The notes below the pieces were generated by a model. The model was not told where the DNA came from. It searched no databases and worked only from the letters and a program-made list of their open reading frames with translations. A stretch of 64,000 bases of DNA from an uncultured Spirochaetaceae bacterium (GTDB lineage Bacteria > Spirochaetota > Spirochaetia > Sphaerochaetales > Sphaerochaetaceae), in contig CALXYL010000008.1 in assembly GCA_944392985.1 (NCBI GenBank), positions 1 through 64,000 of the forward strand, given 5' to 3'. The position numbers and the translations under genes were made by a program. Below, one piece after another: positions 1-64,000 of the stretch (position 1 is its first letter; every line of letters begins with the position of its first letter).

Positions 1-160
1 GAGCTTCCTTGCAGGAGAAATACCCATAAAAGGCGCCTGTCGTCACGCCTGCATTGCGTACGATCTGCCTAAGGGAGACGCCTCTGAATCCTTTGTCCAG
101 AAACTCCGCAATAGCAATTTGCTGGATTTTCCCAAGAGTACCAGATTCTTGTTTTTCCAT
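1..160 (-). CDS. TetR-family repressor, N-terminal part (runs off the window)
   Basis: The minus strand from the ATG at 160 encodes about 53 residues before the window edge. The sequence is a TetR DNA-binding domain: helix 1 with KIQQIAIAEFLDKGF, then VSLRQIVRNAGVTTGAFYGYF, the usual helix-turn-helix ending in a Y-x-Y-F motif. The C-terminal ligand domain lies outside the window. Its own promoter region carries a perfect 18-bp palindrome, so autoregulation is likely. The DUF998 membrane protein at 619-1248 is on the same strand but upstream, so it need not be a target. Confidence 0.85.
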   Translation of the reverse strand, partial: MEKQESGTLGKIQQIAIAEFLDKGFRGVSLRQIVRNAGVTTGAFYGYFSCKEA

Positions 161-174
161 TTTTCCAAGCCTTT

Positions 175-203
175 AGTATAACAGTGTTATATAACACTGC
201 TAC
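175..203 (-). promoter_or_regulatory. Promoter and palindromic operator of the TetR gene
   Basis: A perfect 18-bp palindrome, CAGTGTTATATAACACTG, lies at 182-199. A -10-like TATACT on the minus strand (180-175) abuts it. The -35 would fall at about 203-198 (GTAGCA), which is weak. The palindrome therefore fills the spacer, the classic arrangement for a self-repressing TetR protein. The palindrome is seen; the binding is inferred. Confidence 0.7.
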
Positions 204-229
204 ATCAATATAGTATTAGTGATTTGCTT

Positions 230-618
230 TGTCAATAATGATATGTGATTTCCAACGCCAGTTGCAGCTGCGCTTCCAGAAGTTGCCGCATAACAAACAG
301 TGCTCTATGCTTTCTGCATAGCATTAGTAAAAATAGTTGTATTGAATCAATTCAAAATGGCAGGCTTCCATATGGAGTTCCTTGTCACATACTACTTTCT
401 TGTTCCTTCCTCATATTAATGCCTTCTTGATAGTTTCATTATTTTTGATTTCCTTGAAGCTAATATATTCAGATTTTGGACATTGGCGGTTATCACTTCA
501 ATAAAAGATACAGATTGCGACACTGCGTAATCTGTTGTTGAAGATTTGAAAGCAGACGAAGGCTGGCTGTGTGAAGGAAATCCGGCCAAAGAAGATTTTC
601 ATTCTGTGAAACTGTGAT
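230..618. other. Gene-free stretch, no convincing coding content
   Basis: Short open frames here have no family resemblance and no ribosome site. A small inverted repeat (CTATGC at 305-310, GCATAG at 316-321) is present. On the minus strand an 18-codon frame ending near 235 could be the tail of a decayed gene, but nothing confirms it. Confidence 0.4.
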
Positions 619-1248
619 TCAGGCTGGCACTGACATCAGTATGATAAAGGAATCGGCCGCAAGAGGAAGGTACATGAATAAAAGCGTAAGCCTCTCCCAG
701 GCACCTTCTCTATCAACCCAAGTTCCCTTGTATCTTTCCTTATCGGACATGATGAACAGAATGAAGAAGAGAAGGGCACCGAGGAAAGCTGTCAGATATA
801 AGGTGCCAAGCATGAAATGCCTGTCCTCAAACATCGCAGCAGATCTCAGAAGAGGAAAGAACAGCAGTGCCATAAAGCCTATAGCAGAGGAATAACCATG
901 TATCCTGGAAGACAAAGTTCCCATCTTATCATCTGCATCGGCCTTGAAAATACCTGCAAGAATTCCGGCTCCTAGTGCAAACAGAAAGACAGATAAACCT
1001 GTCAGGACAGCAAGAACTGTTCTTTCAGATAGAGCAGAGAAATATTGAAAGGATGACAATGAAATGATCATTCCAAGAAAAATAAGCCAGGCACTGTAAA
1101 TGCTGCTTACAGGACTTGAAGGCGAGCCCAGAACGCTCATTGCCATCTTTCTTGAGTCATATCCAGGATAGAATCCCTTGAGAATCCAGGGCAGAAGGAA
1201 CTCTATGATGACGGCTGCAATCTGCAGCCAGACAGTTATGCGGGTCAT
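619..1248 (-). CDS. DUF998 family integral membrane protein
   Basis: The 209-residue product has about six hydrophobic segments and the DUF998 pattern: an N-terminal helix ending in FLLPWILKGFYPGYD, then a conserved SxxGSPSSPVSS loop before the second helix. The function of the family is unknown. A GGAGA ribosome site precedes the ATG at 1248. The gene stands alone on the minus strand, between the partial TetR gene and the AbrB operon. Family assignment is by remembered pattern. Confidence 0.75.
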   Translation of the reverse strand: MTRITVWLQIAAVIIEFLLPWILKGFYPGYDSRKMAMSVLGSPSSPVSSIYSAWLIFLGMIISLSSFQYFSALSERTVLAVLTGLSVFLFALGAGILAGIFKADADDKMGTLSSRIHGYSSAIGFMALLFFPLLRSAAMFEDRHFMLGTLYLTAFLGALLFFILFIMSDKERYKGTWVDREGAWERLTLLFMYLPLAADSFIILMSVPA

Positions 1249-1304
1249 TCTTTTTCTCCATTATCTGAATCAGCAGTGGTAAAGGTATTCGGACTTGTGA
1301 AAAA

Positions 1305-1775
1305 TCAGAAAACCTCTATCACTCCGGGATACTTTACTCCCTTTTCAATAAGCGGCCCTCTCGCTCCCATCGTGAAAGCGATGTCGCTGCTTCGGATTGC
1401 CATCAGTCTGTCGCCAGTTTCCAAACTGAGAAAATTCATGGCAGAGCCTGGCAGCCTGACACAGCCATCAGCAGACAGACGAAGCCATGAATAGCACCGC
1501 CCCTTATATCTGATGAACTGCCCTTCGCTATCCGGGCATCTGCCGTCAAGTTCCGGCAGGTCAGTCATTATGTGCTTCAGCTTTGAGCTTGAGAGCATTC
1601 TGCTGTTTGTGACACAGAAGCCGCCGGTTATCCTGCTTCCGGTGAAGATGATAATCTTATCCTCTGAAGCCAGATCATATTCACAGACTGCCATCGGAGG
1701 GAAATGTATACTGCCATCTTCCCTTATTATTGACCAGCCGAAGACGTATTTCCCTCCTTTATTCAGTTGAGGCAT
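1305..1775 (-). CDS. Conserved hypothetical protein (uncharacterised TIGR04076-like family)
   Basis: I start this 156-residue protein at the ATG at 1775, preceded by GGGAG at a good distance. A longer frame reading upstream is only an overlap with the hydrolase gene. The protein is soluble, with scattered cysteines and a motif GRCPDSEGQFIRYKG in its middle. It has no signal peptide or membrane segment. It is the last gene of the AbrB / ATC-hydrolase-like operon. The TIGR04076 resemblance is weak, so treat it as unknown. Confidence 0.7.
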   Translation of the reverse strand: MPQLNKGGKYVFGWSIIREDGSIHFPPMAVCEYDLASEDKIIIFTGSRITGGFCVTNSRMLSSSKLKHIMTDLPELDGRCPDSEGQFIRYKGRCYSWLRLSADGCVRLPGSAMNFLSLETGDRLMAIRSSDIAFTMGARGPLIEKGVKYPGVIEVF

Positions 1776-1803
1776 CGTTTCACTCCCGTTTTCTGACTTT
1801 CTG

Positions 1804-2409
1804 TCAGCCCTTTCTGAAATGGAAATCGCAGCATTCAGCTTCGTTTCCAAGAGTTCCGCTGCGCTCAAACCTGATCTTCGGCAGCAGCTCGGAAAAAGCG
1901 ATCTCGTCATTCTCACAGAAAACAGTGCACAGCTCAGGGCATCCATATTTACTGCACAGATCATGGTAGATGCAGCTATGGAGATTAAAGTGGATCTCCT
2001 TTCCATCGCATCTTACCCATTCGGTCTTCCAGCCTTCTTCCGGAAAATTCTTTGCCATGAACTTCCTGACGCCCATGCGGTAGATTGAATACGCGAATGG
2101 CAGCCTTGACATCTTCGACATTGATTCTTTCTTTTTCTCTGCAGACTTCTTCTCTTCTGTCCTGACGTAATCCAGAGCCTCTGTCTTGGAATATCCGGCA
2201 GAGAGGAGGGCCTTGTAGTAGGCAAGGGGAGGAAGAAGCTTCATCTGGATATGTTCTCTTATGGCTTCATTGCCTTTATAGTCAGATTCGGCTTCAAGCT
2301 TTGAGAATATATCATCTGCCACCTGATAGACCTTCCTGCCATCCTCTTCTCCAAATTCCCTGAAGCAGTCATCCAGAAGAAAAGCAAAAGGGGTCTCACT
2401 TATCCTCAT
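1804..2409 (-). CDS. L-2-amino-thiazoline-4-carboxylate hydrolase-like protein
   Basis: The 201-residue protein ends with the family signature: a CxxHD pair, then KYGCPELC, a cysteine-aspartate pair (FCENDE), FERSGTLG and a final CDFHF. These match the L-2-amino-thiazoline-4-carboxylic acid hydrolase family. In Pseudomonas that activity helps convert a thiazoline to cysteine, but most members, this one included, have untested substrates. ATG 2409 is chosen over ATG 2415 because a G-rich site sits 8 bases before it. It overlaps the AbrB gene by 14 bases, so the two are translated together. Confidence 0.75.
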   Translation of the reverse strand: MRISETPFAFLLDDCFREFGEEDGRKVYQVADDIFSKLEAESDYKGNEAIREHIQMKLLPPLAYYKALLSAGYSKTEALDYVRTEEKKSAEKKKESMSKMSRLPFAYSIYRMGVRKFMAKNFPEEGWKTEWVRCDGKEIHFNLHSCIYHDLCSKYGCPELCTVFCENDEIAFSELLPKIRFERSGTLGNEAECCDFHFRKG

Positions 2410-2629
2410 TCTCATTGCCCCCAGCGATCTTTGCAAACACATCTGATGCATATTTCTGGAGAACATCCGACTTTGTGACAGCAATTCCCCACTTCTCATC
2501 ACCAAGGACTATGAGCGTATCTCCGGCCTTGATATCAAATGTTTCCCTTGCCTCTTTCGGGATAATGATCTGCCCACGTTCACCGACCTTAACGGTTCCA
2601 AAAACATAATGTCCCTTTGGTATTTCCAT
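2396..2629 (-). CDS. AbrB/MazE-type swapped-hairpin transcription regulator
   Basis: This 77-residue protein has the SpoVT-AbrB fold: GTVKVGERGQIIIPKEAR at residues 11-28, followed by FDIKAGDTLIVLGDE. It has a strong GGAGG site before the ATG at 2629. It is first in a three-gene minus-strand operon with the ATC-hydrolase-like and hypothetical genes, and probably regulates that operon. No toxin gene follows, so a MazE antitoxin role is unlikely. Confidence 0.9.
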   Translation of the reverse strand: MEIPKGHYVFGTVKVGERGQIIIPKEARETFDIKAGDTLIVLGDEKWGIAVTKSDVLQKYASDVFAKIAGGNENEDK

Positions 2630-2642
2630 ACAGCCTCCAATT

Positions 2643-2690
2643 CATACAAGTATGTATAAGCATAATAATATGATTTGACTTGAAATTCAA
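2643..2690 (-). promoter_or_regulatory. Promoter and candidate operator of the AbrB operon
   Basis: On the minus strand TTGAAT (2690-2685), a 17-base spacer and TATTAT (2667-2662) make a near-consensus promoter. The predicted start of transcription falls next to an inverted repeat CATAC-AA-GTATG at 2643-2654. That is well placed for repression by the AbrB-type product. Confidence 0.65.
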
Positions 2691-2724
2691 TTGTCCTATA
2701 GGTGTTTGTAATTGCCATTCAGTT

Positions 2725-3116
2725 TATAAATCGATCAATTTATAGAATGTGCATATGGATAAGATTGGAGCTTATATAGTGCTGACCTTGATTTGATCTC
2801 AAAAGTTCCTGAATCTCTGAGACTCGTGAGACAAATTAGATATATGTAGGCACTTAAGACTTAATAACGCTGATAGCGTATGAGGCAATGAAATAATTGA
2901 GATGGAGAGTATCAGGAATCTGAAACTGATTCTTCTTGATTGCTGGTACACTGCATCCATAATATATTTGAGTCAGGACTGAATTTCTGCTGAGGATTTT
3001 CTATGGTTTGCCAGTTGACTGGATGTTATGTCTTGGAAAGCGTAAATGTTCTTTTTTTGATGATGATATCCATGTTCCCTCGATTGATATCACTGGTACG
3101 TTTTTGGTACGTTTTT
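2725..3116. other. Gene-free region with inverted and tandem repeats
   Basis: About 550 bases between the AbrB promoter and arcC are AT-rich and hold no supportable gene. Two structures are visible. An inverted repeat TATAAAT-6-ATTTATA spans 2725-2744. Two exact tandem copies of GGTACGTTTTT occupy 3095-3105 and 3106-3116. Confidence 0.5.
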
Positions 3117-3260
3117 AGAAAAAAATAGCTTATTTCTGACATAATATGGAAAATATGTAGAAAATAAATGCTTACAGAATAATAGGATAAAAATGGGCTC
3201 AAAATGCCTTTTTATGTTGCGTTCTGTTGCATCTGTGCTAATCTCATATTGGAGGCAGAG

Positions 3261-4205
3261 ATGCAGGGAAGGCTTATTGTCATTGCGATCGGGGGAAACT
3301 CCCTGATTGAGGATCCGAAGAAGGTCACGGTCGATGCCCAGTACAGGGCGGCAGAGAAGACAGCGCATCACATCGCTTCCCTCATTGAGAAGGGAAACCG
3401 TGTTGTCATAGTGCATGGCAATGGACCTCAGGTGGGGTACATACTCCTTCGGTCGGAGTATGCAAGGAAGATACTCCATGCAGTTCCTCTTGATTCCTGT
3501 GTTGCTGATACGCAGGGGGCGATTGGATACCAGCTCCAGAAGGCCCTCGATAATGAGTTCATGATGCGCGGCATCCGATGCAGTGCAGTGACAGTTGTCA
3601 CACAGGTGGAGGTCGACCCGTCGGATCCATCATTTTCCGATCCAACAAAGCCTATAGGCTCTTTCATGACGGAGGCAGAGGCTAGGGAACACAGCGAGAA
3701 TTTCGGATGGGCTGTCAAGGAGGATGCCGGCAGGGGCTGGCGTCGTGTCGTTCCTTCTCCCAAGCCGAAGAGGATCGTTGAGCTTGATACCATCAGATAC
3801 CTTTCGGAAAGCGGAGCGGCTGTCATTGCAGCAGGTGGTGGCGGCATCCCCGTGATCATAGGGGATGATGGTACCTATTACGGAAAGGAAGCCGTTATAG
3901 ACAAGGATCTTGCTGCTGCGATCCTGGCAAAATCGCTGGACGCAGATGCATTCATCATCTCCACAGCCGTCGAGAAGGTCTGCCTTGATTACAGGAAGCC
4001 GACAGAGAGGGCGATAGACACGATGACGATTGCTGAAGCAGAGGAGTACACAGCACAGGGACAGTTCGCGCCAGGGTCAATGCTGCCGAAGATCGAGGCA
4101 CTTGTTGATTACGTGAAGTCAACAGGAAGGATGGGCATCATCACTGATCCTGAGCATATCTCCGACGCTGTTGAGGGATTGAGCGGGACAAGGATAATCC
4201 CGTAG
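3261..4205 (+). CDS. arcC: Carbamate kinase
   Basis: The 314-residue protein has the usual length for carbamate kinase, which makes ATP from carbamoyl phosphate. Landmarks are VIAIGGNSLI near the N-terminus, VIVHGNGPQVG around residue 55, GAIGYQLQKAL, AAGGGGIPVI and ISTAVEKV. The start at 3261 has GGAGG five bases upstream; an earlier in-frame ATG at 3204 has none. No arginine deiminase or ornithine carbamoyltransferase gene is adjacent. Its last 65 bases overlap the DUF4105 gene, which converges from the other strand. Confidence 0.95.
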   Translation: MQGRLIVIAIGGNSLIEDPKKVTVDAQYRAAEKTAHHIASLIEKGNRVVIVHGNGPQVGYILLRSEYARKILHAVPLDSCVADTQGAIGYQLQKALDNEFMMRGIRCSAVTVVTQVEVDPSDPSFSDPTKPIGSFMTEAEAREHSENFGWAVKEDAGRGWRRVVPSPKPKRIVELDTIRYLSESGAAVIAAGGGGIPVIIGDDGTYYGKEAVIDKDLAAAILAKSLDADAFIISTAVEKVCLDYRKPTERAIDTMTIAEAEEYTAQGQFAPGSMLPKIEALVDYVKSTGRMGIITDPEHISDAVEGLSGTRIIP

Positions 4206-5448
4206 CGGCAGTTTCCGCGCCATAGCCTGCAAATGCAGTAAGATAGTAAGCGATATTGTCCTGAGGTGCCTCTCCCATGAGGCACCCTTTTGCTATCAGC
4301 ATCAGGGTCGCTATCATGAGGAAAGCGCGGGAAAGGGAATGGATTGGCTTCCTCCTTTCCTTTTTCCCAAGGGATGCAAGGTGAAGGAATGCGAGCGCGA
4401 TGACAGCGGGGGAGAGGATGATGGCATTCCCGTTCCAGTAGGTCACGCTGTGGTTCGTGGCAGCCATCATGAATACGAGAACTGATGAAAGGATGCCGAT
4501 GAAGAGCCAGAAGGCTGCCGCGGAAATGTCTCCCACGATTCTCAGGCTCTTGTGCTTTGAAGCAGTGAGCATGATGGCAAATGCAAGTGCGGCTGCTGCT
4601 GGTATCGTTCGGAGAATCAGGCTGTAGTGCCCGGGAGTCTCCTCCCTTGTGACTGTCTCGTAGAGCGTTTCCGCTTCCATTCCTTCGAACTCCTCGACAG
4701 CCTTCATCAGCACATCGGGAAGGAAGCATGCCTCATAGAACGTAACAGGTCTGTCGACCATCGGGCCCTGGAGATAGTTCAGTATGAAAGCGAAGAAGAA
4801 GGATGGATGCATATACGGCGTGGACCAGGCCCTGAAGCTCTTTCCTGTCTCGATTCCTTCTGCCCATCTCCGGAATTCCCCTCCTGTTGCCGCGTTGTAG
4901 ATATCGCGGGGACGTGTTGCGCAGTTGTCCTGGTAGTAGTCGTAGAGGTATATCTCATTCTCCGGCAGGCTGTTGTATGCAAGGAATCCGATCACAGCCT
5001 TCTTCTCTGCCGGTGTGAGGTCAAGCTCAATGCGGCGCACCGTCCTGTCCTCATCCATGAAGCTGCCGATCCTGTAGATAGCAGGGCTCGCGATAAGCGA
5101 ATAGTACAGGCGACCCAATGCGAAGTTCAGGTAGAATCCCTTGTCGAAGCGGAACGTGCCATAGTCGAACATGATCTCATTCCTGTCTGGGACGCTTACT
5201 ATGATCCCTGCATGGCCGAAGTAGACATAGACGGGTTCGGAGGGGGCTGCTGTCAGCAGATAGATATGGGAGTTTTCGTAGTATGTCCGTTCATCATCCG
5301 TGAGCGGCGCGGAGAAATCGACATGGGAAAGCTCCTCCTCACTCCAGAAGAGATCGGCGCGCACAGGAATCCCTCCCATGGTGGAGGCGGCACCTGCATC
5401 CATGATGGCGATAACGATGAGAAGCAGCATGGCAATCGCTTTCTGCAT
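4141..5448 (-). CDS. DUF4105 membrane protein, Lnb-like (putative lipoprotein N-acyltransferase)
   Basis: The 435-residue protein starts with a signal peptide or anchor (residues 1-20). A periplasmic DUF4105 domain follows, with the invariant-looking FGHAGI near residue 78 and DNCATR near 178, which supply a His and a Cys as in papain-like acyltransferases. About five hydrophobic helices occupy residues 285-430. DUF4105 proteins called Lnb are reported to N-acylate lipoproteins in Bacteroidota; the same job here is inference. There is no Shine-Dalgarno site: TATCAT ends 6 bases before the ATG, so a leaderless mRNA is likely. Confidence 0.8.
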   Translation of the reverse strand: MQKAIAMLLLIVIAIMDAGAASTMGGIPVRADLFWSEEELSHVDFSAPLTDDERTYYENSHIYLLTAAPSEPVYVYFGHAGIIVSVPDRNEIMFDYGTFRFDKGFYLNFALGRLYYSLIASPAIYRIGSFMDEDRTVRRIELDLTPAEKKAVIGFLAYNSLPENEIYLYDYYQDNCATRPRDIYNAATGGEFRRWAEGIETGKSFRAWSTPYMHPSFFFAFILNYLQGPMVDRPVTFYEACFLPDVLMKAVEEFEGMEAETLYETVTREETPGHYSLILRTIPAAAALAFAIMLTASKHKSLRIVGDISAAAFWLFIGILSSVLVFMMAATNHSVTYWNGNAIILSPAVIALAFLHLASLGKKERRKPIHSLSRAFLMIATLMLIAKGCLMGEAPQDNIAYYLTAFAGYGAETAATGLSLSRSIPQQRRRYAQDQ

Positions 5449-5454
5449 AGGACG

Positions 5455-5523
5455 ATGATAGCATCACGGGGGAGGTTATCCAATGCTCTTTGCATTGACT
5501 TGCGCCTTTTGCATACCTATCCT
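5455..5523. promoter_or_regulatory. Back-to-back promoters for the DUF4105 gene and recO
   Basis: Leftward: TTGGAT (5483-5478), a 17-base spacer, then extended -10 TGC-TATCAT (TATCAT at 5460-5455), ending 6 bases before the DUF4105 ATG. Rightward: TTGACT (5495-5500), 17 bases, TATCCT (5518-5523), ending 7 bases before ATG 5531 of recO. Both put the transcription start at or within a base or two of the start codon. Confidence 0.6.
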
Positions 5524-5530
5524 CATTGGT

Positions 5531-6259
5531 ATGGAACGGGACAGCAAAGGGCTTGCGATTGTCATAAGAAGCGTGAAGATCAGGGATAATGACAGGCTTC
5601 TGACGCTTTTCTCCCCATCGCTGGGAATATTGCAGGCAGTTGCATATGGCGCCAGGAAGAGCATCCGCTCCATAAAGGCTCCTCTCTACACCGAAGGGAA
5701 TTTCTCGCTGGAGAAGACGCGGCGGGGAACGACGCTCAAGGATATCGATGTGATATCAACACATAGCGGCATCATGGAAGACCTTGACAGGATGCAGGCG
5801 GCGACGCTCTTCTCTGATCTTGTCCTTACCGCAAGGAGCGCTGAGCCGGAGCTGTATGCCCTCTATGCGTCAGCTCTGGATGCACTTGAGGATACTGGAT
5901 TCGAGCGCGTGGTCACTCAGTTCATTGTCCACTTCCTCACCCTTGAAGGACTCAGCGGAGACTATGCCTCATGTCCGGTGTGCGGCAGGGGATACGGAGA
6001 GGAGGAGATACTGGGCTTCTCTGCATCAGAGGGTGTTGCCGTATGCCATGACTGTGATACTATGGACGGGGCGCTGCTTCTGCCTCCGAGAGCCAGGGCG
6101 TATCTTAGGAGATCGATTGAGATCCCCTTCCGCGATGCCCTTTCGCTTCGCGTTTCAGAGGAGCAGGGCCACAGGATAGCCAGATACCTTCTTAGGACAC
6201 TCCCTTTCTCCTTCCCAGGGAAGCTGCGGAGCCTTGAATACGGAATCTGGAAGCTATAA
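5531..6259 (+). CDS. recO: DNA repair protein RecO
   Basis: RecO loads RecA with RecR and anneals single strands. The N-terminal OB fold reads MERDSKGLAIVIRSVKIRD and then DRLLTLFSPS, as in family members. A zinc finger CPVCGRG plus CHDC lies around residue 150. I choose ATG 5531 because it matches the family start and sits 7 bases after a near-consensus promoter. The alternative, ATG 5483, has a strong GGGGGAGG site but adds 16 hydrophobic residues not seen in RecO. The gene is followed after 11 bases by recJ. Confidence 0.9.
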   Translation: MERDSKGLAIVIRSVKIRDNDRLLTLFSPSLGILQAVAYGARKSIRSIKAPLYTEGNFSLEKTRRGTTLKDIDVISTHSGIMEDLDRMQAATLFSDLVLTARSAEPELYALYASALDALEDTGFERVVTQFIVHFLTLEGLSGDYASCPVCGRGYGEEEILGFSASEGVAVCHDCDTMDGALLLPPRARAYLRRSIEIPFRDALSLRVSEEQGHRIARYLLRTLPFSFPGKLRSLEYGIWKL

Positions 6260-6270
6260 GAGGTTGGACG

Positions 6271-8391
6271 ATGAATATACGGATACCGGTGTCCGATCCC
6301 GCCAGGGTCAGGGCCCTTAAGGAACGCTTTTCCCTTGATCTCCTTACAGCGACGATACTTGAGCGGCGAGGACTGGAGAGGGCCGAGGATGCCGTTTTCT
6401 ATCTTGAGACTGATACGGTCTATCAGCATTCCCCGCTTGAATGCGATGACGTGCATACTGCAATTGAACGGATAAACGAAGCGATAGAGGAGGATGAGAG
6501 GATCCTCATATTCGGAGATAGGGATGTCGATGGGGTTACAGGCTCCGCGATCATGTACCGTGCGCTTAAGAGCCTTGGAGGGAAGGATGTCTCAGTGAGG
6601 CTTCCCGAAGGGGATGAGCCGTATGGAATGAGCTTGGATACTGTCAGCGAGATCAAGGAGAAGGGCTATTCGCTCGTCATCACTGTTGACAATGGCATCT
6701 CTGCGCTGGATGAGATTTCCGAGCTTGAAAGGAGCGGAATCGACGTCATCGTCCTCGATCATCACATCCCAGGCGAAGGGCTTCCTGGAGCCGTGGCGGT
6801 ATTCGACCCAAAGATCGAGGGTTCAGGCTATCCTTTTTCCGGGCTTGCAGGCTGTGCTGTCGCCGCAAAGATGGTCTGGGCGCTTTTCTTCTCCCGTACT
6901 CCGCTGTATGGGAGTGAATGCATCGTGCTTCATGCTGAGCCAAGGAATGGCTCCATACGCATCAATGCTGTAAGGCTTGAGAATCTGATTGAGATCGATC
7001 GGATCACGGAAGAGGTCGTGGAAGGGATAGGCGCATCATCAGAGAAGGATCGCCTGATGGATTTCCTTGCAGTGAACCTTCCCATCATCGTCCTCGATGG
7101 CGATACGGAGAAGAAGATGCTCCGCCGTGCTTTCGGAAACGGTGTTGATATATCGCTCGTGGATATCCGTGAGAGGATGGAGGCGCTTCTTCCGCGTTAC
7201 CAGGGAAGGTCCCTTTTCGATCTTTCCCAGCTTTCACGCGCTGCCCGCTACAGTGATGGGGACAGGGAGATCGAAACGCTTGTATCACTCTTCAGGTCGA
7301 TATCCATCTATTCATATCCATCCCTTTCCAGGGAATACGACACGTTGCTGCAGCTTGCGGCAATCGGGACGATTGCTGATCTCATGCCGATGAAGGACGA
7401 GAACAGGATCATCGTCAAACGCGGTCTGCGCCTTCTTTCGGAGAACCCGATTCCATGCCTGCGTTCACTTCTTGGACGCCAGAATCTCACAGGCAAGAGG
7501 CTGACGACCCGGGATATCTCATTCTACGTTGCTCCCGTGATAAACGCGGCTGGAAGGATGGGGCACCCAATGGATGCATTTGCCCTCCTCATCACCGATG
7601 ATCTTACGGAAGCGGAAGGACTGACTGAGAACCTGATGCAGATGAACAGGGAACGCCAGAGGGGCGAGGAGGAAGCGCTTCAGCTTGTGCAGCCGATGGC
7701 AGAGGAGAGCCTTGCCCGGCTTGGAGGACGTTTCATCATAATCTGCGACAGCCGCATACCACGTGGACTGACGGGGGCGCTTGCATCAAAACTGGCAAAG
7801 CAGCATTCGGTGCCTGCCATCGTTATGGCTGATGTGAACAATGAGCGGATATCAGCATCGATGCGGTGTTCTGAGGAGCATGATGCAAAGGCATTCCTCT
7901 CATCGTTCTCCTCGCTCTTCGACGATTACGGAGGCCATCGTTGCGCAGCTGGGTTCTCAATGCCTCATGATAGGAAGGAGATCCTCCTGCAGATGATGGA
8001 GGGGGTTGTGATGTCGATGGATGAATCGGAGGCGGAAGGCGGTGAGCTGACCGCGGATGCAACCATCCCCCCTGATTACATGACGATGGGGCTCTGGCGC
8101 CTTTCATCCCTCCTTGAGCCATTCGGGCAGGAGAATGAGGCGCTTCGCCTGCTGATCAGGAATGCGGTGATCACCGATATAGCGTCGGCAAAGCCAGACC
8201 AGAAGCTGATGCGGTTCTCTCTCCGCTATGGCGTCTATGCCTGGCCCGCGGTATGGTGGACACCCCATGACCGTGAAAGGTTCAGGAAGGGCATGCATGT
8301 CGATGTGCTCTTCACTCCCGATGTGAATTTCTGGAAAGGCGTGGAGAAGGAGCAGCTCTCCATTGTCGATATGGAGGAAAGCGATGCCTGA
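6271..8391 (+). CDS. recJ: Single-stranded-DNA-specific exonuclease RecJ
   Basis: This 706-residue DHH-family nuclease degrades single strands 5' to 3' in recombination and base excision. Motif I is DRDVDG near residue 82 (usually DYDADG). VITVDNGIS follows, then the DHH motif LDHH near 162, INAAGRMG near 423, and the DHHA1 GGHRCAAGF near 553. A C-terminal OB region follows. Residues 215-300 hold an insertion-like stretch between the DHH and DHHA1 parts. It lies between recO and the rRNA methyltransferase gene, which it overlaps by 8 bases. Confidence 0.95.
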   Translation: MNIRIPVSDPARVRALKERFSLDLLTATILERRGLERAEDAVFYLETDTVYQHSPLECDDVHTAIERINEAIEEDERILIFGDRDVDGVTGSAIMYRALKSLGGKDVSVRLPEGDEPYGMSLDTVSEIKEKGYSLVITVDNGISALDEISELERSGIDVIVLDHHIPGEGLPGAVAVFDPKIEGSGYPFSGLAGCAVAAKMVWALFFSRTPLYGSECIVLHAEPRNGSIRINAVRLENLIEIDRITEEVVEGIGASSEKDRLMDFLAVNLPIIVLDGDTEKKMLRRAFGNGVDISLVDIRERMEALLPRYQGRSLFDLSQLSRAARYSDGDREIETLVSLFRSISIYSYPSLSREYDTLLQLAAIGTIADLMPMKDENRIIVKRGLRLLSENPIPCLRSLLGRQNLTGKRLTTRDISFYVAPVINAAGRMGHPMDAFALLITDDLTEAEGLTENLMQMNRERQRGEEEALQLVQPMAEESLARLGGRFIIICDSRIPRGLTGALASKLAKQHSVPAIVMADVNNERISASMRCSEEHDAKAFLSSFSSLFDDYGGHRCAAGFSMPHDRKEILLQMMEGVVMSMDESEAEGGELTADATIPPDYMTMGLWRLSSLLEPFGQENEALRLLIRNAVITDIASAKPDQKLMRFSLRYGVYAWPAVWWTPHDRERFRKGMHVDVLFTPDVNFWKGVEKEQLSIVDMEESDA

Positions 8392-9550
8392 GAGGAGGAA
8401 ATGCCCGCTTGCGGGACGCTGCGGCGGGTGCAGCTATGCCGGTGTGCGCTATGAGGATGAGCTTCTGGACAAATACCTTGTGGAGGAGCAGTACCTTTCC
8501 CGTTTTGCACCTGTCTCCCCGATCCTTCCTTCTCCTGTGATCAATGGTTACAGATGCAAGATCCAGGCTGTCTGCGGTGAGGAGAACGGACGCTTCGTAA
8601 CAGGCATCTACCGAAGGGGAAGCCACCGGCTGATACCTGTCCGTTCATGCATGCTTGAGGATAGCAGGGCAGAGGGTATACTGCAGACGCTGCGCAGCCT
8701 TGCCACACGCTTCCATCTCAGACCATATGATGAGGATAGGGGTACAGGGCATCTGAGGCATGTGCTCATCCGCTGTTCAGGATACTATGATGAGGCCCTC
8801 GTTGTCCTCGTTGCCTCCTCCTATGATATCCCCGCTGCATCCGATCTGGCTGCTGCGCTTCACCAGAAGCATCCAGCTGTGAAATCCGTTTCCATCGTAG
8901 TGAATACGGAGAGGACATCCCTCGTGATTCCAGAAGGAGCGAAGGAGAAGGTCATTTATGGCCGTGGTTTCATCATGGACAGGCTGTGCGGTCTGGATTT
9001 CCGCATTTCCGGAGTGTCTTTCTACCAGGTGAATCCAAGGCAGGCGCAGAATCTCTATACCATCGCGATGAACATGGCGGAACTCCGTCCTTCAGATACT
9101 GTCATAGATGCATATTGCGGTACCGGGACGATAGCGCTTATCGCGGCTGCGGCAGGAGCCGGGCATGTCATCGGCATCGAATCCAATGAGGAGGCGGTGT
9201 GGGACGCGAGGGAGAACGCGAGGATAAACGGCATCGGGAATGCGGAGTTCATCGCCTCCGATGCCTCGAAGTGGATGAAGGAGGCCCAGAAGAAGGGAAC
9301 CCGTTGCTCTGTACTGTTTCTAGATCCACCACGCTCAGGCGCGACAGAGGAATTCCTTGCCTCTGCAGGGCGGATGAAACCGGAGAGGATTATCTATGTT
9401 TCCTGCAATCCTGAGACCCTTGGACGTGATCTAAGGTACATCTACCGCTTCCTGCCGTACAGGGCAGCGGCGATCCAGCCTGTGGATCTCTTCCCAGGCT
9501 CCAGCCATATCGAGACTGTCGTGATGCTGGAGCGGAAGGGAAGGCGCTGA
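8384..9550 (+). CDS. 23S rRNA (uracil-5-)-methyltransferase, RlmD/RumA type
   Basis: The 388-residue enzyme would form 5-methyluridine in rRNA using SAM. The N-terminus holds iron-sulfur cysteines (CPLAGRCGGC at about residues 7-16) and lacks the TRAM domain of longer relatives. The methyltransferase part has DAYCGTGTIAL near 241, LDPPRSGA near 315, and the catalytic cysteine in YVSCNPETLGRDL near 339. The start at 8384 overlaps the end of recJ. It converges with trkA, with no gap between the stop codons. It could also be an RlmC or TrmA relative. Confidence 0.9.
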   Translation: MPERRKCPLAGRCGGCSYAGVRYEDELLDKYLVEEQYLSRFAPVSPILPSPVINGYRCKIQAVCGEENGRFVTGIYRRGSHRLIPVRSCMLEDSRAEGILQTLRSLATRFHLRPYDEDRGTGHLRHVLIRCSGYYDEALVVLVASSYDIPAASDLAAALHQKHPAVKSVSIVVNTERTSLVIPEGAKEKVIYGRGFIMDRLCGLDFRISGVSFYQVNPRQAQNLYTIAMNMAELRPSDTVIDAYCGTGTIALIAAAAGAGHVIGIESNEEAVWDARENARINGIGNAEFIASDASKWMKEAQKKGTRCSVLFLDPPRSGATEEFLASAGRMKPERIIYVSCNPETLGRDLRYIYRFLPYRAAAIQPVDLFPGSSHIETVVMLERKGRR

Positions 9551-10222
9551 TCAGTCAGCTATCGAGCGCTGGAACCGGTCAAGGTCCTTGTTGGAGCCGG
9601 AAAGCACAAGGATCTCCTCCTCATGGAGCACCGTATCAGGACCGACGCTTCCGTTTGCCTTGCCGTCCCTGACGACAGCGATGAGGGAGATTCCATAGCG
9701 TTCCCTGATCCTGATCTCCTTTACGCTTTTCCCCTCAAGATCCTTCGGCGTCCTGATCTGGATGATGGAGAACTCCTCTGAAAGCGGGAGTATGTCCTCT
9801 GCGAGGCGTTCGCACAGCCTGATCGCAGTCCTCCTGCCGATCTCGATCTCGGGGAACACGACCTCCGCGCCGATCTTCCTGAGAATCTTCGCGTGATCAT
9901 CGCTGATGACCTTGCATATGACCTGCTTCACGCCGAGCTCAAGGCAGTTGAGGGCTGCGAGGATGGAATTCTCCACATCCTTCCCGATACCGACGATGAC
10001 TGTGTCAGCTTCCTGTATCCCTGTTTCCATAAGGGACTCCCGGGAGATATCGCTGATGACGAACACCTCGGCATCTGTCTCATAAAGCGGTTTCAGGCGC
10101 TGCTGGTCCTGATCAATGGCGATGACATACATTCCGCGCTGCAGAAGCTCCTGCGCAACTGCCAGGCCGAAGCGGCCTGTTCCGATTACTCCGAATACCT
10201 TGTTTCCTTCTTTCTTTCTCAT
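9551..10222 (-). CDS. ktrA: Potassium uptake regulatory subunit (KtrA/TrkA, single RCK domain)
   Basis: The 223-residue cytosolic protein has an N-terminal Rossmann RCK domain (GVIGTGRFGLAVAQEL) that binds nucleotide, and a C-terminal TrkA-C domain from about residue 140. One RCK copy, rather than two, points to KtrA rather than E. coli TrkA. It starts directly after the stop of the channel gene, forming a ktrB-ktrA pair. It gates the KtrB pore in response to adenine nucleotides. Confidence 0.92.
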   Translation of the reverse strand: MRKKEGNKVFGVIGTGRFGLAVAQELLQRGMYVIAIDQDQQRLKPLYETDAEVFVISDISRESLMETGIQEADTVIVGIGKDVENSILAALNCLELGVKQVICKVISDDHAKILRKIGAEVVFPEIEIGRRTAIRLCERLAEDILPLSEEFSIIQIRTPKDLEGKSVKEIRIRERYGISLIAVVRDGKANGSVGPDTVLHEEEILVLSGSNKDLDRFQRSIAD

Positions 10223-10223
10223 C

Positions 10224-11516
10224 TCAGCCTATTATGACCTTCTCCTCGATGTACCGTGCTCCTGCTGCGCTGCGTCGTGCGAACGCTGTTATGATCGTCA
10301 TGAATCCGACGCGCCCAAGGAACATCATCACTATGAGGATGATCTTTCCTCCTGTTGAGATATAAGGTGTGATTCCCATCGTCAGCCCGACGGTGGCATA
10401 TGCAGATACAGTTTCGTAAAGTATCCTGTCTGCGCTGAATTCCGGATCCGTGATGGAAAGGAGGAATGCAGCCGATGCGACAAGAAGCATTGATATGATG
10501 ATGACGAAGAATGCCTTCATCACTGATTCCTGGCTGATCTCCCTCCTGAATGCTGTCGGGTTCTTTCCGAGAAGCAGCGAGAAAGATGCCTTGACTGCCG
10601 TATAGAACGATGTCGTCTTGACGCCGCCTCCTGTTGATCCGGGGGATGCGCCGATGAACATCAGTATGATCGTGAGGGCAACGGCGGCACCTGGAAGGAC
10701 CGTCTGGTCAGTGGAGAAATAGCCAGCGGTCCTCGTGGTCACGGACTGGAAGAACGCATTCTTCCAATCGATGCCGGGAATGGCGACCCGGAAGAGTATG
10801 GTTCCGGAGATTATCAGGAAGGCGGTTGTCGTGAGGACGATCTTCGTGTGGACCGTCAGCTTCTTCCTCCTTTCCCTGATATGGTCTATCAGATCGCTGT
10901 AGAGGATGAATCCAAGGCCGCCAAGCGCAATGAGGGATGCAATCGTTATGAGCACCAGCGGATTGTCATTCCACTTCATCAGGCTGTCGGAGAAGAGATC
11001 GAAGCCAGCGTTGTTGAACGCGGAGACGGAGTGGAAGAGCGCAAGGTACGCGGCGCGCGGCAGAGGATACTCCTGTGAGAACGGGATGAACAGCACGATG
11101 GCTCCGAGAAGCTCTATAGAGGCTGTCACGATGAGCGCTGTCCCCAGCAGCTTCTTCGTTCCCATCCTGTGGTCAGCACCGAGAGAGTCACGCAGCAGGT
11201 TCCCTGTCGAGGCATCGATCCTGCCGCTTGCAAGGCGGATGATGATGACTGCAACGACTGCATAGCCGAGGCCGCCGAGCTGTATCAGCGCCATGAGCAC
11301 AGTCGAGCCGAAGAGCGAGAGCGTCTTGGATATATCCAGTGGCGTCAGGCCTGTCACACAGATTGCTGACGTGGATACGAAGAGCGCATCGATGAGTGAG
11401 ACATCGACACCATCCTGATGCGAGATAGGAAGATATAAGAGCAACGTTCCTATCGCAATGAGAAGCATGAAGCCCGCTGCAAGCTGCAGCCCGGGCCTGA
11501 GCCTTTTCCTTTGCAT
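10224..11516 (-). CDS. ktrB: Potassium uptake channel subunit KtrB/TrkH
   Basis: The 430-residue membrane protein has the fourfold pore-loop repeat of the TrkH/KtrB superfamily. Each loop carries the selectivity glycine: STSAICVTGLTPLD, SVSAFNNAGFDLFS, SVTTRTAGYFSTD and TVSAYATVGLTMG. ATG 11516 is chosen over ATG 11543, because the latter lies inside the promoter. There is no Shine-Dalgarno site, and the start codon is about 9 bases after the -10 box. Its partner ktrA follows at once. Confidence 0.92.
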   Translation of the reverse strand: MQRKRLRPGLQLAAGFMLLIAIGTLLLYLPISHQDGVDVSLIDALFVSTSAICVTGLTPLDISKTLSLFGSTVLMALIQLGGLGYAVVAVIIIRLASGRIDASTGNLLRDSLGADHRMGTKKLLGTALIVTASIELLGAIVLFIPFSQEYPLPRAAYLALFHSVSAFNNAGFDLFSDSLMKWNDNPLVLITIASLIALGGLGFILYSDLIDHIRERRKKLTVHTKIVLTTTAFLIISGTILFRVAIPGIDWKNAFFQSVTTRTAGYFSTDQTVLPGAAVALTIILMFIGASPGSTGGGVKTTSFYTAVKASFSLLLGKNPTAFRREISQESVMKAFFVIIISMLLVASAAFLLSITDPEFSADRILYETVSAYATVGLTMGITPYISTGGKIILIVMMFLGRVGFMTIITAFARRSAAGARYIEEKVIIG

Positions 11517-11525
11517 ATGCCACGG

Positions 11526-11554
11526 AGTATACCAGAATGTCATAATACAGTTAA
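11526..11554 (-). promoter_or_regulatory. ktrBA promoter
   Basis: On the minus strand TTAACT (11554-11549), a 17-base spacer and TATACT (11531-11526) form a strong promoter. Transcription should begin only about three bases before ATG 11516, so the mRNA is nearly leaderless. Confidence 0.6.
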
Positions 11555-11573
11555 GGGACAGGCATGCCAGCTG

Positions 11574-11602
11574 TTCACTTCCTTCCTGCGATGTGGGATA
11601 AT
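11574..11602 (+). promoter_or_regulatory. rhaM promoter
   Basis: TTCACT (11574-11579), 17 bases, GATAAT (11597-11602), then six bases (CATCAT) and ATG 11609. The start of transcription is predicted at the A of the start codon. Confidence 0.6.
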
Positions 11603-11608
11603 CATCAT

Positions 11609-11932
11609 ATGGCAGATGAAATCAGGGAAGCATTCCGCATGCATCTCAAGCCGGGATGCGAAGAGGAGTATGAGAGACGGCACAGGGCCATCTGGCCTGA
11701 GGTGAAGAAGATGATCTCCGATAGCGGGGTCTACGATTACTCAATCTATCTGGACAAGGAGACGGGGTATCTCTTCGCCTTCCAGAAAACAAGGGGAGGA
11801 AAGGGTTCCCAGGATCTTGGAAGCGAGGAGATCATCCAGCGCTGGTGGGACTACATGAAGGATATCATGGACACCAACGAGGACAATTCCCCTGTGTCGA
11901 TTCCGCTTCGCGAAGTATTCCATATGGATTGA
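11609..11932 (+). CDS. rhaM: L-rhamnose mutarotase
   Basis: The 107-residue protein interconverts alpha and beta anomers of L-rhamnose. It matches RhaM closely: an early AFRMHLKPG strand, YERRHRAIWPEV with the catalytic-type His, YSIYLDKETGYLFAF, RWWDYMKDIM and a C-terminal NSPVSIPLREVFHMD. The start at 11609 fits the family and needs no upstream extension. The rhamnulokinase gene follows on the same strand with its own promoter. Confidence 0.93.
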   Translation: MADEIREAFRMHLKPGCEEEYERRHRAIWPEVKKMISDSGVYDYSIYLDKETGYLFAFQKTRGGKGSQDLGSEEIIQRWWDYMKDIMDTNEDNSPVSIPLREVFHMD

Positions 11933-11939
11933 TTTTTCC

Positions 11940-11969
11940 TTGCCTTCGTCCTTTCCGCGGCTGTAAGAT
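11940..11969 (+). promoter_or_regulatory. rhaB promoter
   Basis: TTGCCT (11940-11945), an 18-base spacer, TAAGAT (11964-11969), then six bases before ATG 11976. No ribosome site is visible, so the rhaB message is predicted to be leaderless. Confidence 0.5.
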
Positions 11970-11975
11970 AACGAT

Positions 11976-13337
11976 ATGGTATATCTTGCAGTAGATTTTG
12001 GATTCTCTTCCGGAAAGATCATCAAGGGCATTGCCTCATCGGATGGCAGCCTCCGCATGGAGACTGTCCATTCATTCCCGAACAGGCTGATCACCAGGGA
12101 TGATGGGACGCTTGTGTGGGATATCGAGGCTCTTTATCAGGGAATCATCGAAGGACTGAGGAAAGCGGGGAAGGCTGATTATCTTTCCATCGATACCTGG
12201 GGAGTCGATTTCGTTCTCCTGGACGAGAATGGTGGGATGATAGGGGATGCTGTCTGCTATCGCGACAGCCGCACTGACCGCCTTGAGTCCGTGCCTGATC
12301 AGGAGAGCCTTTATAAGAGGACGGGCATACAGAAGCAGAAGTTCAATACGATCTATCAGCTTCTGTCGCTGCAGAAGGAGCATCCGGAGTATCTTGAGAA
12401 GGCGGCGTATCTGCTGTTCATTCCTGATTATCTTGCATATCGGCTGACAGGAACGATCAAGCATGAGTATACCTTCGCCTCAACGACGAATCTGCTTGAT
12501 CCATATAAGCGCACTTGGGACTATGAGCTGATCCAGAGCCTTGGACTGCCTGTCCACCTGTTCACCGAGCTCTCGGATCCTGGAACGGAGGCTGGGCATC
12601 TCCGTCCTGAGATAGCAGAAAGGATCGGCTACGATCCGATGGTGATCCTTGCTCCGTCGCATGACAGCGCATCCGCTGTGGTCGGCGTGCCCCTTGAGGA
12701 GGACAGCGTATTCATCTCATCAGGCACATGGTCAATCCTTGGTTCTGTGGAACAGGGGCCTGTGATCAGTGAGGAGGCTATGAAGGCGAATCTCTCAAAC
12801 GAGGGAGGCGTCGGGCGCACGATACGCCTTGTCAAGAACATCATGGGAACATGGATGCTCCAGGAGCTGACAAGGGAGACAGGGGCGACATTCGATGAGC
12901 TTGAGAAGGAAGCACGTGAATCACGTCCGCTTGGCATCATCGATGTCACCGATGCGCGCTTCACAAAGCCGGAATCGATGGCGGCGGAGATCGAGGCGGC
13001 AGCAGGGAAGAAGGCGGAGAGCCGGGGAGAGCTTGCGGCCACGGTCTATGTCTCGCTTGCAACTGCGTACAGGAAGGCGATCGAGGAGCTGGAAAGCGTG
13101 ACAGGACGACATTTTTCCCATATCGCGATAACAGGCGGGGGATCGAAGGACAATTACCTCAATCTGCTTACGGCAATGATCACAAGGCGGCGCGTGACCG
13201 CTGGCCCGTCCCAGGGAACGGCTGTTGGCAACCTGATAAACCAGATGATTGCCACTGGCGCGCTCTCCCCATCGGAGAAAAACGACGCAATCAGGCGTTC
13301 CGTGAGCTTGACAGGCTACAGGCGGATCGAGGATTGA
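11976..13337 (+). CDS. rhaB: Rhamnulokinase
   Basis: The 453-residue FGGY-family kinase phosphorylates L-rhamnulose to rhamnulose-1-phosphate. The N-terminal phosphate-binding DFGFSSGKIIKG, the sugar-site DTWGVDFVLLD, ISSGTWSILG in the second domain and ITGGGSKDN near the C-terminus are all present. It lies between rhaM and rhaD. No rhaA or rhaI isomerase gene is in the window, so the isomerase step must be encoded elsewhere. Confidence 0.93.
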   Translation: MVYLAVDFGFSSGKIIKGIASSDGSLRMETVHSFPNRLITRDDGTLVWDIEALYQGIIEGLRKAGKADYLSIDTWGVDFVLLDENGGMIGDAVCYRDSRTDRLESVPDQESLYKRTGIQKQKFNTIYQLLSLQKEHPEYLEKAAYLLFIPDYLAYRLTGTIKHEYTFASTTNLLDPYKRTWDYELIQSLGLPVHLFTELSDPGTEAGHLRPEIAERIGYDPMVILAPSHDSASAVVGVPLEEDSVFISSGTWSILGSVEQGPVISEEAMKANLSNEGGVGRTIRLVKNIMGTWMLQELTRETGATFDELEKEARESRPLGIIDVTDARFTKPESMAAEIEAAAGKKAESRGELAATVYVSLATAYRKAIEELESVTGRHFSHIAITGGGSKDNYLNLLTAMITRRRVTAGPSQGTAVGNLINQMIATGALSPSEKNDAIRRSVSLTGYRRIED

Positions 13338-13362
13338 ATAACATAAGGAAAGAGGTGGAATC

Positions 13363-14163
13363 ATGTTTCTTGATGACTTCATAAGGATGTGCTACGACGG
13401 CTTCAAGCAGGGCTGGCATGAAAGGAACGGCGGCAATCTCTCATACCGGATGAAGAATGAGGATGTCGAAGCGGTGAAGGACAGGCTCTCAGCAAAGGGC
13501 CGGCACTATGATATGGCATTCAGCGCACCGGAGCTGAAAGGCGCTTATTTCACGATCACGGGATCCGGCAGGTACATGCGCAATGTACCGCTTGCCCCTG
13601 AAAAGAATATTGGCATCATCAGGATCGATGATGAGGGTACCGGATATGATATCCTCTGGGGGCTGGAGGATGGAGCGAAGCCCACAAGCGAGCTTCCGAC
13701 GCATCTGATGAACCATATCGCCAGGATGAAGGCAACTGATGGCGCATGCCGTATCATCTATCATGCCCATCCTGCGAACATCACTGCGCTGACATATACC
13801 CTTGCCCCCGATGCGAAGGCATATTCGCGTGTCCTCTGGCAGAGTGAGACGGAGTGCGCTGTCGTTTTCCCGGAAGGCGTTGGTGTCGTTGACTGGATGG
13901 TTCCAGGATCGATCGATATCGGTATCGAGACTGCGAAGCTCATCAGCTCCTATCGGGCTGTCATCTGGACTTTCCATGGCATCTTCGGCAGCGGCGCCGA
14001 CTTCGATGAGACATTCGGACTTGTCCATACGATTGAGAAGGCTGCTGAGATCTATCTCAAGGCAAAGAGCGCTGGAATCGTGCGGACCATAACCGATGAT
14101 GAGTTCAGGGCCCTCGCCGATGCCTTCGGAGTTGAGCTCAATAAGGATTTCCTGGAGGACTGA
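13363..14163 (+). CDS. rhaD: Rhamnulose-1-phosphate aldolase
   Basis: The 266-residue class II aldolase splits rhamnulose-1-phosphate into dihydroxyacetone phosphate and L-lactaldehyde. The glycine-rich phosphate site is NGGNLSYR near residue 24. The zinc histidines lie in HAHPANI near 134 and TFHGIFGSG near 206. It follows rhaB by 25 bases with a GAGGTGG ribosome site. Its length and sequence fit RhaD better than FucA. Like other members it might also accept 5-deoxyribulose-1-phosphate. Confidence 0.93.
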   Translation: MFLDDFIRMCYDGFKQGWHERNGGNLSYRMKNEDVEAVKDRLSAKGRHYDMAFSAPELKGAYFTITGSGRYMRNVPLAPEKNIGIIRIDDEGTGYDILWGLEDGAKPTSELPTHLMNHIARMKATDGACRIIYHAHPANITALTYTLAPDAKAYSRVLWQSETECAVVFPEGVGVVDWMVPGSIDIGIETAKLISSYRAVIWTFHGIFGSGADFDETFGLVHTIEKAAEIYLKAKSAGIVRTITDDEFRALADAFGVELNKDFLED

Positions 14164-14264
14164 AGGATATCCAGATGATGATTGATGTCCGGGCATCTGC
14201 TTCGGACATCGTTTTCTTTCCAGCCATGTTGTATAATGATATCGAAAAGGAAGGAGGTTGCGAT

Positions 14265-14855
14265 ATGGTAATAACATTGGGACGTGAATTCGGAAGCGGT
14301 GGAAGGGAGCTTGGAAGAAGGCTCGCGGAGCAGATGCAGATCGCGTACTATGACAAGGAGATCCTCTCTGAGATCGCAAAGCGCACACAGCTGACTGAGG
14401 AATATGTGCACAATGTCGTCGAGCATCATCCCTATCCGCTTCTGCCTATCACGATCGGCCACAGCCTCTACCCTGACATGACGTTCCAGATACAGCAGTC
14501 CGTCTATGTCGAGCAGAGCAATATCATCAAGGAGATGGCAGCGGCATCGGACTGCATCATCGTCGGGCGCTGCGCTGATTACATCCTCCGGGATATAAAG
14601 CCTTTCAGGATCTTCGTATATGCGGATATGGAGAGCAGGATAAGGCGTTGCCATGACAGGGCGCCCGAGGGAGAGCATCTGAGCGACAAGGAGATGAAGC
14701 AGATGATCCAGAAGGTGGATAAGGGACGCGCAAGGTATTACGAGTTCTACACCGGGGAGAAGTGGGGAGACAAGTCCTCCTATGATCTGTGCATCAATAC
14801 ATCCAATGTCGTTATAAAGGAGCTCGTACCGCATCTTGCGGCATTCCTTTCCTAG
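14265..14855 (+). CDS. Cytidylate kinase-like family protein (first paralogue)
   Basis: The 196-residue protein belongs to the Cytidylate_kin2 group. It has a P-loop-like GREFGSGGRELGRRLAE at residues 6-22, YYDKEIL, IIVGRCADYILRD and a C-terminal SYDLCINTSN segment. True CMP kinase is encoded separately at 27884, so this protein probably has another role, unknown in the family. A GGAGG site 7 bases upstream fixes the start, and a TATAAT box lies just before it. A second paralogue is encoded 2.5 kb downstream. Confidence 0.85.
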   Translation: MVITLGREFGSGGRELGRRLAEQMQIAYYDKEILSEIAKRTQLTEEYVHNVVEHHPYPLLPITIGHSLYPDMTFQIQQSVYVEQSNIIKEMAAASDCIIVGRCADYILRDIKPFRIFVYADMESRIRRCHDRAPEGEHLSDKEMKQMIQKVDKGRARYYEFYTGEKWGDKSSYDLCINTSNVVIKELVPHLAAFLS

Positions 14856-14911
14856 CGTGTGTTGCTGATTATCCCTCCTTCGTATATAGTTTCACGGAGG
14901 AGAGAATTGAA

Positions 14912-16117
14912 ATGCACAATATAAGGAAGATTGCAGAAGATGTGATCTATGTCGGCGCAAGCGACAGGCGTCTTGCGCTTTTCGAGAATGTCTATCCAAT
15001 TGAGCGCGGTGTAAGCTACAACTCATATGTCGTGCTTGATGAGAGCACCGTCCTGCTTGATACGGCGGATCACTCTGTATCAAGGGAATTCCTGGAGAAT
15101 GTGGAGGCCGCGCTTGGCGGTCGGTCCCTGGACTGGCTCATCGTCAACCACATGGAACCAGACCACTGCTCAGTCATTGCTGAGATCGTGCTCCGCTATC
15201 CTGATGTGAAGATCGTGGGAAACCAGAAGACGATCCAGATGATCAAGCAGTTCTTCTCATTCGATGTTGATTCCCGCGCACACATCGTGAAGGATGGTGA
15301 TACCCTCACGACTGGAAAGCATACATTCGCATTCGTATTCGCGCCGATGGTCCATTGGCCGGAGGTCATGGTCACTTTCGATACCTCGAATGGCTTCCTT
15401 TTTTCCGCGGATGCCTTCGGGACATTCGGTGCGCTTGCGGGCAATATCTATGCCGATGAGCTTGATTTTGAAAAGGAATGGCTCGATGACGCAAGGCGCT
15501 ATTACATCAATATCGTCGGAAAGTATGGCGTTCAGGTGATGAATACGCTGAAGAAGGCGGCAACCCTTCCGATAAAGATGATCCTGCCTCTCCATGGCCC
15601 GATCTGGAGGGAGAACATCGGCTGGTTCATCTCCAAGTACCAGACATGGGCTTCCTACACACCGGAGGAGAAGGGGCTTCTCATCATCTATTCGACAATC
15701 TATGGGGATACAGCCAATGCCGTTGACGTACTCGCGGCAGCTGCGGCAGAGAGAGGCGTCAGGAATATCCATATGTATGATGCCTCCAAGACTGATGTCT
15801 CAGTGCTTGTCTCCGAGTGCTTCCGCTACAGCACGATTGTTTTCGCTTCACCGACGTACAATGCGGAGATATTCCCGAAGATGGAGATGCTGCTTTCAGA
15901 GCTTCGTGCCCATGCGTTCCAGAAGCGTGATGCCGCGGTGATTGAGAATGGCACATGGGCGCTTTCCGCAGGGAAGAAGATGTCAGAGATCCTTGGATCG
16001 ATGAAGGAGATCAATATCATAGCTCCGGTGCTGTCCATCAAGTCCTCTCTCAAAGAGGATCAGATGGGGGCGATCGAGGAGATGGCCGACGCGCTTTCAG
16101 AGAGCGTCAGAGGCTGA
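14912..16117 (+). CDS. Flavodiiron protein (oxygen / nitric oxide reductase)
   Basis: The 401-residue protein joins a metallo-beta-lactamase domain holding the diiron site (NHMEPDH near residue 80) to a flavodoxin domain beginning LLIIYSTIYGDTANAV near 252. It reduces O2 to water or NO to N2O in anaerobes, with electrons from rubredoxin. No rubredoxin gene is adjacent. A GGAGG site selects ATG 14912. A hairpin with a GAGA loop follows the stop. It supports an anaerobe that meets occasional oxygen. Confidence 0.93.
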   Translation: MHNIRKIAEDVIYVGASDRRLALFENVYPIERGVSYNSYVVLDESTVLLDTADHSVSREFLENVEAALGGRSLDWLIVNHMEPDHCSVIAEIVLRYPDVKIVGNQKTIQMIKQFFSFDVDSRAHIVKDGDTLTTGKHTFAFVFAPMVHWPEVMVTFDTSNGFLFSADAFGTFGALAGNIYADELDFEKEWLDDARRYYINIVGKYGVQVMNTLKKAATLPIKMILPLHGPIWRENIGWFISKYQTWASYTPEEKGLLIIYSTIYGDTANAVDVLAAAAAERGVRNIHMYDASKTDVSVLVSECFRYSTIVFASPTYNAEIFPKMEMLLSELRAHAFQKRDAAVIENGTWALSAGKKMSEILGSMKEINIIAPVLSIKSSLKEDQMGAIEEMADALSESVRG

Positions 16118-16121
16118 GCAT

Positions 16122-16143
16122 GAAGGCGGGGAGACCCGCCTTC
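16122..16143 (+). terminator. Hairpin after the flavodiiron gene
   Basis: GAAGGCGGG (16122-16130), a GAGA loop and CCCGCCTTC (16135-16143) make a perfect 9-bp stem. Only a short T run follows, so it may end or merely attenuate transcription into mntP. Confidence 0.65.
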
Positions 16144-16163
16144 TTCGCTGAAAAGGGGAGAAT

Positions 16164-16727
16164 ATGGATATCGGTTCGCTTTTCGTGCTGGCCGTCGGGC
16201 TCAGCATGGATGCTTTTGCGGTTGCTGTCTGCAAAGGGCTTGCCATTGGACGCACTTCGCTGAAGGATTCGGCCATAGTCGGGCTATGGTTCGGTTTCTT
16301 CCAGGCACTGATGCCGCTCATCGGATACTTCGTGGGACTGCAGCTTTCCTCTCTTATCCAGTCGTTCGACCACTGGGTCGCATTCGTGCTTCTTGCTGTG
16401 ATAGGCGCATCCATGATCAAAGAGGCGTTCTCCAGGAAGGAAGAGGGGGAGAGCCCGTCGCTGAGCTTCCGCGCCATGCTGCCTCTTGCCGTAGCCACCT
16501 CAATCGATGCCCTTGCATCCGGGGTGGCGCTTGCCGCGGTTGATGGGAACATCTACTGGGCCGTTCTCTTCATTGGCTGCATCACGTTCATGCTCTCCGC
16601 CATTGGCGTCAAGGCCGGCTCTGCTGCTGGAGAACGCTATAAGTCAAAGGCGGAACTGCTTGGAGGTATCATCCTGATCCTCATCGGATTGAGGATTCTT
16701 ATTGAGCACCTTGTGGAAGGTGTCTGA
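16164..16727 (+). CDS. mntP: Manganese efflux pump MntP
   Basis: The 187-residue inner-membrane protein has six helices and the two MntP repeats: GLSMDAFAVAVCKGLAIG at residues 13-30 and the matching TSIDALASGVALA in the second half. The paired aspartates are the metal-site residues. It exports Mn2+. The 46-base gap to the flavodiiron gene is too short for a yybP-ykoY manganese riboswitch. AGGGGAG precedes the start. Confidence 0.93.
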   Translation: MDIGSLFVLAVGLSMDAFAVAVCKGLAIGRTSLKDSAIVGLWFGFFQALMPLIGYFVGLQLSSLIQSFDHWVAFVLLAVIGASMIKEAFSRKEEGESPSLSFRAMLPLAVATSIDALASGVALAAVDGNIYWAVLFIGCITFMLSAIGVKAGSAAGERYKSKAELLGGIILILIGLRILIEHLVEGV

Positions 16728-16796
16728 TTTTCACTGGTTTTTTGCTTTTTCCTTCGATTCCTAGTTTATAATATAGCCAGGAGGCAAGGAATAGGA

Positions 16797-17423
16797 ATGA
16801 AAACGATTTTCACTATCGGACGTCAGTTCGGTTCCGGCGGACGCATGGTCGGGAAGAAGCTCTCCGAAAGGCTCGGTATCCCTTACTATGATAAGGAACT
16901 TCTGGCGATGGCAGCAAAGGACAGCGGATACTCTGAGGAGCTCTTCCGCGGTGCAGATGAGAAGCCGGCATCCTCGCTTCTCTATTCGCTTGTCATGGGT
17001 AGCTACCCGATGTCGTCAGGTACTCTTGGCTTCAACGAGATGCCGCTCAATGACCAGCTTTTCCTGATACAGTCGAATACGATCAGGAAGGTCGCATCAA
17101 AAGGCCCCTGCATCATCATCGGCAGATGCGGCGACTATATCCTCAGGGGAAATCCTGATCTTATCTCGGTGTTCGTCCATGCTCCGCTCGATGCAAGGGT
17201 GAAGAGGGCGGTAGAAGTCTATGGTGTGCCAAAGGACAAGGCAGAGGATGTCTGCCTGAAGAACGACAAGAGCCGTGCAAACTTCTACAACTACTATTCG
17301 GATCAGAAGTGGGGTATGTGCCGTACATACTCGCTGTCCCTGGATTCCTCCATCCTGGGAATCGATGGCTGCGTGGATGAGATTGTCCGTTTCATGGAAA
17401 TTGCGGAGAGCCACAGGGGATGA
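16797..17423 (+). CDS. Cytidylate kinase-like family protein (second paralogue)
   Basis: This 208-residue protein is a paralogue of the one at 14265, with the same GRQFGSGGRMVGKKLSE loop, GIPYYDKELL, CIIIGRCGDYILRG and a C-terminal SLSLDSSILG. TATAAT lies 20-25 bases before an AGGAGG ribosome site. It overlaps the YhcH-like gene by 4 bases, so those two are co-expressed. What these kinase-like proteins phosphorylate is not known. Confidence 0.85.
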   Translation: MKTIFTIGRQFGSGGRMVGKKLSERLGIPYYDKELLAMAAKDSGYSEELFRGADEKPASSLLYSLVMGSYPMSSGTLGFNEMPLNDQLFLIQSNTIRKVASKGPCIIIGRCGDYILRGNPDLISVFVHAPLDARVKRAVEVYGVPKDKAEDVCLKNDKSRANFYNYYSDQKWGMCRTYSLSLDSSILGIDGCVDEIVRFMEIAESHRG

Positions 17424-17797
17424 TGGTATTCGATACCCTTGCAGAGCTTGAGAGCTATGAGGGGGCGTTCCCTGCCATCCGCACCATAATCGATGTGATG
17501 GACCGCTCCCTTCCTTATGAGGAGGGGGCGGGTACCTATACGCCGCCGGAGAACAGCAGCGTGAGTTATATCATCGATGATTTCCTATCCTCTTCGAAGG
17601 GCTTTGACGCGGAGATCCACCAGGGCAGGACTGTGATGGAGATAGTGCTTGAAGGGGATGAGATCATCCAGGTTGAGGGCTCTGTATTCCGCATGCAGCC
17701 AGGACGCTTCCTGATCTATTCCGGTTCCTCACCGGTCAAGCGAGGACTTTCATACACCCTTCCTGCACCCGTCAAGGCTGTCCGCTTCGTGTTCTGA
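17420..17797 (+). CDS. YhcH/YjgK/YiaL family protein (DUF386), compact form
   Basis: The 125-residue protein keeps the cupin-like pattern of this family: GTYTPPENSSVSYIID, an EIHQGRTVMEIVLEGDE core with the conserved histidine, QPGRFLIYSG, and a terminal KAVRFVF. Members often accompany sialic acid or other sugar genes and may bind sugar anomers. It is shorter than the usual 150 residues. It is translationally coupled to the upstream kinase-like gene. Confidence 0.7.
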   Translation: MMVFDTLAELESYEGAFPAIRTIIDVMDRSLPYEEGAGTYTPPENSSVSYIIDDFLSSSKGFDAEIHQGRTVMEIVLEGDEIIQVEGSVFRMQPGRFLIYSGSSPVKRGLSYTLPAPVKAVRFVF

Positions 17798-17803
17798 AGG
17801 AAA

Positions 17804-17825
17804 AGGCCGCCGGTGAAGGCGGCCT
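17804..17825. terminator. Bidirectional terminator hairpin
   Basis: AGGCCGCC (17804-17811), a six-base loop and GGCGGCCT (17818-17825) lie between two converging genes. The stem is preceded by A residues, which would be a short U run for the leftward message. Confidence 0.75.
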
Positions 17826-17843
17826 GGATACTGCTGAGATGAA

Positions 17844-19418
17844 TCAGCTGATGTAATCAATGAGATCCTCTACAAGGAGGTCGAGTTCAGCCTTGACATC
17901 CTCCGGAGCGATGGAGGAGGGGTATGTGAACACAGCAGTACCATCTCCCTCGAGAGAGTATGTGACACCCATTGCATCAAATCCGTACTTTGCGTTCTCT
18001 GCTCCGATGAAGGCTTCAGCATCCTCGTCTGAGATGGAAGCGGGATATGAGAGCGTTGCCTTTCCTTCCTCGATCACGGCGCTGATGCTGTATCCGCCAT
18101 AGCTGTAGCTGGCAGTGAGAGGTTCATCTTCCTCCTGTCCTTCGATGCCTGATAGCGTGATATCGAAGATGAGGAGGGAATTCGGTTCGATTGTCTGCGT
18201 GCCGTACTCGCCGTATCCGAGCTCTGGCGGGATGTACGCCCTGATGCTGTCACCGACTGTCATCTGCTGCACCGCTTCCGAGAAGCCTGGAATAAGGGAT
18301 GAGAGTGAGAATACTGCGCCGTTTCCCTGGTCCATGATCGTGCCATCGAGAAGCGTCAGCGTGTAATCGACAGTGACCGTATCATCCGCAGATGGGCTCA
18401 TTCCTCCCGTCGTGTCATCGTAGGTATATTCAATCTGCACTCCTGAAGGAAGGACTGTGACAGCGGGATTGGTGGCGTTGTCGCTGAGGAATGCCTCTGC
18501 TTCCTCCAGGTTCTCCCTGCTGATCTGATCGAGCCATGCCCTGTAATCCTCCTCGAGCTTCGCGATGTAGTCATTTATGAAGCCGATCATCTCCTCCTCT
18601 GTGAAGATCGGATCAGCACCATAGAGGGAGGTAAGGATACCAGCCGCGAAGTCCGCCGCGTCGACAGCGACACCTCCATAAAGAAGGTTTATGAATGTTA
18701 CATATCCATAGGAATAACCGAACCTGTCCTCAAGCGATTCAGGTGCTCCAAGGGCCCTTATGGTCTCTTCGTCCGCGATGATATCACCATAATCGGTCGG
18801 AAGGCCGGCATTGTAGACAGTCGTCATGAATTCCTGGAGCACGGAGGACATCTCCTCGACTGCGACAAGAGGCTCTATGCTGTCGAATTCCGCTGCATCG
18901 AGAAGGCCACGTGCGAAATATCCTCCCCTTGGATAGAGGTTCTGCGTAATGAGCTGCTGCATCGAAAGGTATCCATAGGAGTAGGAGAAAGCAGAATCCA
19001 GATCCTCTTTGCTGACATCCCCGATCGAGATCACGATACCTGGCTGTACGGTGGGAAGCGCCGGGGCGAAGCTGATCAGTCCGGCCTTGACTGCATCTGT
19101 CACATCGCGGAGTGCCGATGCCGGGATCTGCGGTGGGAGGGACATGGTGGCGATGCCTTTGTCCTTCATAAGCAGATAGTCACCATCGATGATATCAGCA
19201 AGCGGCGTATCGCTTTCCGTTTCGCCTTCTGCTGCGATGTATATCACCCGCTCCCCATCCTGGCGGATGGCTTCTATCATATAGGTGCCATTCTCATCAC
19301 TGCTGACTGCCGTTACCTTGATGAGTGTCTCATCATCCTGCGGCTCTGTCACTCCCTGCGCCGAGATGGCAGCGATTGAGAGCATAAGAACAGCTGCCAC
19401 TGTAAGGATTCTCTTCAT
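17844..19418 (-). CDS. Exported FKBP-type peptidyl-prolyl isomerase with duplicated N-terminal domain
   Basis: The 524-residue protein has a signal peptide (to about residue 20). Two FKBP_N-like repeats follow, each starting (F)SYSYGY or FGYSYGY (around residues 145 and 230). The FKBP catalytic domain runs from about 340 to 425 (VDYTLTLLDGTIMDQG, LIPGFSEAVQQM, PPELGYGEYG). A unique C-terminal domain of about 90 residues begins SYSYGGYSISAVIEEG. It should fold envelope proteins. AAGGAAGG supports the start, and a promoter lies just upstream. Confidence 0.88.
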   Translation of the reverse strand: MKRILTVAAVLMLSIAAISAQGVTEPQDDETLIKVTAVSSDENGTYMIEAIRQDGERVIYIAAEGETESDTPLADIIDGDYLLMKDKGIATMSLPPQIPASALRDVTDAVKAGLISFAPALPTVQPGIVISIGDVSKEDLDSAFSYSYGYLSMQQLITQNLYPRGGYFARGLLDAAEFDSIEPLVAVEEMSSVLQEFMTTVYNAGLPTDYGDIIADEETIRALGAPESLEDRFGYSYGYVTFINLLYGGVAVDAADFAAGILTSLYGADPIFTEEEMIGFINDYIAKLEEDYRAWLDQISRENLEEAEAFLSDNATNPAVTVLPSGVQIEYTYDDTTGGMSPSADDTVTVDYTLTLLDGTIMDQGNGAVFSLSSLIPGFSEAVQQMTVGDSIRAYIPPELGYGEYGTQTIEPNSLLIFDITLSGIEGQEEDEPLTASYSYGGYSISAVIEEGKATLSYPASISDEDAEAFIGAENAKYGFDAMGVTYSLEGDGTAVFTYPSSIAPEDVKAELDLLVEDLIDYIS

Positions 19419-19449
19419 AATAACCTTCCTTTGTGTGAAGTCATCTTAG

Positions 19450-19478
19450 AATTTATCTTCATGGCTGGATGCGGTCAA
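19450..19478 (-). promoter_or_regulatory. Promoter of the FKBP gene
   Basis: On the minus strand TTGACC (19478-19473), a 17-base spacer and TAAATT (19455-19450) precede a roughly 25-base leader with a ribosome site. It is divergent from the deaminase promoter 17 bases away. Confidence 0.6.
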
Positions 19479-19494
19479 TGAACCGAAATGGAGA

Positions 19495-19523
19495 TTCTGT
19501 GGTATTTGGCGATGTGCTATACT
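19495..19523 (+). promoter_or_regulatory. Promoter of the deaminase-mtnA-like operon
   Basis: TTCTGT (19495-19500), 17 bases, TATACT (19518-19523), then six bases before ATG 19530. There is no Shine-Dalgarno site, so a leaderless message is predicted. Confidence 0.55.
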
Positions 19524-19529
19524 TGCAGT

Positions 19530-20012
19530 ATGACTGAAATGGATATCAAGCTCCTCAAGCGCACCGCTGAGATCGCGCATGAGGCAATGGAGAAGGGCAA
19601 TCATCCCTTTGGCGCGCTTCTTGCCGATAAGGATGGCAATATACTGATGGAACAGGGAAATGCATTCACTGAAGGCGGAAGCGCCTACCACGCTGAGACG
19701 CTTTTGCTGCTTCGGGCTGCGGCGGAGTATTCCCCTGATTTCCTGAAGGAGTGTACGCTCTATTCAAATTTCGAGCCCTGCTGCATGTGCACTGGTGCCC
19801 TTTACTGGACGAATGTTGGGCGCCTTGTGTTCGGTGCTACTGAGAAGGACCTCCTTTCCTTCACCGGTGATAACGAGGAGAATCCGACATTCTCCCTTTC
19901 ATCACGTGAGGTCGTGGCGAGAGGGCAGAAGGAGATAGTGATCGAAGGACCTGTTGAGGACAGGGAGCTTCTGGAGGAGATTCTCCGCGACCATGCAGGG
20001 TTCTGGAAGTGA
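19530..20012 (+). CDS. Nucleoside/nucleobase deaminase (cytidine deaminase superfamily)
   Basis: The 160-residue zinc deaminase has GNHPFGALLAD, the catalytic HAE in AYHAETLLLL and the zinc cysteines in EPCCMCTGAL. The pattern fits TadA/guanine-deaminase relatives rather than CMP or cytidine deaminase. Its place in front of an aldose-1-phosphate isomerase and an MTAP-like phosphorylase suggests a purine nucleoside or base as substrate. That is inference. The genes are joined by stop/start overlaps. Confidence 0.85.
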   Translation: MTEMDIKLLKRTAEIAHEAMEKGNHPFGALLADKDGNILMEQGNAFTEGGSAYHAETLLLLRAAAEYSPDFLKECTLYSNFEPCCMCTGALYWTNVGRLVFGATEKDLLSFTGDNEENPTFSLSSREVVARGQKEIVIEGPVEDRELLEEILRDHAGFWK

Positions 20013-20953
20013 TGGAGAACCTCCTGCCTTCGATTCTCTCACATGAAGGGATCTCCCGCCTTGCCGATGGCGGTCTGTACATCACGGACAGGCGGAGGCT
20101 TCCATTTGAAGATGTGGAGGTGTTCTGTCCCGACGCATGGGCAGCTTCAGATGCCATCAGGTCAATGGTAACGCAGGGCGGAGGCCCTCTTGAGGTGGCT
20201 CTCAACGCGCTGCTGCTGACTTACCGTACCGATAGGGACCATCTGGAAGAAGCTGCGGCTGCGCTCATGACGGCAAGGCCGACGAATACGACGATGCGGA
20301 GGGAGATTTCCTCCATAATGGAAGCCTATTCCAGTGGAGAGGATATGGAGGAACTCATCGATGAGGCATTCTGCCGCTATGATGGGCTTTATGACCGTAT
20401 CTCCGATATCGGGGCAGGGCTTATCAAGGATGGGGATGGTATCCTCACCACATGCTTTCCAGAGCATACGTTCATGCTTTCCGTGAAGAAAGCCGCTATG
20501 GAGGGCCGCCGGGTATCTGTGTTCGTACCGGAGACAAGGCCGTATCTCCAGGGCGCTCATCTGACTGAGCCATGCCTGAGGGAGATGGGGATCGAGTGCT
20601 TTCTCATAACCGATGGCATGGGGGCGCATTTCATGGATGAGGGACGCATAGGCATCTACATGACTGCCGCGGACCTTGTGCTTCCTGACAGGACTGTCGT
20701 GAATAAGACTGGGACGCTGTCGAATGCGATAGCGGCATCGTACTATGGCATTCCGTATTATGCGTTCACCTTGGGTGTGGACAGCAGCCTCAGGAAGGAG
20801 GATATCGTCATGGAGGAACGCGATGGTGAGAGCATCAGGAGAATCGGGGATGTGCCTGTAGCCTCAGAGGAAGCCATGGCGCTCTATCCATGCTTTGATA
20901 TAATCGACAGCAGCCTTGTGACAGGGATCGTTACGGAAGGAGGAGTGATTTGA
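20012..20953 (+). CDS. MtnA / eIF2B-like aldose-1-phosphate isomerase, divergent
   Basis: The 313-residue protein belongs to the MtnA / eIF2B / ribose-1,5-bisphosphate isomerase superfamily. It has the ARPTNTTM loop, the catalytic cysteine in ILTTCFPE (MtnA has LTHCNAG), and VVNKTGTLSNA near the C-terminus. The acidic residue expected in the NGDxxNK motif of MtnA is not in place, so the reaction may be a variant. The ATG overlaps the stop of the deaminase gene. It probably converts methylthioribose-1-phosphate or a similar sugar made by the next gene. Confidence 0.8.
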   Translation: MENLLPSILSHEGISRLADGGLYITDRRRLPFEDVEVFCPDAWAASDAIRSMVTQGGGPLEVALNALLLTYRTDRDHLEEAAAALMTARPTNTTMRREISSIMEAYSSGEDMEELIDEAFCRYDGLYDRISDIGAGLIKDGDGILTTCFPEHTFMLSVKKAAMEGRRVSVFVPETRPYLQGAHLTEPCLREMGIECFLITDGMGAHFMDEGRIGIYMTAADLVLPDRTVVNKTGTLSNAIAASYYGIPYYAFTLGVDSSLRKEDIVMEERDGESIRRIGDVPVASEEAMALYPCFDIIDSSLVTGIVTEGGVI

Positions 20954-21660
20954 AGGCTATTATCGGGGGAACCGGGATTGATAAGGACGGCCGTTTCAGT
21001 GAAAGCCTGGAACGCATCGTGACGAAGTATGGCGAGTCATTCTGCGCAGTGAATGGCGGCATCGTCTATCTGCCACGCCACAGGCCCGATCACTCAGTGC
21101 CGCCACACATGATCAACTACAGGGCGAATGTGCAGGCGCTTCTTGATCTCGGTGTTGATACCGTCATCTCGATATACGCAGTAGGATCGATCACGCGGCG
21201 TCTCTCTCCTGGCCGTTTTGGACTTGTCCGGGACTTCATCGACCTTGCATTCTCGCGTGAGAACACATTCTTCGACGGAAGCACGCGTGAATTCAGGCAC
21301 ACGCCATTCGTTGAGCCATTTGACAGGAAGCTGGGAGCGCTCTTTGCCCGCAACGCCATTGAATCAGGCGAGCGTCTTGCGATGGACAGCGTGTACATCA
21401 CCACCAATGGTCCACGGCTTGAGACCCCTGCTGAGATCATGGCATACAGGAGCATGGGTGCCGATGTCGTAGGCATGACGCTTGGTACAGAAGCGGCGCT
21501 TCTGAAGGAAGCCGGGATCCGCAATGCTGCCGTGGCGTATTCAATCAACTGGGCCGCGGGGCTTGATGCGGAGGGCATCTCGTTCCTTGAGGACGAGTCT
21601 GTCAGCCGGCTTGTCGGCAGGATAATGGGCATCGCTGTCAGAACTCTGGCACAAATCTGA
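20950..21660 (+). CDS. mtnP: Methylthioadenosine / purine nucleoside phosphorylase
   Basis: The 236-residue enzyme splits a purine nucleoside with phosphate. Seen are IGGTGID at the N-terminus, PRHRPDHSVPPHMINYRANV and TTNGPRLETPAEI, the hallmarks of MTAP / PNP class I proteins. The start is TTG 20950, overlapping the stop of the isomerase gene and preceded by AAGGAGG. With that isomerase it would route 5'-methylthioadenosine or 5'-deoxyadenosine into sugar phosphate and free base. Confidence 0.85.
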   Translation: MKAIIGGTGIDKDGRFSESLERIVTKYGESFCAVNGGIVYLPRHRPDHSVPPHMINYRANVQALLDLGVDTVISIYAVGSITRRLSPGRFGLVRDFIDLAFSRENTFFDGSTREFRHTPFVEPFDRKLGALFARNAIESGERLAMDSVYITTNGPRLETPAEIMAYRSMGADVVGMTLGTEAALLKEAGIRNAAVAYSINWAAGLDAEGISFLEDESVSRLVGRIMGIAVRTLAQI

Positions 21661-21689
21661 CCTTTTCTTCTCTTTTTTCATCCAGCTGG

Positions 21690-21719
21690 TTGTTTCAGCT
21701 GGTTTGAATCCTGTAGAAT
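21690..21719 (+). promoter_or_regulatory. Promoter of the acyltransferase gene
   Basis: TTGTTT (21690-21695), 18 bases, TAGAAT (21714-21719), then seven bases before GTG 21727. The message would be leaderless. Confidence 0.45.
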
Positions 21720-21726
21720 CGCTGAT

Positions 21727-22941
21727 GTGGGAAAAAGCGGTTTGACAGCAGCTTTCAGGTTCCTGAAGCTGACTTATGGTACATATCTGAAGCACAGATA
21801 TCATATTACAAGCAAGGGGATGGAAAAGGTCATGCCTTTCAAAGGGCCTGCCATCGTATTCGGAAACCATACGCATACAGTCGATCCATTCCTGATCTCA
21901 GCGGAGTATCCGTACACGATCAGATGGGTCGCAGGAAGCTATCTTTTCAAGATGAAAGGTGTAGGGTTCCTCCTGAGGCATCTTGTCCATGCGATACCGA
22001 AGGTTCAGGGCCGCAGTGATCTCGAGACGATCAGGAACATCTCCAGGGCCCTTAAGGAGGGAAGCATCGTCGGCCTCTTCCCTGAGGGGACAAGGAGCTG
22101 GGATGGCGAGATGATGGACATCACGGCGGCAACTGCCAAGCTGGTTAGGATCTTCCGTGTTCCCGTGATCTTCACTCATATCGAGGGAGGGTTCCTGAAC
22201 AAACCGCGCTGGAGCGACAAGGAACGCAAGGGTCCTGTGTCTGTCAGCGTTGTGCGGATACTGACGCCGGAGGAGATTTCCTCGATGACTCTTCAGGAGA
22301 TCACAGAGGTGACTGAGGAATGCCTCTCATTCTCAACCGATGAATGGGAGGAGCAGGCGAGGATCCCGTATCGCTCAGAGCACCATGCTGAAGGCTCGGA
22401 GCGCCTGTTCTATCTCTGTCCCGAATGCCATCGCTTCTCCACGATCCATGGAAAGGGTAATGATGCGACCTGTTCCGAGTGTGGATTCTCCGCATCGTTC
22501 GATGATTATGGGCGCATTGTGACAAATGGGGGGGGGTACAGATGGACCCGCCTTTCGGAGTGGCATGAATGGGAGAAATCCGAGCTCAGGAGCATTTTCG
22601 CTTCCTCGGAGGGCGATACTCCTATCTTCACCGATGAAGGGATCCTTTTTCAGATACCAGGAAAGCGCAAGCTGAGGAAGGTCTCCACAGCATTCACTGT
22701 CTCAGCTTCCCGAAATGGCCTTCATTTCTCATTCAGCCAGCCGTTTTCAGATGACGGCAGGGAATGCCATGAGCTGTCCTTTCCTTTCAGTTCAATCGAA
22801 TCAGTTGTGATAAACGCAAAGCAGACGATCGAGTTCTATGCAGACGGGCGGCAGTACAGGTTCCGCACGGCGCTGGACAGATCGCCTTTGAAATATCAGG
22901 AAATCTATGCTGTGTATAAGGAAATGGAGGTGGGAGAATAA
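21727..22941 (+). CDS. PlsC-type acyltransferase fused to a zinc ribbon domain
   Basis: Residues 30-200 form a 1-acylglycerol-3-phosphate acyltransferase domain with the catalytic NHTHTVDPF and substrate-site FPEGTRSW. A zinc ribbon follows near residue 228 (CPECHRF then CSECGF). About 150 further residues form an unassigned beta-rich domain. Normal PlsC is about 240 residues, so this 404-residue form is a fusion. The start is GTG 21727, with no ribosome site but a -10 box 7 bases away. It overlaps gltS by one base. Confidence 0.82.
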   Translation: MGKSGLTAAFRFLKLTYGTYLKHRYHITSKGMEKVMPFKGPAIVFGNHTHTVDPFLISAEYPYTIRWVAGSYLFKMKGVGFLLRHLVHAIPKVQGRSDLETIRNISRALKEGSIVGLFPEGTRSWDGEMMDITAATAKLVRIFRVPVIFTHIEGGFLNKPRWSDKERKGPVSVSVVRILTPEEISSMTLQEITEVTEECLSFSTDEWEEQARIPYRSEHHAEGSERLFYLCPECHRFSTIHGKGNDATCSECGFSASFDDYGRIVTNGGGYRWTRLSEWHEWEKSELRSIFASSEGDTPIFTDEGILFQIPGKRKLRKVSTAFTVSASRNGLHFSFSQPFSDDGRECHELSFPFSSIESVVINAKQTIEFYADGRQYRFRTALDRSPLKYQEIYAVYKEMEVGE

Positions 22942-24359
22942 TGGATTTCAATGCTATCATCAACCTTGGGGTCGTTGCTGCAGGGTTGCTCTTCGGTGCT
23001 TTGCTCAGGGCTAGGGTGAAGCTGCTCCAGAGGTATCTCATACCCTCTGCGATCATTGGAGGTTTCTTCCTTCTTCTCTTCTACAATTTCGTTGCTCCCA
23101 GGATCAATCTCAATGCCGACTTCCTCGGTGATCTTGTATACCATCTGCTGAATATCTCATTCATAGCGATGGCGCTCCGCAATCCATCTGATGAGAAGCC
23201 TTCGGATGGAAGCGGCAGGAAGGCTTTTGTCCAGAATGTCATAGCGATATTCGGCCAGTATGGCCTCCAGTGCTTCTTCGGCCTGCTTGCCACGCTGGTG
23301 ATGATCCTCACGTTCTTCCCCGATCTTTTCCCGGCAATAGGGTTGACGCTTGCGCTCGGCTTCGAGCTTGGACCTGGACAGGCCTATTCGATGACTCTTC
23401 CATGGGAGAGCCTTGGATTCACCGGCGGAACATCTGTCGGGCTCGCGATGGCGGCTGCTGGGTTCATAACAGGAAGCATCGGGGGTGTCATACTCATAAA
23501 TCTTGCAGTAAGGAGGGGCTGGATCCCCAAGGAGGATGCTGCGAAACTCAGCGAGAGGAAGCTCTTTTCGGGATTCCTGGGAAAGGGTGAGACGAGGGAG
23601 GGATCAAGGCTCACGTCTGAAGGTGAGTCCATCGATACCCTTTCCTATCATGTCGCCCTCATCATGGTCTCCTATCTTGTCAGCTGGGCAATGCTTGCCA
23701 TCATCGAGCGTCTGCTTCTTCTGCTCGGCCCATTCGGCGGTGAGATCGCATCAACGCTCTGGGGTGTTAACTTCATCTTCAGTATGTTCGCAGCCGCTAT
23801 TGTCAGGATGGTGATAAAGAGAACAGGGATCGACTATACGATCGACAATGGTACGCTCAACAGGATCAACGGCCTTTCGGTCGACCTTACAGTCACCGCA
23901 TGCCTTGGCGCTATCTCCCTCACCGCCCTTGCTGCTTACTACATTCCAGTGATAGTGCTCATCATCGTCGGCATACTCATCACATGCTTTGTCCTGCCGT
24001 GGTATTCATCGAGGATCTATTCCGATCATCAGTTCTACCGCATGCTCGTCCTCTTCGGCACGGCGACAGGTACGCTTCCGACAGGGCTATCGCTTCTGCG
24101 TGTCGTTGATCCGGACTTCGAGACACCGGCTGCCCGCGATTACGCCTATGCTTCCGGAATGGTGTTCGTATTCGTGTTCCCGCTGATACTCTTCGTGAAC
24201 CTTCCTGCCTATAGCTATACGCAGAACAATCCGATGCTCTTCTATGCGATGCTTGGCATCACGCTGCTCTATACCATCATATTCGCCGTGGCCTATAAAC
24301 TGGCAGCAGGGAAGAAGGCTTTCAGGAAGATGGGGACATTCTTCCTGACGGAGGAGTGA
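22941..24359 (+). CDS. gltS: GltS-family sodium:glutamate symporter
   Basis: The 472-residue membrane protein has about ten or eleven helices and two re-entrant regions. The GltS signature is clear in GFELGPGQAYSMTLPWES and GFTGGTSVGLAMAAAG. It should import glutamate with Na+, though substrates of spirochaetal relatives are less certain. The ATG shares its A with the stop of the acyltransferase gene, and GGGAGAAT precedes it. A methyltransferase gene follows with a one-base overlap. Confidence 0.88.
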   Translation: MDFNAIINLGVVAAGLLFGALLRARVKLLQRYLIPSAIIGGFFLLLFYNFVAPRINLNADFLGDLVYHLLNISFIAMALRNPSDEKPSDGSGRKAFVQNVIAIFGQYGLQCFFGLLATLVMILTFFPDLFPAIGLTLALGFELGPGQAYSMTLPWESLGFTGGTSVGLAMAAAGFITGSIGGVILINLAVRRGWIPKEDAAKLSERKLFSGFLGKGETREGSRLTSEGESIDTLSYHVALIMVSYLVSWAMLAIIERLLLLLGPFGGEIASTLWGVNFIFSMFAAAIVRMVIKRTGIDYTIDNGTLNRINGLSVDLTVTACLGAISLTALAAYYIPVIVLIIVGILITCFVLPWYSSRIYSDHQFYRMLVLFGTATGTLPTGLSLLRVVDPDFETPAARDYAYASGMVFVFVFPLILFVNLPAYSYTQNNPMLFYAMLGITLLYTIIFAVAYKLAAGKKAFRKMGTFFLTEE

Positions 24360-24946
24360 TGGCGCATCCCCTTGGCGAGTGGATGACGGACAATGCAGAT
24401 CTCTTCCGCTATGCCGGGGAGCTTGCCTGCATGAGGGAGGGTGCGGATCGCATCCTCCTTTCCGGTGCGCCATCTGCATTCCTTTCTCCTCTTTTCCGCA
24501 CTATCTATCCGAAAAGCACGATCATTGCGGTCACGGAGGATGCAGAGGCGCTTGAGGAGGCGATGCAGGGAACGGATGGGGTAGAGGGAAGGATGATCCC
24601 ATTCCAGGAGTGCATGGAAAAGCAGATTGATATCGTGGTTTCAGTGCTTGCAGTCGAGACACTTGAGACGAGGGATCTGACGCGGTATCTTTTCTCCCTG
24701 CATGACTGCATGAATGAGGGAGGTAATCTCCTTCTGTCGTTTCCGTCCACCGATCGGTTCATGCTTTCCCCGATGAAGGAAGAGGTTTCCTGGTTCTCCA
24801 TGGAGAGGAAAGTGAGGATGAAGCGCTATCAGGCGGAGGATGTGATGAAGGCGCTGCAGATGATCGGGTTCTCCATCCGCGCAGTCGAGAAGGATGATAA
24901 CCCTGATCTCGGCCCTGTCATAACGATACACGCTGTAAGGTGCTGA
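24359..24946 (+). CDS. Putative SAM-dependent methyltransferase
   Basis: The 195-residue protein looks like a class I methyltransferase fold: an ADRILLSGAPSAFLSPLFR strand-loop at residues 23-41, TIIAVTED as the acidic second strand, IDIVVSVLAVETLE, then LLLSFPSTDRF. The glycine-rich motif I is degenerate. No substrate can be named. GGAGG before ATG 24359 decides the start. It is last in the acyltransferase-gltS operon. Confidence 0.6.
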   Translation: MAHPLGEWMTDNADLFRYAGELACMREGADRILLSGAPSAFLSPLFRTIYPKSTIIAVTEDAEALEEAMQGTDGVEGRMIPFQECMEKQIDIVVSVLAVETLETRDLTRYLFSLHDCMNEGGNLLLSFPSTDRFMLSPMKEEVSWFSMERKVRMKRYQAEDVMKALQMIGFSIRAVEKDDNPDLGPVITIHAVRC

Positions 24947-25027
24947 CGGGAAGATTCTCTGTCGATTCTGTGAAGTGCCGCACCTTCTCCATCCTCTGTG
25001 CTATCTTTCATCCAGGAGGGTAGAGAA

Positions 25028-25399
25028 ATGAAGAAAAGCGCAGTCATCACTCTGGTATTCTCAATCATACTGCTGGTACTTGGCATCGCAATGGTCGGTG
25101 CTGGATCCTATCTTGAAGCGCCCCACAGCGCTTATTATCACTATGGGCATGGCGTATTCGCTTATTCGATGAGGTATTCCATCGCTGTCCCCGGCAGAGG
25201 CGAGGCCCTGTCATCCTTCGGCCATCTTTCGTTTGATGCGGGACTTGTGCTCATGGTCATATTCGCCATCATCCAGACAGGAAGCCATAGGGACAGGGAG
25301 ATGGGTAAGGAGAAGGAAAGGGCCGCCGATCGCATCGAGATGCAGAAAGCGAGGGAGAATGCCGCTGACGCAACTTTCCATGAAGAGGACAAGCAGTAG
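25028..25399 (+). CDS. Small membrane protein, unknown
   Basis: The 123-residue product has a hydrophobic helix at residues 3-25 (ITLVFSIILLVLGIAMVGAG), a His- and Tyr-rich loop (HSAYYHYGHG), a second helix near 67-80 and a charged C-terminal tail rich in Glu, Lys and Arg. An AGGAGGG site precedes the ATG. I do not recognise the family. Confidence 0.7.
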   Translation: MKKSAVITLVFSIILLVLGIAMVGAGSYLEAPHSAYYHYGHGVFAYSMRYSIAVPGRGEALSSFGHLSFDAGLVLMVIFAIIQTGSHRDREMGKEKERAADRIEMQKARENAADATFHEEDKQ

Positions 25400-25416
25400 C
25401 TTCTTGCTGTAGGGTA

Positions 25417-25459
25417 TTCTGTTTTTCCCTCCGCGCTGGTATCATCTGGGCGGAGGGAA
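25417..25459 (+). promoter_or_regulatory. Promoter of the AEC transporter with flanking inverted repeat
   Basis: TTCTGT (25417-25422), 17 bases, extended -10 TGG-TATCAT (TATCAT at 25440-25445). A 10-bp inverted repeat, TTCCCTCCGC (25425-25434) and GCGGAGGGAA (25450-25459), frames the -10 box, and its right arm contains the ribosome site. This could be an operator, or an RNA hairpin hiding the ribosome site in read-through mRNA. Confidence 0.5.
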
Positions 25460-25460
25460 T

Positions 25461-26369
25461 ATGGCAGACATTCTTTTGCGATCATGCTTCTTTCTCCTGA
25501 TGGTCCTTCTTGGCTATGTGATGAAGAGGATCGGGATACTGTCCAAGGAGGATGGGGTTTCTGTAGCTCGCGTCGTTCTGAACATAACGCTGCCTTGCGC
25601 GATACTCGTCAGCTTCCGCTCTTTCGTCTTTGAGTGGAGCTATATGTCCATTCCCATTATCTCATTTGCAGCCAACTGGCTCATGCTGGGGGCGGGATAC
25701 CTTATCTCCCGCCGTTCCGGGAGGGAAGGCCGTATCTTCTATATGCTGGAGATGCCTGCGTATAATATCGGGAACTTCACTCTTCCTTTCGTCTCCGGGC
25801 TTCTCGGCGCAACAGGCGTTGTCGCGACCTGCCTGTTCGATATGGGCAATTCCCCAATGTGCCTAGGGCTGAATTTCATCGTCACTGCCATTGTCATCGG
25901 ATCCGATCCGGGACGCAGTATCGTGCGCTCAGTGCTTTCAGTGTTCACAAAGCCATCATTCGCTGTATACACCATCATGCTCATCCTGAGTGCGGCAAGC
26001 ATACAGCTTCCCTCTGTCATCTTCGATTTCGCGGGCATGGTCAGTCCTGCAAACGGACCGATGGCCATGATCATGATCGGCCTGATGCTTGAGTTCAGCT
26101 CTGACAGGACAAAGCTCAGGGAGGTGGTCACAGTGAATGCAGCTCGCCTCGCACTTGCCGCCCTGATCGCATTCCTGTTCTTCTCATTCGCCCCGTTCCC
26201 ATACGAGGTGAGGAAGGCTGTCGCCATCACTGCTTTCGCTCCGATCAGCTCTGCAAGCCCAGCTTTCGTCGCGGATCTCAAGGGAGATGTCGAGCTTGTA
26301 GGTTTTGCAAGTACCGTTTCCATAGTCATTGCGCTGATCCTGATGCCGATACTCTTCGCTGTAATATGA
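25461..26369 (+). CDS. AEC-family transporter (auxin efflux carrier type)
   Basis: The 302-residue protein has ten predicted helices in two repeats. It shows typical AEC elements: the N-terminal GYVMKRIGILSKEDG, MPAYNIGNFTLPFVSGLLG and CLFDMGNSPMCLG. Bacterial members move organic acids or amino acids, but the cargo here is not evident. GGAGGG lies just before the ATG. Confidence 0.88.
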   Translation: MADILLRSCFFLLMVLLGYVMKRIGILSKEDGVSVARVVLNITLPCAILVSFRSFVFEWSYMSIPIISFAANWLMLGAGYLISRRSGREGRIFYMLEMPAYNIGNFTLPFVSGLLGATGVVATCLFDMGNSPMCLGLNFIVTAIVIGSDPGRSIVRSVLSVFTKPSFAVYTIMLILSAASIQLPSVIFDFAGMVSPANGPMAMIMIGLMLEFSSDRTKLREVVTVNAARLALAALIAFLFFSFAPFPYEVRKAVAITAFAPISSASPAFVADLKGDVELVGFASTVSIVIALILMPILFAVI

Positions 26370-26377
26370 ATCTGATG

Positions 26378-26407
26378 TTGACCCCCACCGCTTTGATAGG
26401 GTATAGT
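26378..26407 (+). promoter_or_regulatory. Promoter of the zinc-ribbon / yicC / cmk operon
   Basis: TTGACC (26378-26383), an 18-base spacer and TATAGT (26402-26407) precede an AAGGAG ribosome site and ATG 26442. Confidence 0.6.
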
Positions 26408-26441
26408 CTACCAGAATCGAGTTCTGAATAAGGAGAAGAAG

Positions 26442-26606
26442 ATGTCCAAAGCACATAGAGGAACCGGTATCCGCGATCAGTTCAACAACGGAAGGGCTAC
26501 CTGCCCGGTCTGCAAGAGGACCGCAGTGAAGTGTCTTTACGAGAGGGAGATCGAGGGAAACAAGGTCAAAGTCTGCAAGGAATGCAACGCAAAGCTGTCT
26601 AAGTAA
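26442..26606 (+). CDS. Small zinc-ribbon protein (54 residues)
   Basis: This short gene encodes 54 residues with two CxxC knuckles, CPVCKRTAVKCL and VCKECNAKL, so it should bind one zinc ion. The N-terminus is basic (MSKAHRGTGIRDQFNNGR), as in ribosome- or RNA-associated proteins. A near-consensus promoter and ribosome site favour a real gene. Its neighbours are yicC and cmk. I believe similar proteins exist in spirochaetes but know no function. Confidence 0.8.
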   Translation: MSKAHRGTGIRDQFNNGRATCPVCKRTAVKCLYEREIEGNKVKVCKECNAKLSK

Positions 26607-26607
26607 G

Positions 26608-27027
26608 ATGCTGACATTCCGTAGAAGAATGAAAGGGAAAGTGAGGGAACAGAATGCTGTACCCTCATTTTTCACATCAATCGGAGAGGAATTCATCGTC
26701 AGTGATCCGAAGGAGGCGAGGAAGGCGATAGAGGCAAATAGGCCATGCATCGTTCTCTTCATTCCTTCTTCCTTCTCCGATGCCGCTTCCTGGGCTTCTG
26801 CGCTTTCCTCGGCGTCATATCTTATTGTCGCCGCGCCTGAGAGCAGGGAGCGGAGGGAGTTCATGAAGCGCCTGGATAATATCATATTCTCTCCCGCCCC
26901 CAGGCATCTTGCGGCGGCCTCCGCTGCAGGGACGATGGATGAGGCAATGGAGATGGCCAATGGCGTGAAGGGGACCTTTCCTACCATCATCACGATCAGG
27001 GCAGGTGAGAAGGAGGCAGTGACTTGA
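26608..27027 (+). CDS. Conserved hypothetical protein
   Basis: The 139-residue protein begins one base after the zinc-ribbon gene and overlaps yicC by 4 bases. It has a strand-helix alternation (CIVLFIPSSFSDA, YLIVAAPESRERREFM) that suggests a small alpha/beta fold. It has no signal peptide or membrane segment. I cannot assign a family. Confidence 0.65.
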   Translation: MLTFRRRMKGKVREQNAVPSFFTSIGEEFIVSDPKEARKAIEANRPCIVLFIPSSFSDAASWASALSSASYLIVAAPESRERREFMKRLDNIIFSPAPRHLAAASAAGTMDEAMEMANGVKGTFPTIITIRAGEKEAVT

Positions 27028-27887
27028 AGAGCATGACCGGCTACGGCCATTCATTTTTCCGTTCTGATGATTATCTCATTGAGTGTGTCATCAAAAGCTA
27101 CAACAACCGCTATCTTGATATAATCCACAGCCTTTCTCCCCAGCTGTCATCATTCGAGGGATACATCGATGGCTGCATCAAAAAGGAGGCGGAGCGCGGG
27201 CGCATCGAGATCAGCATGAAGCTCAGAGTGCTGAGGAGCCAGACGGAGCTTGCTGTCGATGAAGGCCTTCTCACAGCGTACAGGGATGCGTACAGGCGCA
27301 TCGCCGGGATCTGCGATGCTCCAGAGCCCCTCGTCTCCGATTACGCCTCAGTCGAAGGGATCATAACAGAGGTCAGGTCTGATGATGGCGGCATCTACAG
27401 GGAAGGGGTGGAGAAGGCTCTCTCAGAGGCCCTTGAAGCATTCGCAGCGGAGAAAGCAAGGGAAGGAGAGGGTACAAGGAAGGATCTTGAGCGGCTTGGT
27501 GACCGCTTTGCTGCATCCCTTGAGGCGATCAATGAGCGTTCTGGAGAGCTTGAGGCACACTACAGGACACTGCTTGAGGCAAAATACGAGGAGCTTACTG
27601 GTGAGAAGGCGGGCAGCTCTTCGTTCATCAGCGAGCTTGGCGCGATCCTTGTCAGATACTCCATAAACGAGGAGGTTTCAAGGCTCAGGGTGCATATCGA
27701 GCAGTACAGGAAGCTGCTTGACAGCACGGAACCGGTAGGGAAGAAGCTCGATTTCCTCTGCCAGGAGATGCAGAGGGAGTGCAATACGATCGCCTCGAAG
27801 AGCCAGCTTGTCGAGATCAACCTGCTTGTTGTCAGCATGAAGGATGATGTTGAGAATATAAGAGAGCAGATAAGGAATATAGAATGA
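27024..27887 (+). CDS. yicC: YicC-family endoribonuclease
   Basis: The 287-residue protein starts KSMTGYGHSFFRSDDYLIE and ends with the DUF1732 motif LDFLCQEMQRECNTIASKS and then EINLLVVSMKDDVENIREQ, both diagnostic of YicC. YicC cleaves RNA and affects small-RNA turnover. The start codon is TTG 27024, overlapping the previous gene. It overlaps cmk by 4 bases. Confidence 0.93.
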   Translation: MKSMTGYGHSFFRSDDYLIECVIKSYNNRYLDIIHSLSPQLSSFEGYIDGCIKKEAERGRIEISMKLRVLRSQTELAVDEGLLTAYRDAYRRIAGICDAPEPLVSDYASVEGIITEVRSDDGGIYREGVEKALSEALEAFAAEKAREGEGTRKDLERLGDRFAASLEAINERSGELEAHYRTLLEAKYEELTGEKAGSSSFISELGAILVRYSINEEVSRLRVHIEQYRKLLDSTEPVGKKLDFLCQEMQRECNTIASKSQLVEINLLVVSMKDDVENIREQIRNIE

Positions 27888-28420
27888 GGATTGCGATTTC
27901 TTCCAGAAGCGGCTGCGGCAATACGACAGTCACGAGGATGCTTTCGGAGCGTCTGGGGTATCCGATGATCAATTTCACCTTCCGGCAGATGGCAGAGGAG
28001 CGCGGAATGGAGTTCTGGGACTTCTGCCGTCTTGCAGAGAGCGATGATGACATCGACAGGGAGCTGGACAGAAGGCAGGTGGAGATGGCTTTGTCCGTGC
28101 CTGACTGCGTCCTTGGTTCCCGTCTTGCGATCTGGATGCTCCGTGAGGCAGATCTGAAGGTCTATCTCACTGCCTCCGCAGAGACCAGGGCAAGGCGTAT
28201 ACTCAAGCGTGAAGGCGGGAGCTTTGAGGAGCGCTACAGGCAGACCGTGGAGCGCGACAGCCATGACAGCGCCCGCTATATGAGGATCTACGGCATCGAC
28301 AATACAAGTGCCGAGGAGACGGCGGATCTTGTCATCGCCACGGATGAGAGGAGCCCTGAGGAGATCGTTTCCATCATTGAGGAGGCTGTCAGGGCAAGGA
28401 TCGGCGGGGTATTGGCATAA
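27884..28420 (+). CDS. cmk: Cytidylate kinase
   Basis: The 178-residue P-loop kinase has RIAISSRSGCGNTTVTRML, a P-loop in which GCGNTT replaces the usual GSGKST. Also visible are VLGSRLAIWML and the lid arginines in SAETRARRILKREGG. It resembles the short AAA-type Cmk of archaea and some spirochaetes. It should phosphorylate CMP or dCMP. The asparagine in place of the P-loop lysine is notable. It sits between yicC and rpoZ. Confidence 0.8.
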   Translation: MRIAISSRSGCGNTTVTRMLSERLGYPMINFTFRQMAEERGMEFWDFCRLAESDDDIDRELDRRQVEMALSVPDCVLGSRLAIWMLREADLKVYLTASAETRARRILKREGGSFEERYRQTVERDSHDSARYMRIYGIDNTSAEETADLVIATDERSPEEIVSIIEEAVRARIGGVLA

Positions 28421-28441
28421 AACGCCGTGCTGCGCTAGAAT
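28412..28441 (+). promoter_or_regulatory. rpoZ-miaA promoter
   Basis: TTGGCA (28412-28417, inside the end of cmk), 18 bases, TAGAAT (28436-28441), followed by a leader with AAGGAG before GTG 28469. Confidence 0.55.
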
Positions 28442-28468
28442 GACACAGTCTTTAATAAGGAGATTCAT

Positions 28469-28672
28469 GTGATTCCTCTTAATGAGCTTATCGATAAAGA
28501 AGGCAATGTCTACGAGATGACATGCGTCGCTATCAAGGAGGCGGCGATCTATTCCGCTACCGACAAGAAGAAGGAGATCGAGGATGAAGGAGAGAAGGTT
28601 GTCTCCGTCGTCCTTACCCGCGCCCTTAACGATGAGATCGAATACACAGAAGAGGGCAGCAAGGAAGAATAA
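28469..28672 (+). CDS. rpoZ: RNA polymerase omega subunit
   Basis: The 67-residue protein matches the short omega subunit of spirochaetes: IPLNELID, NVYEMTCVAIKEAA and VVSVVLTRALNDEIEY. Omega stabilises beta-prime in RNA polymerase. The start must be GTG 28469, because the overlapping ATG at 28467 is followed directly by a stop. AAGGAG lies upstream. The frame overlaps the start of miaA. Confidence 0.82.
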   Translation: MIPLNELIDKEGNVYEMTCVAIKEAAIYSATDKKKEIEDEGEKVVSVVLTRALNDEIEYTEEGSKEE

Positions 28673-29600
28673 GGCTGTCGTCCTCTTCGGCCCTACCGCT
28701 GTCGGCAAGACGGCAATGACCGAGGAGCTCTTCTCTGGATCGGCTGAGATCATCAGCGCGGATTCTGTCCAGGTCTATCGTCTGCTTGATATCGGGTCGG
28801 CTAAGCCTGATGAGCGGATGAGGCGGCTCATTCCACATCATCTTATTGATGTACGTGATCCCTGGGAGCAGTATACTGCCGGGGATTTCGTGCGTGATGC
28901 AGAAGCCCTTATACCGGAGATAGCCAGCCGAGGCCATATCCCTCTGATCACAGGGGGAACAGCATATTACTTCAGACAGCTTCTTATGGGTCCTTCTTCT
29001 GCTCCTCCTTCCGATCCTGTCATCCGTCAATCGGTTCAGGAGGAGATTGCCGCCAGGGGGAAGGAGTGGGCGCATCGGACATTGGAGGAAATCGACCCGG
29101 TCTCCGCCAGCCGGATCAGCGTCAATGATGTGTATCGCGTTTCCCGCGCGATCGAGGTCTATCGCTTGTCAGGACGTCCCCCTTCATCCTTTCCGCTTTC
29201 CAATGAGCTACGTGATGATATCTCCTTCGTTGTGATAGGGCTTTCCAGACCCAAGGCGGAGCTTGACGAGAGGATCTCAGCGAGGGTTGAGGAGATGTTC
29301 AGGCTCGGGCTTTATGATGAGATCCGGCATCTGATGTCGATCGGAGCGGATGAAACATGGCCGGCTATGCAGGCGATCGGGTACAGGGAGTTTTTGGATG
29401 CGGCAGCCTCTGGGGAGGCATCCCTTTCGTGGATAAAGGATGACATCATCCGCGCGACGCGCCAGTACGCAAAGCGCCAGATGACGTTCTTCCGGTCATT
29501 CAGCAGCTGCCGCTTCTTCCATCCGTCGGATACGGATGGAATCCTCTCATATCTCACGGAGCAGGGGATATGTCTCGACCATCTCCGCGCCGATGAATGA
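28635..29600 (+). CDS. miaA: tRNA dimethylallyltransferase
   Basis: MiaA adds an isopentenyl group to A37 of tRNAs reading UNN codons. The 321-residue protein has the P-loop GPTAVGKTAM near residue 22, SADSVQVYR, ITGGTAYYF and the C-terminal RATRQYAKRQMTFFR. ATG 28635 is chosen as nearest to the P-loop; ATG 28584 is possible. Both overlap rpoZ. The last 54 bases overlap the convergent membrane-protein gene. Confidence 0.95.
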   Translation, partial: RSNTQKRAARKNKAVVLFGPTAVGKTAMTEELFSGSAEIISADSVQVYRLLDIGSAKPDERMRRLIPHHLIDVRDPWEQYTAGDFVRDAEALIPEIASRGHIPLITGGTAYYFRQLLMGPSSAPPSDPVIRQSVQEEIAARGKEWAHRTLEEIDPVSASRISVNDVYRVSRAIEVYRLSGRPPSSFPLSNELRDDISFVVIGLSRPKAELDERISARVEEMFRLGLYDEIRHLMSIGADETWPAMQAIGYREFLDAAASGEASLSWIKDDIIRATRQYAKRQMTFFRSFSSCRFFHPSDTDGILSYLTEQGICLDHLRADE

Positions 29601-31007
29601 GTAGCCAGTGATCTCCGTATCGGTGATGTTCCACCAGCCCCTGTCATTCCACGTGAACGTGAAGCTCTGCGTGACGCTGTATTCGTAGACAGGAAGATGC
29701 CCCTCGTCAGGAACGACCTGCTCTGAATCGTTATACGGGAATGGTGTGTACCATGTGCCATGGACAATGTAGGAGTCCTTGCCTGTGCTCTCTATTGAGT
29801 CGATGATGGCGCCATAGATATAGGAGGATTCAGGTACGGCTGCCTTCCCGCTCTCCACCCATTCATCTGCACCGATAAGAGGATCGTAGCTTTCATATGC
29901 CATGCGCGTGCGGGAGGAGACGAAGAGGTTGATGATCTCCATCTCCTGCGGTGCATCGCATCCCTTCAGCGCTGTGGACAGCTCATCTGGATTGCAGTCA
30001 TTCTGCGCATCATAGAAGGCCTCGATGATGCCGATCTGGTCCAGATCCTTCGTTGTCGGAGGTTCCAGAAGGCCAGAGATGTAGCTCCAGAGGAAGATGC
30101 CGAGGCATAGCGCTATGACAGTGCATACGATGATGATCGTGCCCTTCACGCGCCAGAACGCGTTCCGCTTCGATATCCTCTCCCTTCTTGTGAAGAAGTC
30201 CATGTATCCCGGTGCTTCCTCAGCTGCCCTGATCCTTCTTTCCTTCTCCTCTTCGGAGATGTTCCCAAGCGGCCATTCCAGATCCTTCGAGCGCGTGATG
30301 AACCATGAGAGGCATTCGCCGCCATCCCTGTTGCCCATGATCTCCCTCATCTCCCTGTTCTTCGCATGGAAGATGAAATTGAGGAATCCCTCCGTTTTCT
30401 CCGGCAGCTTCTCATACAGGGATATAGGTACCTCCCTGTATCCAGAGCCGCGCACCGCATCTGAGGCAAACGGGAACCGACCGGAGGCAGCGTAGTAAAG
30501 CAGCTCAGCCATCTCTGTTATCAACAGGAACGGCTTTTCAGCAGTTCCCTGTATCAGCCGGTTGAGCTCCGCATCCTTCCTGTCCTCAGTGCGCATGATC
30601 TGGAAAAGATCGCCTAGGTCTGGAGGAAGGACGAGTATTCCATCGTCCCCGTATATCCATAGGCGGGAAAGGGGGAGTATGCCTGTGGTCAGGTCGAGGT
30701 ATTCCCTGTTCATGCTGACAAGCGCTTTCGCGGCATTCCTTACGATCTTCAGCGCATTCTGCCGCGCAGTCGTCGCAAGCTCATAGATCGGCCTTATCCG
30801 GCATGGTGAGAAGTAGACGTAGCGCTCCCCATCAATGGCGCATAGTCCATCCCAGAACCATGGTCTCGGGCCATCGTCGTCGAGGATGACGCCCTTCTGC
30901 TTCTCTCCCTGCATCAGATGCTTGGGGATTCCGAATTCATCGTTTCCGATCCATATTGCGGTCTTCGGCTCACCGTCCCGCATGATGTCTACGATTTCCT
31001 TTTCCAT
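29547..31007 (-). CDS. Membrane protein with kinase-like (pseudokinase) cytosolic domain
   Basis: The 486-residue protein is not a known family to me. Residues 30-230 resemble a degenerate protein kinase: RLWIYGDDGILVLPPDLG matches the region after the catalytic loop, and FLLITEMAELLYYAASGRFPF matches the aF helix. HRD and DFG motifs are not visible. A membrane helix lies near 287-310, and an extracytoplasmic domain of about 175 residues ends the protein. The start ATG 31007 overlaps the stop of the MEMO-like gene (TGATG); a longer frame from 31145 is unlikely. Confidence 0.7.
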   Translation of the reverse strand: MEKEIVDIMRDGEPKTAIWIGNDEFGIPKHLMQGEKQKGVILDDDGPRPWFWDGLCAIDGERYVYFSPCRIRPIYELATTARQNALKIVRNAAKALVSMNREYLDLTTGILPLSRLWIYGDDGILVLPPDLGDLFQIMRTEDRKDAELNRLIQGTAEKPFLLITEMAELLYYAASGRFPFASDAVRGSGYREVPISLYEKLPEKTEGFLNFIFHAKNREMREIMGNRDGGECLSWFITRSKDLEWPLGNISEEEKERRIRAAEEAPGYMDFFTRRERISKRNAFWRVKGTIIIVCTVIALCLGIFLWSYISGLLEPPTTKDLDQIGIIEAFYDAQNDCNPDELSTALKGCDAPQEMEIINLFVSSRTRMAYESYDPLIGADEWVESGKAAVPESSYIYGAIIDSIESTGKDSYIVHGTWYTPFPYNDSEQVVPDEGHLPVYEYSVTQSFTFTWNDRGWWNITDTEITGYSFIGAEMVETYPLLREI

Positions 31008-31726
31008 CAGTCCATTGAAAGGGCAGCGTGACCAGCCCCTGTCTCCTTTTCCGAAATTCCCATAAGCGACCATCTGCCGCTTCCCAGCCTTGAAACGCTC
31101 TCTATGACAGGCGCGCCGCATGCTGTGATATGCCCCTTCCTCCATGGATCGATCAGATGGCTGCCGTTTTCAAGCAGCTCTATCATCCTGTCGCGTTCTG
31201 CAGGAAGGCGGTCAGGGTCAATCCTACCAGTCATATTTGAAGATACGATGAAGACTGTATTCCCGTCATCAAGCGGGCGGAGGATTTCTGTGAGCTTCCT
31301 TGAATCCGCTGCGCTTTCCAGATGTGCATAGATGGGGCAGAGAAGGGAAGATGGGTTATGGAACGCAACGAACGGATAGAGAAGCTCCATTGCATACTCC
31401 TCTTCCTCGTAGGGACTGCCATCCCCCGCTGTGACTGAGCCTATCCTGATGCTTCCCAGTGCAGTTTCCTCCATCCTCTCACCGGGGCTCCAGCAGATTG
31501 TGCCTTCATCCTTGGCAAGTGGCTCCCTGTGAAGCTGCATGATCGCGACGATCCTGGTTCCATCGGGGATGGAGGCAAACGCCTTCCTGTAAAGCGCGGC
31601 TATGCTTCTGATCTCCATGTGAGGCAGTATGAATGCCTTGTGCGGCGGCTCATTGCCGATCGGCCTGACGAGGCCAAGAAGCGCATCGTGGTCATCAGGA
31701 TAGAAGATCGCGCTATGATAAATCAT
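31007..31726 (-). CDS. AmmeMemoRadiSam system protein B-like (MEMO family)
   Basis: The 239-residue protein resembles MEMO proteins: an N-terminal AIFYPDDHDALLGLV, KAFILPHMEIRSIAALYRKAF (in MEMO the motif is PHAGY), and HSLE-type core YAMELLYPFVAFHNPSSLLCPIYAH with VFIVSSNMTG. Some metal-site histidines are changed, so activity is unclear. The radical-SAM and AMMECR1 partners are not in the window. It overlaps its neighbours by 4 bases and 1 base. Confidence 0.75.
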   Translation of the reverse strand: MIYHSAIFYPDDHDALLGLVRPIGNEPPHKAFILPHMEIRSIAALYRKAFASIPDGTRIVAIMQLHREPLAKDEGTICWSPGERMEETALGSIRIGSVTAGDGSPYEEEEYAMELLYPFVAFHNPSSLLCPIYAHLESAADSRKLTEILRPLDDGNTVFIVSSNMTGRIDPDRLPAERDRMIELLENGSHLIDPWRKGHITACGAPVIESVSRLGSGRWSLMGISEKETGAGHAALSMD

Positions 31727-33111
31727 CCAAGCAGCTCCTTTATCCGGCGTTCATCAAGCGTGACGCTCAGATTCCTTTCCTGTGTCGGCAGCACAAGCCC
31801 TGTCTTCCCGTCCTTTGCGCGCCTGAGGTATTTGACTTCCGTATAGTAGAGATCGGCCTTCCCGCTCTTCTTCGCCTTTGAGTAGTGTATCGCAAGAGAA
31901 GCAGCATCGAGAAGCACCGGAAGCGGTACCGTCTTTCCCTTCTGGGCCTTCACGATGACATAGCCTCCCGCATAGTCCCTGGTATGAAGCCAGAGATCCG
32001 ATCCCCTTGTATAGTGGCGGAGTATTTCGTCATTCTCCCTGGCGTTCCTTCCCACGATGATGTCGAAGCCACGCACGGAGAGCCAGAGGCCGGGCTTCCT
32101 GTCCTCATCCTTCTTCCTGTCCCTCGGTTTCTCCGTCTCCCTGATGATCTTCTCTGCGGATGCATTCTCCAGGAGATCCCTGTACCGCTCCTCTGTGTCT
32201 GATATCTCCTGCCTGATTCGGCCTATCTCCTCCACGGCAAGCTCATATGTCCTCTTGTCCTTCCTGTAGCGCTGGTAGAGCCTCTCAAGGTTCTCATTCG
32301 GGGAAAGTGCCGGATCGAGGGAGATCGTGATGCTTTTATTCCCTTCCCAGTCGTCGACTGTGATCGATGGCATGCCTTTCCTCGCTTTCCAGATCTCTCC
32401 GGAGAGGAGATCGGCCATCCTCCTGATCTCATCGGCGCCTTCGGTCTCCTCCTTCCTCTTCTCCTGCCTCAGAAGCCGCTCCTTCAGTGCGGAGATCTCC
32501 TTGTCCCTTTTCTCCTCAAGCCGGCTTCTTGCTTCGTCCATGCGCTCGCCTGCTGCTGAGGCGGAAGATGTGCGGTCGATATGCTCATTGAAGAGTGGAG
32601 TGGAGTAGTCACGGACGGTGAAATGCCTCGGCCCTTCATCGCTCCGATTCTCGATGATGAGCCTTTCACCCTTCTCCTCATGGCGCTGTGGGCGCCTGTA
32701 CAGGAGCTCCATTATCATGCCATCGCTGTCTGTGATGATGATGTTCGCGCCAGGTCCGGAATACAGCCTGATGTGCATCCAGATCGTATCCTCCCCAGAG
32801 ACAAGCTCCAGCTTCACTGCCCTGTCGAATGGGTACTGCCTGACGCTCTTCACCTTCCGTCCGACGACATGGGCATTCATGTACTGGGTGAAGCGCTGCA
32901 TGTTCCTGTCCTTCTTCCTGATATGGTCAGTGCGGCAGATGCGCGCGTATGGCGATGATACCTCGATATAGAGAAGCCACGCCTTCTCCGTCCGCGAGAA
33001 CATCGAGAACGTGAAGGAGGCAACACCATGCTCGGTTATCTTCTGGATATAGCTTCCCTCAAGAGGAAGCTCTGAGAGTATAAGCTCAAGCTCCTTCCAG
33101 TTAAGACTCAT
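31723..33111 (-). CDS. NFACT RNA-binding protein, RqcH-like
   Basis: The 462-residue protein has an NFACT-N region beginning MSLNWKELELILSELPLEGSY, a charged coiled coil around residues 190-290 and a C-terminal NFACT-R domain with GSDLWLHTRDYAGGYVIVKA. RqcH recruits alanyl-tRNA to stalled 50S subunits to tag nascent chains. At 462 residues it is shorter than typical RqcH (about 570), so some helical parts may be missing. It overlaps folC by 11 bases. Confidence 0.85.
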   Translation of the reverse strand: MSLNWKELELILSELPLEGSYIQKITEHGVASFTFSMFSRTEKAWLLYIEVSSPYARICRTDHIRKKDRNMQRFTQYMNAHVVGRKVKSVRQYPFDRAVKLELVSGEDTIWMHIRLYSGPGANIIITDSDGMIMELLYRRPQRHEEKGERLIIENRSDEGPRHFTVRDYSTPLFNEHIDRTSSASAAGERMDEARSRLEEKRDKEISALKERLLRQEKRKEETEGADEIRRMADLLSGEIWKARKGMPSITVDDWEGNKSITISLDPALSPNENLERLYQRYRKDKRTYELAVEEIGRIRQEISDTEERYRDLLENASAEKIIRETEKPRDRKKDEDRKPGLWLSVRGFDIIVGRNARENDEILRHYTRGSDLWLHTRDYAGGYVIVKAQKGKTVPLPVLLDAASLAIHYSKAKKSGKADLYYTEVKYLRRAKDGKTGLVLPTQERNLSVTLDERRIKELLG

Positions 33112-34408
33112 TCTTCAGCCTTCCCATTGCTCCCGCAAGATAGAAGGAGCCAGTGATGAGTATATCAGAGGAGAAGGCAAGAGCGCTATCAAGAGCGGCG
33201 TCAGGATCCTCGATTAGAGTGATGTCCTTCTCTGGAAACAGCTCTGAGGCAAGCTGGAACAGCTTTTCAGGGTCGCTTTTCCTGTAATGTCCCGGCCTTG
33301 TGATGATGATATGCCCGAATGCAGGAAGAAGAGCACCCACGATGCCACCCATATCCTTGCCGGAGACGATCCCAAGTATCAGTACGGGGGAGGGAGAGCT
33401 CTTTATTGCGATGAATGCATCGCGGCTTGAAGCGGCGGAAGCAGGTGTATGCGCTGTGTCTATGACAAGAAGGTGATCATTTACGATGCGCCGTTCGAAG
33501 CGCCCTGGAAGCTGTACTCTCTCCATCAGCGAGAGGCCTTCCTCCGTCAGGAAGGACAGCCGTGATGCTCCAAGCACAGCCAGCGCCGCGTTGCCCGCCA
33601 TTGCCTTTGTGCACATGCTGAGCACAAGGTCATAGTGCCTTCCATCGATCGTGAACCTGGTATGCTCGCCGGATCTGGCAGTCGATGCAGTTAGATCCGG
33701 GGCCTCTGAAGAGAGGAATGCAATAGGGGCATTGATTCTCTCTGCTTCCTTCCTGAACACATCGGATGCTGCGCTATCCTTCTGGTATGAGACGAATGCC
33801 GGTATCCCTTCCCTCATGATTCCTGCCTTCTCCCTGGCTATCTCGGGAATCGTGGAGCCCAGCACATCGGTATGCTCGAGCTCAATCGTCGTGAGGAATA
33901 CCGCTTCCGGCTCGATCGTGTTCGTTGCATCGAGCCTGCCTCCCAGCCCTGTCTCGATTACTGCATCGGTGCATCCGGCTGCCCTGAAGAGCATATATCC
34001 ATAGGCTGTGTACATCTCGAATACCGTCGGTTTACCAGGGCCCATGCCCGATGGGATGATGAAGCGGCTTACGGCTTCAAGCAGATCATTGCAGACATCG
34101 ATATACAGGCTGTCAGGGAAGAATCTCCCCGAGAGGGTGAAGCGCTCACGGATCGTGAAGAGGTGAGGGGATGTGTAGAGGCCGCATTTCCTTCCGCTTC
34201 CTTCAAGAAGCGCGGCAAGATACGCTGAGACCGATCCCTTTCCCTTCGATCCCGCGACGTGGAAAGCCCTGAAAGAACGCTCCGGGTGGCCGAGATGGGA
34301 AAGCAGGAGATCCATGCGCCTAAGCCGCATCTCCCTCCTGCTTCCATCCTCCAGCGGTGGGGTGAATATATCGAAAACGGTTTCCAGTTCATCTATTGTG
34401 GCGATCAC
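33101..34408 (-). CDS. folC: Folylpolyglutamate synthase / dihydrofolate synthase
   Basis: The 435-residue Mur-ligase-type enzyme adds glutamates to folates. It has the P-loop GSKGKGSVSAYLAALLE, ETGLGGRLDATNTI, the LEHTDVLG metal site and DTAHTPASA in the C-terminal domain. The start codon is GTG 34408 without a ribosome site; TAGAAT ends 6 bases before it. It leads a four-gene leftward operon with NFACT, MEMO-like and pseudokinase genes. Confidence 0.93.
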   Translation of the reverse strand: MIATIDELETVFDIFTPPLEDGSRREMRLRRMDLLLSHLGHPERSFRAFHVAGSKGKGSVSAYLAALLEGSGRKCGLYTSPHLFTIRERFTLSGRFFPDSLYIDVCNDLLEAVSRFIIPSGMGPGKPTVFEMYTAYGYMLFRAAGCTDAVIETGLGGRLDATNTIEPEAVFLTTIELEHTDVLGSTIPEIAREKAGIMREGIPAFVSYQKDSAASDVFRKEAERINAPIAFLSSEAPDLTASTARSGEHTRFTIDGRHYDLVLSMCTKAMAGNAALAVLGASRLSFLTEEGLSLMERVQLPGRFERRIVNDHLLVIDTAHTPASAASSRDAFIAIKSSPSPVLILGIVSGKDMGGIVGALLPAFGHIIITRPGHYRKSDPEKLFQLASELFPEKDITLIEDPDAALDSALAFSSDILITGSFYLAGAMGRLKNES

Positions 34409-34414
34409 AGTGCG

Positions 34415-34443
34415 ATTCTAGCCTAAAACGATGAAACTGAGAA
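34415..34443 (-). promoter_or_regulatory. folC operon promoter
   Basis: On the minus strand TTCTCA (34443-34438), a 17-base spacer and TAGAAT (34420-34415) are followed by six bases (CGCACT) and GTG 34408, so the message should be leaderless. Confidence 0.55.
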
Positions 34444-34447
34444 TCGA

Positions 34448-36331
34448 TCAGCGCTCCTTGATGAAGAGAGCACGTATCGCATTGAGGACCGCTATGATCA
34501 TCACCCCTACATCGGCGAAGATCGCCAGCCACATATCCGCTATGCCGAATGCACCGAGGACGAGGCAGGCTGCCTTGATGCCGATCGCGAATACTATGTT
34601 CTCATAGACGATCCTGAGGCATTTTCCTGATATCCTGATCGCCGTCGCGATCTTCATCGGATCATCATCCATCAGCACGACATCAGCTGCCTCTATCGCG
34701 GCATCGGAGCCCATCGCTCCCATTGCGATCCCGATGTCTGCGCGGCTGAGAACCGGTGCATCGTTGATACCATCCCCGACGAAAGCGAGCTTTGAGCCAT
34801 TTGCTTTCGCTTCCATCATCTCCTCGACCTTCCCGACCTTGTCCGCAGGAAGCAGTTCGCTGAAAACGGTGTCGATCCCAAGCTCTGCGGCGACTTTACC
34901 GGCGACTTTCCCTGAATCGCCTGTGAGCATCGCAATCCTCTTTATCCCGGCTTTCCTGAGCGCTTCCACAGCCTCTTTGGAATGCTCCTTGACTGTGTCG
35001 CTTATAAGGATATGCCCGGCATATTCCCCATCGATTGCAATATGTATGACAGTTCCGACGCTGTGGCAGTGGATCGGAGTGACACCGACAATCTCCATCA
35101 GGCGCTCATTTCCGCATGCGATGCTCTTGCCATCGACCTTCGCCATGACCCCATTGCCGCTGATTTCCTTCGCATCCCCGATCCTCGATCTGTCTATTGC
35201 CTTGCCGTATGCCTGCTGTATGCTTCTGGCAACAGGATGGGTTGAGATGCTTTCAGCGATTGCTGCATACTCAAGTATCCTTTCATCGGAAAGCGTGCCA
35301 TGGTGGATACCATTGACCTCGAATCTTCCCTTCGTCAGTGTACCCGTCTTATCAAAGACGACAGTATCTGCCTTTGAAAGCGTTTCAAGGTAATTCGATC
35401 CCTTGATGAGCACGCCAGCCCTGCTTGCGCCTCCAAGGCCGGCAAAGAAGGAGAGCGGGATTGATATCACAAGGGCGCACGGACAGGATATGACAAGGAA
35501 GGTCAGGGCCCTGTAGATCCATGTACCCCAGTTCGGCGCTGAGCCGGAAATGATGGCTGCAAGTGGTGGGATGAATGCCAGAAGAAGCGCTCCCAGACAC
35601 ACCGCAGGCGTGTAGATGCGTGCGAATCTCGAGATGAAATCCTCTGATCTCGATTTCCGCGAGCTGGCGTTCTCCACGAGGTCGAGTATCTTCGATACCG
35701 TCGACTCCCCGAACTCCTTCGTCGTCCTGATCCTCAGCACTCCTGTCATGTTTATGGAGCCGGAGATGATCTGATCACCCTCATGCACGCTTCTCGGCAT
35801 GCTCTCACCAGTCAGCGCTGCTGTATCGAGGGAAGATTCTCCATTGATGACAATGCCATCGATCGGTACCTTCTCGCCAGGCTGCACGACGATTATGCTT
35901 CCGATCCCCACTTCATCAGGATCGACCCTTTCAAGCTGTCCGTCCTTCTCGATGCTTGCATGATCAGGGCGTATATCCATGAGAGCAGCGATGCTCTTCC
36001 TGCTTCGTCCTACCGCATAGCTCTGGAAGAGCTCCCCGATCTGATAGAAAAGCATGACCGCCACAGCTTCGGTGTAATCGCCGCTGCCGGTGTAGATCGC
36101 AAGGGCGATGGCACCGCCTGTTGCCACAGCCATCAGGAAGCATTCATCAAGCATCTGGCCTCTTGCGATGCCCTTGATGGCTTTTATGAGGATATCGTAT
36201 CCGACCACCAGGTAGGGGATCATATAGAGGACAAACCTCAGGATCCCGGAAGTTGGAATGGCGGAAAGCACTGCCATCAGAAGCATTGAAACGATGATGC
36301 GGATCAGCATGATCCTCTGCTTTCTGTTCAT
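34448..36331 (-). CDS. zntA: Zn/Cd/Pb-exporting P1B-type ATPase
   Basis: The 627-residue pump has the CPC metal-channel motif in VISCPCALVISIPLS, the actuator TGESMPRS, the phosphorylation site DKTGTLTKG and GDGINDAPVL. The SCPC form with these helices fits the ZntA/CadA class. There is no N-terminal metal-binding domain; that domain is encoded by the separate small gene upstream. The two genes are 9 bases apart. A divergent ArsR regulator controls them. Confidence 0.93.
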   Translation of the reverse strand: MNRKQRIMLIRIIVSMLLMAVLSAIPTSGILRFVLYMIPYLVVGYDILIKAIKGIARGQMLDECFLMAVATGGAIALAIYTGSGDYTEAVAVMLFYQIGELFQSYAVGRSRKSIAALMDIRPDHASIEKDGQLERVDPDEVGIGSIIVVQPGEKVPIDGIVINGESSLDTAALTGESMPRSVHEGDQIISGSINMTGVLRIRTTKEFGESTVSKILDLVENASSRKSRSEDFISRFARIYTPAVCLGALLLAFIPPLAAIISGSAPNWGTWIYRALTFLVISCPCALVISIPLSFFAGLGGASRAGVLIKGSNYLETLSKADTVVFDKTGTLTKGRFEVNGIHHGTLSDERILEYAAIAESISTHPVARSIQQAYGKAIDRSRIGDAKEISGNGVMAKVDGKSIACGNERLMEIVGVTPIHCHSVGTVIHIAIDGEYAGHILISDTVKEHSKEAVEALRKAGIKRIAMLTGDSGKVAGKVAAELGIDTVFSELLPADKVGKVEEMMEAKANGSKLAFVGDGINDAPVLSRADIGIAMGAMGSDAAIEAADVVLMDDDPMKIATAIRISGKCLRIVYENIVFAIGIKAACLVLGAFGIADMWLAIFADVGVMIIAVLNAIRALFIKER

Positions 36332-36340
36332 TCCGGCACC

Positions 36341-36559
36341 TCAGATGAATATCTCTGCATCGCTGTCGACCCTGCGGCAGTTCTTCCTTACGCTCTTCAT
36401 CACCTGATCCTTGTCAGCACCTTCCTCGAATTCCACTATCATCCTCTGCATCATGAAATTCACTGTGCAGCTCTTAACGCCTGCTGTTTTCCTTGCCGCA
36501 TTCTCCATCTTGTCTGCACATGCTGCGCAGTCAACATCGATGCTGTATGTAGAAGTCAT
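36341..36559 (-). CDS. Small heavy-metal-associated (HMA) protein
   Basis: This 72-residue HMA protein carries the metal site DVDCAACADKMENAARKTAG and a ferredoxin-like fold. It acts as a detached metal-binding domain or chaperone for the ATPase downstream. ATG 36559 is set by AAGGAGGAG just upstream. A longer in-frame start at 36631 would fall in the promoter and is rejected. Confidence 0.88.
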   Translation of the reverse strand: MTSTYSIDVDCAACADKMENAARKTAGVKSCTVNFMMQRMIVEFEEGADKDQVMKSVRKNCRRVDSDAEIFI

Positions 36560-36573
36560 CTTCTCCTCCTTAT

Positions 36574-36631
36574 AATTAAACAAATGCTTAATTGTTGATT
36601 TGATATTATCCACTGCATCCTTATCTGTCAA
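36574..36631 (-). promoter_or_regulatory. Promoter and ArsR-type operator of the metal efflux operon
   Basis: TTGACA (36631-36626), a 17-base spacer and TAATAT (36608-36603) make a strong leftward promoter. Just downstream, 36574-36593 is a near-perfect 20-bp palindrome, AATTAAACAAATGCTTAATT (two central positions off). It has the size and AT-rich form of SmtB/CadC operators and would block transcription when metal-free repressor is bound. Confidence 0.75.
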
Positions 36632-36697
36632 GAGTTGGAAGGGGAGATTGGCAGAAAAGCCGAGGCGTATTATATTTCAATGCATTGGAGAGGAATC

Positions 36698-37072
36698 ATG
36701 GGATACCCATCACTGCCACATGATCATGGAGAGGCTTTCGAGAAGGAAATGGGGGCGATGCCTCCTCTTGAGAGCTTCGGCACCCTTGCATCCATCTTCA
36801 AGGAGCTTGGGGATGAGAGCAGGCTCAGGATCTTCTGGCTTCTCTGCCATTGCGAGGAGTGCGTGATCAATATCTCATCGATGGTAGGAATGACGAGCCC
36901 CGCTGTCTCGCATCACCTCAGGCAGCTCAAAAGCGGTGGGCTGATAACAGGCATGCGTCGCGGCAAGGAAGTCTACTACAAGGCTGTCGACACACAGAAG
37001 GCAAGGCTCCTGCACAGCATGATAGAAGGAATGATGGAGATCGAGTGCCCATGGGAAGGGCCTGTTAGGTGA
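36698..37072 (+). CDS. ArsR/SmtB-family metal-sensing repressor
   Basis: The 124-residue winged-helix protein has FKELGDESRLRIFWLL, then CHCEEC where CadC/ArsR types bind metal, and the recognition helix TSPAVSHHLRQLKSGGLI. Extra ligands may come from an N-terminal PHDHGE and a C-terminal ECP. ATG 36698 has GAGAGG upstream; an earlier start at 36635 lacks support. It is divergent from the zinc/cadmium pump genes and should repress them. Confidence 0.9.
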   Translation: MGYPSLPHDHGEAFEKEMGAMPPLESFGTLASIFKELGDESRLRIFWLLCHCEECVINISSMVGMTSPAVSHHLRQLKSGGLITGMRRGKEVYYKAVDTQKARLLHSMIEGMMEIECPWEGPVR

Positions 37073-37455
37073 GGCATCTATCTGGTGGCATTTCTATCCT
37101 ATTTCCCATTTTTTGATATTTATCTTCGGTCCGAATGATAGTTCAACGGCTCAAGAGGGAATAAGATATGATTGATAAGAAACCAGAATCTACAGAATTT
37201 ATCTATCGATCCGGATTGAATTGGCTGAATCATTATTTATATCTTCTTTTTGCCTTTGGAAATGCAAGAGTTGAATATACTGCATTTTGGAAAACCTGAT
37301 GTCAGTGATCGTAATGTTGCGATTAATTTGTATCAACAACTTGTAAACCTCTTCATCAAATCTTTATAAATATTGACAGGAAAAAAAATACTCTATTTTG
37401 TGCTGTGTCGAGGGATTTAGTTGGAATTATGCCCTCAGTATGGAGGAATAGAGAA
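37073..37455. other. AT-rich gene-poor stretch at the edge of the island
   Basis: Base composition drops sharply to AT-rich here. A 43-codon frame at 37168-37299 has an AGAGGGA site before its ATG and might be a tiny gene, but no family is visible. A TTGACA at 37373-37378 with TATTTT at 37394-37399 (15-base spacing) could drive the next operon. Confidence 0.4.
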
Positions 37456-37809
37456 GTGAAACCTTGGAAAATTGTTTATTCGATAATTTGTCTTCCAATT
37501 ATTGGATTTATGCTTTACCAGACAATCGAACTTGCAAAGTATACAAATGACATTGGTGGTAAGATGGGCTATATTGTAGCTGCACTTCTAACTGCTGTTG
37601 TTATTTTGACTATCGTTACACTTAAGAAATCTACACCGATTATTGATATTGTGATTGGTGGTATTGCCGTAATTGCAGCGATTTTTGCTTTCATTGGGCA
37701 GTCTGGCTTGTTCTCTGATTTGTTGATTTATGGAATATGGGCCCTGATTTGCGCAGTAGTGCCTTTAGCAGTAGGAATCATGAAATTCATTAAGGAGGCA
37801 AAGAATTGA
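37456..37809 (+). CDS. Small four-helix membrane protein, unknown
   Basis: I start at GTG 37456 because GGAGG lies eight bases before it. This gives 117 residues in four hydrophobic helices (KIVYSIICLPIIGFMLY, GYIVAALLTAVVILTIV, IIDIVIGGIAVIAAIFAFIG, LIYGIWALICAVVPLAVGI). No family is recognised. It overlaps the lipoprotein gene (stop TGA within ATTGA) and is first in a three-gene AT-rich operon. Confidence 0.7.
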   Translation: MKPWKIVYSIICLPIIGFMLYQTIELAKYTNDIGGKMGYIVAALLTAVVILTIVTLKKSTPIIDIVIGGIAVIAAIFAFIGQSGLFSDLLIYGIWALICAVVPLAVGIMKFIKEAKN

Positions 37810-38180
37810 AACGCTTTTGTACTTTCATTCTTGTGGCTTTGATGCTTGTCATGCTTGCTTCATGTTCAAGCAAGGAAATCAAGACTCCAGACTGGTTACA
37901 GGGAGTATGGGTTCAGGAAAGTGGATACGAAGAAATTAACGTAACTGCAGACAATATTCAAATATCTACATTCGGCCAGACTTCTGTAGACTTAAAGGAA
38001 TTGATGATAACTTATGAAAACGCATCCCTTGATCAGAAGACAAAGGGGGAAACTTATAATGTAACTGTCATAAACAAGGATACTGGAATGGGAATTTCCT
38101 TTGGATTTAGCCTTGATGGAGATAACATTAAGGTGACAGTGGGTGGTCAGACCTACACATATGTGAAGGACAATGGCTAA
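37806..38180 (+). CDS. Small lipoprotein with a WL-x-G-x-W domain
   Basis: The start is TTG 37806. A lipoprotein signal peptide ends in LASC at residue 20. The mature part begins IKTPDWLQGVWVQ and forms a beta-rich domain of about 95 residues. The same pattern, IPRWLDETEW, opens the C-terminal domain of the LRR protein at 38763, so the two are probably related. The gene overlaps its neighbours on both sides. Confidence 0.75.
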   Translation: MKRFCTFILVALMLVMLASCSSKEIKTPDWLQGVWVQESGYEEINVTADNIQISTFGQTSVDLKELMITYENASLDQKTKGETYNVTVINKDTGMGISFGFSLDGDNIKVTVGGQTYTYVKDNG

Positions 38181-38652
38181 GATAATTAAAATTGACGCTG
38201 GAAAGGTATTTATCGGAAGCGATGACGGGACATTGAATGAATATCCTGTTGAATGCTGCGGGTTTACACCTGCGGTTGGGGATATTGTTGATGTGTTCTC
38301 AAACAATAGTTCAACAATCATAACTCGTCGGGCTTCAGATAACATTACTTCCAGCAATCAGAACGTTGCCCCAGGAGGTATCAATATCAACCTTGTGAAT
38401 TCTGTTCAGAATCCTAGCGAAACTGTAGTTTCAGGGGGTAATGGTACCAAAGTTGTCAGCAAGGCGGTGTATTGTTTGCTCGCTTTTTTCCTTGGGGGAT
38501 TTGGAATCCATAAGTTCTATGCAGGAAAGACAGGCGCAGGTATTGCGTACCTTCTTTTCTGCTGGACATTCATTCCTCTTTTGTTAAGTCTGATTGATTT
38601 CATTGTTGGGCTGTGTAAGAAGTCAGATTCAAACGGAATGATTGCAGTGTAG
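38173..38652 (+). CDS. TM2-domain membrane protein
   Basis: The 159-residue protein has an N-terminal small beta domain (residues 1-50, IDAGKVFIGSDDGTLNEYP), a polar linker and a C-terminal TM2 domain: KAVYCLLAFFLGGFGIHKFY, AGKTGAGIAYLLF and a second helix. TM2 proteins are common and of unknown function. It overlaps the lipoprotein gene by 8 bases and ends the operon before a terminator. Confidence 0.85.
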   Translation: MAKIIKIDAGKVFIGSDDGTLNEYPVECCGFTPAVGDIVDVFSNNSSTIITRRASDNITSSNQNVAPGGININLVNSVQNPSETVVSGGNGTKVVSKAVYCLLAFFLGGFGIHKFYAGKTGAGIAYLLFCWTFIPLLLSLIDFIVGLCKKSDSNGMIAV

Positions 38653-38696
38653 CTGCATTTTATCCGTCATTGCACTAGCTGTGTTTTATATCAAAG

Positions 38697-38715
38697 CCCC
38701 ATCATCAAGATGGGG
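38697..38715 (+). terminator. Terminator after the TM2 gene
   Basis: CCCCATC (38697-38703), a five-base loop and GATGGGG (38709-38715) are followed by a T-rich stretch. It separates the TM2 operon from the LRR gene. Confidence 0.65.
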
Positions 38716-38762
38716 TTCTGCTGTTTAATTGTTGATAATACATGCAATAAAAGGAGATTATT

Positions 38763-40805
38763 ATGCAATATAGAAGAAATCCAGTATCAATTTTGATATG
38801 TACCTTAATGGTATTGATTTGTTTATCATCGTGTTCAAAGGAAGAAAGTACAACGCCCTCGGGTCCTCAGCCAATTGAAGAAGGATCACCAATTAATTGG
38901 GTTCTTGCGGATGGAGTTCTGACATTGACCGGAACGGGAGATATGCCCGATTATAGTTTTTCATCTGACAAGCCCTGGGATGAATATGACGAAGAAATTA
39001 CTTCAGTGGTAATCAGCGATGGTATTACTTCGGTCGGTGATTACGCATTCTATGATTTAGCATCATTGTCGTCTGTATCAATGGGAAAGGATGTATCATC
39101 AATTGGCAGACAAAGTTTTGCAAATTGCGATGTGCTTTTTTCTTTTGATGTTGCAGATGGAAATGTTGCATACAGCACGATACAGGGGGTCTTATTTGAT
39201 TCAGGACAGAAAGAATTGATTATGGCTCCTAATGCAAATACTCTGGAAGGATTCATTATTCCTGATACTGTAGAGGAGATAGGTGAAGACGCATTCTACA
39301 GATCCGATATTGTCTCATTGGAGATTCCATCAAGCGTGAAAACCATTGCAGACACTGCTTTTTTCAGTTGTTATAGCTTACGTGAGATAGTTCTGAATGA
39401 GGGTCTTGAAACCATCGGGGAGTCAGCGTTCATGGATTGCAATAGACTTGAATCCATAACCATTCCAGCGACAGTGAAATCTATTGGAGAGAATGCTCTT
39501 GGATGTTCTGGACTTTCTGCAATTGAAGTTTCAGAAGAGTCTGAGAATTTTATTTCAATTGACGGGGTATTATTCTCTTCGGATTTATCAACGCTTGTTG
39601 CTTATCCTGCATCAAAAGAAGTAATAACATACGAGATTCCGGAAGGTGTAGAGACTATCAGTCGATATGCTTTCAGTGATGCGAAACTCACAGAAGTTGT
39701 TTTTCCATCATCTATGAAAACAGTGTCACATGGAGCATTTTCAAGTAGTGACATAGTCTCAGTACATTTCAATGAAGGACTTAAGGTTATTGAGGATTAC
39801 TCGTTTGCCTATTGTGATAACCTGACAGCAGTTGAGCTTCCGGCAAGCCTGCTGACAGTAGATGGGGAACCTTTTGACAGCTGTGAGAAGTTGGTAAATA
39901 TTACTGTACTTGGTGAAGATACCGGTATCGAGGATATGCTGGGAACACTTTCTGGTTTTCTTTATTCTGGCGATAAAGATGCAATCATGATTTATGGTTA
40001 CACTGGTTCAACTGCAGAAGCATATGCAAAAAGAGAAGGGTTAGCTTTCACAAGTCTTGGGGCTGGCTCCCGCCCAATTTCCCCCTCCAGTTCTGACAAA
40101 AAGGAATCTTCATCTGGATTCTTTTCAGATTTGATGACATCTGTAAATGACGCACTGGATAGCGCCTCGTCTGTAATGAGCGATGTAAAGGAAGATGTAA
40201 GTAATTCAATGATGGATGTAAAATCAGTCGTTGATGATATGGTATCTGTTGTAGAAGGTACAAAAAATGAACTCGATGCCATCATTGATGAATCCAGTGA
40301 AAACATCAGTAATGACCAGACTGAGGCAAGTGGAACGGAGAAAACAACAGACGCAGAGACTTTCTCTCTGCCTTCCCAGCCTACTGAATCTTTGGCTGAT
40401 GTGAATTTGAAAATCCCACGATGGCTTGATGAAACAGAGTGGGTTACCGCTGATGGTTTGTCATTCTGCAAGATTGATAAAAAGGATATCTATTTCTTTG
40501 ATATCATGAGCGGGTGGTATTCTACTAAGGATTTAGTAAATGCAGTGTTGCTATCAGCAGGGAATATTGCAGGACTTGAAATCCAGAGTGTGAAAAATCA
40601 GTCTTATGTCCCGCTTGTATACAACAAGAATTCTGGACTTGGCATTAAGGTGATTGAGTTGAATAATTTTTCTGAAGGACAATTCGATGCGTACATTTCA
40701 GGAACATATATTGGGACATATTATCAGATTTCTGGAGATAAAGTATCTGAAAATGGATACAGCGATTTCCTGAATAATATTACTGGCGGATCCTTAGGTA
40801 TCTGA
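38763..40805 (+). CDS. BspA-type leucine-rich-repeat surface lipoprotein
   Basis: The 680-residue protein has a lipoprotein signal (LSSC near residue 24). About ten BspA/LRR_5 repeats occupy residues 50-415 (units such as IPDTVEEIGEDAFY and IPATVKSIGENAL). A polar helical linker follows at 425-520. The C-terminal domain from about 547 begins IPRWLDETEW and resembles the small lipoprotein at 37806. BspA proteins bind host matrix or other bacteria. A good AAAGGAG site precedes the ATG. Codon use is AT-rich, unlike the flanking genome. Confidence 0.88.
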   Translation: MQYRRNPVSILICTLMVLICLSSCSKEESTTPSGPQPIEEGSPINWVLADGVLTLTGTGDMPDYSFSSDKPWDEYDEEITSVVISDGITSVGDYAFYDLASLSSVSMGKDVSSIGRQSFANCDVLFSFDVADGNVAYSTIQGVLFDSGQKELIMAPNANTLEGFIIPDTVEEIGEDAFYRSDIVSLEIPSSVKTIADTAFFSCYSLREIVLNEGLETIGESAFMDCNRLESITIPATVKSIGENALGCSGLSAIEVSEESENFISIDGVLFSSDLSTLVAYPASKEVITYEIPEGVETISRYAFSDAKLTEVVFPSSMKTVSHGAFSSSDIVSVHFNEGLKVIEDYSFAYCDNLTAVELPASLLTVDGEPFDSCEKLVNITVLGEDTGIEDMLGTLSGFLYSGDKDAIMIYGYTGSTAEAYAKREGLAFTSLGAGSRPISPSSSDKKESSSGFFSDLMTSVNDALDSASSVMSDVKEDVSNSMMDVKSVVDDMVSVVEGTKNELDAIIDESSENISNDQTEASGTEKTTDAETFSLPSQPTESLADVNLKIPRWLDETEWVTADGLSFCKIDKKDIYFFDIMSGWYSTKDLVNAVLLSAGNIAGLEIQSVKNQSYVPLVYNKNSGLGIKVIELNNFSEGQFDAYISGTYIGTYYQISGDKVSENGYSDFLNNITGGSLGI

Positions 40806-40812
40806 TGTATCT

Positions 40813-40850
40813 GATATGGGCAGGACTGTACATAAAATCCTGCCCATATC
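40813..40850 (+). terminator. Strong hairpin after the LRR gene
   Basis: GATATGGGCAGGA (40813-40825) and TCCTGCCCATATC (40838-40850) form a perfect 13-bp stem with a 12-base loop, 8 bases after the stop codon. No long U run follows. Confidence 0.7.
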
Positions 40851-40977
40851 TCTATATACAATATCATCAACGGCAGGAAAACTATATGCAGTAGTGGATT
40901 TGCTGTATTTTGACAGTGGAAACAGATAGAAGCTCGAAATAAATTTGCTGGCTGATTTGACTTTCATCTCCTAAAGG

Positions 40978-41166
40978 ATGAAACCTGCAGAGATCAGAAA
41001 GACCCTGCATGACGAGGAAGCCTTGTCCGCCCTGCAGTTCTATTCGCGATACAAGCGCATGGGGTTGCCCTATTGCCCATGGGGAGAGAACCCAAAGCTG
41101 TTGTTTGAGGTAGTGGACGTGCTGGAACCTCTTGATAGGTTCTATCACCCGCAGGTGACGATTTGA
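40978..41166 (+). CDS. Small hypothetical protein (62 residues)
   Basis: A 62-residue frame with a coherent sequence (RKTLHDEEALSALQFYSRYKR, then LLFEVVDVLEPLDRFYHP) and higher GC than the rest of the island. AAAGG abuts the ATG, too close for a normal ribosome site. It may be a small gene or a leftover of a larger one. I do not recognise it. Confidence 0.45.
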   Translation: MKPAEIRKTLHDEEALSALQFYSRYKRMGLPYCPWGENPKLLFEVVDVLEPLDRFYHPQVTI

Positions 41167-41197
41167 CGGGTATGATGGTCTGGTATAAGCTAAAAAC

Positions 41198-41317
41198 ATG
41201 GAATGGTACGAAAAGCGTGAGAAACAGATATGGAAAGGAGTTGCTTGGGGATTCGGGATTATTATCGGGATTCCTGCTATAGCTTTTCTTATCTTCCTAA
41301 TTGGCTTTATTATCTGA
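41198..41317 (+). CDS. Possible 39-residue single-helix membrane peptide
   Basis: An ATG at 41198 opens a 39-codon frame: a charged start (MEWYEKREKQIWKG) then a hydrophobic helix to the end. No clear ribosome site is seen. Reported as possible because the amphipathic-then-hydrophobic layout is typical of small membrane peptides. Confidence 0.3.
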   Translation: MEWYEKREKQIWKGVAWGFGIIIGIPAIAFLIFLIGFII

Positions 41318-41341
41318 TTATCTTAGCCATCAGGAGAGATG

Positions 41342-41627
41342 ATGGCTAACAATATTGCTATCCAGATTTCACAGCAGGCGGTTGGCTGGAATTCAGTCTG
41401 TCAACCAGAAGCTGGATCAGATGCAAAGAGATTCTGATTATGTTTCTGCAGAATGTACAAGGTTTTCAGCAGTTGCCATGGTATTTCTTGTGTCTGCTTC
41501 TGATCTGCTTTCTCCTGCGGAATTTCTGACGAAGGCCCGTAAGCCAGGGATTTTGTCCACGATTGCCCACATTCTGCCCACGGAAATCCGAAAACATCTG
41601 CGGACGCTGAAGATTCTTGAGAATTAA
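41342..41627 (+). pseudogene. Probable frameshifted remnant of a small gene
   Basis: ATG 41342 has AGGAG upstream, but its frame stops after 31 codons. A +1 frame continues from about 41380 (SVNQKLDQMQRDSDYVSAEC) to a stop at 41627. The smooth join between the two frames suggests a single-base frameshift in a roughly 95-residue gene. No family is recognised. Confidence 0.35.
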
Positions 41628-41676
41628 CCTACATTTAACATCCCTGCTCTTATCAATTAATCCTGAGTCATTATCA
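41624..41676 (+). promoter_or_regulatory. Candidate Pho box upstream of pstS
   Basis: TTAACC (41624-41629) and TTAACA (41635-41640) are direct repeats exactly 11 bases apart, the spacing of Bacillus PhoP half-sites. Two more similar hexamers, TTATCA, occur at 41650 and 41671, 21 bases apart. They lie 50-95 bases before pstS, where the PhoB product encoded in the same cluster could bind. Confidence 0.5.
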
Positions 41677-41718
41677 TCCAGACAAAACCTAGGGCATAAG
41701 CCTTATAAGGAGTCTGAA

Positions 41719-42531
41719 ATGAAGAAACTTCTCATGATCATGATTGCAGCTCTTGCAATGACGGCTGCTGTTTTCGCTGGTGGAGCGCAGGAGGAGAGCG
41801 CTACGGTCTCAACTGATGGATCCACTTCGATGGAGAAGGTCATCCTCTCCCTCGCAGAGCAGTACATGGCTGACAATCCTGGTGTCAACGTCACATACAA
41901 TCCGACTGGAAGCGGAACTGGTATCACTGCAGCTCTCGAGGGCAGGTGCGATATCGGTCTTTCCTCCCGTGCGCTCAAGGCTGAGGAAGTTGCTTCCGGC
42001 CTGAAGGAGACGATTGTGGCTCTTGATGGAATCGCTATCATCGTAAATGGCGATAACCCTGTCAGCGATCTCACCATCGATCAGATTGCCGGCCTTTTCA
42101 ATGGAACGATCACTTCCTGGAGCGAGGTAGGTGGAGAGGATGCTCCTGTCGTCGCGATCGGACGTGAAGCTGGAAGCGGCACAAGGGATGGCTTCGAGTC
42201 CATCACCGGAACTGAGGATGCATGTGTCTACAGCCAGGAGCTTACAAGCACAGGCGCTGTCATCACAGCTGTCTCACAGAATCCTGGTGCGATCGGATAC
42301 GCTTCACTTGCAAGCAACCTCGAGTCCGTTAAGACACTTACAGTTGAGGGCGTCGCTCCTTCCGAGGCAACAGTCCAGAGCGGTGAGTACAAGATCCAGA
42401 GGCCGTTTGTATTTGCAACCCTTTCAGAGACTCCGCTCTCTGACGCAGCCCAGGCATTCTTCGATTACTGCACAAGCGCGGATGCTGCTTCCATCATCGC
42501 TGGCGCGGGTGCTGTTCCTGTAGCACAGTGA
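41719..42531 (+). CDS. pstS: Phosphate-binding protein PstS
   Basis: The 270-residue exported protein captures phosphate for the Pst transporter. After a signal peptide (to FAGGAQ near residue 21) it shows the phosphate-site motifs DGSTSMEKVILSLA, GSGTGITAALEGRCDIGLSSR and GREAGSGTRDGF. There is no lipobox cysteine, unlike many spirochaetal binding proteins. ATG 41719 has AAGGAG; an upstream in-frame start at 41617 would include the regulatory repeats. It heads the pst-pho cluster. Confidence 0.95.
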   Translation: MKKLLMIMIAALAMTAAVFAGGAQEESATVSTDGSTSMEKVILSLAEQYMADNPGVNVTYNPTGSGTGITAALEGRCDIGLSSRALKAEEVASGLKETIVALDGIAIIVNGDNPVSDLTIDQIAGLFNGTITSWSEVGGEDAPVVAIGREAGSGTRDGFESITGTEDACVYSQELTSTGAVITAVSQNPGAIGYASLASNLESVKTLTVEGVAPSEATVQSGEYKIQRPFVFATLSETPLSDAAQAFFDYCTSADAASIIAGAGAVPVAQ

Positions 42532-42547
42532 ATCAGGGGAATCAGGA

Positions 42548-43453
42548 ATGAACCTCAGGAATCTCATCGCCCAGAAGGGTTATGCTGATAATCCCCGCAG
42601 GCTGATGGAGGACTTGATCCACCTGGTGTTCCTGATCCTCGGACTTGTCGCGGTCGGCTCGGTCCTGATCATCACGATCTATCTCGTGATATCCGGCCTG
42701 CCGGCCATCTTCAAGATCGGCCCTATCGAGTTCCTCTTCGGGACACGCTGGGCCTCGACGGCATCGGAACCGGAATTCGGGATCCTTCCTTTCATCCTGA
42801 CATCGATCTATGGAACTGCGGGTGCCATAATAATCGGCGTGCCGATCGGATTCTTTTCAGCTGTATTCCTCGCGAAGATGGCCCCGAAGAAGGTTCGGGA
42901 GGTGATGGAGCTCTGCATCGGTGTCCTTGCAGGAATCCCGTCAGTAGTCTATGGCCTTGTCGGCATGACGATCCTCGTGCCAGGGATCAGGGTGCTTTTC
43001 GGCGTGCCTGATGGTGCTACGCTCCTTGCGGCGATCATCGTCCTGGCAGTGATGATCCTTCCATCGGTCATAAATGTCTCCCTGACAGCGCTGCAGGCAG
43101 TGCCGCAGGAGTATGAGGAAGCATCCCTTGCACTTGGGGCAACGAGCACGGAGACGTATTTCCGCGTAACAGTGCCTGCTGCAAAGAGCGGGATCTTCAC
43201 CGCCATCGTCCTCGGAATCGGAAGGGCAATCGGAGAGGCAATGGCCATCATGATGGTCGCAGGCAATGTTGCCAACATGCCATCGATCTTCAAGTCAGTC
43301 AGGTTCCTTACCACAGCAGTCGCTTCCGAGATGTCCTATTCATCAGGGCTGCAGAGGGAGGCGCTCTTCTCGATCGCGCTTGTGCTCTTCCTCTTCATAA
43401 TGATCATAAATGCGATCCTGAATGTGCTTAAGACGGGGGGAGAGAGGAAATGA
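42548..43453 (+). CDS. pstC: Phosphate ABC transporter permease PstC
   Basis: The 301-residue inner-membrane permease has six helices. The binding-protein-dependent permease loop is YEEASLALGATSTETYFRVTVP. It begins 17 bases after pstS and overlaps pstA by 4 bases. With PstA it forms the phosphate channel. Confidence 0.94.
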   Translation: MNLRNLIAQKGYADNPRRLMEDLIHLVFLILGLVAVGSVLIITIYLVISGLPAIFKIGPIEFLFGTRWASTASEPEFGILPFILTSIYGTAGAIIIGVPIGFFSAVFLAKMAPKKVREVMELCIGVLAGIPSVVYGLVGMTILVPGIRVLFGVPDGATLLAAIIVLAVMILPSVINVSLTALQAVPQEYEEASLALGATSTETYFRVTVPAAKSGIFTAIVLGIGRAIGEAMAIMMVAGNVANMPSIFKSVRFLTTAVASEMSYSSGLQREALFSIALVLFLFIMIINAILNVLKTGGERK

Positions 43454-44310
43454 TAGAGAGAATATCAGGCTCAAGAAGGGCATGGTCAGGCGTCATGAAG
43501 GGCCTGTGCTGGATATCCCTCGGGATAGTCACGGCACTTACGGCATTCATGCTCCTCTATGTGCTTATCAGAGGCATTCCCCATATCACGCCACAGCTTC
43601 TGTTCACGAAACCGAGCATGCTTCGCAACACGATCGGCATCCTCCCGGATATCCTCAATACGCTCTACATCGTGATAGCGACGCTCATCATCGTCCTTCC
43701 GATCGGTGTCGGTGCTGCTATATATCTCAATGAGTACGCGACCAACAGGAAGGTTGTCGAGACAATCGAGTTCGCGGCAGAGACGCTTTCCGGCATCCCG
43801 TCCATCATCTACGGTCTTGTCGGCATGCTTGTATTCTGCCAGTTCTGCTCGCTGGGGACGTCGCTTCTTGCGGGTGCGCTTACGCTTGTGATCATGAATC
43901 TCCCAACGATCATGAGAACAACGCAGGAGAGCCTCAAGACAGTGCCGGAAAGCTACAGGGAAGGGGCATTCGCCCTTGGAGCAGGGAAGTGGAGGGTCAT
44001 CAGGACCGTCGTCCTTCCTACTTGCATCAATGGAATCATCACAGGGTGCATCCTTTCCATCGGAAGGATACTCAGTGAATCAGCTGCGCTCCTGTTCACC
44101 GCAGGATTCGCGCATAACGTCAATGGATTCATCAGGGGCATGGGCAGCGCGGGTGCGACCCTTACCGTTGCGCTCTACGTCTATGCAAGCGAGAGAGGCG
44201 AGTTCGATATCGCATTCGCGATCGCGGCGATCCTCATGGTCCTGACGGTTATCATCAACCTGCTCACGGCATATATGGGCAAGCTGATGAAGAGGAGAAA
44301 TGGACAGTGA
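43450..44310 (+). CDS. pstA: Phosphate ABC transporter permease PstA
   Basis: The 286-residue permease pairs with PstC. Its EAA-type loop reads [22 protein letters not shown], and [12 protein letters not shown] and [15 protein letters not shown] are typical of PstA. It overlaps pstC and pstB by 4 bases each. Confidence 0.94.
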
Positions 44311-45059
44311 CAATCATAGAGACGAAGGATCTGGATCTCTGGTACGGGAATATGCAGGCACTGAAGAAGATCAATCTTGCGATGGAGGAGAAGTCCATCA
44401 CGGCTCTGATCGGTCCTTCAGGGTGCGGCAAGTCAACGTTCCTGCGGACACTCAACAGGATGAATGACCTTGTCCAGGGAGTGCGTATCGAGGGAGAAGT
44501 CCTCTACAATGGCGAGAATATCTTCTCCCCCAAGGTTGATGTGAATGGGCTCAGGTATGAAGTAGGCATGGTATTCCAGAAGCCGAATCCGTTCATGATG
44601 AGCATTTATGACAACATCGCATACGGGCCGCGCACGCATGGGATCAAAAGCAAGGTCAAGCTGGATGAGATCGTCGAGAAGGCACTTGTGGATGCCTCGC
44701 TTTTCGATGAGGTGAAGGATCGCCTGAAGAAGAGCGCGCTCGGTCTTTCAGGAGGGCAGCAGCAGAGGCTCTGCATCGCACGTGCGCTTGCAGTCGAGCC
44801 AAAGGTGCTTCTGATGGATGAGCCCACATCGGCGCTTGATCCGATCTCCACAGCGAAGATCGAGGAGCTTGCGATGAGCCTATGCGACAGGTACACGATC
44901 ATAATCGTGACCCATAATATGCAGCAGGCGCTCCGCATCGCCCACAAGACAGCTTTCTTCCTTCTGGGAGAAGTAATAGAATATGACAGCACGGAAAAGA
45001 TCTTTTCCACTCCATCCGATCCGCGGACGGAGGATTATGTAACAGGAAGGTTCGGCTGA
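44307..45059 (+). CDS. pstB: Phosphate ABC transporter ATP-binding protein PstB
   Basis: The 250-residue ATPase has Walker [10 protein letters not shown], signature [15 protein letters not shown], Walker [14 protein letters not shown] and the H-loop in [11 protein letters not shown]. The start codon is GTG 44307, overlapping pstA. It powers phosphate import. Confidence 0.95.
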
Positions 45060-45060
45060 T

Positions 45061-45726
45061 ATGAGAACGAGGTTCGATAGTGAGCTTGAAACGCTCTACA
45101 TTAGCATGATAAAGATGGGTTCCCTTACAGAGGAGACCCTCACGGCGCTTCAGGAAGCGCTTTCCGGCAGGAGCAGGGAGGGGCTGAAGAGCATCCCTGA
45201 GCTTTCACACTCCATAGATGAGAAGGATCGGGAGATCGAGGCTCTCTGCCTGCGCCTTCTTCTGAGAAGGCAGCCAGTTGCAAGGGATCTCAGGACGATC
45301 TCCTCCGCGATGAAGATGATCTACGATATCGAGCGTATCGGTGATAACGCAATGGATATCGCTGAGATACTCACATTCGTCTCGACAGATGGGCTTACGG
45401 TCAGGGTCGGCCTTGACAGCATGATCGCCATCGTCATCGATATGGTCACCGGTGCAATCGATGCATTCGTCCATTCCGATGCTGCGAAGGCGAATGCTGT
45501 CATCGCAGAGGACGATAAGGCGGACAATGCCTTCGTTGAAGCGAAGCAGGTAGTCACCGGTATGATCCGTGAAGGTGACAAGGATGCCCAGGAGGCGCCG
45601 GATCTGCTGATGATCGCGAAGTATCTGGAGAGGATGGGGGATCATGCGGCATCGCTTGCACGCTGGGTGCTCAATGGCCTCGATGCTTCCGGGGACTGGA
45701 TCAACAACCCTGTGAAGGTAGACTGA
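45061..45726 (+). CDS. phoU: Phosphate signalling protein PhoU
   Basis: The 221-residue all-helical protein has two PhoU repeats with metal-site motifs (DIERIGDNAMDIAE near residue 90 and KYLERMGDHAASLARW near 190). It couples the Pst transporter to the sensor kinase, keeping the regulon off when phosphate is plentiful. It starts one base after pstB and is followed by phoB. Confidence 0.94.
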   Translation: MRTRFDSELETLYISMIKMGSLTEETLTALQEALSGRSREGLKSIPELSHSIDEKDREIEALCLRLLLRRQPVARDLRTISSAMKMIYDIERIGDNAMDIAEILTFVSTDGLTVRVGLDSMIAIVIDMVTGAIDAFVHSDAAKANAVIAEDDKADNAFVEAKQVVTGMIREGDKDAQEAPDLLMIAKYLERMGDHAASLARWVLNGLDASGDWINNPVKVD

Positions 45727-45727
45727 G

Positions 45728-46405
45728 ATGATCTATCTTGTAGAGGATGATCCGTCGATCAGGAAACTCGTCGGCTATGCGCTCAATGGATCTGGATACG
45801 ATGTGAGATCCTTTGAGTCCGGTGAGGAGATGGAAGCCGTACTCGGGGAGGAGAAGCCCGAGCTCTTCCTCCTGGATATCATGCTGCCTGGTGCGTCAGG
45901 GCTGGAGATACTTTCATCAATACGTTCTGATGCATCTCTTCGTGATATCCCTGTCATAATGCTCACTGCAAAGGGCACGGAGTATGACAAGGTCCTCGGT
46001 CTGGATAGCGGCGCGGATGACTACATTGCAAAGCCATTCGGCATGATGGAGCTCCTTTCCCGCATAAAGGCTGTGCTCAGGCGCGCAGAGAGGCAGCGTC
46101 ATCGTGATGCAATCACATGGGGAGATGTCTCCATCTCACCGTCATCGCACACGGTGAAGGTATCCGGGCAGAAGGTGGAGCTGACGCTCAAGGAATTCAA
46201 CCTTCTGCTGTATCTTATGGAGAATGAGGGAATAGTCCTGGATCGTGACAGCATACTCAATACTGTCTGGGGCTACTCATTCGATGGCGAGAACAGGACG
46301 GTGGATGTGCATATCCGCCACCTGAGGGAGAAACTAGGTGATGAAGGACAGCGGATCGAAACGGTCAAAGGTGTCGGGTACCGTTTCAGGGGGCACGATG
46401 AATAA
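45728..46405 (+). CDS. phoB: Response regulator PhoB/PhoP (OmpR type)
   Basis: The 225-residue regulator has a receiver domain with the acidic DD pair, phospho-acceptor in LFLLDIMLPG, VIMLTAKG and the switch lysine in YIAKPF. The C-terminal winged helix has NRTVDVHIRHLREKLG and VKGVGYRF. It should bind the repeats upstream of pstS. It overlaps phoR by 8 bases. Confidence 0.94.
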   Translation: MIYLVEDDPSIRKLVGYALNGSGYDVRSFESGEEMEAVLGEEKPELFLLDIMLPGASGLEILSSIRSDASLRDIPVIMLTAKGTEYDKVLGLDSGADDYIAKPFGMMELLSRIKAVLRRAERQRHRDAITWGDVSISPSSHTVKVSGQKVELTLKEFNLLLYLMENEGIVLDRDSILNTVWGYSFDGENRTVDVHIRHLREKLGDEGQRIETVKGVGYRFRGHDE

Positions 46406-48053
46406 GCGTATATTCCAGACGGTATTCCTTTCGATCATCCTGACACTGGTTCTGGTGCTGGCTGTATCGGTACCTGTTTTCTATACCGCCTATGAATCGA
46501 GGATCGATGAGGATCTGATCGCAGAGCTTCGCTTCCTTTCAGCTTCCGATGACGAGGTTCTCGAAAGCCTTGGCTCTGCTGTCCCGGGACGGCGCATCAC
46601 GCTGATCTCTCCCGAGGGCAAGGTGCTCTATGAAAGCGAGCGTGATGCTGATGGGATGGAAAACCATTTCAGCCGCCCTGAGGTGCAGGAGGCCCTCCTG
46701 TATGGAATCGGGGAGGACACAAGGGAGAGCAATACGCTTCTGGAGGATCTGCATTATGCAGCCTACCGCCGCCAGGATGGCTCCGTTCTGCGCCTTGCTG
46801 TTCCTGCAGATACGCTCTTCTCGTTCTTCATGGAGATGCTTCTTCCTCTTTCAGCGATCATACTCCTGCTTCTGCTCTTCTTCGCGTGGTATTCGATGAA
46901 GGCGGCTAGGCGCATCACCGATCCGATCAACTCAATCGACCTAGAGCATCCGGAAGCGCTGGACGGCTATGAGGAGCTTTCCCCGCTGCTTTACAGGATC
47001 TCAAAGCAGCAGTCGATGATAAGGGAGCAGATAGAGAGCGCTGAAAGGCGAAGCCATGAGTTCAGCATCATCACTGACAACATGTCGGAGGGCCTTGCTG
47101 TCATAGACAAGGAGATGAGGCTGCTTTCCGTCAACAGGGCTGCATTCATGCTCTTCGATGCAGAAGAGGTCTCCGCGGGGGATTCGGTTCTTGCCATCAA
47201 CCGCTCAGATCCATTCTCAAGGGCCGTGAGCGAAGCGCTTTCAGGAAGAAGGGCGGAAGAGATCATCGACAACAAGACCCGGACGCTTCAGGTGATTGCA
47301 TCCCCTGTATTCGAGGATTCGGATGTCACGGGAGCGGTTGTCATCATCATGGATATAACTGAGAAGTCTGAAAGGGAGAGGCTGAGGCGCGAATTCACTG
47401 CGAATGTCAGCCACGAGCTCAAGACACCGCTGACTTCCATCTCCGGCTTTGCCGAGCTTCTGAAGAGCGGAAGCATCCCTGAGGAGACAGTGAAGGACTT
47501 CGGGCGTGAGATCTACTCGGAGAGCCAGCGCCTCATAGCGCTTGTCCATGATATCATCAGGCTTTCGCGTCTTGATGAGGGGGAGGATTCCGAGTCCATC
47601 GAGCGCATCTCCATCGCGGAAATCGCTGAGGAGGCTGCAACCAGGCTTCGCAAGAGGGCAGATACCTTCGGTGTCAGATTGTCCGTGGATGCGGAGGATC
47701 CCGGGTACATCATGGGGTCAGACCTCCTTGTGGATGAGATGATCACAAACCTTGCGGACAATGCCATAAAGTATAACCGCAGGGGAGGAGAGGCTGTGAT
47801 CACTGTCTCGAAAAATGGCGACAGCGTGCTGCTTTCCGTCCGTGACACGGGAATCGGCATTCCCGATCAGGACAAGGATCGCGTATTCGAGCGGTTCTAC
47901 CGTGTCGATAAGTCGCGCTCCCGTGCTTCCGGCGGTACCGGCCTTGGCCTTTCGATCGTTCGCCATGCTGCTATGTTCCACCATGCCTCGATCGCTCTGA
48001 AGTCGAAGCTGGGAGAGGGAACGGAGATCACAATAGCCTTCCCATCCGTCTGA
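46398..48053 (+). CDS. phoR: Phosphate sensor histidine kinase PhoR
   Basis: The 551-residue kinase has an N-terminal helix, an extracytoplasmic sensor of about 120 residues, a second helix near 145-165, a PAS domain (IITDNMSEGLAVIDKEM), the phospho-acceptor ANVSHELKTPLTSISGF, and ATP site NLADNAIKYN plus GGTGLGLSIV. ATG 46398 fits the membrane start; the earlier frame lies inside phoB. The sensor loop makes it larger than E. coli PhoR. Confidence 0.93.
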   Translation: MNKRIFQTVFLSIILTLVLVLAVSVPVFYTAYESRIDEDLIAELRFLSASDDEVLESLGSAVPGRRITLISPEGKVLYESERDADGMENHFSRPEVQEALLYGIGEDTRESNTLLEDLHYAAYRRQDGSVLRLAVPADTLFSFFMEMLLPLSAIILLLLLFFAWYSMKAARRITDPINSIDLEHPEALDGYEELSPLLYRISKQQSMIREQIESAERRSHEFSIITDNMSEGLAVIDKEMRLLSVNRAAFMLFDAEEVSAGDSVLAINRSDPFSRAVSEALSGRRAEEIIDNKTRTLQVIASPVFEDSDVTGAVVIIMDITEKSERERLRREFTANVSHELKTPLTSISGFAELLKSGSIPEETVKDFGREIYSESQRLIALVHDIIRLSRLDEGEDSESIERISIAEIAEEAATRLRKRADTFGVRLSVDAEDPGYIMGSDLLVDEMITNLADNAIKYNRRGGEAVITVSKNGDSVLLSVRDTGIGIPDQDKDRVFERFYRVDKSRSRASGGTGLGLSIVRHAAMFHHASIALKSKLGEGTEITIAFPSV

Positions 48054-48096
48054 AGAGGCTTTCCAGCCCTCTCTAGTTAAGAATCACTATCCAATC

Positions 48097-48126
48097 AAGG
48101 CCCCTGTTTTGTTGACGGGGGCCTTT
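48097..48126 (+). terminator. Terminator of the pst-pho cluster
   Basis: AAGGCCCC (48097-48104) and GGGGCCTT (about 48118-48125) form an 8-bp stem with a T-rich loop and a short T run, 44 bases after phoR. Confidence 0.7.
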
Positions 48127-48172
48127 CAGGCTGTAAGAATGTCAGATGATATTTTCCGCAGAAGGGGGCAAT

Positions 48173-49891
48173 ATGAAATTCAAGCCTACAGAACCTTGGA
48201 GATTCCTTGATGAGTACCGAGGCAGGCTCTTTGATGGGCAGTGGCCGAACATAAAGACGATGTTCCATATCTCAGCGATGAGGTATCCGGATAACCTCTG
48301 TTTCCGTGTGTTCTCCCCAAAGGAGGAGAGCTTCACGTACCGTGAGGCAGAGAAGAAGATAAAGGAGGTTTCCTATTTCCTTCTTTCCCATGGGGTCAGG
48401 AAGGGTGACAGGATCGGTGTTTCCGGAAAGAACAGCCCCGAGTGGGCGATCGCATACCTTGCGGTGATCTATGCCGGTGCAATCGTCGTCCCGCTTGACT
48501 ACTCATTGAAGGATAGCGAGATGGAGACACTCATCTCCTTCGGTGGCGTGACGCGCCTCTTCATTGACAAGGAGAGGATTGACCGCATCGATCCCGATGG
48601 CAGCAACGGGCTTATTGAGCGCTATTCACTTGAGCCTTGTGAGGAGTATCCGTTCGTCCTTGATATGGATGGGCCAGAAGCGGAAGGAGAGGCTGCTGAT
48701 CCCGCTGATACAGCTGCGATCCTCTTCACATCCGGAACCACCGGCGTGCCGAAGGGCGTAATGCTTTCCCATGAGAACCTCGTTTCAGACTGCTACCTTG
48801 CACAGGGCAATATGAACATCTATTCGACGGATGTGTTCTATGCAATACTCCCGATCCACCACGCCTATACGATGCTTGCTGTGTTCTTCGAGTCATTCTC
48901 CGTTGGTGCTGCGACCGTATTCGGCAAGAAGCTCGTTGTTTCCCAGATCCTCAGGGAGCTGAAGGAAGGACATGTGACGATGTTCCTCGCTGTCCCGATG
49001 CTCTTCAATAAGATGATCGCCGCGCTGATGGCGGGAGTTAGGAAGAAGGGCATGGTGGTCTACGGCCTCATCAGGGCCATGATGGGATTCTCAGGGATGG
49101 TGAAGAAGGTATTCGGTGTCAACATCGGCAAGAAGATGTTCGGCTTCCTCCTCAGGAACCTCTCCCTGGAGGAGAACCGCATCTGCATCTGCGGCGGCGG
49201 ACCTCTGCCGGCATCGACGTTCCGTATGTTCAATGAGCTTGGCATCGACTTCGTGCAGGGCTATGGCCTGACGGAAACCTCCCCGATCACGCACCTCAAT
49301 CCTACCGAGGCTTATATCGAGACATCGGTCGGAAGAAGGATCCCAGGCTGTGAGGTCAGGATCGTCGATCCCGACAGCGATGGCAATGGAACGATATTCA
49401 TCAAGGGATCCATGGTGATGCAGGGCTATTACAACAACCCGGAGGCAACCGAAGAGGTGCTTTCCGCTGATGGATGGCTCAATACTGGGGATGTCGGGCA
49501 TCAGGATGAGGATGGCTATCTCTACCTTACGGGACGCGCCAAGAGCGTCATCGTCACTGAAGGCGGCAAGAATGTATTCCCGGAGGAGATCGAGGATCAT
49601 TTCCAGCTTTTTGATGATATCGATCAGGTCTGTGTCATCGGATACCTCATCGACAAGGAGATGAAGAGCGAGGGAATACGCATCCTCATCCATCCCACTG
49701 AGAAGTATGTCTCCTCTGTTGGCGGCGATAAGAGCGTTGTCGAGAAGCATATGAATGAGATCGTCACTGAAGTGAACAAGGAGCTTCAGAGCTACAAGAA
49801 GATCACAAGGGTGACGGTCGTCGATGAGCCGATGCCTATGACAAGCACGAAGAAGATCAAGCGCTTCGAGGTGAGGGCGAAGTACGAGTGA
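48173..49891 (+). CDS. Long-chain acyl-CoA synthetase (AMP-forming)
   Basis: The 572-residue ANL-superfamily enzyme activates fatty acids. Motifs are TSGTTGVPKGVMLSHENL near residue 195, GYGLTETSPITHL, TGDVGHQDEDGYLYLTGR and the C-terminal lysine in STKKIKRFEV. ATG 48173 is preferred to 48146, with a G-rich site just upstream. It could also be an acyl-ACP synthetase feeding phospholipid synthesis. Confidence 0.92.
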   Translation: MKFKPTEPWRFLDEYRGRLFDGQWPNIKTMFHISAMRYPDNLCFRVFSPKEESFTYREAEKKIKEVSYFLLSHGVRKGDRIGVSGKNSPEWAIAYLAVIYAGAIVVPLDYSLKDSEMETLISFGGVTRLFIDKERIDRIDPDGSNGLIERYSLEPCEEYPFVLDMDGPEAEGEAADPADTAAILFTSGTTGVPKGVMLSHENLVSDCYLAQGNMNIYSTDVFYAILPIHHAYTMLAVFFESFSVGAATVFGKKLVVSQILRELKEGHVTMFLAVPMLFNKMIAALMAGVRKKGMVVYGLIRAMMGFSGMVKKVFGVNIGKKMFGFLLRNLSLEENRICICGGGPLPASTFRMFNELGIDFVQGYGLTETSPITHLNPTEAYIETSVGRRIPGCEVRIVDPDSDGNGTIFIKGSMVMQGYYNNPEATEEVLSADGWLNTGDVGHQDEDGYLYLTGRAKSVIVTEGGKNVFPEEIEDHFQLFDDIDQVCVIGYLIDKEMKSEGIRILIHPTEKYVSSVGGDKSVVEKHMNEIVTEVNKELQSYKKITRVTVVDEPMPMTSTKKIKRFEVRAKYE

Positions 49892-49900
49892 GCCTCTGTC

Positions 49901-49929
49901 CCCTTCGTGGACGCTCTTGCCACGAAGGG
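49901..49929 (+). terminator. Terminator after the acyl-CoA synthetase
   Basis: CCCTTCGTGG (49901-49910), a 9-base loop and CCACGAAGGG (49920-49929) form a perfect 10-bp stem 9 bases after the stop codon. Its right half overlaps the -35 box for yhbY. Confidence 0.7.
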
Positions 49930-49946
49930 CATATAGCGCTTATCTT
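49917..49946 (+). promoter_or_regulatory. yhbY promoter embedded in the terminator
   Basis: TTGCCA (49917-49922), 18 bases, TATCTT (49941-49946), then nine bases before ATG 49956. No ribosome site is seen. Confidence 0.45.
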
Positions 49947-49955
49947 TCGTCTGTT

Positions 49956-50249
49956 ATGGAACTGAAGAGTTATCAGAGGGCGTTCCTGCGCTCCAAGGCA
50001 CAGCAGATCGATCCCGTCGTCTATGTCGGGAAGGATGGTTATTCCGATGGCGTCAGGGCTGCTCTTGATGCGGCTCTGTCGGATCATGAGCTTGTGAAGG
50101 TGAGGTTCACCGGCTCCAAGGATGATGTCGAGGAAATCTCACGTGCTCTTGAGAGTGCGACTTCATCCACCCTTGTCGCCATCACCGGCTTTACAGCCGT
50201 ATTCTTCCGCCAGGATGAGGACAGCAGTGAGCGGATCTACCGTATCTAG
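49956..50249 (+). CDS. yhbY: YhbY family RNA-binding protein (CRM domain)
   Basis: The 97-residue protein is a single CRM domain: RSKAQQIDPVVYVGKDGYSD (YhbY has PVVQIGKxG), then ELVKVRFTG and LVAITGFTAVFFRQ. YhbY associates with pre-50S ribosomal particles. The start follows the family. The next gene begins within its last 23 bases. Confidence 0.92.
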   Translation: MELKSYQRAFLRSKAQQIDPVVYVGKDGYSDGVRAALDAALSDHELVKVRFTGSKDDVEEISRALESATSSTLVAITGFTAVFFRQDEDSSERIYRI

Positions 50250-50730
50250 GACAGCTGAGGACATCATTGCGATCCTTGAGAGACAGGAGAAGGCGCTTCG
50301 CTTTCATACCATCTCCCTTTCCTCTCTTTCGGATCTCGGATGGATGATGATCGGGAAGGCAAGGGAGATGGGGGCATCTGTCTATGTCCAGATCCGCATC
50401 GCAGGTGATACTGTCTTTGCATCCGCAACAGATGGAGCCACTCGCAATAACATCATGTGGGCGCGGAGGAAGGCCAACACGGCCGAGATGTCGGGACAGA
50501 GCTCGATGCTGAATGGGCTTATCAACAGGATGAAGGGCAGGAGCCTTGAGCAGCGTGGCCTTTCATCCCTGGACTACACAGAGGAGGGCGGCTCATTCCC
50601 GATCCTGCTTTCCTCCGCAGCTGTCATTGGTTCCGTGACAGTCTCCGGTCTCAGGAGCGAGGAGGATCATCAGCTTGCTGCTTCCTCCATTGCGCATTTC
50701 CTTGGCATAGAAATAGAAAGTATTCTGTGA
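50227..50730 (+). CDS. UPF0303 / HbpS-like protein
   Basis: The 167-residue protein resembles the UPF0303 family (GlcG/HbpS-like fold): an N-terminal LGWMMIGKAREMGASVYVQIRI, then RNNIMWARRKANTAEMSGQSS and VTVSGLRSEEDHQLAASSI. Relatives bind haem or small molecules; function here is unknown. I use GTG 50227, which overlaps yhbY and gives a family-sized protein. Confidence 0.75.
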   Translation: MSGSTVSRTAEDIIAILERQEKALRFHTISLSSLSDLGWMMIGKAREMGASVYVQIRIAGDTVFASATDGATRNNIMWARRKANTAEMSGQSSMLNGLINRMKGRSLEQRGLSSLDYTEEGGSFPILLSSAAVIGSVTVSGLRSEEDHQLAASSIAHFLGIEIESIL

Positions 50731-50779
50731 AAAAACAGTCATAACCAATGCATTTTGACCATTCTTGATTATTTTACGA

Positions 50780-50807
50780 TTGGTGTAAATACATTTTGCT
50801 TTATAAT
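50780..50807 (+). promoter_or_regulatory. Promoter of the AraC-type regulator
   Basis: TTGGTG (50780-50785), 16 bases, consensus TATAAT (50802-50807). A leader of about 60 bases contains an inverted repeat TTTTTCC / GGAAAAA and then a GAGGAA ribosome site. Confidence 0.5.
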
Positions 50808-50870
50808 CATTTTTCTGTTATATTAGGTCTGATCGTTTTTCCGCATCCCGGAAAAATAGAGGAATGAAGC

Positions 50871-51740
50871 ATGTACGCACCACTTTTGTTTAGCACTTCT
50901 GAGAAAGAACTTCATTTTGTCCTCTTTCACAGCACAAAGAACGAGGCTTATCCGCTGCACTGGCATGACGAGGTAGAGATCAGCTATGTCCTCAAGGGTA
51001 CCCTTAAGGCAGCCATCAATGGGGATATGATTGATGTCGAGGAGGGGGATGCTGTCATACTCGCACCCGGAGACCATCATTACTGCCAGCCATCCGAGGC
51101 GGAGTGTCTGACAGTGATCTTCTCGCCTGAACTGCTTGGCGGCAGTCCTGGCAGTGATGTTCCCAATGAGTTTAGGCAGCGTCTTGCAAGGCTTTCGAGG
51201 ACAACTGGAAAATGGATTCCATCTGACAAGGAACGGCTTGCAGCCCTTCTCAAGGAGCTTGAGGAAACGACTGAAGAGCCTTTCTTCCATGAGCTTCTTG
51301 TAAGGTCTGCATTGTTCCGCCTTGCCGCCATTATCGCGGATGAGCGTGTCAACGCGCCGCATGGTATGCAGGCTGCAGCTGCGGCCACAAAGGTGGAGGA
51401 GAGGATCGGGAATGTTTTCCGGTATATCGATGCTCATTATGCTGAACCGCTTTCCCTTCCTGAGGCGGCCGCGGCATCCGGGTATGTCCCGACTTACTTC
51501 TCCCGCGTATTCAAGGCGTGCACCGGCATGACGTTCTATGATTATCTTACGCTGTACCGCGTAAGGAAGGCGGAGATGCTGCTTGTAGGCACGAAGGACA
51601 GCATCCAGAACGTCGCCAGGGAATCCGGATTCAGCAGCGTAAAGACATTCGACAGGGTATTCAAGGAACAGACCGGGTATTCACCGCTGAAATTCCGCAA
51701 GCAGCATGCTGACAGCCATACAGGAAAGAGAGCGCGCTGA
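50871..51740 (+). CDS. AraC-family transcription regulator with cupin sensor
   Basis: The 289-residue protein has an N-terminal cupin (YPLHWHDEVEISYVLKG, DAVILAPGDHHYC) that would bind a sugar. The C-terminal double helix-turn-helix has AAAASGYVPTYFSRVFKACTG and VARESGFSSVKTFDRVFKEQ. It is directly upstream of the alpha-galactosidase and kinase genes and is their likely activator. Confidence 0.92.
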   Translation: MYAPLLFSTSEKELHFVLFHSTKNEAYPLHWHDEVEISYVLKGTLKAAINGDMIDVEEGDAVILAPGDHHYCQPSEAECLTVIFSPELLGGSPGSDVPNEFRQRLARLSRTTGKWIPSDKERLAALLKELEETTEEPFFHELLVRSALFRLAAIIADERVNAPHGMQAAAAATKVEERIGNVFRYIDAHYAEPLSLPEAAAASGYVPTYFSRVFKACTGMTFYDYLTLYRVRKAEMLLVGTKDSIQNVARESGFSSVKTFDRVFKEQTGYSPLKFRKQHADSHTGKRAR

Positions 51741-51752
51741 GCCGTATTCTGC

Positions 51753-51758
51753 TAGAAT
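51753..51758 (+). promoter_or_regulatory. -10 element of the alpha-galactosidase gene
   Basis: An extended -10, TGC-TAGAAT (51750-51758), is followed by six bases and ATG 51765. No good -35 is seen, in line with activation by the adjacent AraC protein. The message would be leaderless. Confidence 0.5.
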
Positions 51759-51764
51759 GGGTGT

Positions 51765-54014
51765 ATGATCAGCGTTTCAAATGGATTGTTCCATCTGCGT
51801 ACAGAGCATACATCGTATCTGATGCGCACCACGGATACCGGGCATCTAGTGCATCTCTCATATGGTGCTGCCATCCATGATACGACAGGGTGGGAGCTGC
51901 TTGAGGAGAAGGGTGCGGTTCTTTCAACAGTGCCTTACTGGGATGAGGAGCATGAACACCTCTATCCTGGAAATATGCTGCAGGAGTATCCGACTCCTGA
52001 CAGGGGGGATGCGCGCCCTCCAGCTATTGCCGTTGAATATGGAAGCGGATCGCTGACACTCGATCTGAAGGTCATCGGCAGCCGTGTGATGAAGGGAAAG
52101 GATCTGTCCTTCCCTGCCCACGCCCTTCCTTACGATTCAACTGAAACACTGGAGATAGAGCTTTCAGACAGGCTGCTTCCGATCATGGTCACATTGCGTT
52201 ACACCGTTTATCCCGAGTGCGATGTGATCCTTCGTTCGGCAAGGATAGCAAATGGCACTGGAAACCCTGTGATCATCAGGGAAGCTGCATCCCTTTCCCT
52301 TGATATCCCGTCAGATGGCTGGAAGCTGCATAGCTTCGATGGAGCATGGGCAAGGGAACGGCATGAGAATGTCCGTCCTCTGCTTCCAGGCACTGTGGTG
52401 ATAGACAGCCGCCTTGGCTGCTCCGGCAACGAGCATAACCCATTGATTTACCTTGAGAATGAGAGGGGTGAGGTATATGGCTTCAATCTCATCTACTCCG
52501 GCAATCACCGAGAGACAGTCTCCGTCTCCCCATTCGGCAGGACACGGGTCACGCAGGGGATCAATCCCTTCCTTTTCTCCTGGAAGCTCATGCCAGGGGA
52601 ATCCTTTGAGACTCCCGAGGCGATAATGACTTATTCCGGGGATGGGATCGAAAGCGCAGCCCAGTCATTCCACAGCTTCATACGCACTTCAATCGTCAGG
52701 GGATTCTGGAAGGATCGTGAGCGTCCTGTGCTGATAAACAACTGGGAAGCCACGTACTTTGATTTCACCGAGGAGCGTCTGCTTGAGCTTGCTGATGAGG
52801 CGGCGGCGCTTGGGATAGAGCTTTTTGTCCTCGATGATGGATGGTTTGGGCATCGCAGGGATGACAGGCGTGGGCTAGGGGACTGGTGGCCCCAGCCTGA
52901 AAGGCTTCCTGATGGGCTTGAGGGACTTTCAGAGAAGATCCGAAGCCGTGGATTGCTCTTCGGCATCTGGGTGGAACCGGAGATGATCAGCATCGACTCC
53001 GATCTGTACAGGCAGCATCCGGACTGGGTCATCGCACAGCCTGGACGGGATCCTCTTCCATGCCGCCATCAGTTCGTGCTTGATCTATCGCGGACGGAGG
53101 TTCGTGAGTATCTTTTCCGTTGTCTCTCCGAAGTGTTCGAGAAGGGATCGGTATCCTATGTGAAATGGGATATGAACAGAACCATCACCGATACATTCTC
53201 CTCCGATTCATCAGTGCGGTTGCAGGGAGAGGTGCAGCATCGGTACATCCTTGGGCTTTATGATCTTATGGGCAGGCTCGCTGAGGCCTTTCCCGGAATC
53301 CTTTTCGAGGGGTGTGCATCAGGCGGCAACCGCTATGATCTAGGAATGCTGTGCTTCATGCCCCAGATCTGGACGAGCGACAATACCGATGTCCATGACC
53401 GTGTTGGAATCGAGGAGGGAACGCTCAGAGGCTATCCGCAGTCGACGATGGGCGCCCATGTCTCCGCATCCCCCGGGCATCAGAGCATGAGGGTGAGCCG
53501 CATCGATAGCCGCTTTGCAGTCGCCGCATTCGGTGTGCTTGGTTATGAGCTGGATCTGACAAAGCTGGACGATGAGGACAAGGAGGCCATAAAGCGGCAG
53601 ATATGCTTCTATAAGAAGTACAGAAAGATCCTGCAGCAGGGGCGTTTCTCATCGCTCCACGTCTCCCGCAATCAGAGGTTCTGGTATTCATCGCTTGGCA
53701 GCACGGCGATCGCGGTGGAGATACAGACACTGAATGAGGTCCATACAGGACGATGTGACCGCCTCGTCTATCCTGACGCATATGAGAGCAAGCGCTATCG
53801 CGTGACTGCTGTCAGGGAAAGCATCCCTGGTCTTGGGATGAGCGAGGAGTTCTCTGTCTGTGCCAGCGGGACAATACTCAGGAAGTATGGCATCGCACTT
53901 GCCCCTCAGTTCACTGGAAATGGAGTTTCAGCAGAGACAAGGGTACTGGGGGATTTCGGTTCAAGGATGTACATCATAGAGGAGGAGAAGGATGAAGGCG
54001 CTTGCATTCGGTGA
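51765..54014 (+). CDS. Alpha-galactosidase, GH36
   Basis: The 749-residue enzyme removes alpha-linked galactose, for example from raffinose or melibiose. The barrel motifs are LFVLDDGWFGHRRDDRRGLG near residue 355, the nucleophile in YVKWDMNR near 466, FEGCASGGNRYDLGM and the acid/base aspartate in TSDNTD near 537. It has no signal peptide, so it acts on imported sugars. It overlaps the kinase gene by 23 bases. No transporter gene is adjacent. Confidence 0.95.
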   Translation: MISVSNGLFHLRTEHTSYLMRTTDTGHLVHLSYGAAIHDTTGWELLEEKGAVLSTVPYWDEEHEHLYPGNMLQEYPTPDRGDARPPAIAVEYGSGSLTLDLKVIGSRVMKGKDLSFPAHALPYDSTETLEIELSDRLLPIMVTLRYTVYPECDVILRSARIANGTGNPVIIREAASLSLDIPSDGWKLHSFDGAWARERHENVRPLLPGTVVIDSRLGCSGNEHNPLIYLENERGEVYGFNLIYSGNHRETVSVSPFGRTRVTQGINPFLFSWKLMPGESFETPEAIMTYSGDGIESAAQSFHSFIRTSIVRGFWKDRERPVLINNWEATYFDFTEERLLELADEAAALGIELFVLDDGWFGHRRDDRRGLGDWWPQPERLPDGLEGLSEKIRSRGLLFGIWVEPEMISIDSDLYRQHPDWVIAQPGRDPLPCRHQFVLDLSRTEVREYLFRCLSEVFEKGSVSYVKWDMNRTITDTFSSDSSVRLQGEVQHRYILGLYDLMGRLAEAFPGILFEGCASGGNRYDLGMLCFMPQIWTSDNTDVHDRVGIEEGTLRGYPQSTMGAHVSASPGHQSMRVSRIDSRFAVAAFGVLGYELDLTKLDDEDKEAIKRQICFYKKYRKILQQGRFSSLHVSRNQRFWYSSLGSTAIAVEIQTLNEVHTGRCDRLVYPDAYESKRYRVTAVRESIPGLGMSEEFSVCASGTILRKYGIALAPQFTGNGVSAETRVLGDFGSRMYIIEEEKDEGACIR

Positions 54015-54864
54015 GATGCTATGGGATGTATATGGAAGCGAGCGTACGCTCGGCGGTGCTCCACTGAACGTGCTTGGGCATCTTTCGCTTCTCGGATGCG
54101 GATGTTCCATCGTTAGCGCGGTCGGCGGTGACGAGCTTGGACGCATGACTCTTGAAGCGCTTGACGGGATGGGGATCTCCCGCCGTTACGTCCGGCTGTC
54201 GCCATATCCGACAGGCAGGGCAGATGTCACATTGATCGATGGGCATCCATCATACACATTCAATGATCCTGCCGCCTGGGATGATATCATCCTGGAAGAG
54301 GAGGATCTCGACAGTATCGCATCCACCCGCTATTCCTCATTCATCTTCGGTACCCTCGCATCGCGTGGTTCCGTGTCTGGATCGACGCTCTCGTCCATTC
54401 TGGAGGTCATCAATGCTGATGAGATCTTCTTCGATGCGAATCTCCGTCAGCGCTTCTACAGCAGGGAGATCCTTGAAAAAGGATTCTCCCATGCCTCCAC
54501 AGTCAAGATGAGCGACGAGGAGACACGCCCGATTTCAGAGCTGATGGGTGTCACTGAAGCCGATCTGCCTCGCTTCCTTCTTGATCGGTATGGCATCAGA
54601 CGTGTCATCGTGACCCTTGGCAGCCGGGGATCTGTCTGCTTTGAAGGTGACAGGGTGCACCATGCAGGATCCGCTGTTGCCGCTGCCATCGATACCGTCG
54701 GTGCGGGCGACAGCTTCTCCGCCGCATTCCTTTTCTCCATCGCTTCTGGATCAGATGTTGATACTGCGATGAACCGTGCATCTGTCCTGGCTTCCTATGT
54801 CGTCTCGCATCGCGGGGCTATACCTCCATATGACGATGCATTGAGGGAGAGCCTCGGCCTCTAG
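53992..54864 (+). CDS. PfkB-family sugar kinase (fructokinase-like)
   Basis: The 290-residue ribokinase-type enzyme has an N-terminal FGEMLWDVYGSERTLGGAPLN, a middle FFDANLRQRFYS and the catalytic DTVGAGDSFSAAFLF near the C-terminus. Pairing with an alpha-galactosidase suggests it phosphorylates fructose freed from raffinose-type sugars. It starts inside the end of the GH36 gene with AGGAGGAG before the ATG. Confidence 0.9.
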   Translation: MKALAFGEMLWDVYGSERTLGGAPLNVLGHLSLLGCGCSIVSAVGGDELGRMTLEALDGMGISRRYVRLSPYPTGRADVTLIDGHPSYTFNDPAAWDDIILEEEDLDSIASTRYSSFIFGTLASRGSVSGSTLSSILEVINADEIFFDANLRQRFYSREILEKGFSHASTVKMSDEETRPISELMGVTEADLPRFLLDRYGIRRVIVTLGSRGSVCFEGDRVHHAGSAVAAAIDTVGAGDSFSAAFLFSIASGSDVDTAMNRASVLASYVVSHRGAIPPYDDALRESLGL

Positions 54865-54909
54865 CCATGTTCCCGATCCTTGGCTATCTTCTTGTCCGAG
54901 GAGTTCATC

Positions 54910-55644
54910 ATGCTTGAACTGAGGAATATATGCTGGTCCACGCCAGAAGGGAATCCGGTGCTGCGCGATGTCTCGCTTTCATTCGCTGAAAAGGGACTTG
55001 TCGTGATCACAGGACCAAACGGCGGAGGAAAGACGACGCTCGCGAAGATCATAGCGGGCATCGAGCGCCCGGAGAGCGGCCAGCTGCTGCTTTCCGGCGA
55101 GGATATAACGGATCTTGATGTGACTGAAAGGGCGAGGAAGGGCATCAGCTACGCCTTCCAGCAGCCTGTCAGATTCAAGGGAATCACAGTGCGCGGCCTT
55201 CTGGAGATCGCTGCAGGAGGGCGCCTTGATGAGAAGTCGCTCTGCGCGCTTCTATCGAAAGTCGGCCTCTGTGCGCGTGATTACGAGGACAGGGAGGTCA
55301 ACGCTTCCCTTTCTGGAGGTGAGATAAAGCGCGTCGAGATCGCTTCCGTGCTTGCGCGAGGCGGACGTATATCGATTTTCGATGAACCGGAAGCGGGAAT
55401 AGACCTCTGGTCGTTCTCCGGCCTTATTGAGGCGTTCCAGGAGATAAAGCGCTCATCGGAGCGGACTGAGATCATCATCTCCCATCAGGAGAGGATACTT
55501 GAGGTTGCAGACAGGATAGTCGTCATAGAGAACGGACGCGTTGAACGGGATGGGACAAGGGATGAAGTGCTGCCGTATCTTATATCGGCATCGCGCTGCC
55601 CAGTATGTCCTAATCCCACAGTAAGGAGCAGAGGCAATGAATAA
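54910..55644 (+). CDS. smsC: SufC-like ATPase of a minimal SMS iron-sulfur system
   Basis: The 244-residue ABC ATPase resembles SufC: Walker A TGPNGGGKTTLAK, Q-loop region ISYAFQQPVRF, signature SLSGGEIKRVEIASVLARGG and Walker B ISIFDEPEAGIDLWSF. It powers cluster assembly on the next gene product, which it overlaps by 8 bases. No sufS, sufU or sufE gene follows. The pair matches the two-component SmsCB layout reported in archaea and deep-branching bacteria. Confidence 0.85.
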   Translation: MLELRNICWSTPEGNPVLRDVSLSFAEKGLVVITGPNGGGKTTLAKIIAGIERPESGQLLLSGEDITDLDVTERARKGISYAFQQPVRFKGITVRGLLEIAAGGRLDEKSLCALLSKVGLCARDYEDREVNASLSGGEIKRVEIASVLARGGRISIFDEPEAGIDLWSFSGLIEAFQEIKRSSERTEIIISHQERILEVADRIVVIENGRVERDGTRDEVLPYLISASRCPVCPNPTVRSRGNE

Positions 55645-56554
55645 GACGACGGAGGAGATTCTGAGGATCGTTTCTGACTGGAAGGGCTCCTTCTGCGGGG
55701 CATACTCCATCAGGGAGGATGGCAAGGGCATTGCCAGGATGAGCACGGAGCATGTGCATATCACGCCGAAGGAGGATAAGCCGGGGCTGGATATCGTGAT
55801 CGATGATGGTACAAAGGGCGAAAGCCTTGCGATTCCCGCCTGTGTGACCCATGGGGATGTCGATGATCTTGTCTACAATGATTTCTTCATAGGAAATGAC
55901 TGTGATGTGACCATCATTGCAGGCTGCGGTGTGCACACTCAGACAGGAGAGGCTGCCAGGCATAGCGGTATCCATCGCTTCTTCATCAAGGACAGGTCGA
56001 AGGTAAGGTATCTGGAGAAGCATATCGGGCTTGGGAATGGAACAGGTGAGAAATCAATCGATCCTGTGACCGAGGTCGTTCTTGGGGAGGACAGCCTCCT
56101 TGATATGGAGACTTCCCAGATTGGAGGGGTGACACGCACAAGGAGAGTGACGAAGGGCATCGTCGGCAAGGGCAGTAGCCTGATCGTGCATGAGCGTCTG
56201 ATGACGGAGAAGGATGAGACCGCTTCGACTGAGTTCTCCGTCGATATGAATGGAGAGGGGAGCTCTGTGGATCTCATCTCCCGCTCTGTCGCAAAGGATG
56301 ATTCCTTCCAGGAGTTCCGGTCAGTGATCCACGGCAATGCTCCATGCTCTGGGCACAGCGAATGCGATGCGATCATCACTGGCAACGGAAGGGTGAGCGC
56401 CTCTCCTCAGCTTGATGCCGCATGCATTGATGCATCCCTTATCCATGAAGCGGCTATCGGGAAGATTGCTGGCGAGCAGCTTCTGAAGCTCAGGACATTC
56501 GGACTGACAGAGGAGGAGGCGGAGGCGAGGATCATAGAGGGATTCCTGCGCTGA
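55637..56554 (+). CDS. smsB: SufB/SufD-like scaffold of a minimal SMS system
   Basis: The 305-residue protein has the SufBD beta-helix core (FIGNDCDVTIIAGCGVHTQ, SSLIVHERLMTEKDETA) and the C-terminal HSECDAIITGNGRVSASPQLDA, then LTEEEAEARIIEGFL. SufB is usually over 450 residues; this short form is typical of SmsB. Several cysteines (in VIAGCG, APCSGHSEC) could hold the cluster. Its stop lies one base from the end of the SRP-like RNA gene on the other strand. Confidence 0.87.
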   Translation: MNKTTEEILRIVSDWKGSFCGAYSIREDGKGIARMSTEHVHITPKEDKPGLDIVIDDGTKGESLAIPACVTHGDVDDLVYNDFFIGNDCDVTIIAGCGVHTQTGEAARHSGIHRFFIKDRSKVRYLEKHIGLGNGTGEKSIDPVTEVVLGEDSLLDMETSQIGGVTRTRRVTKGIVGKGSSLIVHERLMTEKDETASTEFSVDMNGEGSSVDLISRSVAKDDSFQEFRSVIHGNAPCSGHSECDAIITGNGRVSASPQLDAACIDASLIHEAAIGKIAGEQLLKLRTFGLTEEEAEARIIEGFLR

Positions 56555-56555
56555 G

Positions 56556-56637
56556 TGGTGGAGACGGAGGGAATCGAACCCTCTGAGCAAAGCTTCCATT
56601 CAGGACCTGACCCGCTCCTGGACCTCCAGACGCCCCC
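56556..56637 (-). ncRNA. ffs: SRP (4.5S-like) RNA with tRNA-like termini
   Basis: The 82-base minus-strand RNA contains GGGTCAGGTCC (56613-56603) and GGAAGC (56597-56592). Together they rebuild most of the Ffh-binding loop of SRP domain IV: C-G, C-G, U-A, then G.A, G.G and A.C pairs. The apical loop is UGAAU instead of GGAA. The outer parts look like tRNA: the first seven bases pair with the seven before ACCA, a 17-base T-arm (56583-56567) carries TTCGATT, and a short D-arm-like hairpin CTGG-AGGT-CCAG is present. A TATGAT box lies upstream (56655-56650). No anticodon is visible. Confidence 0.6.
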
Positions 56638-56721
56638 TTTCATGAGAGTATCATATTTTCAGCGAATTAACGGCGTGGCAATGTGGATTTCATTGCCATG
56701 CGCTTCACTGTTGGCGTGAGA

Positions 56722-57291
56722 ATGATCAGCCACGTAAAACTAGCACTGCACGTCATGTCCCGCTATCCTTTCGGGGTGCTTGGGAGCCTCGCTTATATCT
56801 TCGGGAATATAGAACCGGATCTCTGCTTCACTTCATACTTTTTCGGCATCGTGCCGGGGGATGAAGGAAGAGGCCACAGCTTCACTACAGCCCTTATGCG
56901 CATTGCAAGGATGGAGAACAGGATAGTGTCAGGCGGGATCGTTGCAGCGTATACGCTGGGGAAGATTACACACTATGCTTCAGATGCCTTCACTTATCCT
57001 CACAATACCGCTCTCTTCAAGGGCAGCCTGAAGGAGCATATGGTTTACGAGCGCGCTCTGGATAGGGCTCTGCTGCCATACATTCTTTCCGCAGCAGAAG
57101 TAGAGGCCCTCCCTGTCGATAGTGCCTCATCCCTTGTCAGGAAGCTCCATTGCCGCTATGAGAGGAACAGTCCATCGCTGGAGAATGATCTCTCGCACAT
57201 CCTCTCTGCATCCCTTGCTCTCCGCACTTCATTCAGCTTTGCTGCATTCAGAAGGAAGGCTCTTGGCGGCATGTGGCTTCCTCGGCTATGA
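56722..57291 (+). CDS. Zinc-dependent phospholipase C-like / S1-P1-fold protein
   Basis: The 189-residue protein has the zinc-ligand pattern of the phospholipase C / nuclease superfamily: GNIEPDLCF near residue 29, a histidine in DEGRGHSF, TLGKITHYASDAFTYPHN with the HxxxD motif, and HMVYERALD. There is no signal peptide in this start choice. ATG 56722 is used; GTG 56683 is possible. The stop overlaps the ACT-domain gene. Confidence 0.72.
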   Translation: MISHVKLALHVMSRYPFGVLGSLAYIFGNIEPDLCFTSYFFGIVPGDEGRGHSFTTALMRIARMENRIVSGGIVAAYTLGKITHYASDAFTYPHNTALFKGSLKEHMVYERALDRALLPYILSAAEVEALPVDSASSLVRKLHCRYERNSPSLENDLSHILSASLALRTSFSFAAFRRKALGGMWLPRL

Positions 57292-57572
57292 TGCCGGGTA
57301 TGGGAAAATCAATTATAACGGTAGTCGGCCGCGATCAGGTCGGAATCATCGCAAAGGTCTGCACCTATCTTGCAGAGAGCAATGTCAATATCCTGGATAT
57401 AAGCCAGACGATTGTCGATGGCTTCTTCAATATGATGATGATCTGTGACTCCAACAATGCGAGCAAGGATTTCCTTGTGCTCTCTGAGGAGCTTGATGAG
57501 CTTGGCCACAGTCTCGGCTGCATCATAAAGCTCCAGAGGGAGGAGATCTTCGACAGCATGCAGAGGATATGA
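57291..57572 (+). CDS. ACT-domain protein, UPF0237
   Basis: The 93-residue protein is a tandem-ready ACT domain: [46 protein letters not shown]0237 proteins sit beside UPF0210 proteins in many anaerobes and probably sense an amino acid or other ligand. ATG 57291 overlaps the previous stop (TGATG); ATG 57300 would give the more usual N-terminus. It overlaps the UPF0210 gene by 4 bases. Confidence 0.88.
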
Positions 57573-58939
57573 CGATGATCAATCTCAATGAAGTCATAGA
57601 GACCAATACGATGATAGAGAAGGAGAATCTCGATGTGAGGACGATCACGCTCGGGATCTCCCTTCTGGACTGCATCTCGGATTCAGTTGAAAAGCTATGC
57701 GGGAATATCCACAGGAAGATCGTCACTGTTGCCCGGGATCTTGTGCATACCGGTGAGGAGATCGAGAGGGAGTATGCAATCCCTGTCGTGAACAAGAGGA
57801 TATCCGTCACGCCGATTGGCATCATAGGCGCTGCAGCCTGCCGTACCGCTGATGATTTCGTGCGCATCGCAAAGGCGCTTGACAAGGCCGCGGCGGAGGT
57901 TGGCGTCAATTTCCTCGGTGGCTACTCAGCCCTCTCTGTCAAAGGGATGACAGATGCTGAGCGCCTTCTCATCGAGTCTATTCCTGAAGCCCTTTCGCAG
58001 ACTGAGCGCATATGCTCTTCCGTAGCTGTCGGCTCTACAAAGACAGGCATCAACATGGATGCTGTCGCACTGATGGGCCGGATCATAAAGGAGACTGCAC
58101 AGAAGACTGCGGAACGTGATTCAATCGGCTGCGCGAAGCTCGTTGTGTTCTGCAATGCCCCCGATGACAATCCATTCATGGCGGGAGCTTTCCATGGAGT
58201 GACTGAAACCGATGCTGTGATCAATGTCGGTGTAAGCGGTCCGGGAGTCATCAAGCATGCGCTTGAAGGAGTGAAGGGCGAGGATTTTGAGGTCCTTGCG
58301 GAGACTGTGAAGAGGACAGCCTTCAAGATAACAAGGCTTGGACAGCTTGTCGCAAAGGAAGCATCGAGACGGCTTGGCATCCCATTCGGCATAGTCGATC
58401 TTTCGCTTGCTCCGACGCCGGCTGTCGGGGACAGCATCTCCGATATACTTGAGCTGATGGGGCTGGAGAGGACTGGCGCTCCAGGCACTACAGCTGCCCT
58501 TGCGCTTCTCAATGACCAGGTGAAGAAGGGTGGATTGATGGCATCCAGCTATGTCGGAGGACTGAGCGGCTCCTTCATACCTGTCAGTGAGGATCAGGGG
58601 ATGATCAATGCTGTCAATGCCGGGGCGCTTACGATCGAGAAGCTGGAGGCTATGACATGCATCTGCTCGGTAGGACTCGATATGATCGCGATTCCCGGGG
58701 ATACAAAGGCTTCGACGATATCAGGGATCATCGCCGATGAGATGGCAATCGGCATGGTTAACCAGAAAACGACTGCCGTGCGCCTGATTCCTGTGATTGG
58801 AAAGGGAGTAGGGGACAGCGCCGTGTTCGGAGGGCTTCTCGGCTATGCTCCGATCATGCCAGTAAGCCGCTTCTCCTGCGATGATTTCATCGCGCGCGGT
58901 GGCCGTATCCCCGCACCTGTTCATAGTTTCAGGAACTGA
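57569..58939 (+). CDS. PFL family protein, UPF0210 (DUF711)
   Basis: The 456-residue protein matches UPF0210: the N-terminal [50 protein letters not shown] and [18 protein letters not shown]. The fold is distantly related to glycyl-radical enzymes, but the function is unknown. It is coupled to the ACT protein gene, so the two probably act as a ligand sensor and enzyme or effector. Confidence 0.92.
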
Positions 58940-58961
58940 AAAGGGGGCATAGGCCCCCTTT
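58940..58961 (+). terminator. Terminator after the UPF0210 gene
   Basis: AAAGGGGGC (58940-58948) and GCCCCCTTT (58953-58961) form a perfect 9-bp stem with a 4-base loop directly after the stop. The A-rich left side also makes it usable for the leftward lipoprotein gene. Confidence 0.8.
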
Positions 58962-59002
58962 CTCAGAATAGGAATACAGCAGCTTCAGAGCTTTCCGAAT
59001 AT

Positions 59003-59371
59003 CTAAAAGCTCACAAAGGTTTCTGCTTCCGGGTACTTATCGACAATCTTCCCGGTAAGTTCATCCAACGATTCCATATCAAGCGAGAGCGCAGTCAAAA
59101 AGAACATGCCACCTGCATAGTTCATTCCTGCATCCTCGATTTCCTCTTCAGTATCCGCTTCCTTCAGTAGCTGCTTGCCGGTTTTCACTTCATCCTCGAT
59201 ATCAGCCTTCTCTTCCTTTGACATCGTGCTGCCATAGGCGTCGAAGAGAGCCTCCTTCGATTCTTCGAGGATGTATGAATACATCTCCCTTGCCCTGTCC
59301 ATTGCCTTCTCTTCCTCGCTCTTGCACGAGACGAGCGAAAGAAGGATGAGGACAGTGCACATCACTGCCAT
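59003..59371 (-). CDS. Small lipoprotein, unknown
   Basis: The 122-residue protein has a lipoprotein signal ending LSLVSC at residue 16, then an acidic helical domain (EEKAMDRAREMYSYILEESKE). From ATG 59371 the signal lacks positive charges. The only good ribosome site, GGGAGG (59394-59389), lies five bases before an in-frame ATT at 59383, which would add Ile-Arg-Arg-Ile and give a normal signal peptide. An AUU start is therefore possible. Confidence 0.7.
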   Translation of the reverse strand: MAVMCTVLILLSLVSCKSEEEKAMDRAREMYSYILEESKEALFDAYGSTMSKEEKADIEDEVKTGKQLLKEADTEEEIEDAGMNYAGGMFFLTALSLDMESLDELTGKIVDKYPEAETFVSF

Positions 59372-59413
59372 GATTCTTCTAATACAGACCTCCCACGTTG
59401 TGTGATACCCGGA

Positions 59414-59890
59414 TTATAATTCCTGTTCTGTCCGGTCCTCAAGGTATTTTCTGACATCCTCCCCATGGGTCGCCGTATTGACCTTGCGGAAGATCTTCCC
59501 GATTGTTCCGTCGGGCGAGATGATGAACGTTTTCCTGATTACTCCTGTCGTGCGCTTCCCGTACATCATTTTCTCGCCATAGGCATCGTAGCGCTCCATC
59601 ACCCCATGGTCTGGATCGGAGAGGAGCATGAATGGCAGGGCGTGCTTCTCCCTGAACTTCCTGTGCGATGCCTCGCCGTCAGGGCTTATCCCGATCACAA
59701 TGGCATCCAGAGCCCTCAGGTCATCGATCGTGTCCCTGAACGAGCATGCTTCCTTCGTGCATCCTGATGTGTTGTCCTTTGGGTAGAAATACAGCACGAC
59801 AGTGCTTCCTCTGAACGACGAGAGCGTCACCTCTGACCCATCATCGGCACCTAGTGTGAAATCAGGTGCCTGCATTCCTTCTTCAAGCAT
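59414..59890 (-). CDS. bcp: Peroxiredoxin Bcp
   Basis: The 158-residue thiol peroxidase reduces peroxides. It has APDFTLGADDGSEVTLSSF, the peroxidatic cysteine in FYPKDNTSGCTKEACSFRD and the resolving cysteine five residues on (1-Cys/atypical 2-Cys Bcp). ATG 59890 has GGAGG six bases away; the frame extends to ATG 59908 without such support. Confidence 0.94.
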   Translation of the reverse strand: MLEEGMQAPDFTLGADDGSEVTLSSFRGSTVVLYFYPKDNTSGCTKEACSFRDTIDDLRALDAIVIGISPDGEASHRKFREKHALPFMLLSDPDHGVMERYDAYGEKMMYGKRTTGVIRKTFIISPDGTIGKIFRKVNTATHGEDVRKYLEDRTEQEL

Positions 59891-60006
59891 AGTTTCCTCC
59901 ATTTCCATGATTGTACCCTGTTTCTGTTTTATTGATGAAGAAACATGTTCCCATTTGCCTCATGGCTTTCCTGTAGGGTATATTATGATAAGAAAGGAGT
60001 TTTTCC

Positions 60007-60714
60007 ATGAATGAAAGGAAATCAATAATACTGAGGGATGTCCATCTCAGGGAGAATGCCCTGACGAAGAATGTCTACCTCTGGATGATACTCGGGCTTG
60101 CCATCACGGCAGGGGTCTCATACCTTTCAGCGACATCGGTTGCTATCATCAATTTCGTTTATTCAAAACCGCTTGTGACGATCGCGATCTTCATCGCCCA
60201 GATCGTGCTTGTGATGGTGCTTTCATCACGAGTCGAGGGGCTTTCCACAGGAGCTGCAATAGGGATCTTCATCGGCTATTCGGCGCTGACTGGGCTGACG
60301 CTTTCCTCCGTGTTCCTGGCTTATACCAGAACCTCTATCGCAATCGCATTCGTTTCGGCGCTCTCTGTCTTTGTCGGCGGTGCGCTCTACGGCGCGATCA
60401 CCAAAAAGGATCTCAGAAGCATGGGCGGCTATCTTACAATGGGCCTCTTCGGCCTGATAATCGCCTCGCTTCTCAATTTCCTCTTTGCTTCCTCAGCGCT
60501 TGATCTGGTTATCTCAGTCGTTGGCGTCGTGCTTTTCACAGGTCTCACAGCCTGGGATGCCCAGCGCATCGCGGCAATGAACCAGGCGTATGGCTCGGAG
60601 ATGACGAATGAGGAACTGACGAAGATCGGAATCCTTGGAGCGCTTGATCTCTATCTCGATTTCATCAACATCTTCCTCTATCTCGTGAGGATCGTCGGAA
60701 GAAGTGACAACTAA
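60007..60714 (+). CDS. Bax inhibitor-1 / YccA family membrane protein
   Basis: The 235-residue protein has seven helices and the UPF0005 signature: LTGLTLSSVFLAYT, a conserved helix ending in FTGLTAWDAQRIA and a C-terminal LDLYLDFINIFLYLVRIVG. Bacterial members may be calcium channels or membrane-protease modulators. GAAAGGAG precedes the ATG. It overlaps the pseudouridine synthase gene by 11 bases. Confidence 0.93.
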   Translation: MNERKSIILRDVHLRENALTKNVYLWMILGLAITAGVSYLSATSVAIINFVYSKPLVTIAIFIAQIVLVMVLSSRVEGLSTGAAIGIFIGYSALTGLTLSSVFLAYTRTSIAIAFVSALSVFVGGALYGAITKKDLRSMGGYLTMGLFGLIIASLLNFLFASSALDLVISVVGVVLFTGLTAWDAQRIAAMNQAYGSEMTNEELTKIGILGALDLYLDFINIFLYLVRIVGRSDN

Positions 60715-61381
60715 GCTCCTCTTTGAAGGGCCTGATACGCTTGTCTACTGGAAGGAGAGCGGCATCCCAACGGTGCCGCTCAAGACGACGATTGACGGGC
60801 GTACACTGCTTTCGATAGCTGCTGCGTATCATCCTGAGGTTGTATGCTGCCATGGGGAGAATGCCTGGGAGGGCGGAGTGATCCACCGTCTCGACAACCT
60901 TACCAAGGGGCTTGTTCTCATCGCGCGCAGCCAGAAGGCATATGATGCGCTGATGCAGCAGCAGAAGAAGGATATGATCCAGAAGGAGTATATCGCTTCT
61001 GTAACCTCAGAGCGTCTTGTCGATGATGGCTTTGAGCCTTTCCCCTTCCTTGATCCATTTGATGGCAGTTCGATCATCACATCGGCTTTCCGCTCGTTCG
61101 GTCCAGGCGGCAGGAGCGTGCGTCCGATTACCGGCAGCCATAGGAATTCAAGTGGAAGGATCTATTCAACAATGGTGGAGCCGGAGGATGAGAGCACGCT
61201 GCGATGCACGATCACAAGGGGATTCCGCCATCAGATACGTGCTCACCTGGCATGGGCGGGATACCCGATCAGAGGGGATGTCCAGTATGGAGGGATCCCC
61301 TCCGATGACTTCGGGCTTGAAGCTGTTTCCATCAGCTATATCGAGCCCTGTTCAGGACGCAGGCTGACGATAACCGCCTAG
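60704..61381 (+). CDS. RluA-family pseudouridine synthase
   Basis: The 225-residue enzyme converts uridine to pseudouridine in rRNA or tRNA. The catalytic aspartate lies in VIHRLDNLTKGLVLIA near residue 65. Later motifs include TRGFRHQIRAHLAWAGYPI and GDVQYGG. There is no S4 domain. The start is GTG 60704 within the previous gene. The exact target position cannot be read from sequence. Confidence 0.92.
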   Translation: MTTKLLFEGPDTLVYWKESGIPTVPLKTTIDGRTLLSIAAAYHPEVVCCHGENAWEGGVIHRLDNLTKGLVLIARSQKAYDALMQQQKKDMIQKEYIASVTSERLVDDGFEPFPFLDPFDGSSIITSAFRSFGPGGRSVRPITGSHRNSSGRIYSTMVEPEDESTLRCTITRGFRHQIRAHLAWAGYPIRGDVQYGGIPSDDFGLEAVSISYIEPCSGRRLTITA

Positions 61382-62235
61382 CGTTCCACTGAGAAGACGA
61401 CCGTTCTGTTGCGGTAGATGATGACTCTGTGCTCCAGATGTGCCTTCACGGCGCTTGCAAGCACTCTCTTCTCACAGTCCTTGCCGACTTCCTTCAGCCC
61501 TTCCGGTGTCAGCTCGTGGTTCACGCGGATCGTGTCCTGCTCGATTATAGGCCCCTGATCGAGATCCTCTGACGCGTAATGCGCTGTGGCTCCGATCATC
61601 TTGACGCCTCTCTCATATGCCCGGCGATAGGGATTCGCTCCCTGGAACGCAGGAAGGAACGCATGGTGGATGTTTATGATGCGGCCCTGCCATTCATCGG
61701 TGAACGAAGGGGACAGTATCTGCATATAGCGTGCAAGCACCACCAGGTCTATATCAAAGCGCCGGAGTATGTCCTTCACTTTCTCTTCCTGCTTTTCCTT
61801 GCCTTCGGACATTGGGAAGCAGTAGAAGGGGATCCTGAACTGGTCTGCGACACCCTCAAGATCCGGGTGGTTTGATATGATGAGAGGGATATCCGCATCA
61901 AGCTCGCCTTCGAGATGGCGGGAAAGGAGATCGAAGAGGCAGTGGCTCGCCTTCGAGACCAGTATCGCCATCCGGGTGCGGTAGTCCGACCAGTGGCAGG
62001 ACCATTCAAGCCCAAGCTCTGAGGCCAATGCGGCAAATTCCTCCTCAAGCGCCCTGCGCGATGTCTGCATATCATCGGTATCGAGCTCGATACGCATGAA
62101 GAACCGCTTCTCGAAGCTGTCCGTGTGCTGCTGGCATCTGAGGATGTTGTAGCCGCGCCCGTAGAAGAATCCAGTGACATTCGCAAGTATTCCCTTGCTG
62201 TCCGGTGACTGTATCAGGAATATTGCCTTCCTCAA
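61378..62235 (-). CDS. purU: Formyltetrahydrofolate deformylase
   Basis: The 285-residue enzyme releases formate from 10-formyl-THF. An N-terminal ACT domain (FLIQSPDSKGILANVTGFF) precedes a formyltransferase-like domain with the catalytic NIHHAFLPAFQGANPYRRA and GATAHYASEDLDQGPII. It is the last gene of the xseA-xseB-purU unit, each pair overlapping by 4 bases. Confidence 0.95.
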   Translation of the reverse strand: MRKAIFLIQSPDSKGILANVTGFFYGRGYNILRCQQHTDSFEKRFFMRIELDTDDMQTSRRALEEEFAALASELGLEWSCHWSDYRTRMAILVSKASHCLFDLLSRHLEGELDADIPLIISNHPDLEGVADQFRIPFYCFPMSEGKEKQEEKVKDILRRFDIDLVVLARYMQILSPSFTDEWQGRIINIHHAFLPAFQGANPYRRAYERGVKMIGATAHYASEDLDQGPIIEQDTIRVNHELTPEGLKEVGKDCEKRVLASAVKAHLEHRVIIYRNRTVVFSVER

Positions 62236-62456
62236 TTCCCTTCCTCCTCATCCATCTCTTCGGTAGAGAGTTCTGCTTCATCCTCTGAAGTGACACGCTC
62301 AACCTTCCTCTGTATCTCCTTGAGGGTCTTGGACAGCTTCTTTCCAAGCGTGACAGCTTCCTCGTAGAGCTTGATTGCCTCCTCAAGCCCGGTGCTGTCA
62401 TCCTTGAGACGTTCCGTGATCTCCTCCATCCTCTTCAGATCGCTTTCAAAGCTCAT
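62232..62456 (-). CDS. xseB: Exodeoxyribonuclease VII small subunit
   Basis: The 74-residue subunit has the typical helical pattern: FESDLKRMEEITERLKD, then LEEAIKLYEEAVTLGKKL, and an acidic tail. Several copies bind each XseA. It overlaps xseA and purU by 4 bases each. Confidence 0.93.
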   Translation of the reverse strand: MSFESDLKRMEEITERLKDDSTGLEEAIKLYEEAVTLGKKLSKTLKEIQRKVERVTSEDEAELSTEEMDEEEGN

Positions 62457-63847
62457 GCGTCCTCCTTGACTGTGGACATTATGCAGCCGTCCACAAGATA
62501 AGTCCTTATGATCTCTCCGGGTGCGGCATCGCCCCGTTTCCTTATTATCGTGCCATCCTCTTTCCTCGTCACCGAGTATCCGCGGGAGAGGATGGAGAGC
62601 GGGGAGAGTGCTTCCACCTCCCGCTGCATCAGGCGGAGCCTGCTTTCACTATCCTTCAGCATCTCCTTCATGGCATGCGAGCTTTCCGCTTTGAGCGAAG
62701 CAACTGATGAAAGTTCGGCTTCCCTGCGGGATATGATGATCCGCTCATCCTCTTCCATCATTTCCTCCAGAATGGAAAGCGTTTTCCCGACCCTTTCCAT
62801 CATGGCCCTTTCCGCTTCATCCTCAGAGAACGCAAGACGTGCCTCTGCGCTGTGCCTCCGCAGCAGAAGGAGGCGCGCGGCATCTCTGGTTGATGGGATC
62901 CCAAGCCATGCTGCCCTGATCCTGCCATGTATCGACTCTGTGCGGTGAAGGCAGAGGGTGAGACGTGAAGAGAGGTCTGCCGTCCTTCTCCTCATCAGGG
63001 AATCAATGGCGAAGAGAGCCTTGTCCAGACGCTCTGTCCGGCGGAATATCCTCTCTGTCACAAGCTCGGCAGCCGCTGATGGAGTGGGGGCTCTCACGTC
63101 AGCAGCATAGTCGGATATCGGCCAGTCGATCTCATGTCCCACCGCCGATACGATGGGGATATCAGAATCATGGATGGCCTCGATCACTTCCGGTTCAGAG
63201 AAGCAGGAAAGGTCCTCAGCGCTTCCTCCTCCGCGACCGACGATGAGCACATCGCAGGCTGAGAAGAGATTTGCCTGCCTGATCCGCATTGCGATGCTTT
63301 CCGCAGCTCCTTCTCCCTGTACCGTGGCTGGAAAGAGAATGATGTCCAGGGAGGGGGCTCTTCTTTTGGTTATGTTGAGTATATCCCTGATGGCCGCCCC
63401 GGATGCGCTTGTCACCACCCCCAGCTTCCTGATCTCCTCGGGCAGCGCTTTCTTCCTGTCCTCATCGAAATAGCCCATTGAGCGGTAGTACGCCTTCCTC
63501 TTCTCTATGATCTCCAGGAGCTCGCCGTTTCCCTTCTTCCTCATTTCCCTGATGATGAAGGAAAGGCGTCCGTTCCGCTCATAGTAGGAGAGTGATCCTT
63601 TCGCGATAACAAGGTCCCCGTTTTCAGGAATTATCATTGAGCTCTGTGCTGAACGGAATACGGCGGCATCGATGGCGGCGCCGCTGTCCTTGAGCGTGAA
63701 GTACCAGTGCCCTGAGGAAGCAGGACGGAAGCCGGAAATCTCTCCTTCGATCTCCATGTCATAGAACATCTGCTCAATCGTGTCATGAATGAGCTTGTTC
63801 GCCTCCGTTACCGTGAATGTCCTGCCGAAGAGATCATATGAATGCAT
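62453..63847 (-). CDS. xseA: Exodeoxyribonuclease VII large subunit
   Basis: The 464-residue nuclease degrades single-stranded DNA from both ends. It has the N-terminal OB fold (IEGEISGFRPASSGHWYFTLKD), the catalytic core (VTSASGAAIRDILN, IVGRGGGSAEDL, AVGHEIDWPISDYAADVRAPTPSAAAEL) and a long coiled coil. The ATG 63847 has a purine-rich GAGGAAGG site upstream. Confidence 0.95.
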   Translation of the reverse strand: MHSYDLFGRTFTVTEANKLIHDTIEQMFYDMEIEGEISGFRPASSGHWYFTLKDSGAAIDAAVFRSAQSSMIIPENGDLVIAKGSLSYYERNGRLSFIIREMRKKGNGELLEIIEKRKAYYRSMGYFDEDRKKALPEEIRKLGVVTSASGAAIRDILNITKRRAPSLDIILFPATVQGEGAAESIAMRIRQANLFSACDVLIVGRGGGSAEDLSCFSEPEVIEAIHDSDIPIVSAVGHEIDWPISDYAADVRAPTPSAAAELVTERIFRRTERLDKALFAIDSLMRRRTADLSSRLTLCLHRTESIHGRIRAAWLGIPSTRDAARLLLLRRHSAEARLAFSEDEAERAMMERVGKTLSILEEMMEEDERIIISRREAELSSVASLKAESSHAMKEMLKDSESRLRLMQREVEALSPLSILSRGYSVTRKEDGTIIRKRGDAAPGEIIRTYLVDGCIMSTVKEDA

Positions 63848-63943
63848 CGCCTGTCCTTCCTCTCCTTATGCATCTGGCGCCAATATGATTATTGCATCCA
63901 ATGCGCAATGAAAGGAATAGGCCTGTGTGCATGCTCAATCGTC

Positions 63944-63970
63944 AAAAAAAGAAGCCGTCTTGACGACGGC
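63944..63970 (-). terminator. Terminator of a leftward gene outside the window
   Basis: On the minus strand GCCGTC (63970-63965) and GACGGC (63959-63954) form a hairpin followed by a TTCTTTTTTT tract (about 63953-63944). It ends a leftward transcript that enters from beyond position 64000. Confidence 0.75.
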
Positions 63971-64000
63971 CTCTGACGGGAAGCGATTTCTCACTCCTCT

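Follow-up and report, generated by a model that had tools for sequence, protein, structure and literature searches.

The locus considered here lies in a 64,000-nt stretch of DNA from an uncultured Spirochaetaceae bacterium (the window), and raises the question of what kind of RNA combines tRNA-like ends with a central arm that is not an anticodon arm. The earlier note on this DNA had taken the element for one chimeric molecule, in which the Ffh-binding tip of signal recognition particle (SRP) RNA domain IV sits on a tRNA-like frame.

Architecture of the element

The RNA, GGGGGCGTCTGGAGGTCCAGGAGCGGGTCAGGTCCTGAATGGAAGCTTTGCTCAGAGGGTTCGATTCCCTCCGTCTCCACCA when read from position 56637 to 56556 on the minus strand, comprises the parts listed in Table 1. 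The acceptor with its two G-U pairs (3-70 and 5-68), the T-arm, the D-like hairpin and the encoded ACCA, all described in the earlier note, were confirmed and assigned to the minus strand. The four-way cloverleaf, with another arm substituted for the anticodon arm as had been proposed, proved to be the free-energy minimum of the sequence. This central arm occupies the position of the tRNA anticodon arm or of helix P2 in tmRNA, and the D-hairpin stands where tmRNA has a single-stranded D-loop. The distance between D-arm and T-arm is only about 33 nt, and an mRNA-like domain and pseudoknots are absent. The folding energy was not unusual (z = -0.45) and is uninformative, and the case therefore rests on homologues. 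ARAGORN called neither a tRNA nor a tmRNA in the window, and a promoter scan yielded no strong match and none above background.

Table 1. Coordinates, strand and supporting evidence for the RNA element, its parts and the neighbouring genes (positions in the window).
Feature	Position	Strand	Evidence or remarks
tmRNA-like, tRNA-domain-only RNA, 82 nt including ACCA	56556..56637	minus	sequence, Rfam, covariance models
Acceptor 5' strand GGGGGCG (G3 = 56635)	56631..56637	minus	7/7 pairs; G3-U70 kept in all homologues
D-arm-like hairpin CTGG-AGGT-CCAG, GG in loop	56618..56629	minus	covariation in genus copies
Central arm (stem, asymmetric internal loop, CC/GG cap)	56585..56617	minus	fold of homologues, compensatory changes
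Conserved 20-nt core GTCAGGTCCTGAATGGAAGC (looked like SRP domain IV)	56592..56611	minus	homologue alignment
T-arm GAGGG-TTCGATT-CCCTC, 5 bp, loop TTCGATT	56567..56583	minus	Rfam, fold, alignment
Acceptor 3' strand CGTCTCC (U70 = 56562)	56560..56566	minus	fold, covariation alignment
A73 and encoded CCA	56556..56559	minus	sequence; relatives carry TCA, AGA, GAA or TTC instead of CCA
SufD-like gene, convergent, ends 1 nt from the RNA 3' end	55637..56554	plus	PF01458
Zinc-dependent phospholipase C-like gene, between RNA and ACT-domain gene	56683-57291		
ACT-domain gene, divergent from the RNA in five syntenic genomes	57273..57572	plus	domain search, synteny
DUF711 gene, next after the ACT-domain gene	57569-58939		

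Homologues and kinship with tmRNA

Based on covariance models, homologues were found in eight of 48 genomes of the genus (G019, G028, G036, G047, G030, G000, G012 and G010); the source genome itself is 1.96 Mb long and 95.9% complete. Within the genus, blastn recovered the copies in G030, G047 and G028 and, more weakly, that in G036. A model built from the window and G030 copies (R1) retrieved G028, G047, G036 and G019 with scores of 42-76 bits; the highest tRNA score was 28.8 bits. A wider model (R3), trained on six genus copies including that of the window, scored the eight genus genomes at 53-77 bits vs. 35 bits for the top-scoring genus tRNA, the scores of the six training copies not being independent. 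G012, G010 and a genome from another genus of the family (G594, 62.5 bits) lay outside the training set, and tRNA-like matches elsewhere in the class reached up to 42.7 bits; E-values from these models are rough. A match at phylum level (G200) was discarded as a small form, its sequence looking like the 3'-terminal part of a standard tmRNA, and a search of a plasmid collection gave matches to the T-arm/acceptor part only.

Five copies (G000, G028, G030, G036 and G047; source genome included) adjoin and diverge from the same ACT-domain gene, and a further 25 genus members have no diverged copy at their ACT loci. G047 shows a similar open frame at the position of the phospholipase C-like gene, whereas none was observed in G028, G030 or G036. 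The G019 copy lies on a short contig between two genes for single-strand-binding protein (SSB; L453:956-2098), perhaps a mobile element, and the G010 copy about 3 kb from Cas6 and Csx1-CARF genes (L452:1258-3589 and 6465-6541), possibly a type III CRISPR neighbourhood.

G3-U70 and A73 are present in all nine genomic copies, while acceptor pairs 4-6 covary. Compensatory changes in the acceptor and central stems were more numerous than in every one, or almost every one, of 500 shuffles and the T-arm covaries in the wider family, so that the covariation which the earlier note had proposed to look for was indeed found. The 20-nt core (genus consensus GUYARRKCCYNNMYGGAAGC) is identical in G019 and in the ACT-locus copy of G047. 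The D-hairpin, with double changes in three of its four pairs among genus copies, is what separates the ACT-locus copies from the others, and the D region of the G019 copy (GGUGUCGAC) is tmRNA-like.

Among Rfam families the best match to the window RNA was the tmRNA model (RF00023; 34.7 bits, cut-off 47, about 300 of 374 positions skipped). When this model was run over the source genome, the element ranked second (E 2e-12), behind the full tmRNA on contig C1 (146.6 bits) and ahead of the best tRNA (26.1 bits), whereas with the tRNA model (RF00005) it obtained 18.1 bits, below the cut-off of 29, and ranked last in the genome. The likeness to standard tmRNA consists of the 7-bp acceptor with G3-U70, A73, the T-arm and the helix at the P2 position; the differences are the absence of tag frame, mRNA-like domain and pseudoknots, the hairpin replacing the D-loop, and a score below the gathering threshold, which the G019 copy exceeds (54.4 bits). 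Compared with tRNA-domain-only tmRNA, the window RNA has G3-U70, A73, the T-arm and a covarying helix at the P2/anticodon-arm position, but instead of the unpaired D-loop (GGUUUCGAC) its clade carries the paired CTGG-AGGT-CCAG. It is well supported that the window RNA is a cut-down relative of tmRNA, which keeps the alanine-accepting part and is without the message part.

A plain tRNA was rejected on the ARAGORN and tRNA-model results. A tRNA-Ala that has decayed or been put to new use, with acceptor and T-arm kept, the anticodon arm rebuilt and no link to tmRNA, also appears unlikely. In favour of this origin, the element is similar to the tRNA-Ala of relatives in its T-arm and acceptor (88% over 26 nt), and the window copy has a tRNA-like D-hairpin; yet the tmRNA model scores the element well above the tRNA model, and its core and stem are shared with the G019 copy, which has a tmRNA-like D region and passes the tmRNA threshold. 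Moreover, conservation with compensatory changes indicates that the element is not decaying.

The SRP interpretation is very improbable. The strands GGTCAGGTCC and GGAAGC are present in the window RNA, and the likeness to small bacterial SRP RNA (RF00169) is confined to domain IV loop letters (GTCAGGTCC...GGAAGC) in two copies, those of the window and G030. The list of Ffh-site pairs given in the earlier note can be written for the window sequence but is not conserved in the family: G028, G047, G019, G010 and the phage forms have not retained the Ffh-type loop, the SRP U-A pair being replaced by G.A in G028, G047 and G019, the SRP-type G.G by A.G in homologues, and G.A by A.A in G047 and G019. 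In addition, a Watson-Crick stem runs on directly after GGAAGC in homologues (CATGGG...CCCATG in G019), which places the last C opposite the G of GUY, whereas in the SRP register it stands opposite A, and the internal loop is asymmetric (about four bases vs. one). Both registers can be drawn for the window sequence alone, and it is the homologues that decide between them. Rfam SRP families gave no match at the site with E <= 10, and an ordinary small SRP RNA was found on contig C3 (58.6 bits, above the cut-off), contrary to the expectation of no other ffs gene. Identity as SRP RNA was rejected on these grounds; what survives of the proposed chimera is a single conserved RNA in which a tRNA-like acceptor/T domain is combined with an arm other than an anticodon arm. 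The earlier note would have concluded on chance similarity in a degenerate tRNA from a second ffs gene together with missing covariation; the gene exists, but the covariation is real and supports a tRNA-like domain of tmRNA type, not SRP. An exact 22-mer in a Flavobacteriales metagenome-assembled genome, considered as an SRP gene, was taken as a chance match, as Rfam found no SRP RNA there.

It is hardly tenable that the element is a pseudogene, or a tmRNA remnant produced by integration at a tmRNA 3' end. Such 3' ends are indeed found near the integrase genes of phages, for example in phi30c, but here both acceptor halves are present and paired, synteny extends over five species and the helices covary. 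The phi30c case, in a Streptococcus phage (L469:995-1055), is probably an attachment site and not a small tmRNA.

Related forms in phages

Viral contigs chosen by GGAAGC plus a T-arm carry RNAs of about 80 nt with tmRNA ends (UGGUUUUCGAC, GGAC and T-arm) and only an arm of the same type between them. A pattern scan for a short distance from GGTTTCGAC to GGAC returned at least 120 viral matches and at least 76 distinct viral RNAs of 75-81 nt with full acceptor and T-arm, both counts being lower bounds. The pattern itself demanded the D-loop, GGAC and GTTCGA letters, whose conservation therefore carries no weight as evidence; G3-U70 and A73 were left free and occur in all 76 viral forms among the matches listed. 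For 17 of the listed forms, 97 cells with changes on both sides of a pair were counted vs. 28.7 in shuffles, G3-U70 being invariant, and four of five viral loci tested scored 51.6-79.5 bits with the Rfam tmRNA model. CCA is encoded in 17 of the 76 phage forms among the matches listed. There is no tag reading frame: Ala...stop frames occur in 20 of these 76 vs. 20.9 in shuffles, and a hidden tag frame (e.g. Ala-Ala) was rejected for lack of excess over shuffles.

Full-length unannotated forms were also found in cultured phages, within tRNA clusters in the Streptomyces phages LuckySocke (90.8 bits), Shaeky (90.3), pSt2308 (82.5) and BRock (78.9), and between head-protein genes in Pontimonas phage phiPsal1 (78.4 bits). 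In GiJojo, a full-length blastn match overlaps an annotated hypothetical protein. Neighbours on the viral contigs include genes for major head protein, head maturation protease, head-tail adaptor and DnaB-like helicase. Of the 97,179 entries in the tmRNA database of 2025, only 9 are of the type "standard, no CDS" (PMC11915505); with at least 76 viral forms without CDS and five cultured phages carrying unannotated full-length ones, such RNAs are probably much more frequent than the records show.

A model built from phage forms only (R2) was run on the genus and scored G019 at 52.1, G010 at 43.9, G036 at 37.6 and G028 at 37.2 bits, vs. 29.4 bits for genus tRNAs. G047 and G030 remained at tRNA level and the window copy, at 23.1 bits, scored no better than tRNAs; it joins the phage forms through the other genus copies, by synteny and the R1 and R3 models.

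Two further arrangements were observed beside phage tRNA genes. Microbacterium phages Dismas and Armstrong (L463:1939-2027 and L464:1938-2027) carry an unannotated tmRNA-like RNA of about 90 nt with a longer central hairpin, which R2 scores at 30-36 bits. In Gordonia phage Sixama (L467:1940-2050), an unannotated T-arm and acceptor-like stretch within a tRNA cluster was not called by R2 as a small tmRNA.

Proposed role in ribosome rescue

A tRNA-domain-only tmRNA is known from mycobacteriophage DS6A (Mao et al. 2009, as related in PMC4131195 and PMC11915505). A molecule of this form is reported there to inhibit tmRNA in Escherichia coli and, according to PMC4131195, to do so independently of chargeability. 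As described in these papers, the DS6A molecule shares with the window element a tRNA-like domain without a tag frame, and the phage forms reported here look to be of the same kind; the window element differs in being chromosomal, syntenic in five species and provided with a paired D-arm, in a host with its own tmRNA and SmpB. The CDS-less tmRNAs of plastids (about 65 bp, Mallomonadaceae) and mitochondria (RF02544) likewise have no tag frame (PMC11915505), but they are organellar and the mitochondrial genes are usually permuted, whereas the RNAs described here are in one piece and bacterial or phage-borne.

A full tmRNA is present in all nine copy-bearing genomes, and the SmpB of the source genome is intact. 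Together with the absence of a tag frame and the inhibitory precedent (PMC11915505), this makes competition with trans-translation, in our view, the most probable role. We therefore propose, with a probability of about 0.7, that the element is a template-less, chromosomal variant of tmRNA which bears a D-arm, is charged with alanine and competes with trans-translation. The RNA of about 80 nt would descend from the tRNA-like domain of tmRNA, having kept the alanine acceptor stem (G3-U70, A73), the T-arm/elbow and the helix at the P2/anticodon position and lost anticodon, pseudoknots and tag frame. Once expressed, as it presumably is, it would most likely be charged with alanine by AlaRS and be bound by EF-Tu and possibly SmpB; it would then compete with the full tmRNA of the cell for them or for stalled ribosomes, damping trans-translation. 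As to the direction of transfer, the form, common in tailed phages, would have become fixed in this bacterial lineage as a chromosomal gene beside the ACT-domain gene and have acquired a paired D-arm there.

The tmRNA D-loop is an important contact of SmpB. Because the D region of the window RNA is a hairpin and not a tmRNA D-loop, titration of SmpB is less sure here than in the phages, and this altered D region of the window copy, together with the strict alanine identity, argues against simple SmpB titration. That the AlaRS identity pair stays constant throughout as the other acceptor positions change suggests selection for charging.

This last feature would also suit a different function, to which we assign a rather low probability, namely that a template-less, chargeable relative of tmRNA itself rescues ribosomes by accepting the nascent chain and letting go, with no inhibition of tmRNA. 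The strict alanine identity suggests that charging matters, unlike for the inhibiting molecule, reported in PMC4131195 as active whether chargeable or not, and tag-less mitochondrial tmRNAs have been suggested still to help (PMC11915505). A second, minimal rescuer nevertheless seems redundant next to the SmpB of the host and the full tmRNA of all nine copy-bearing genomes.

The odds seem to us about even that tailed phages harbour a large family, for the most part unrecognised, of tmRNA derivatives that have no template, can be charged with alanine and modulate host trans-translation, and that one of them, with a D-arm of its own, has been fixed here as a built-in regulator of tmRNA. Selection for charging sits awkwardly with SmpB titration as the whole story, and the presence of a chromosomal copy alongside a full tmRNA raises the question of whether bacteria tune ribosome rescue with such RNAs.
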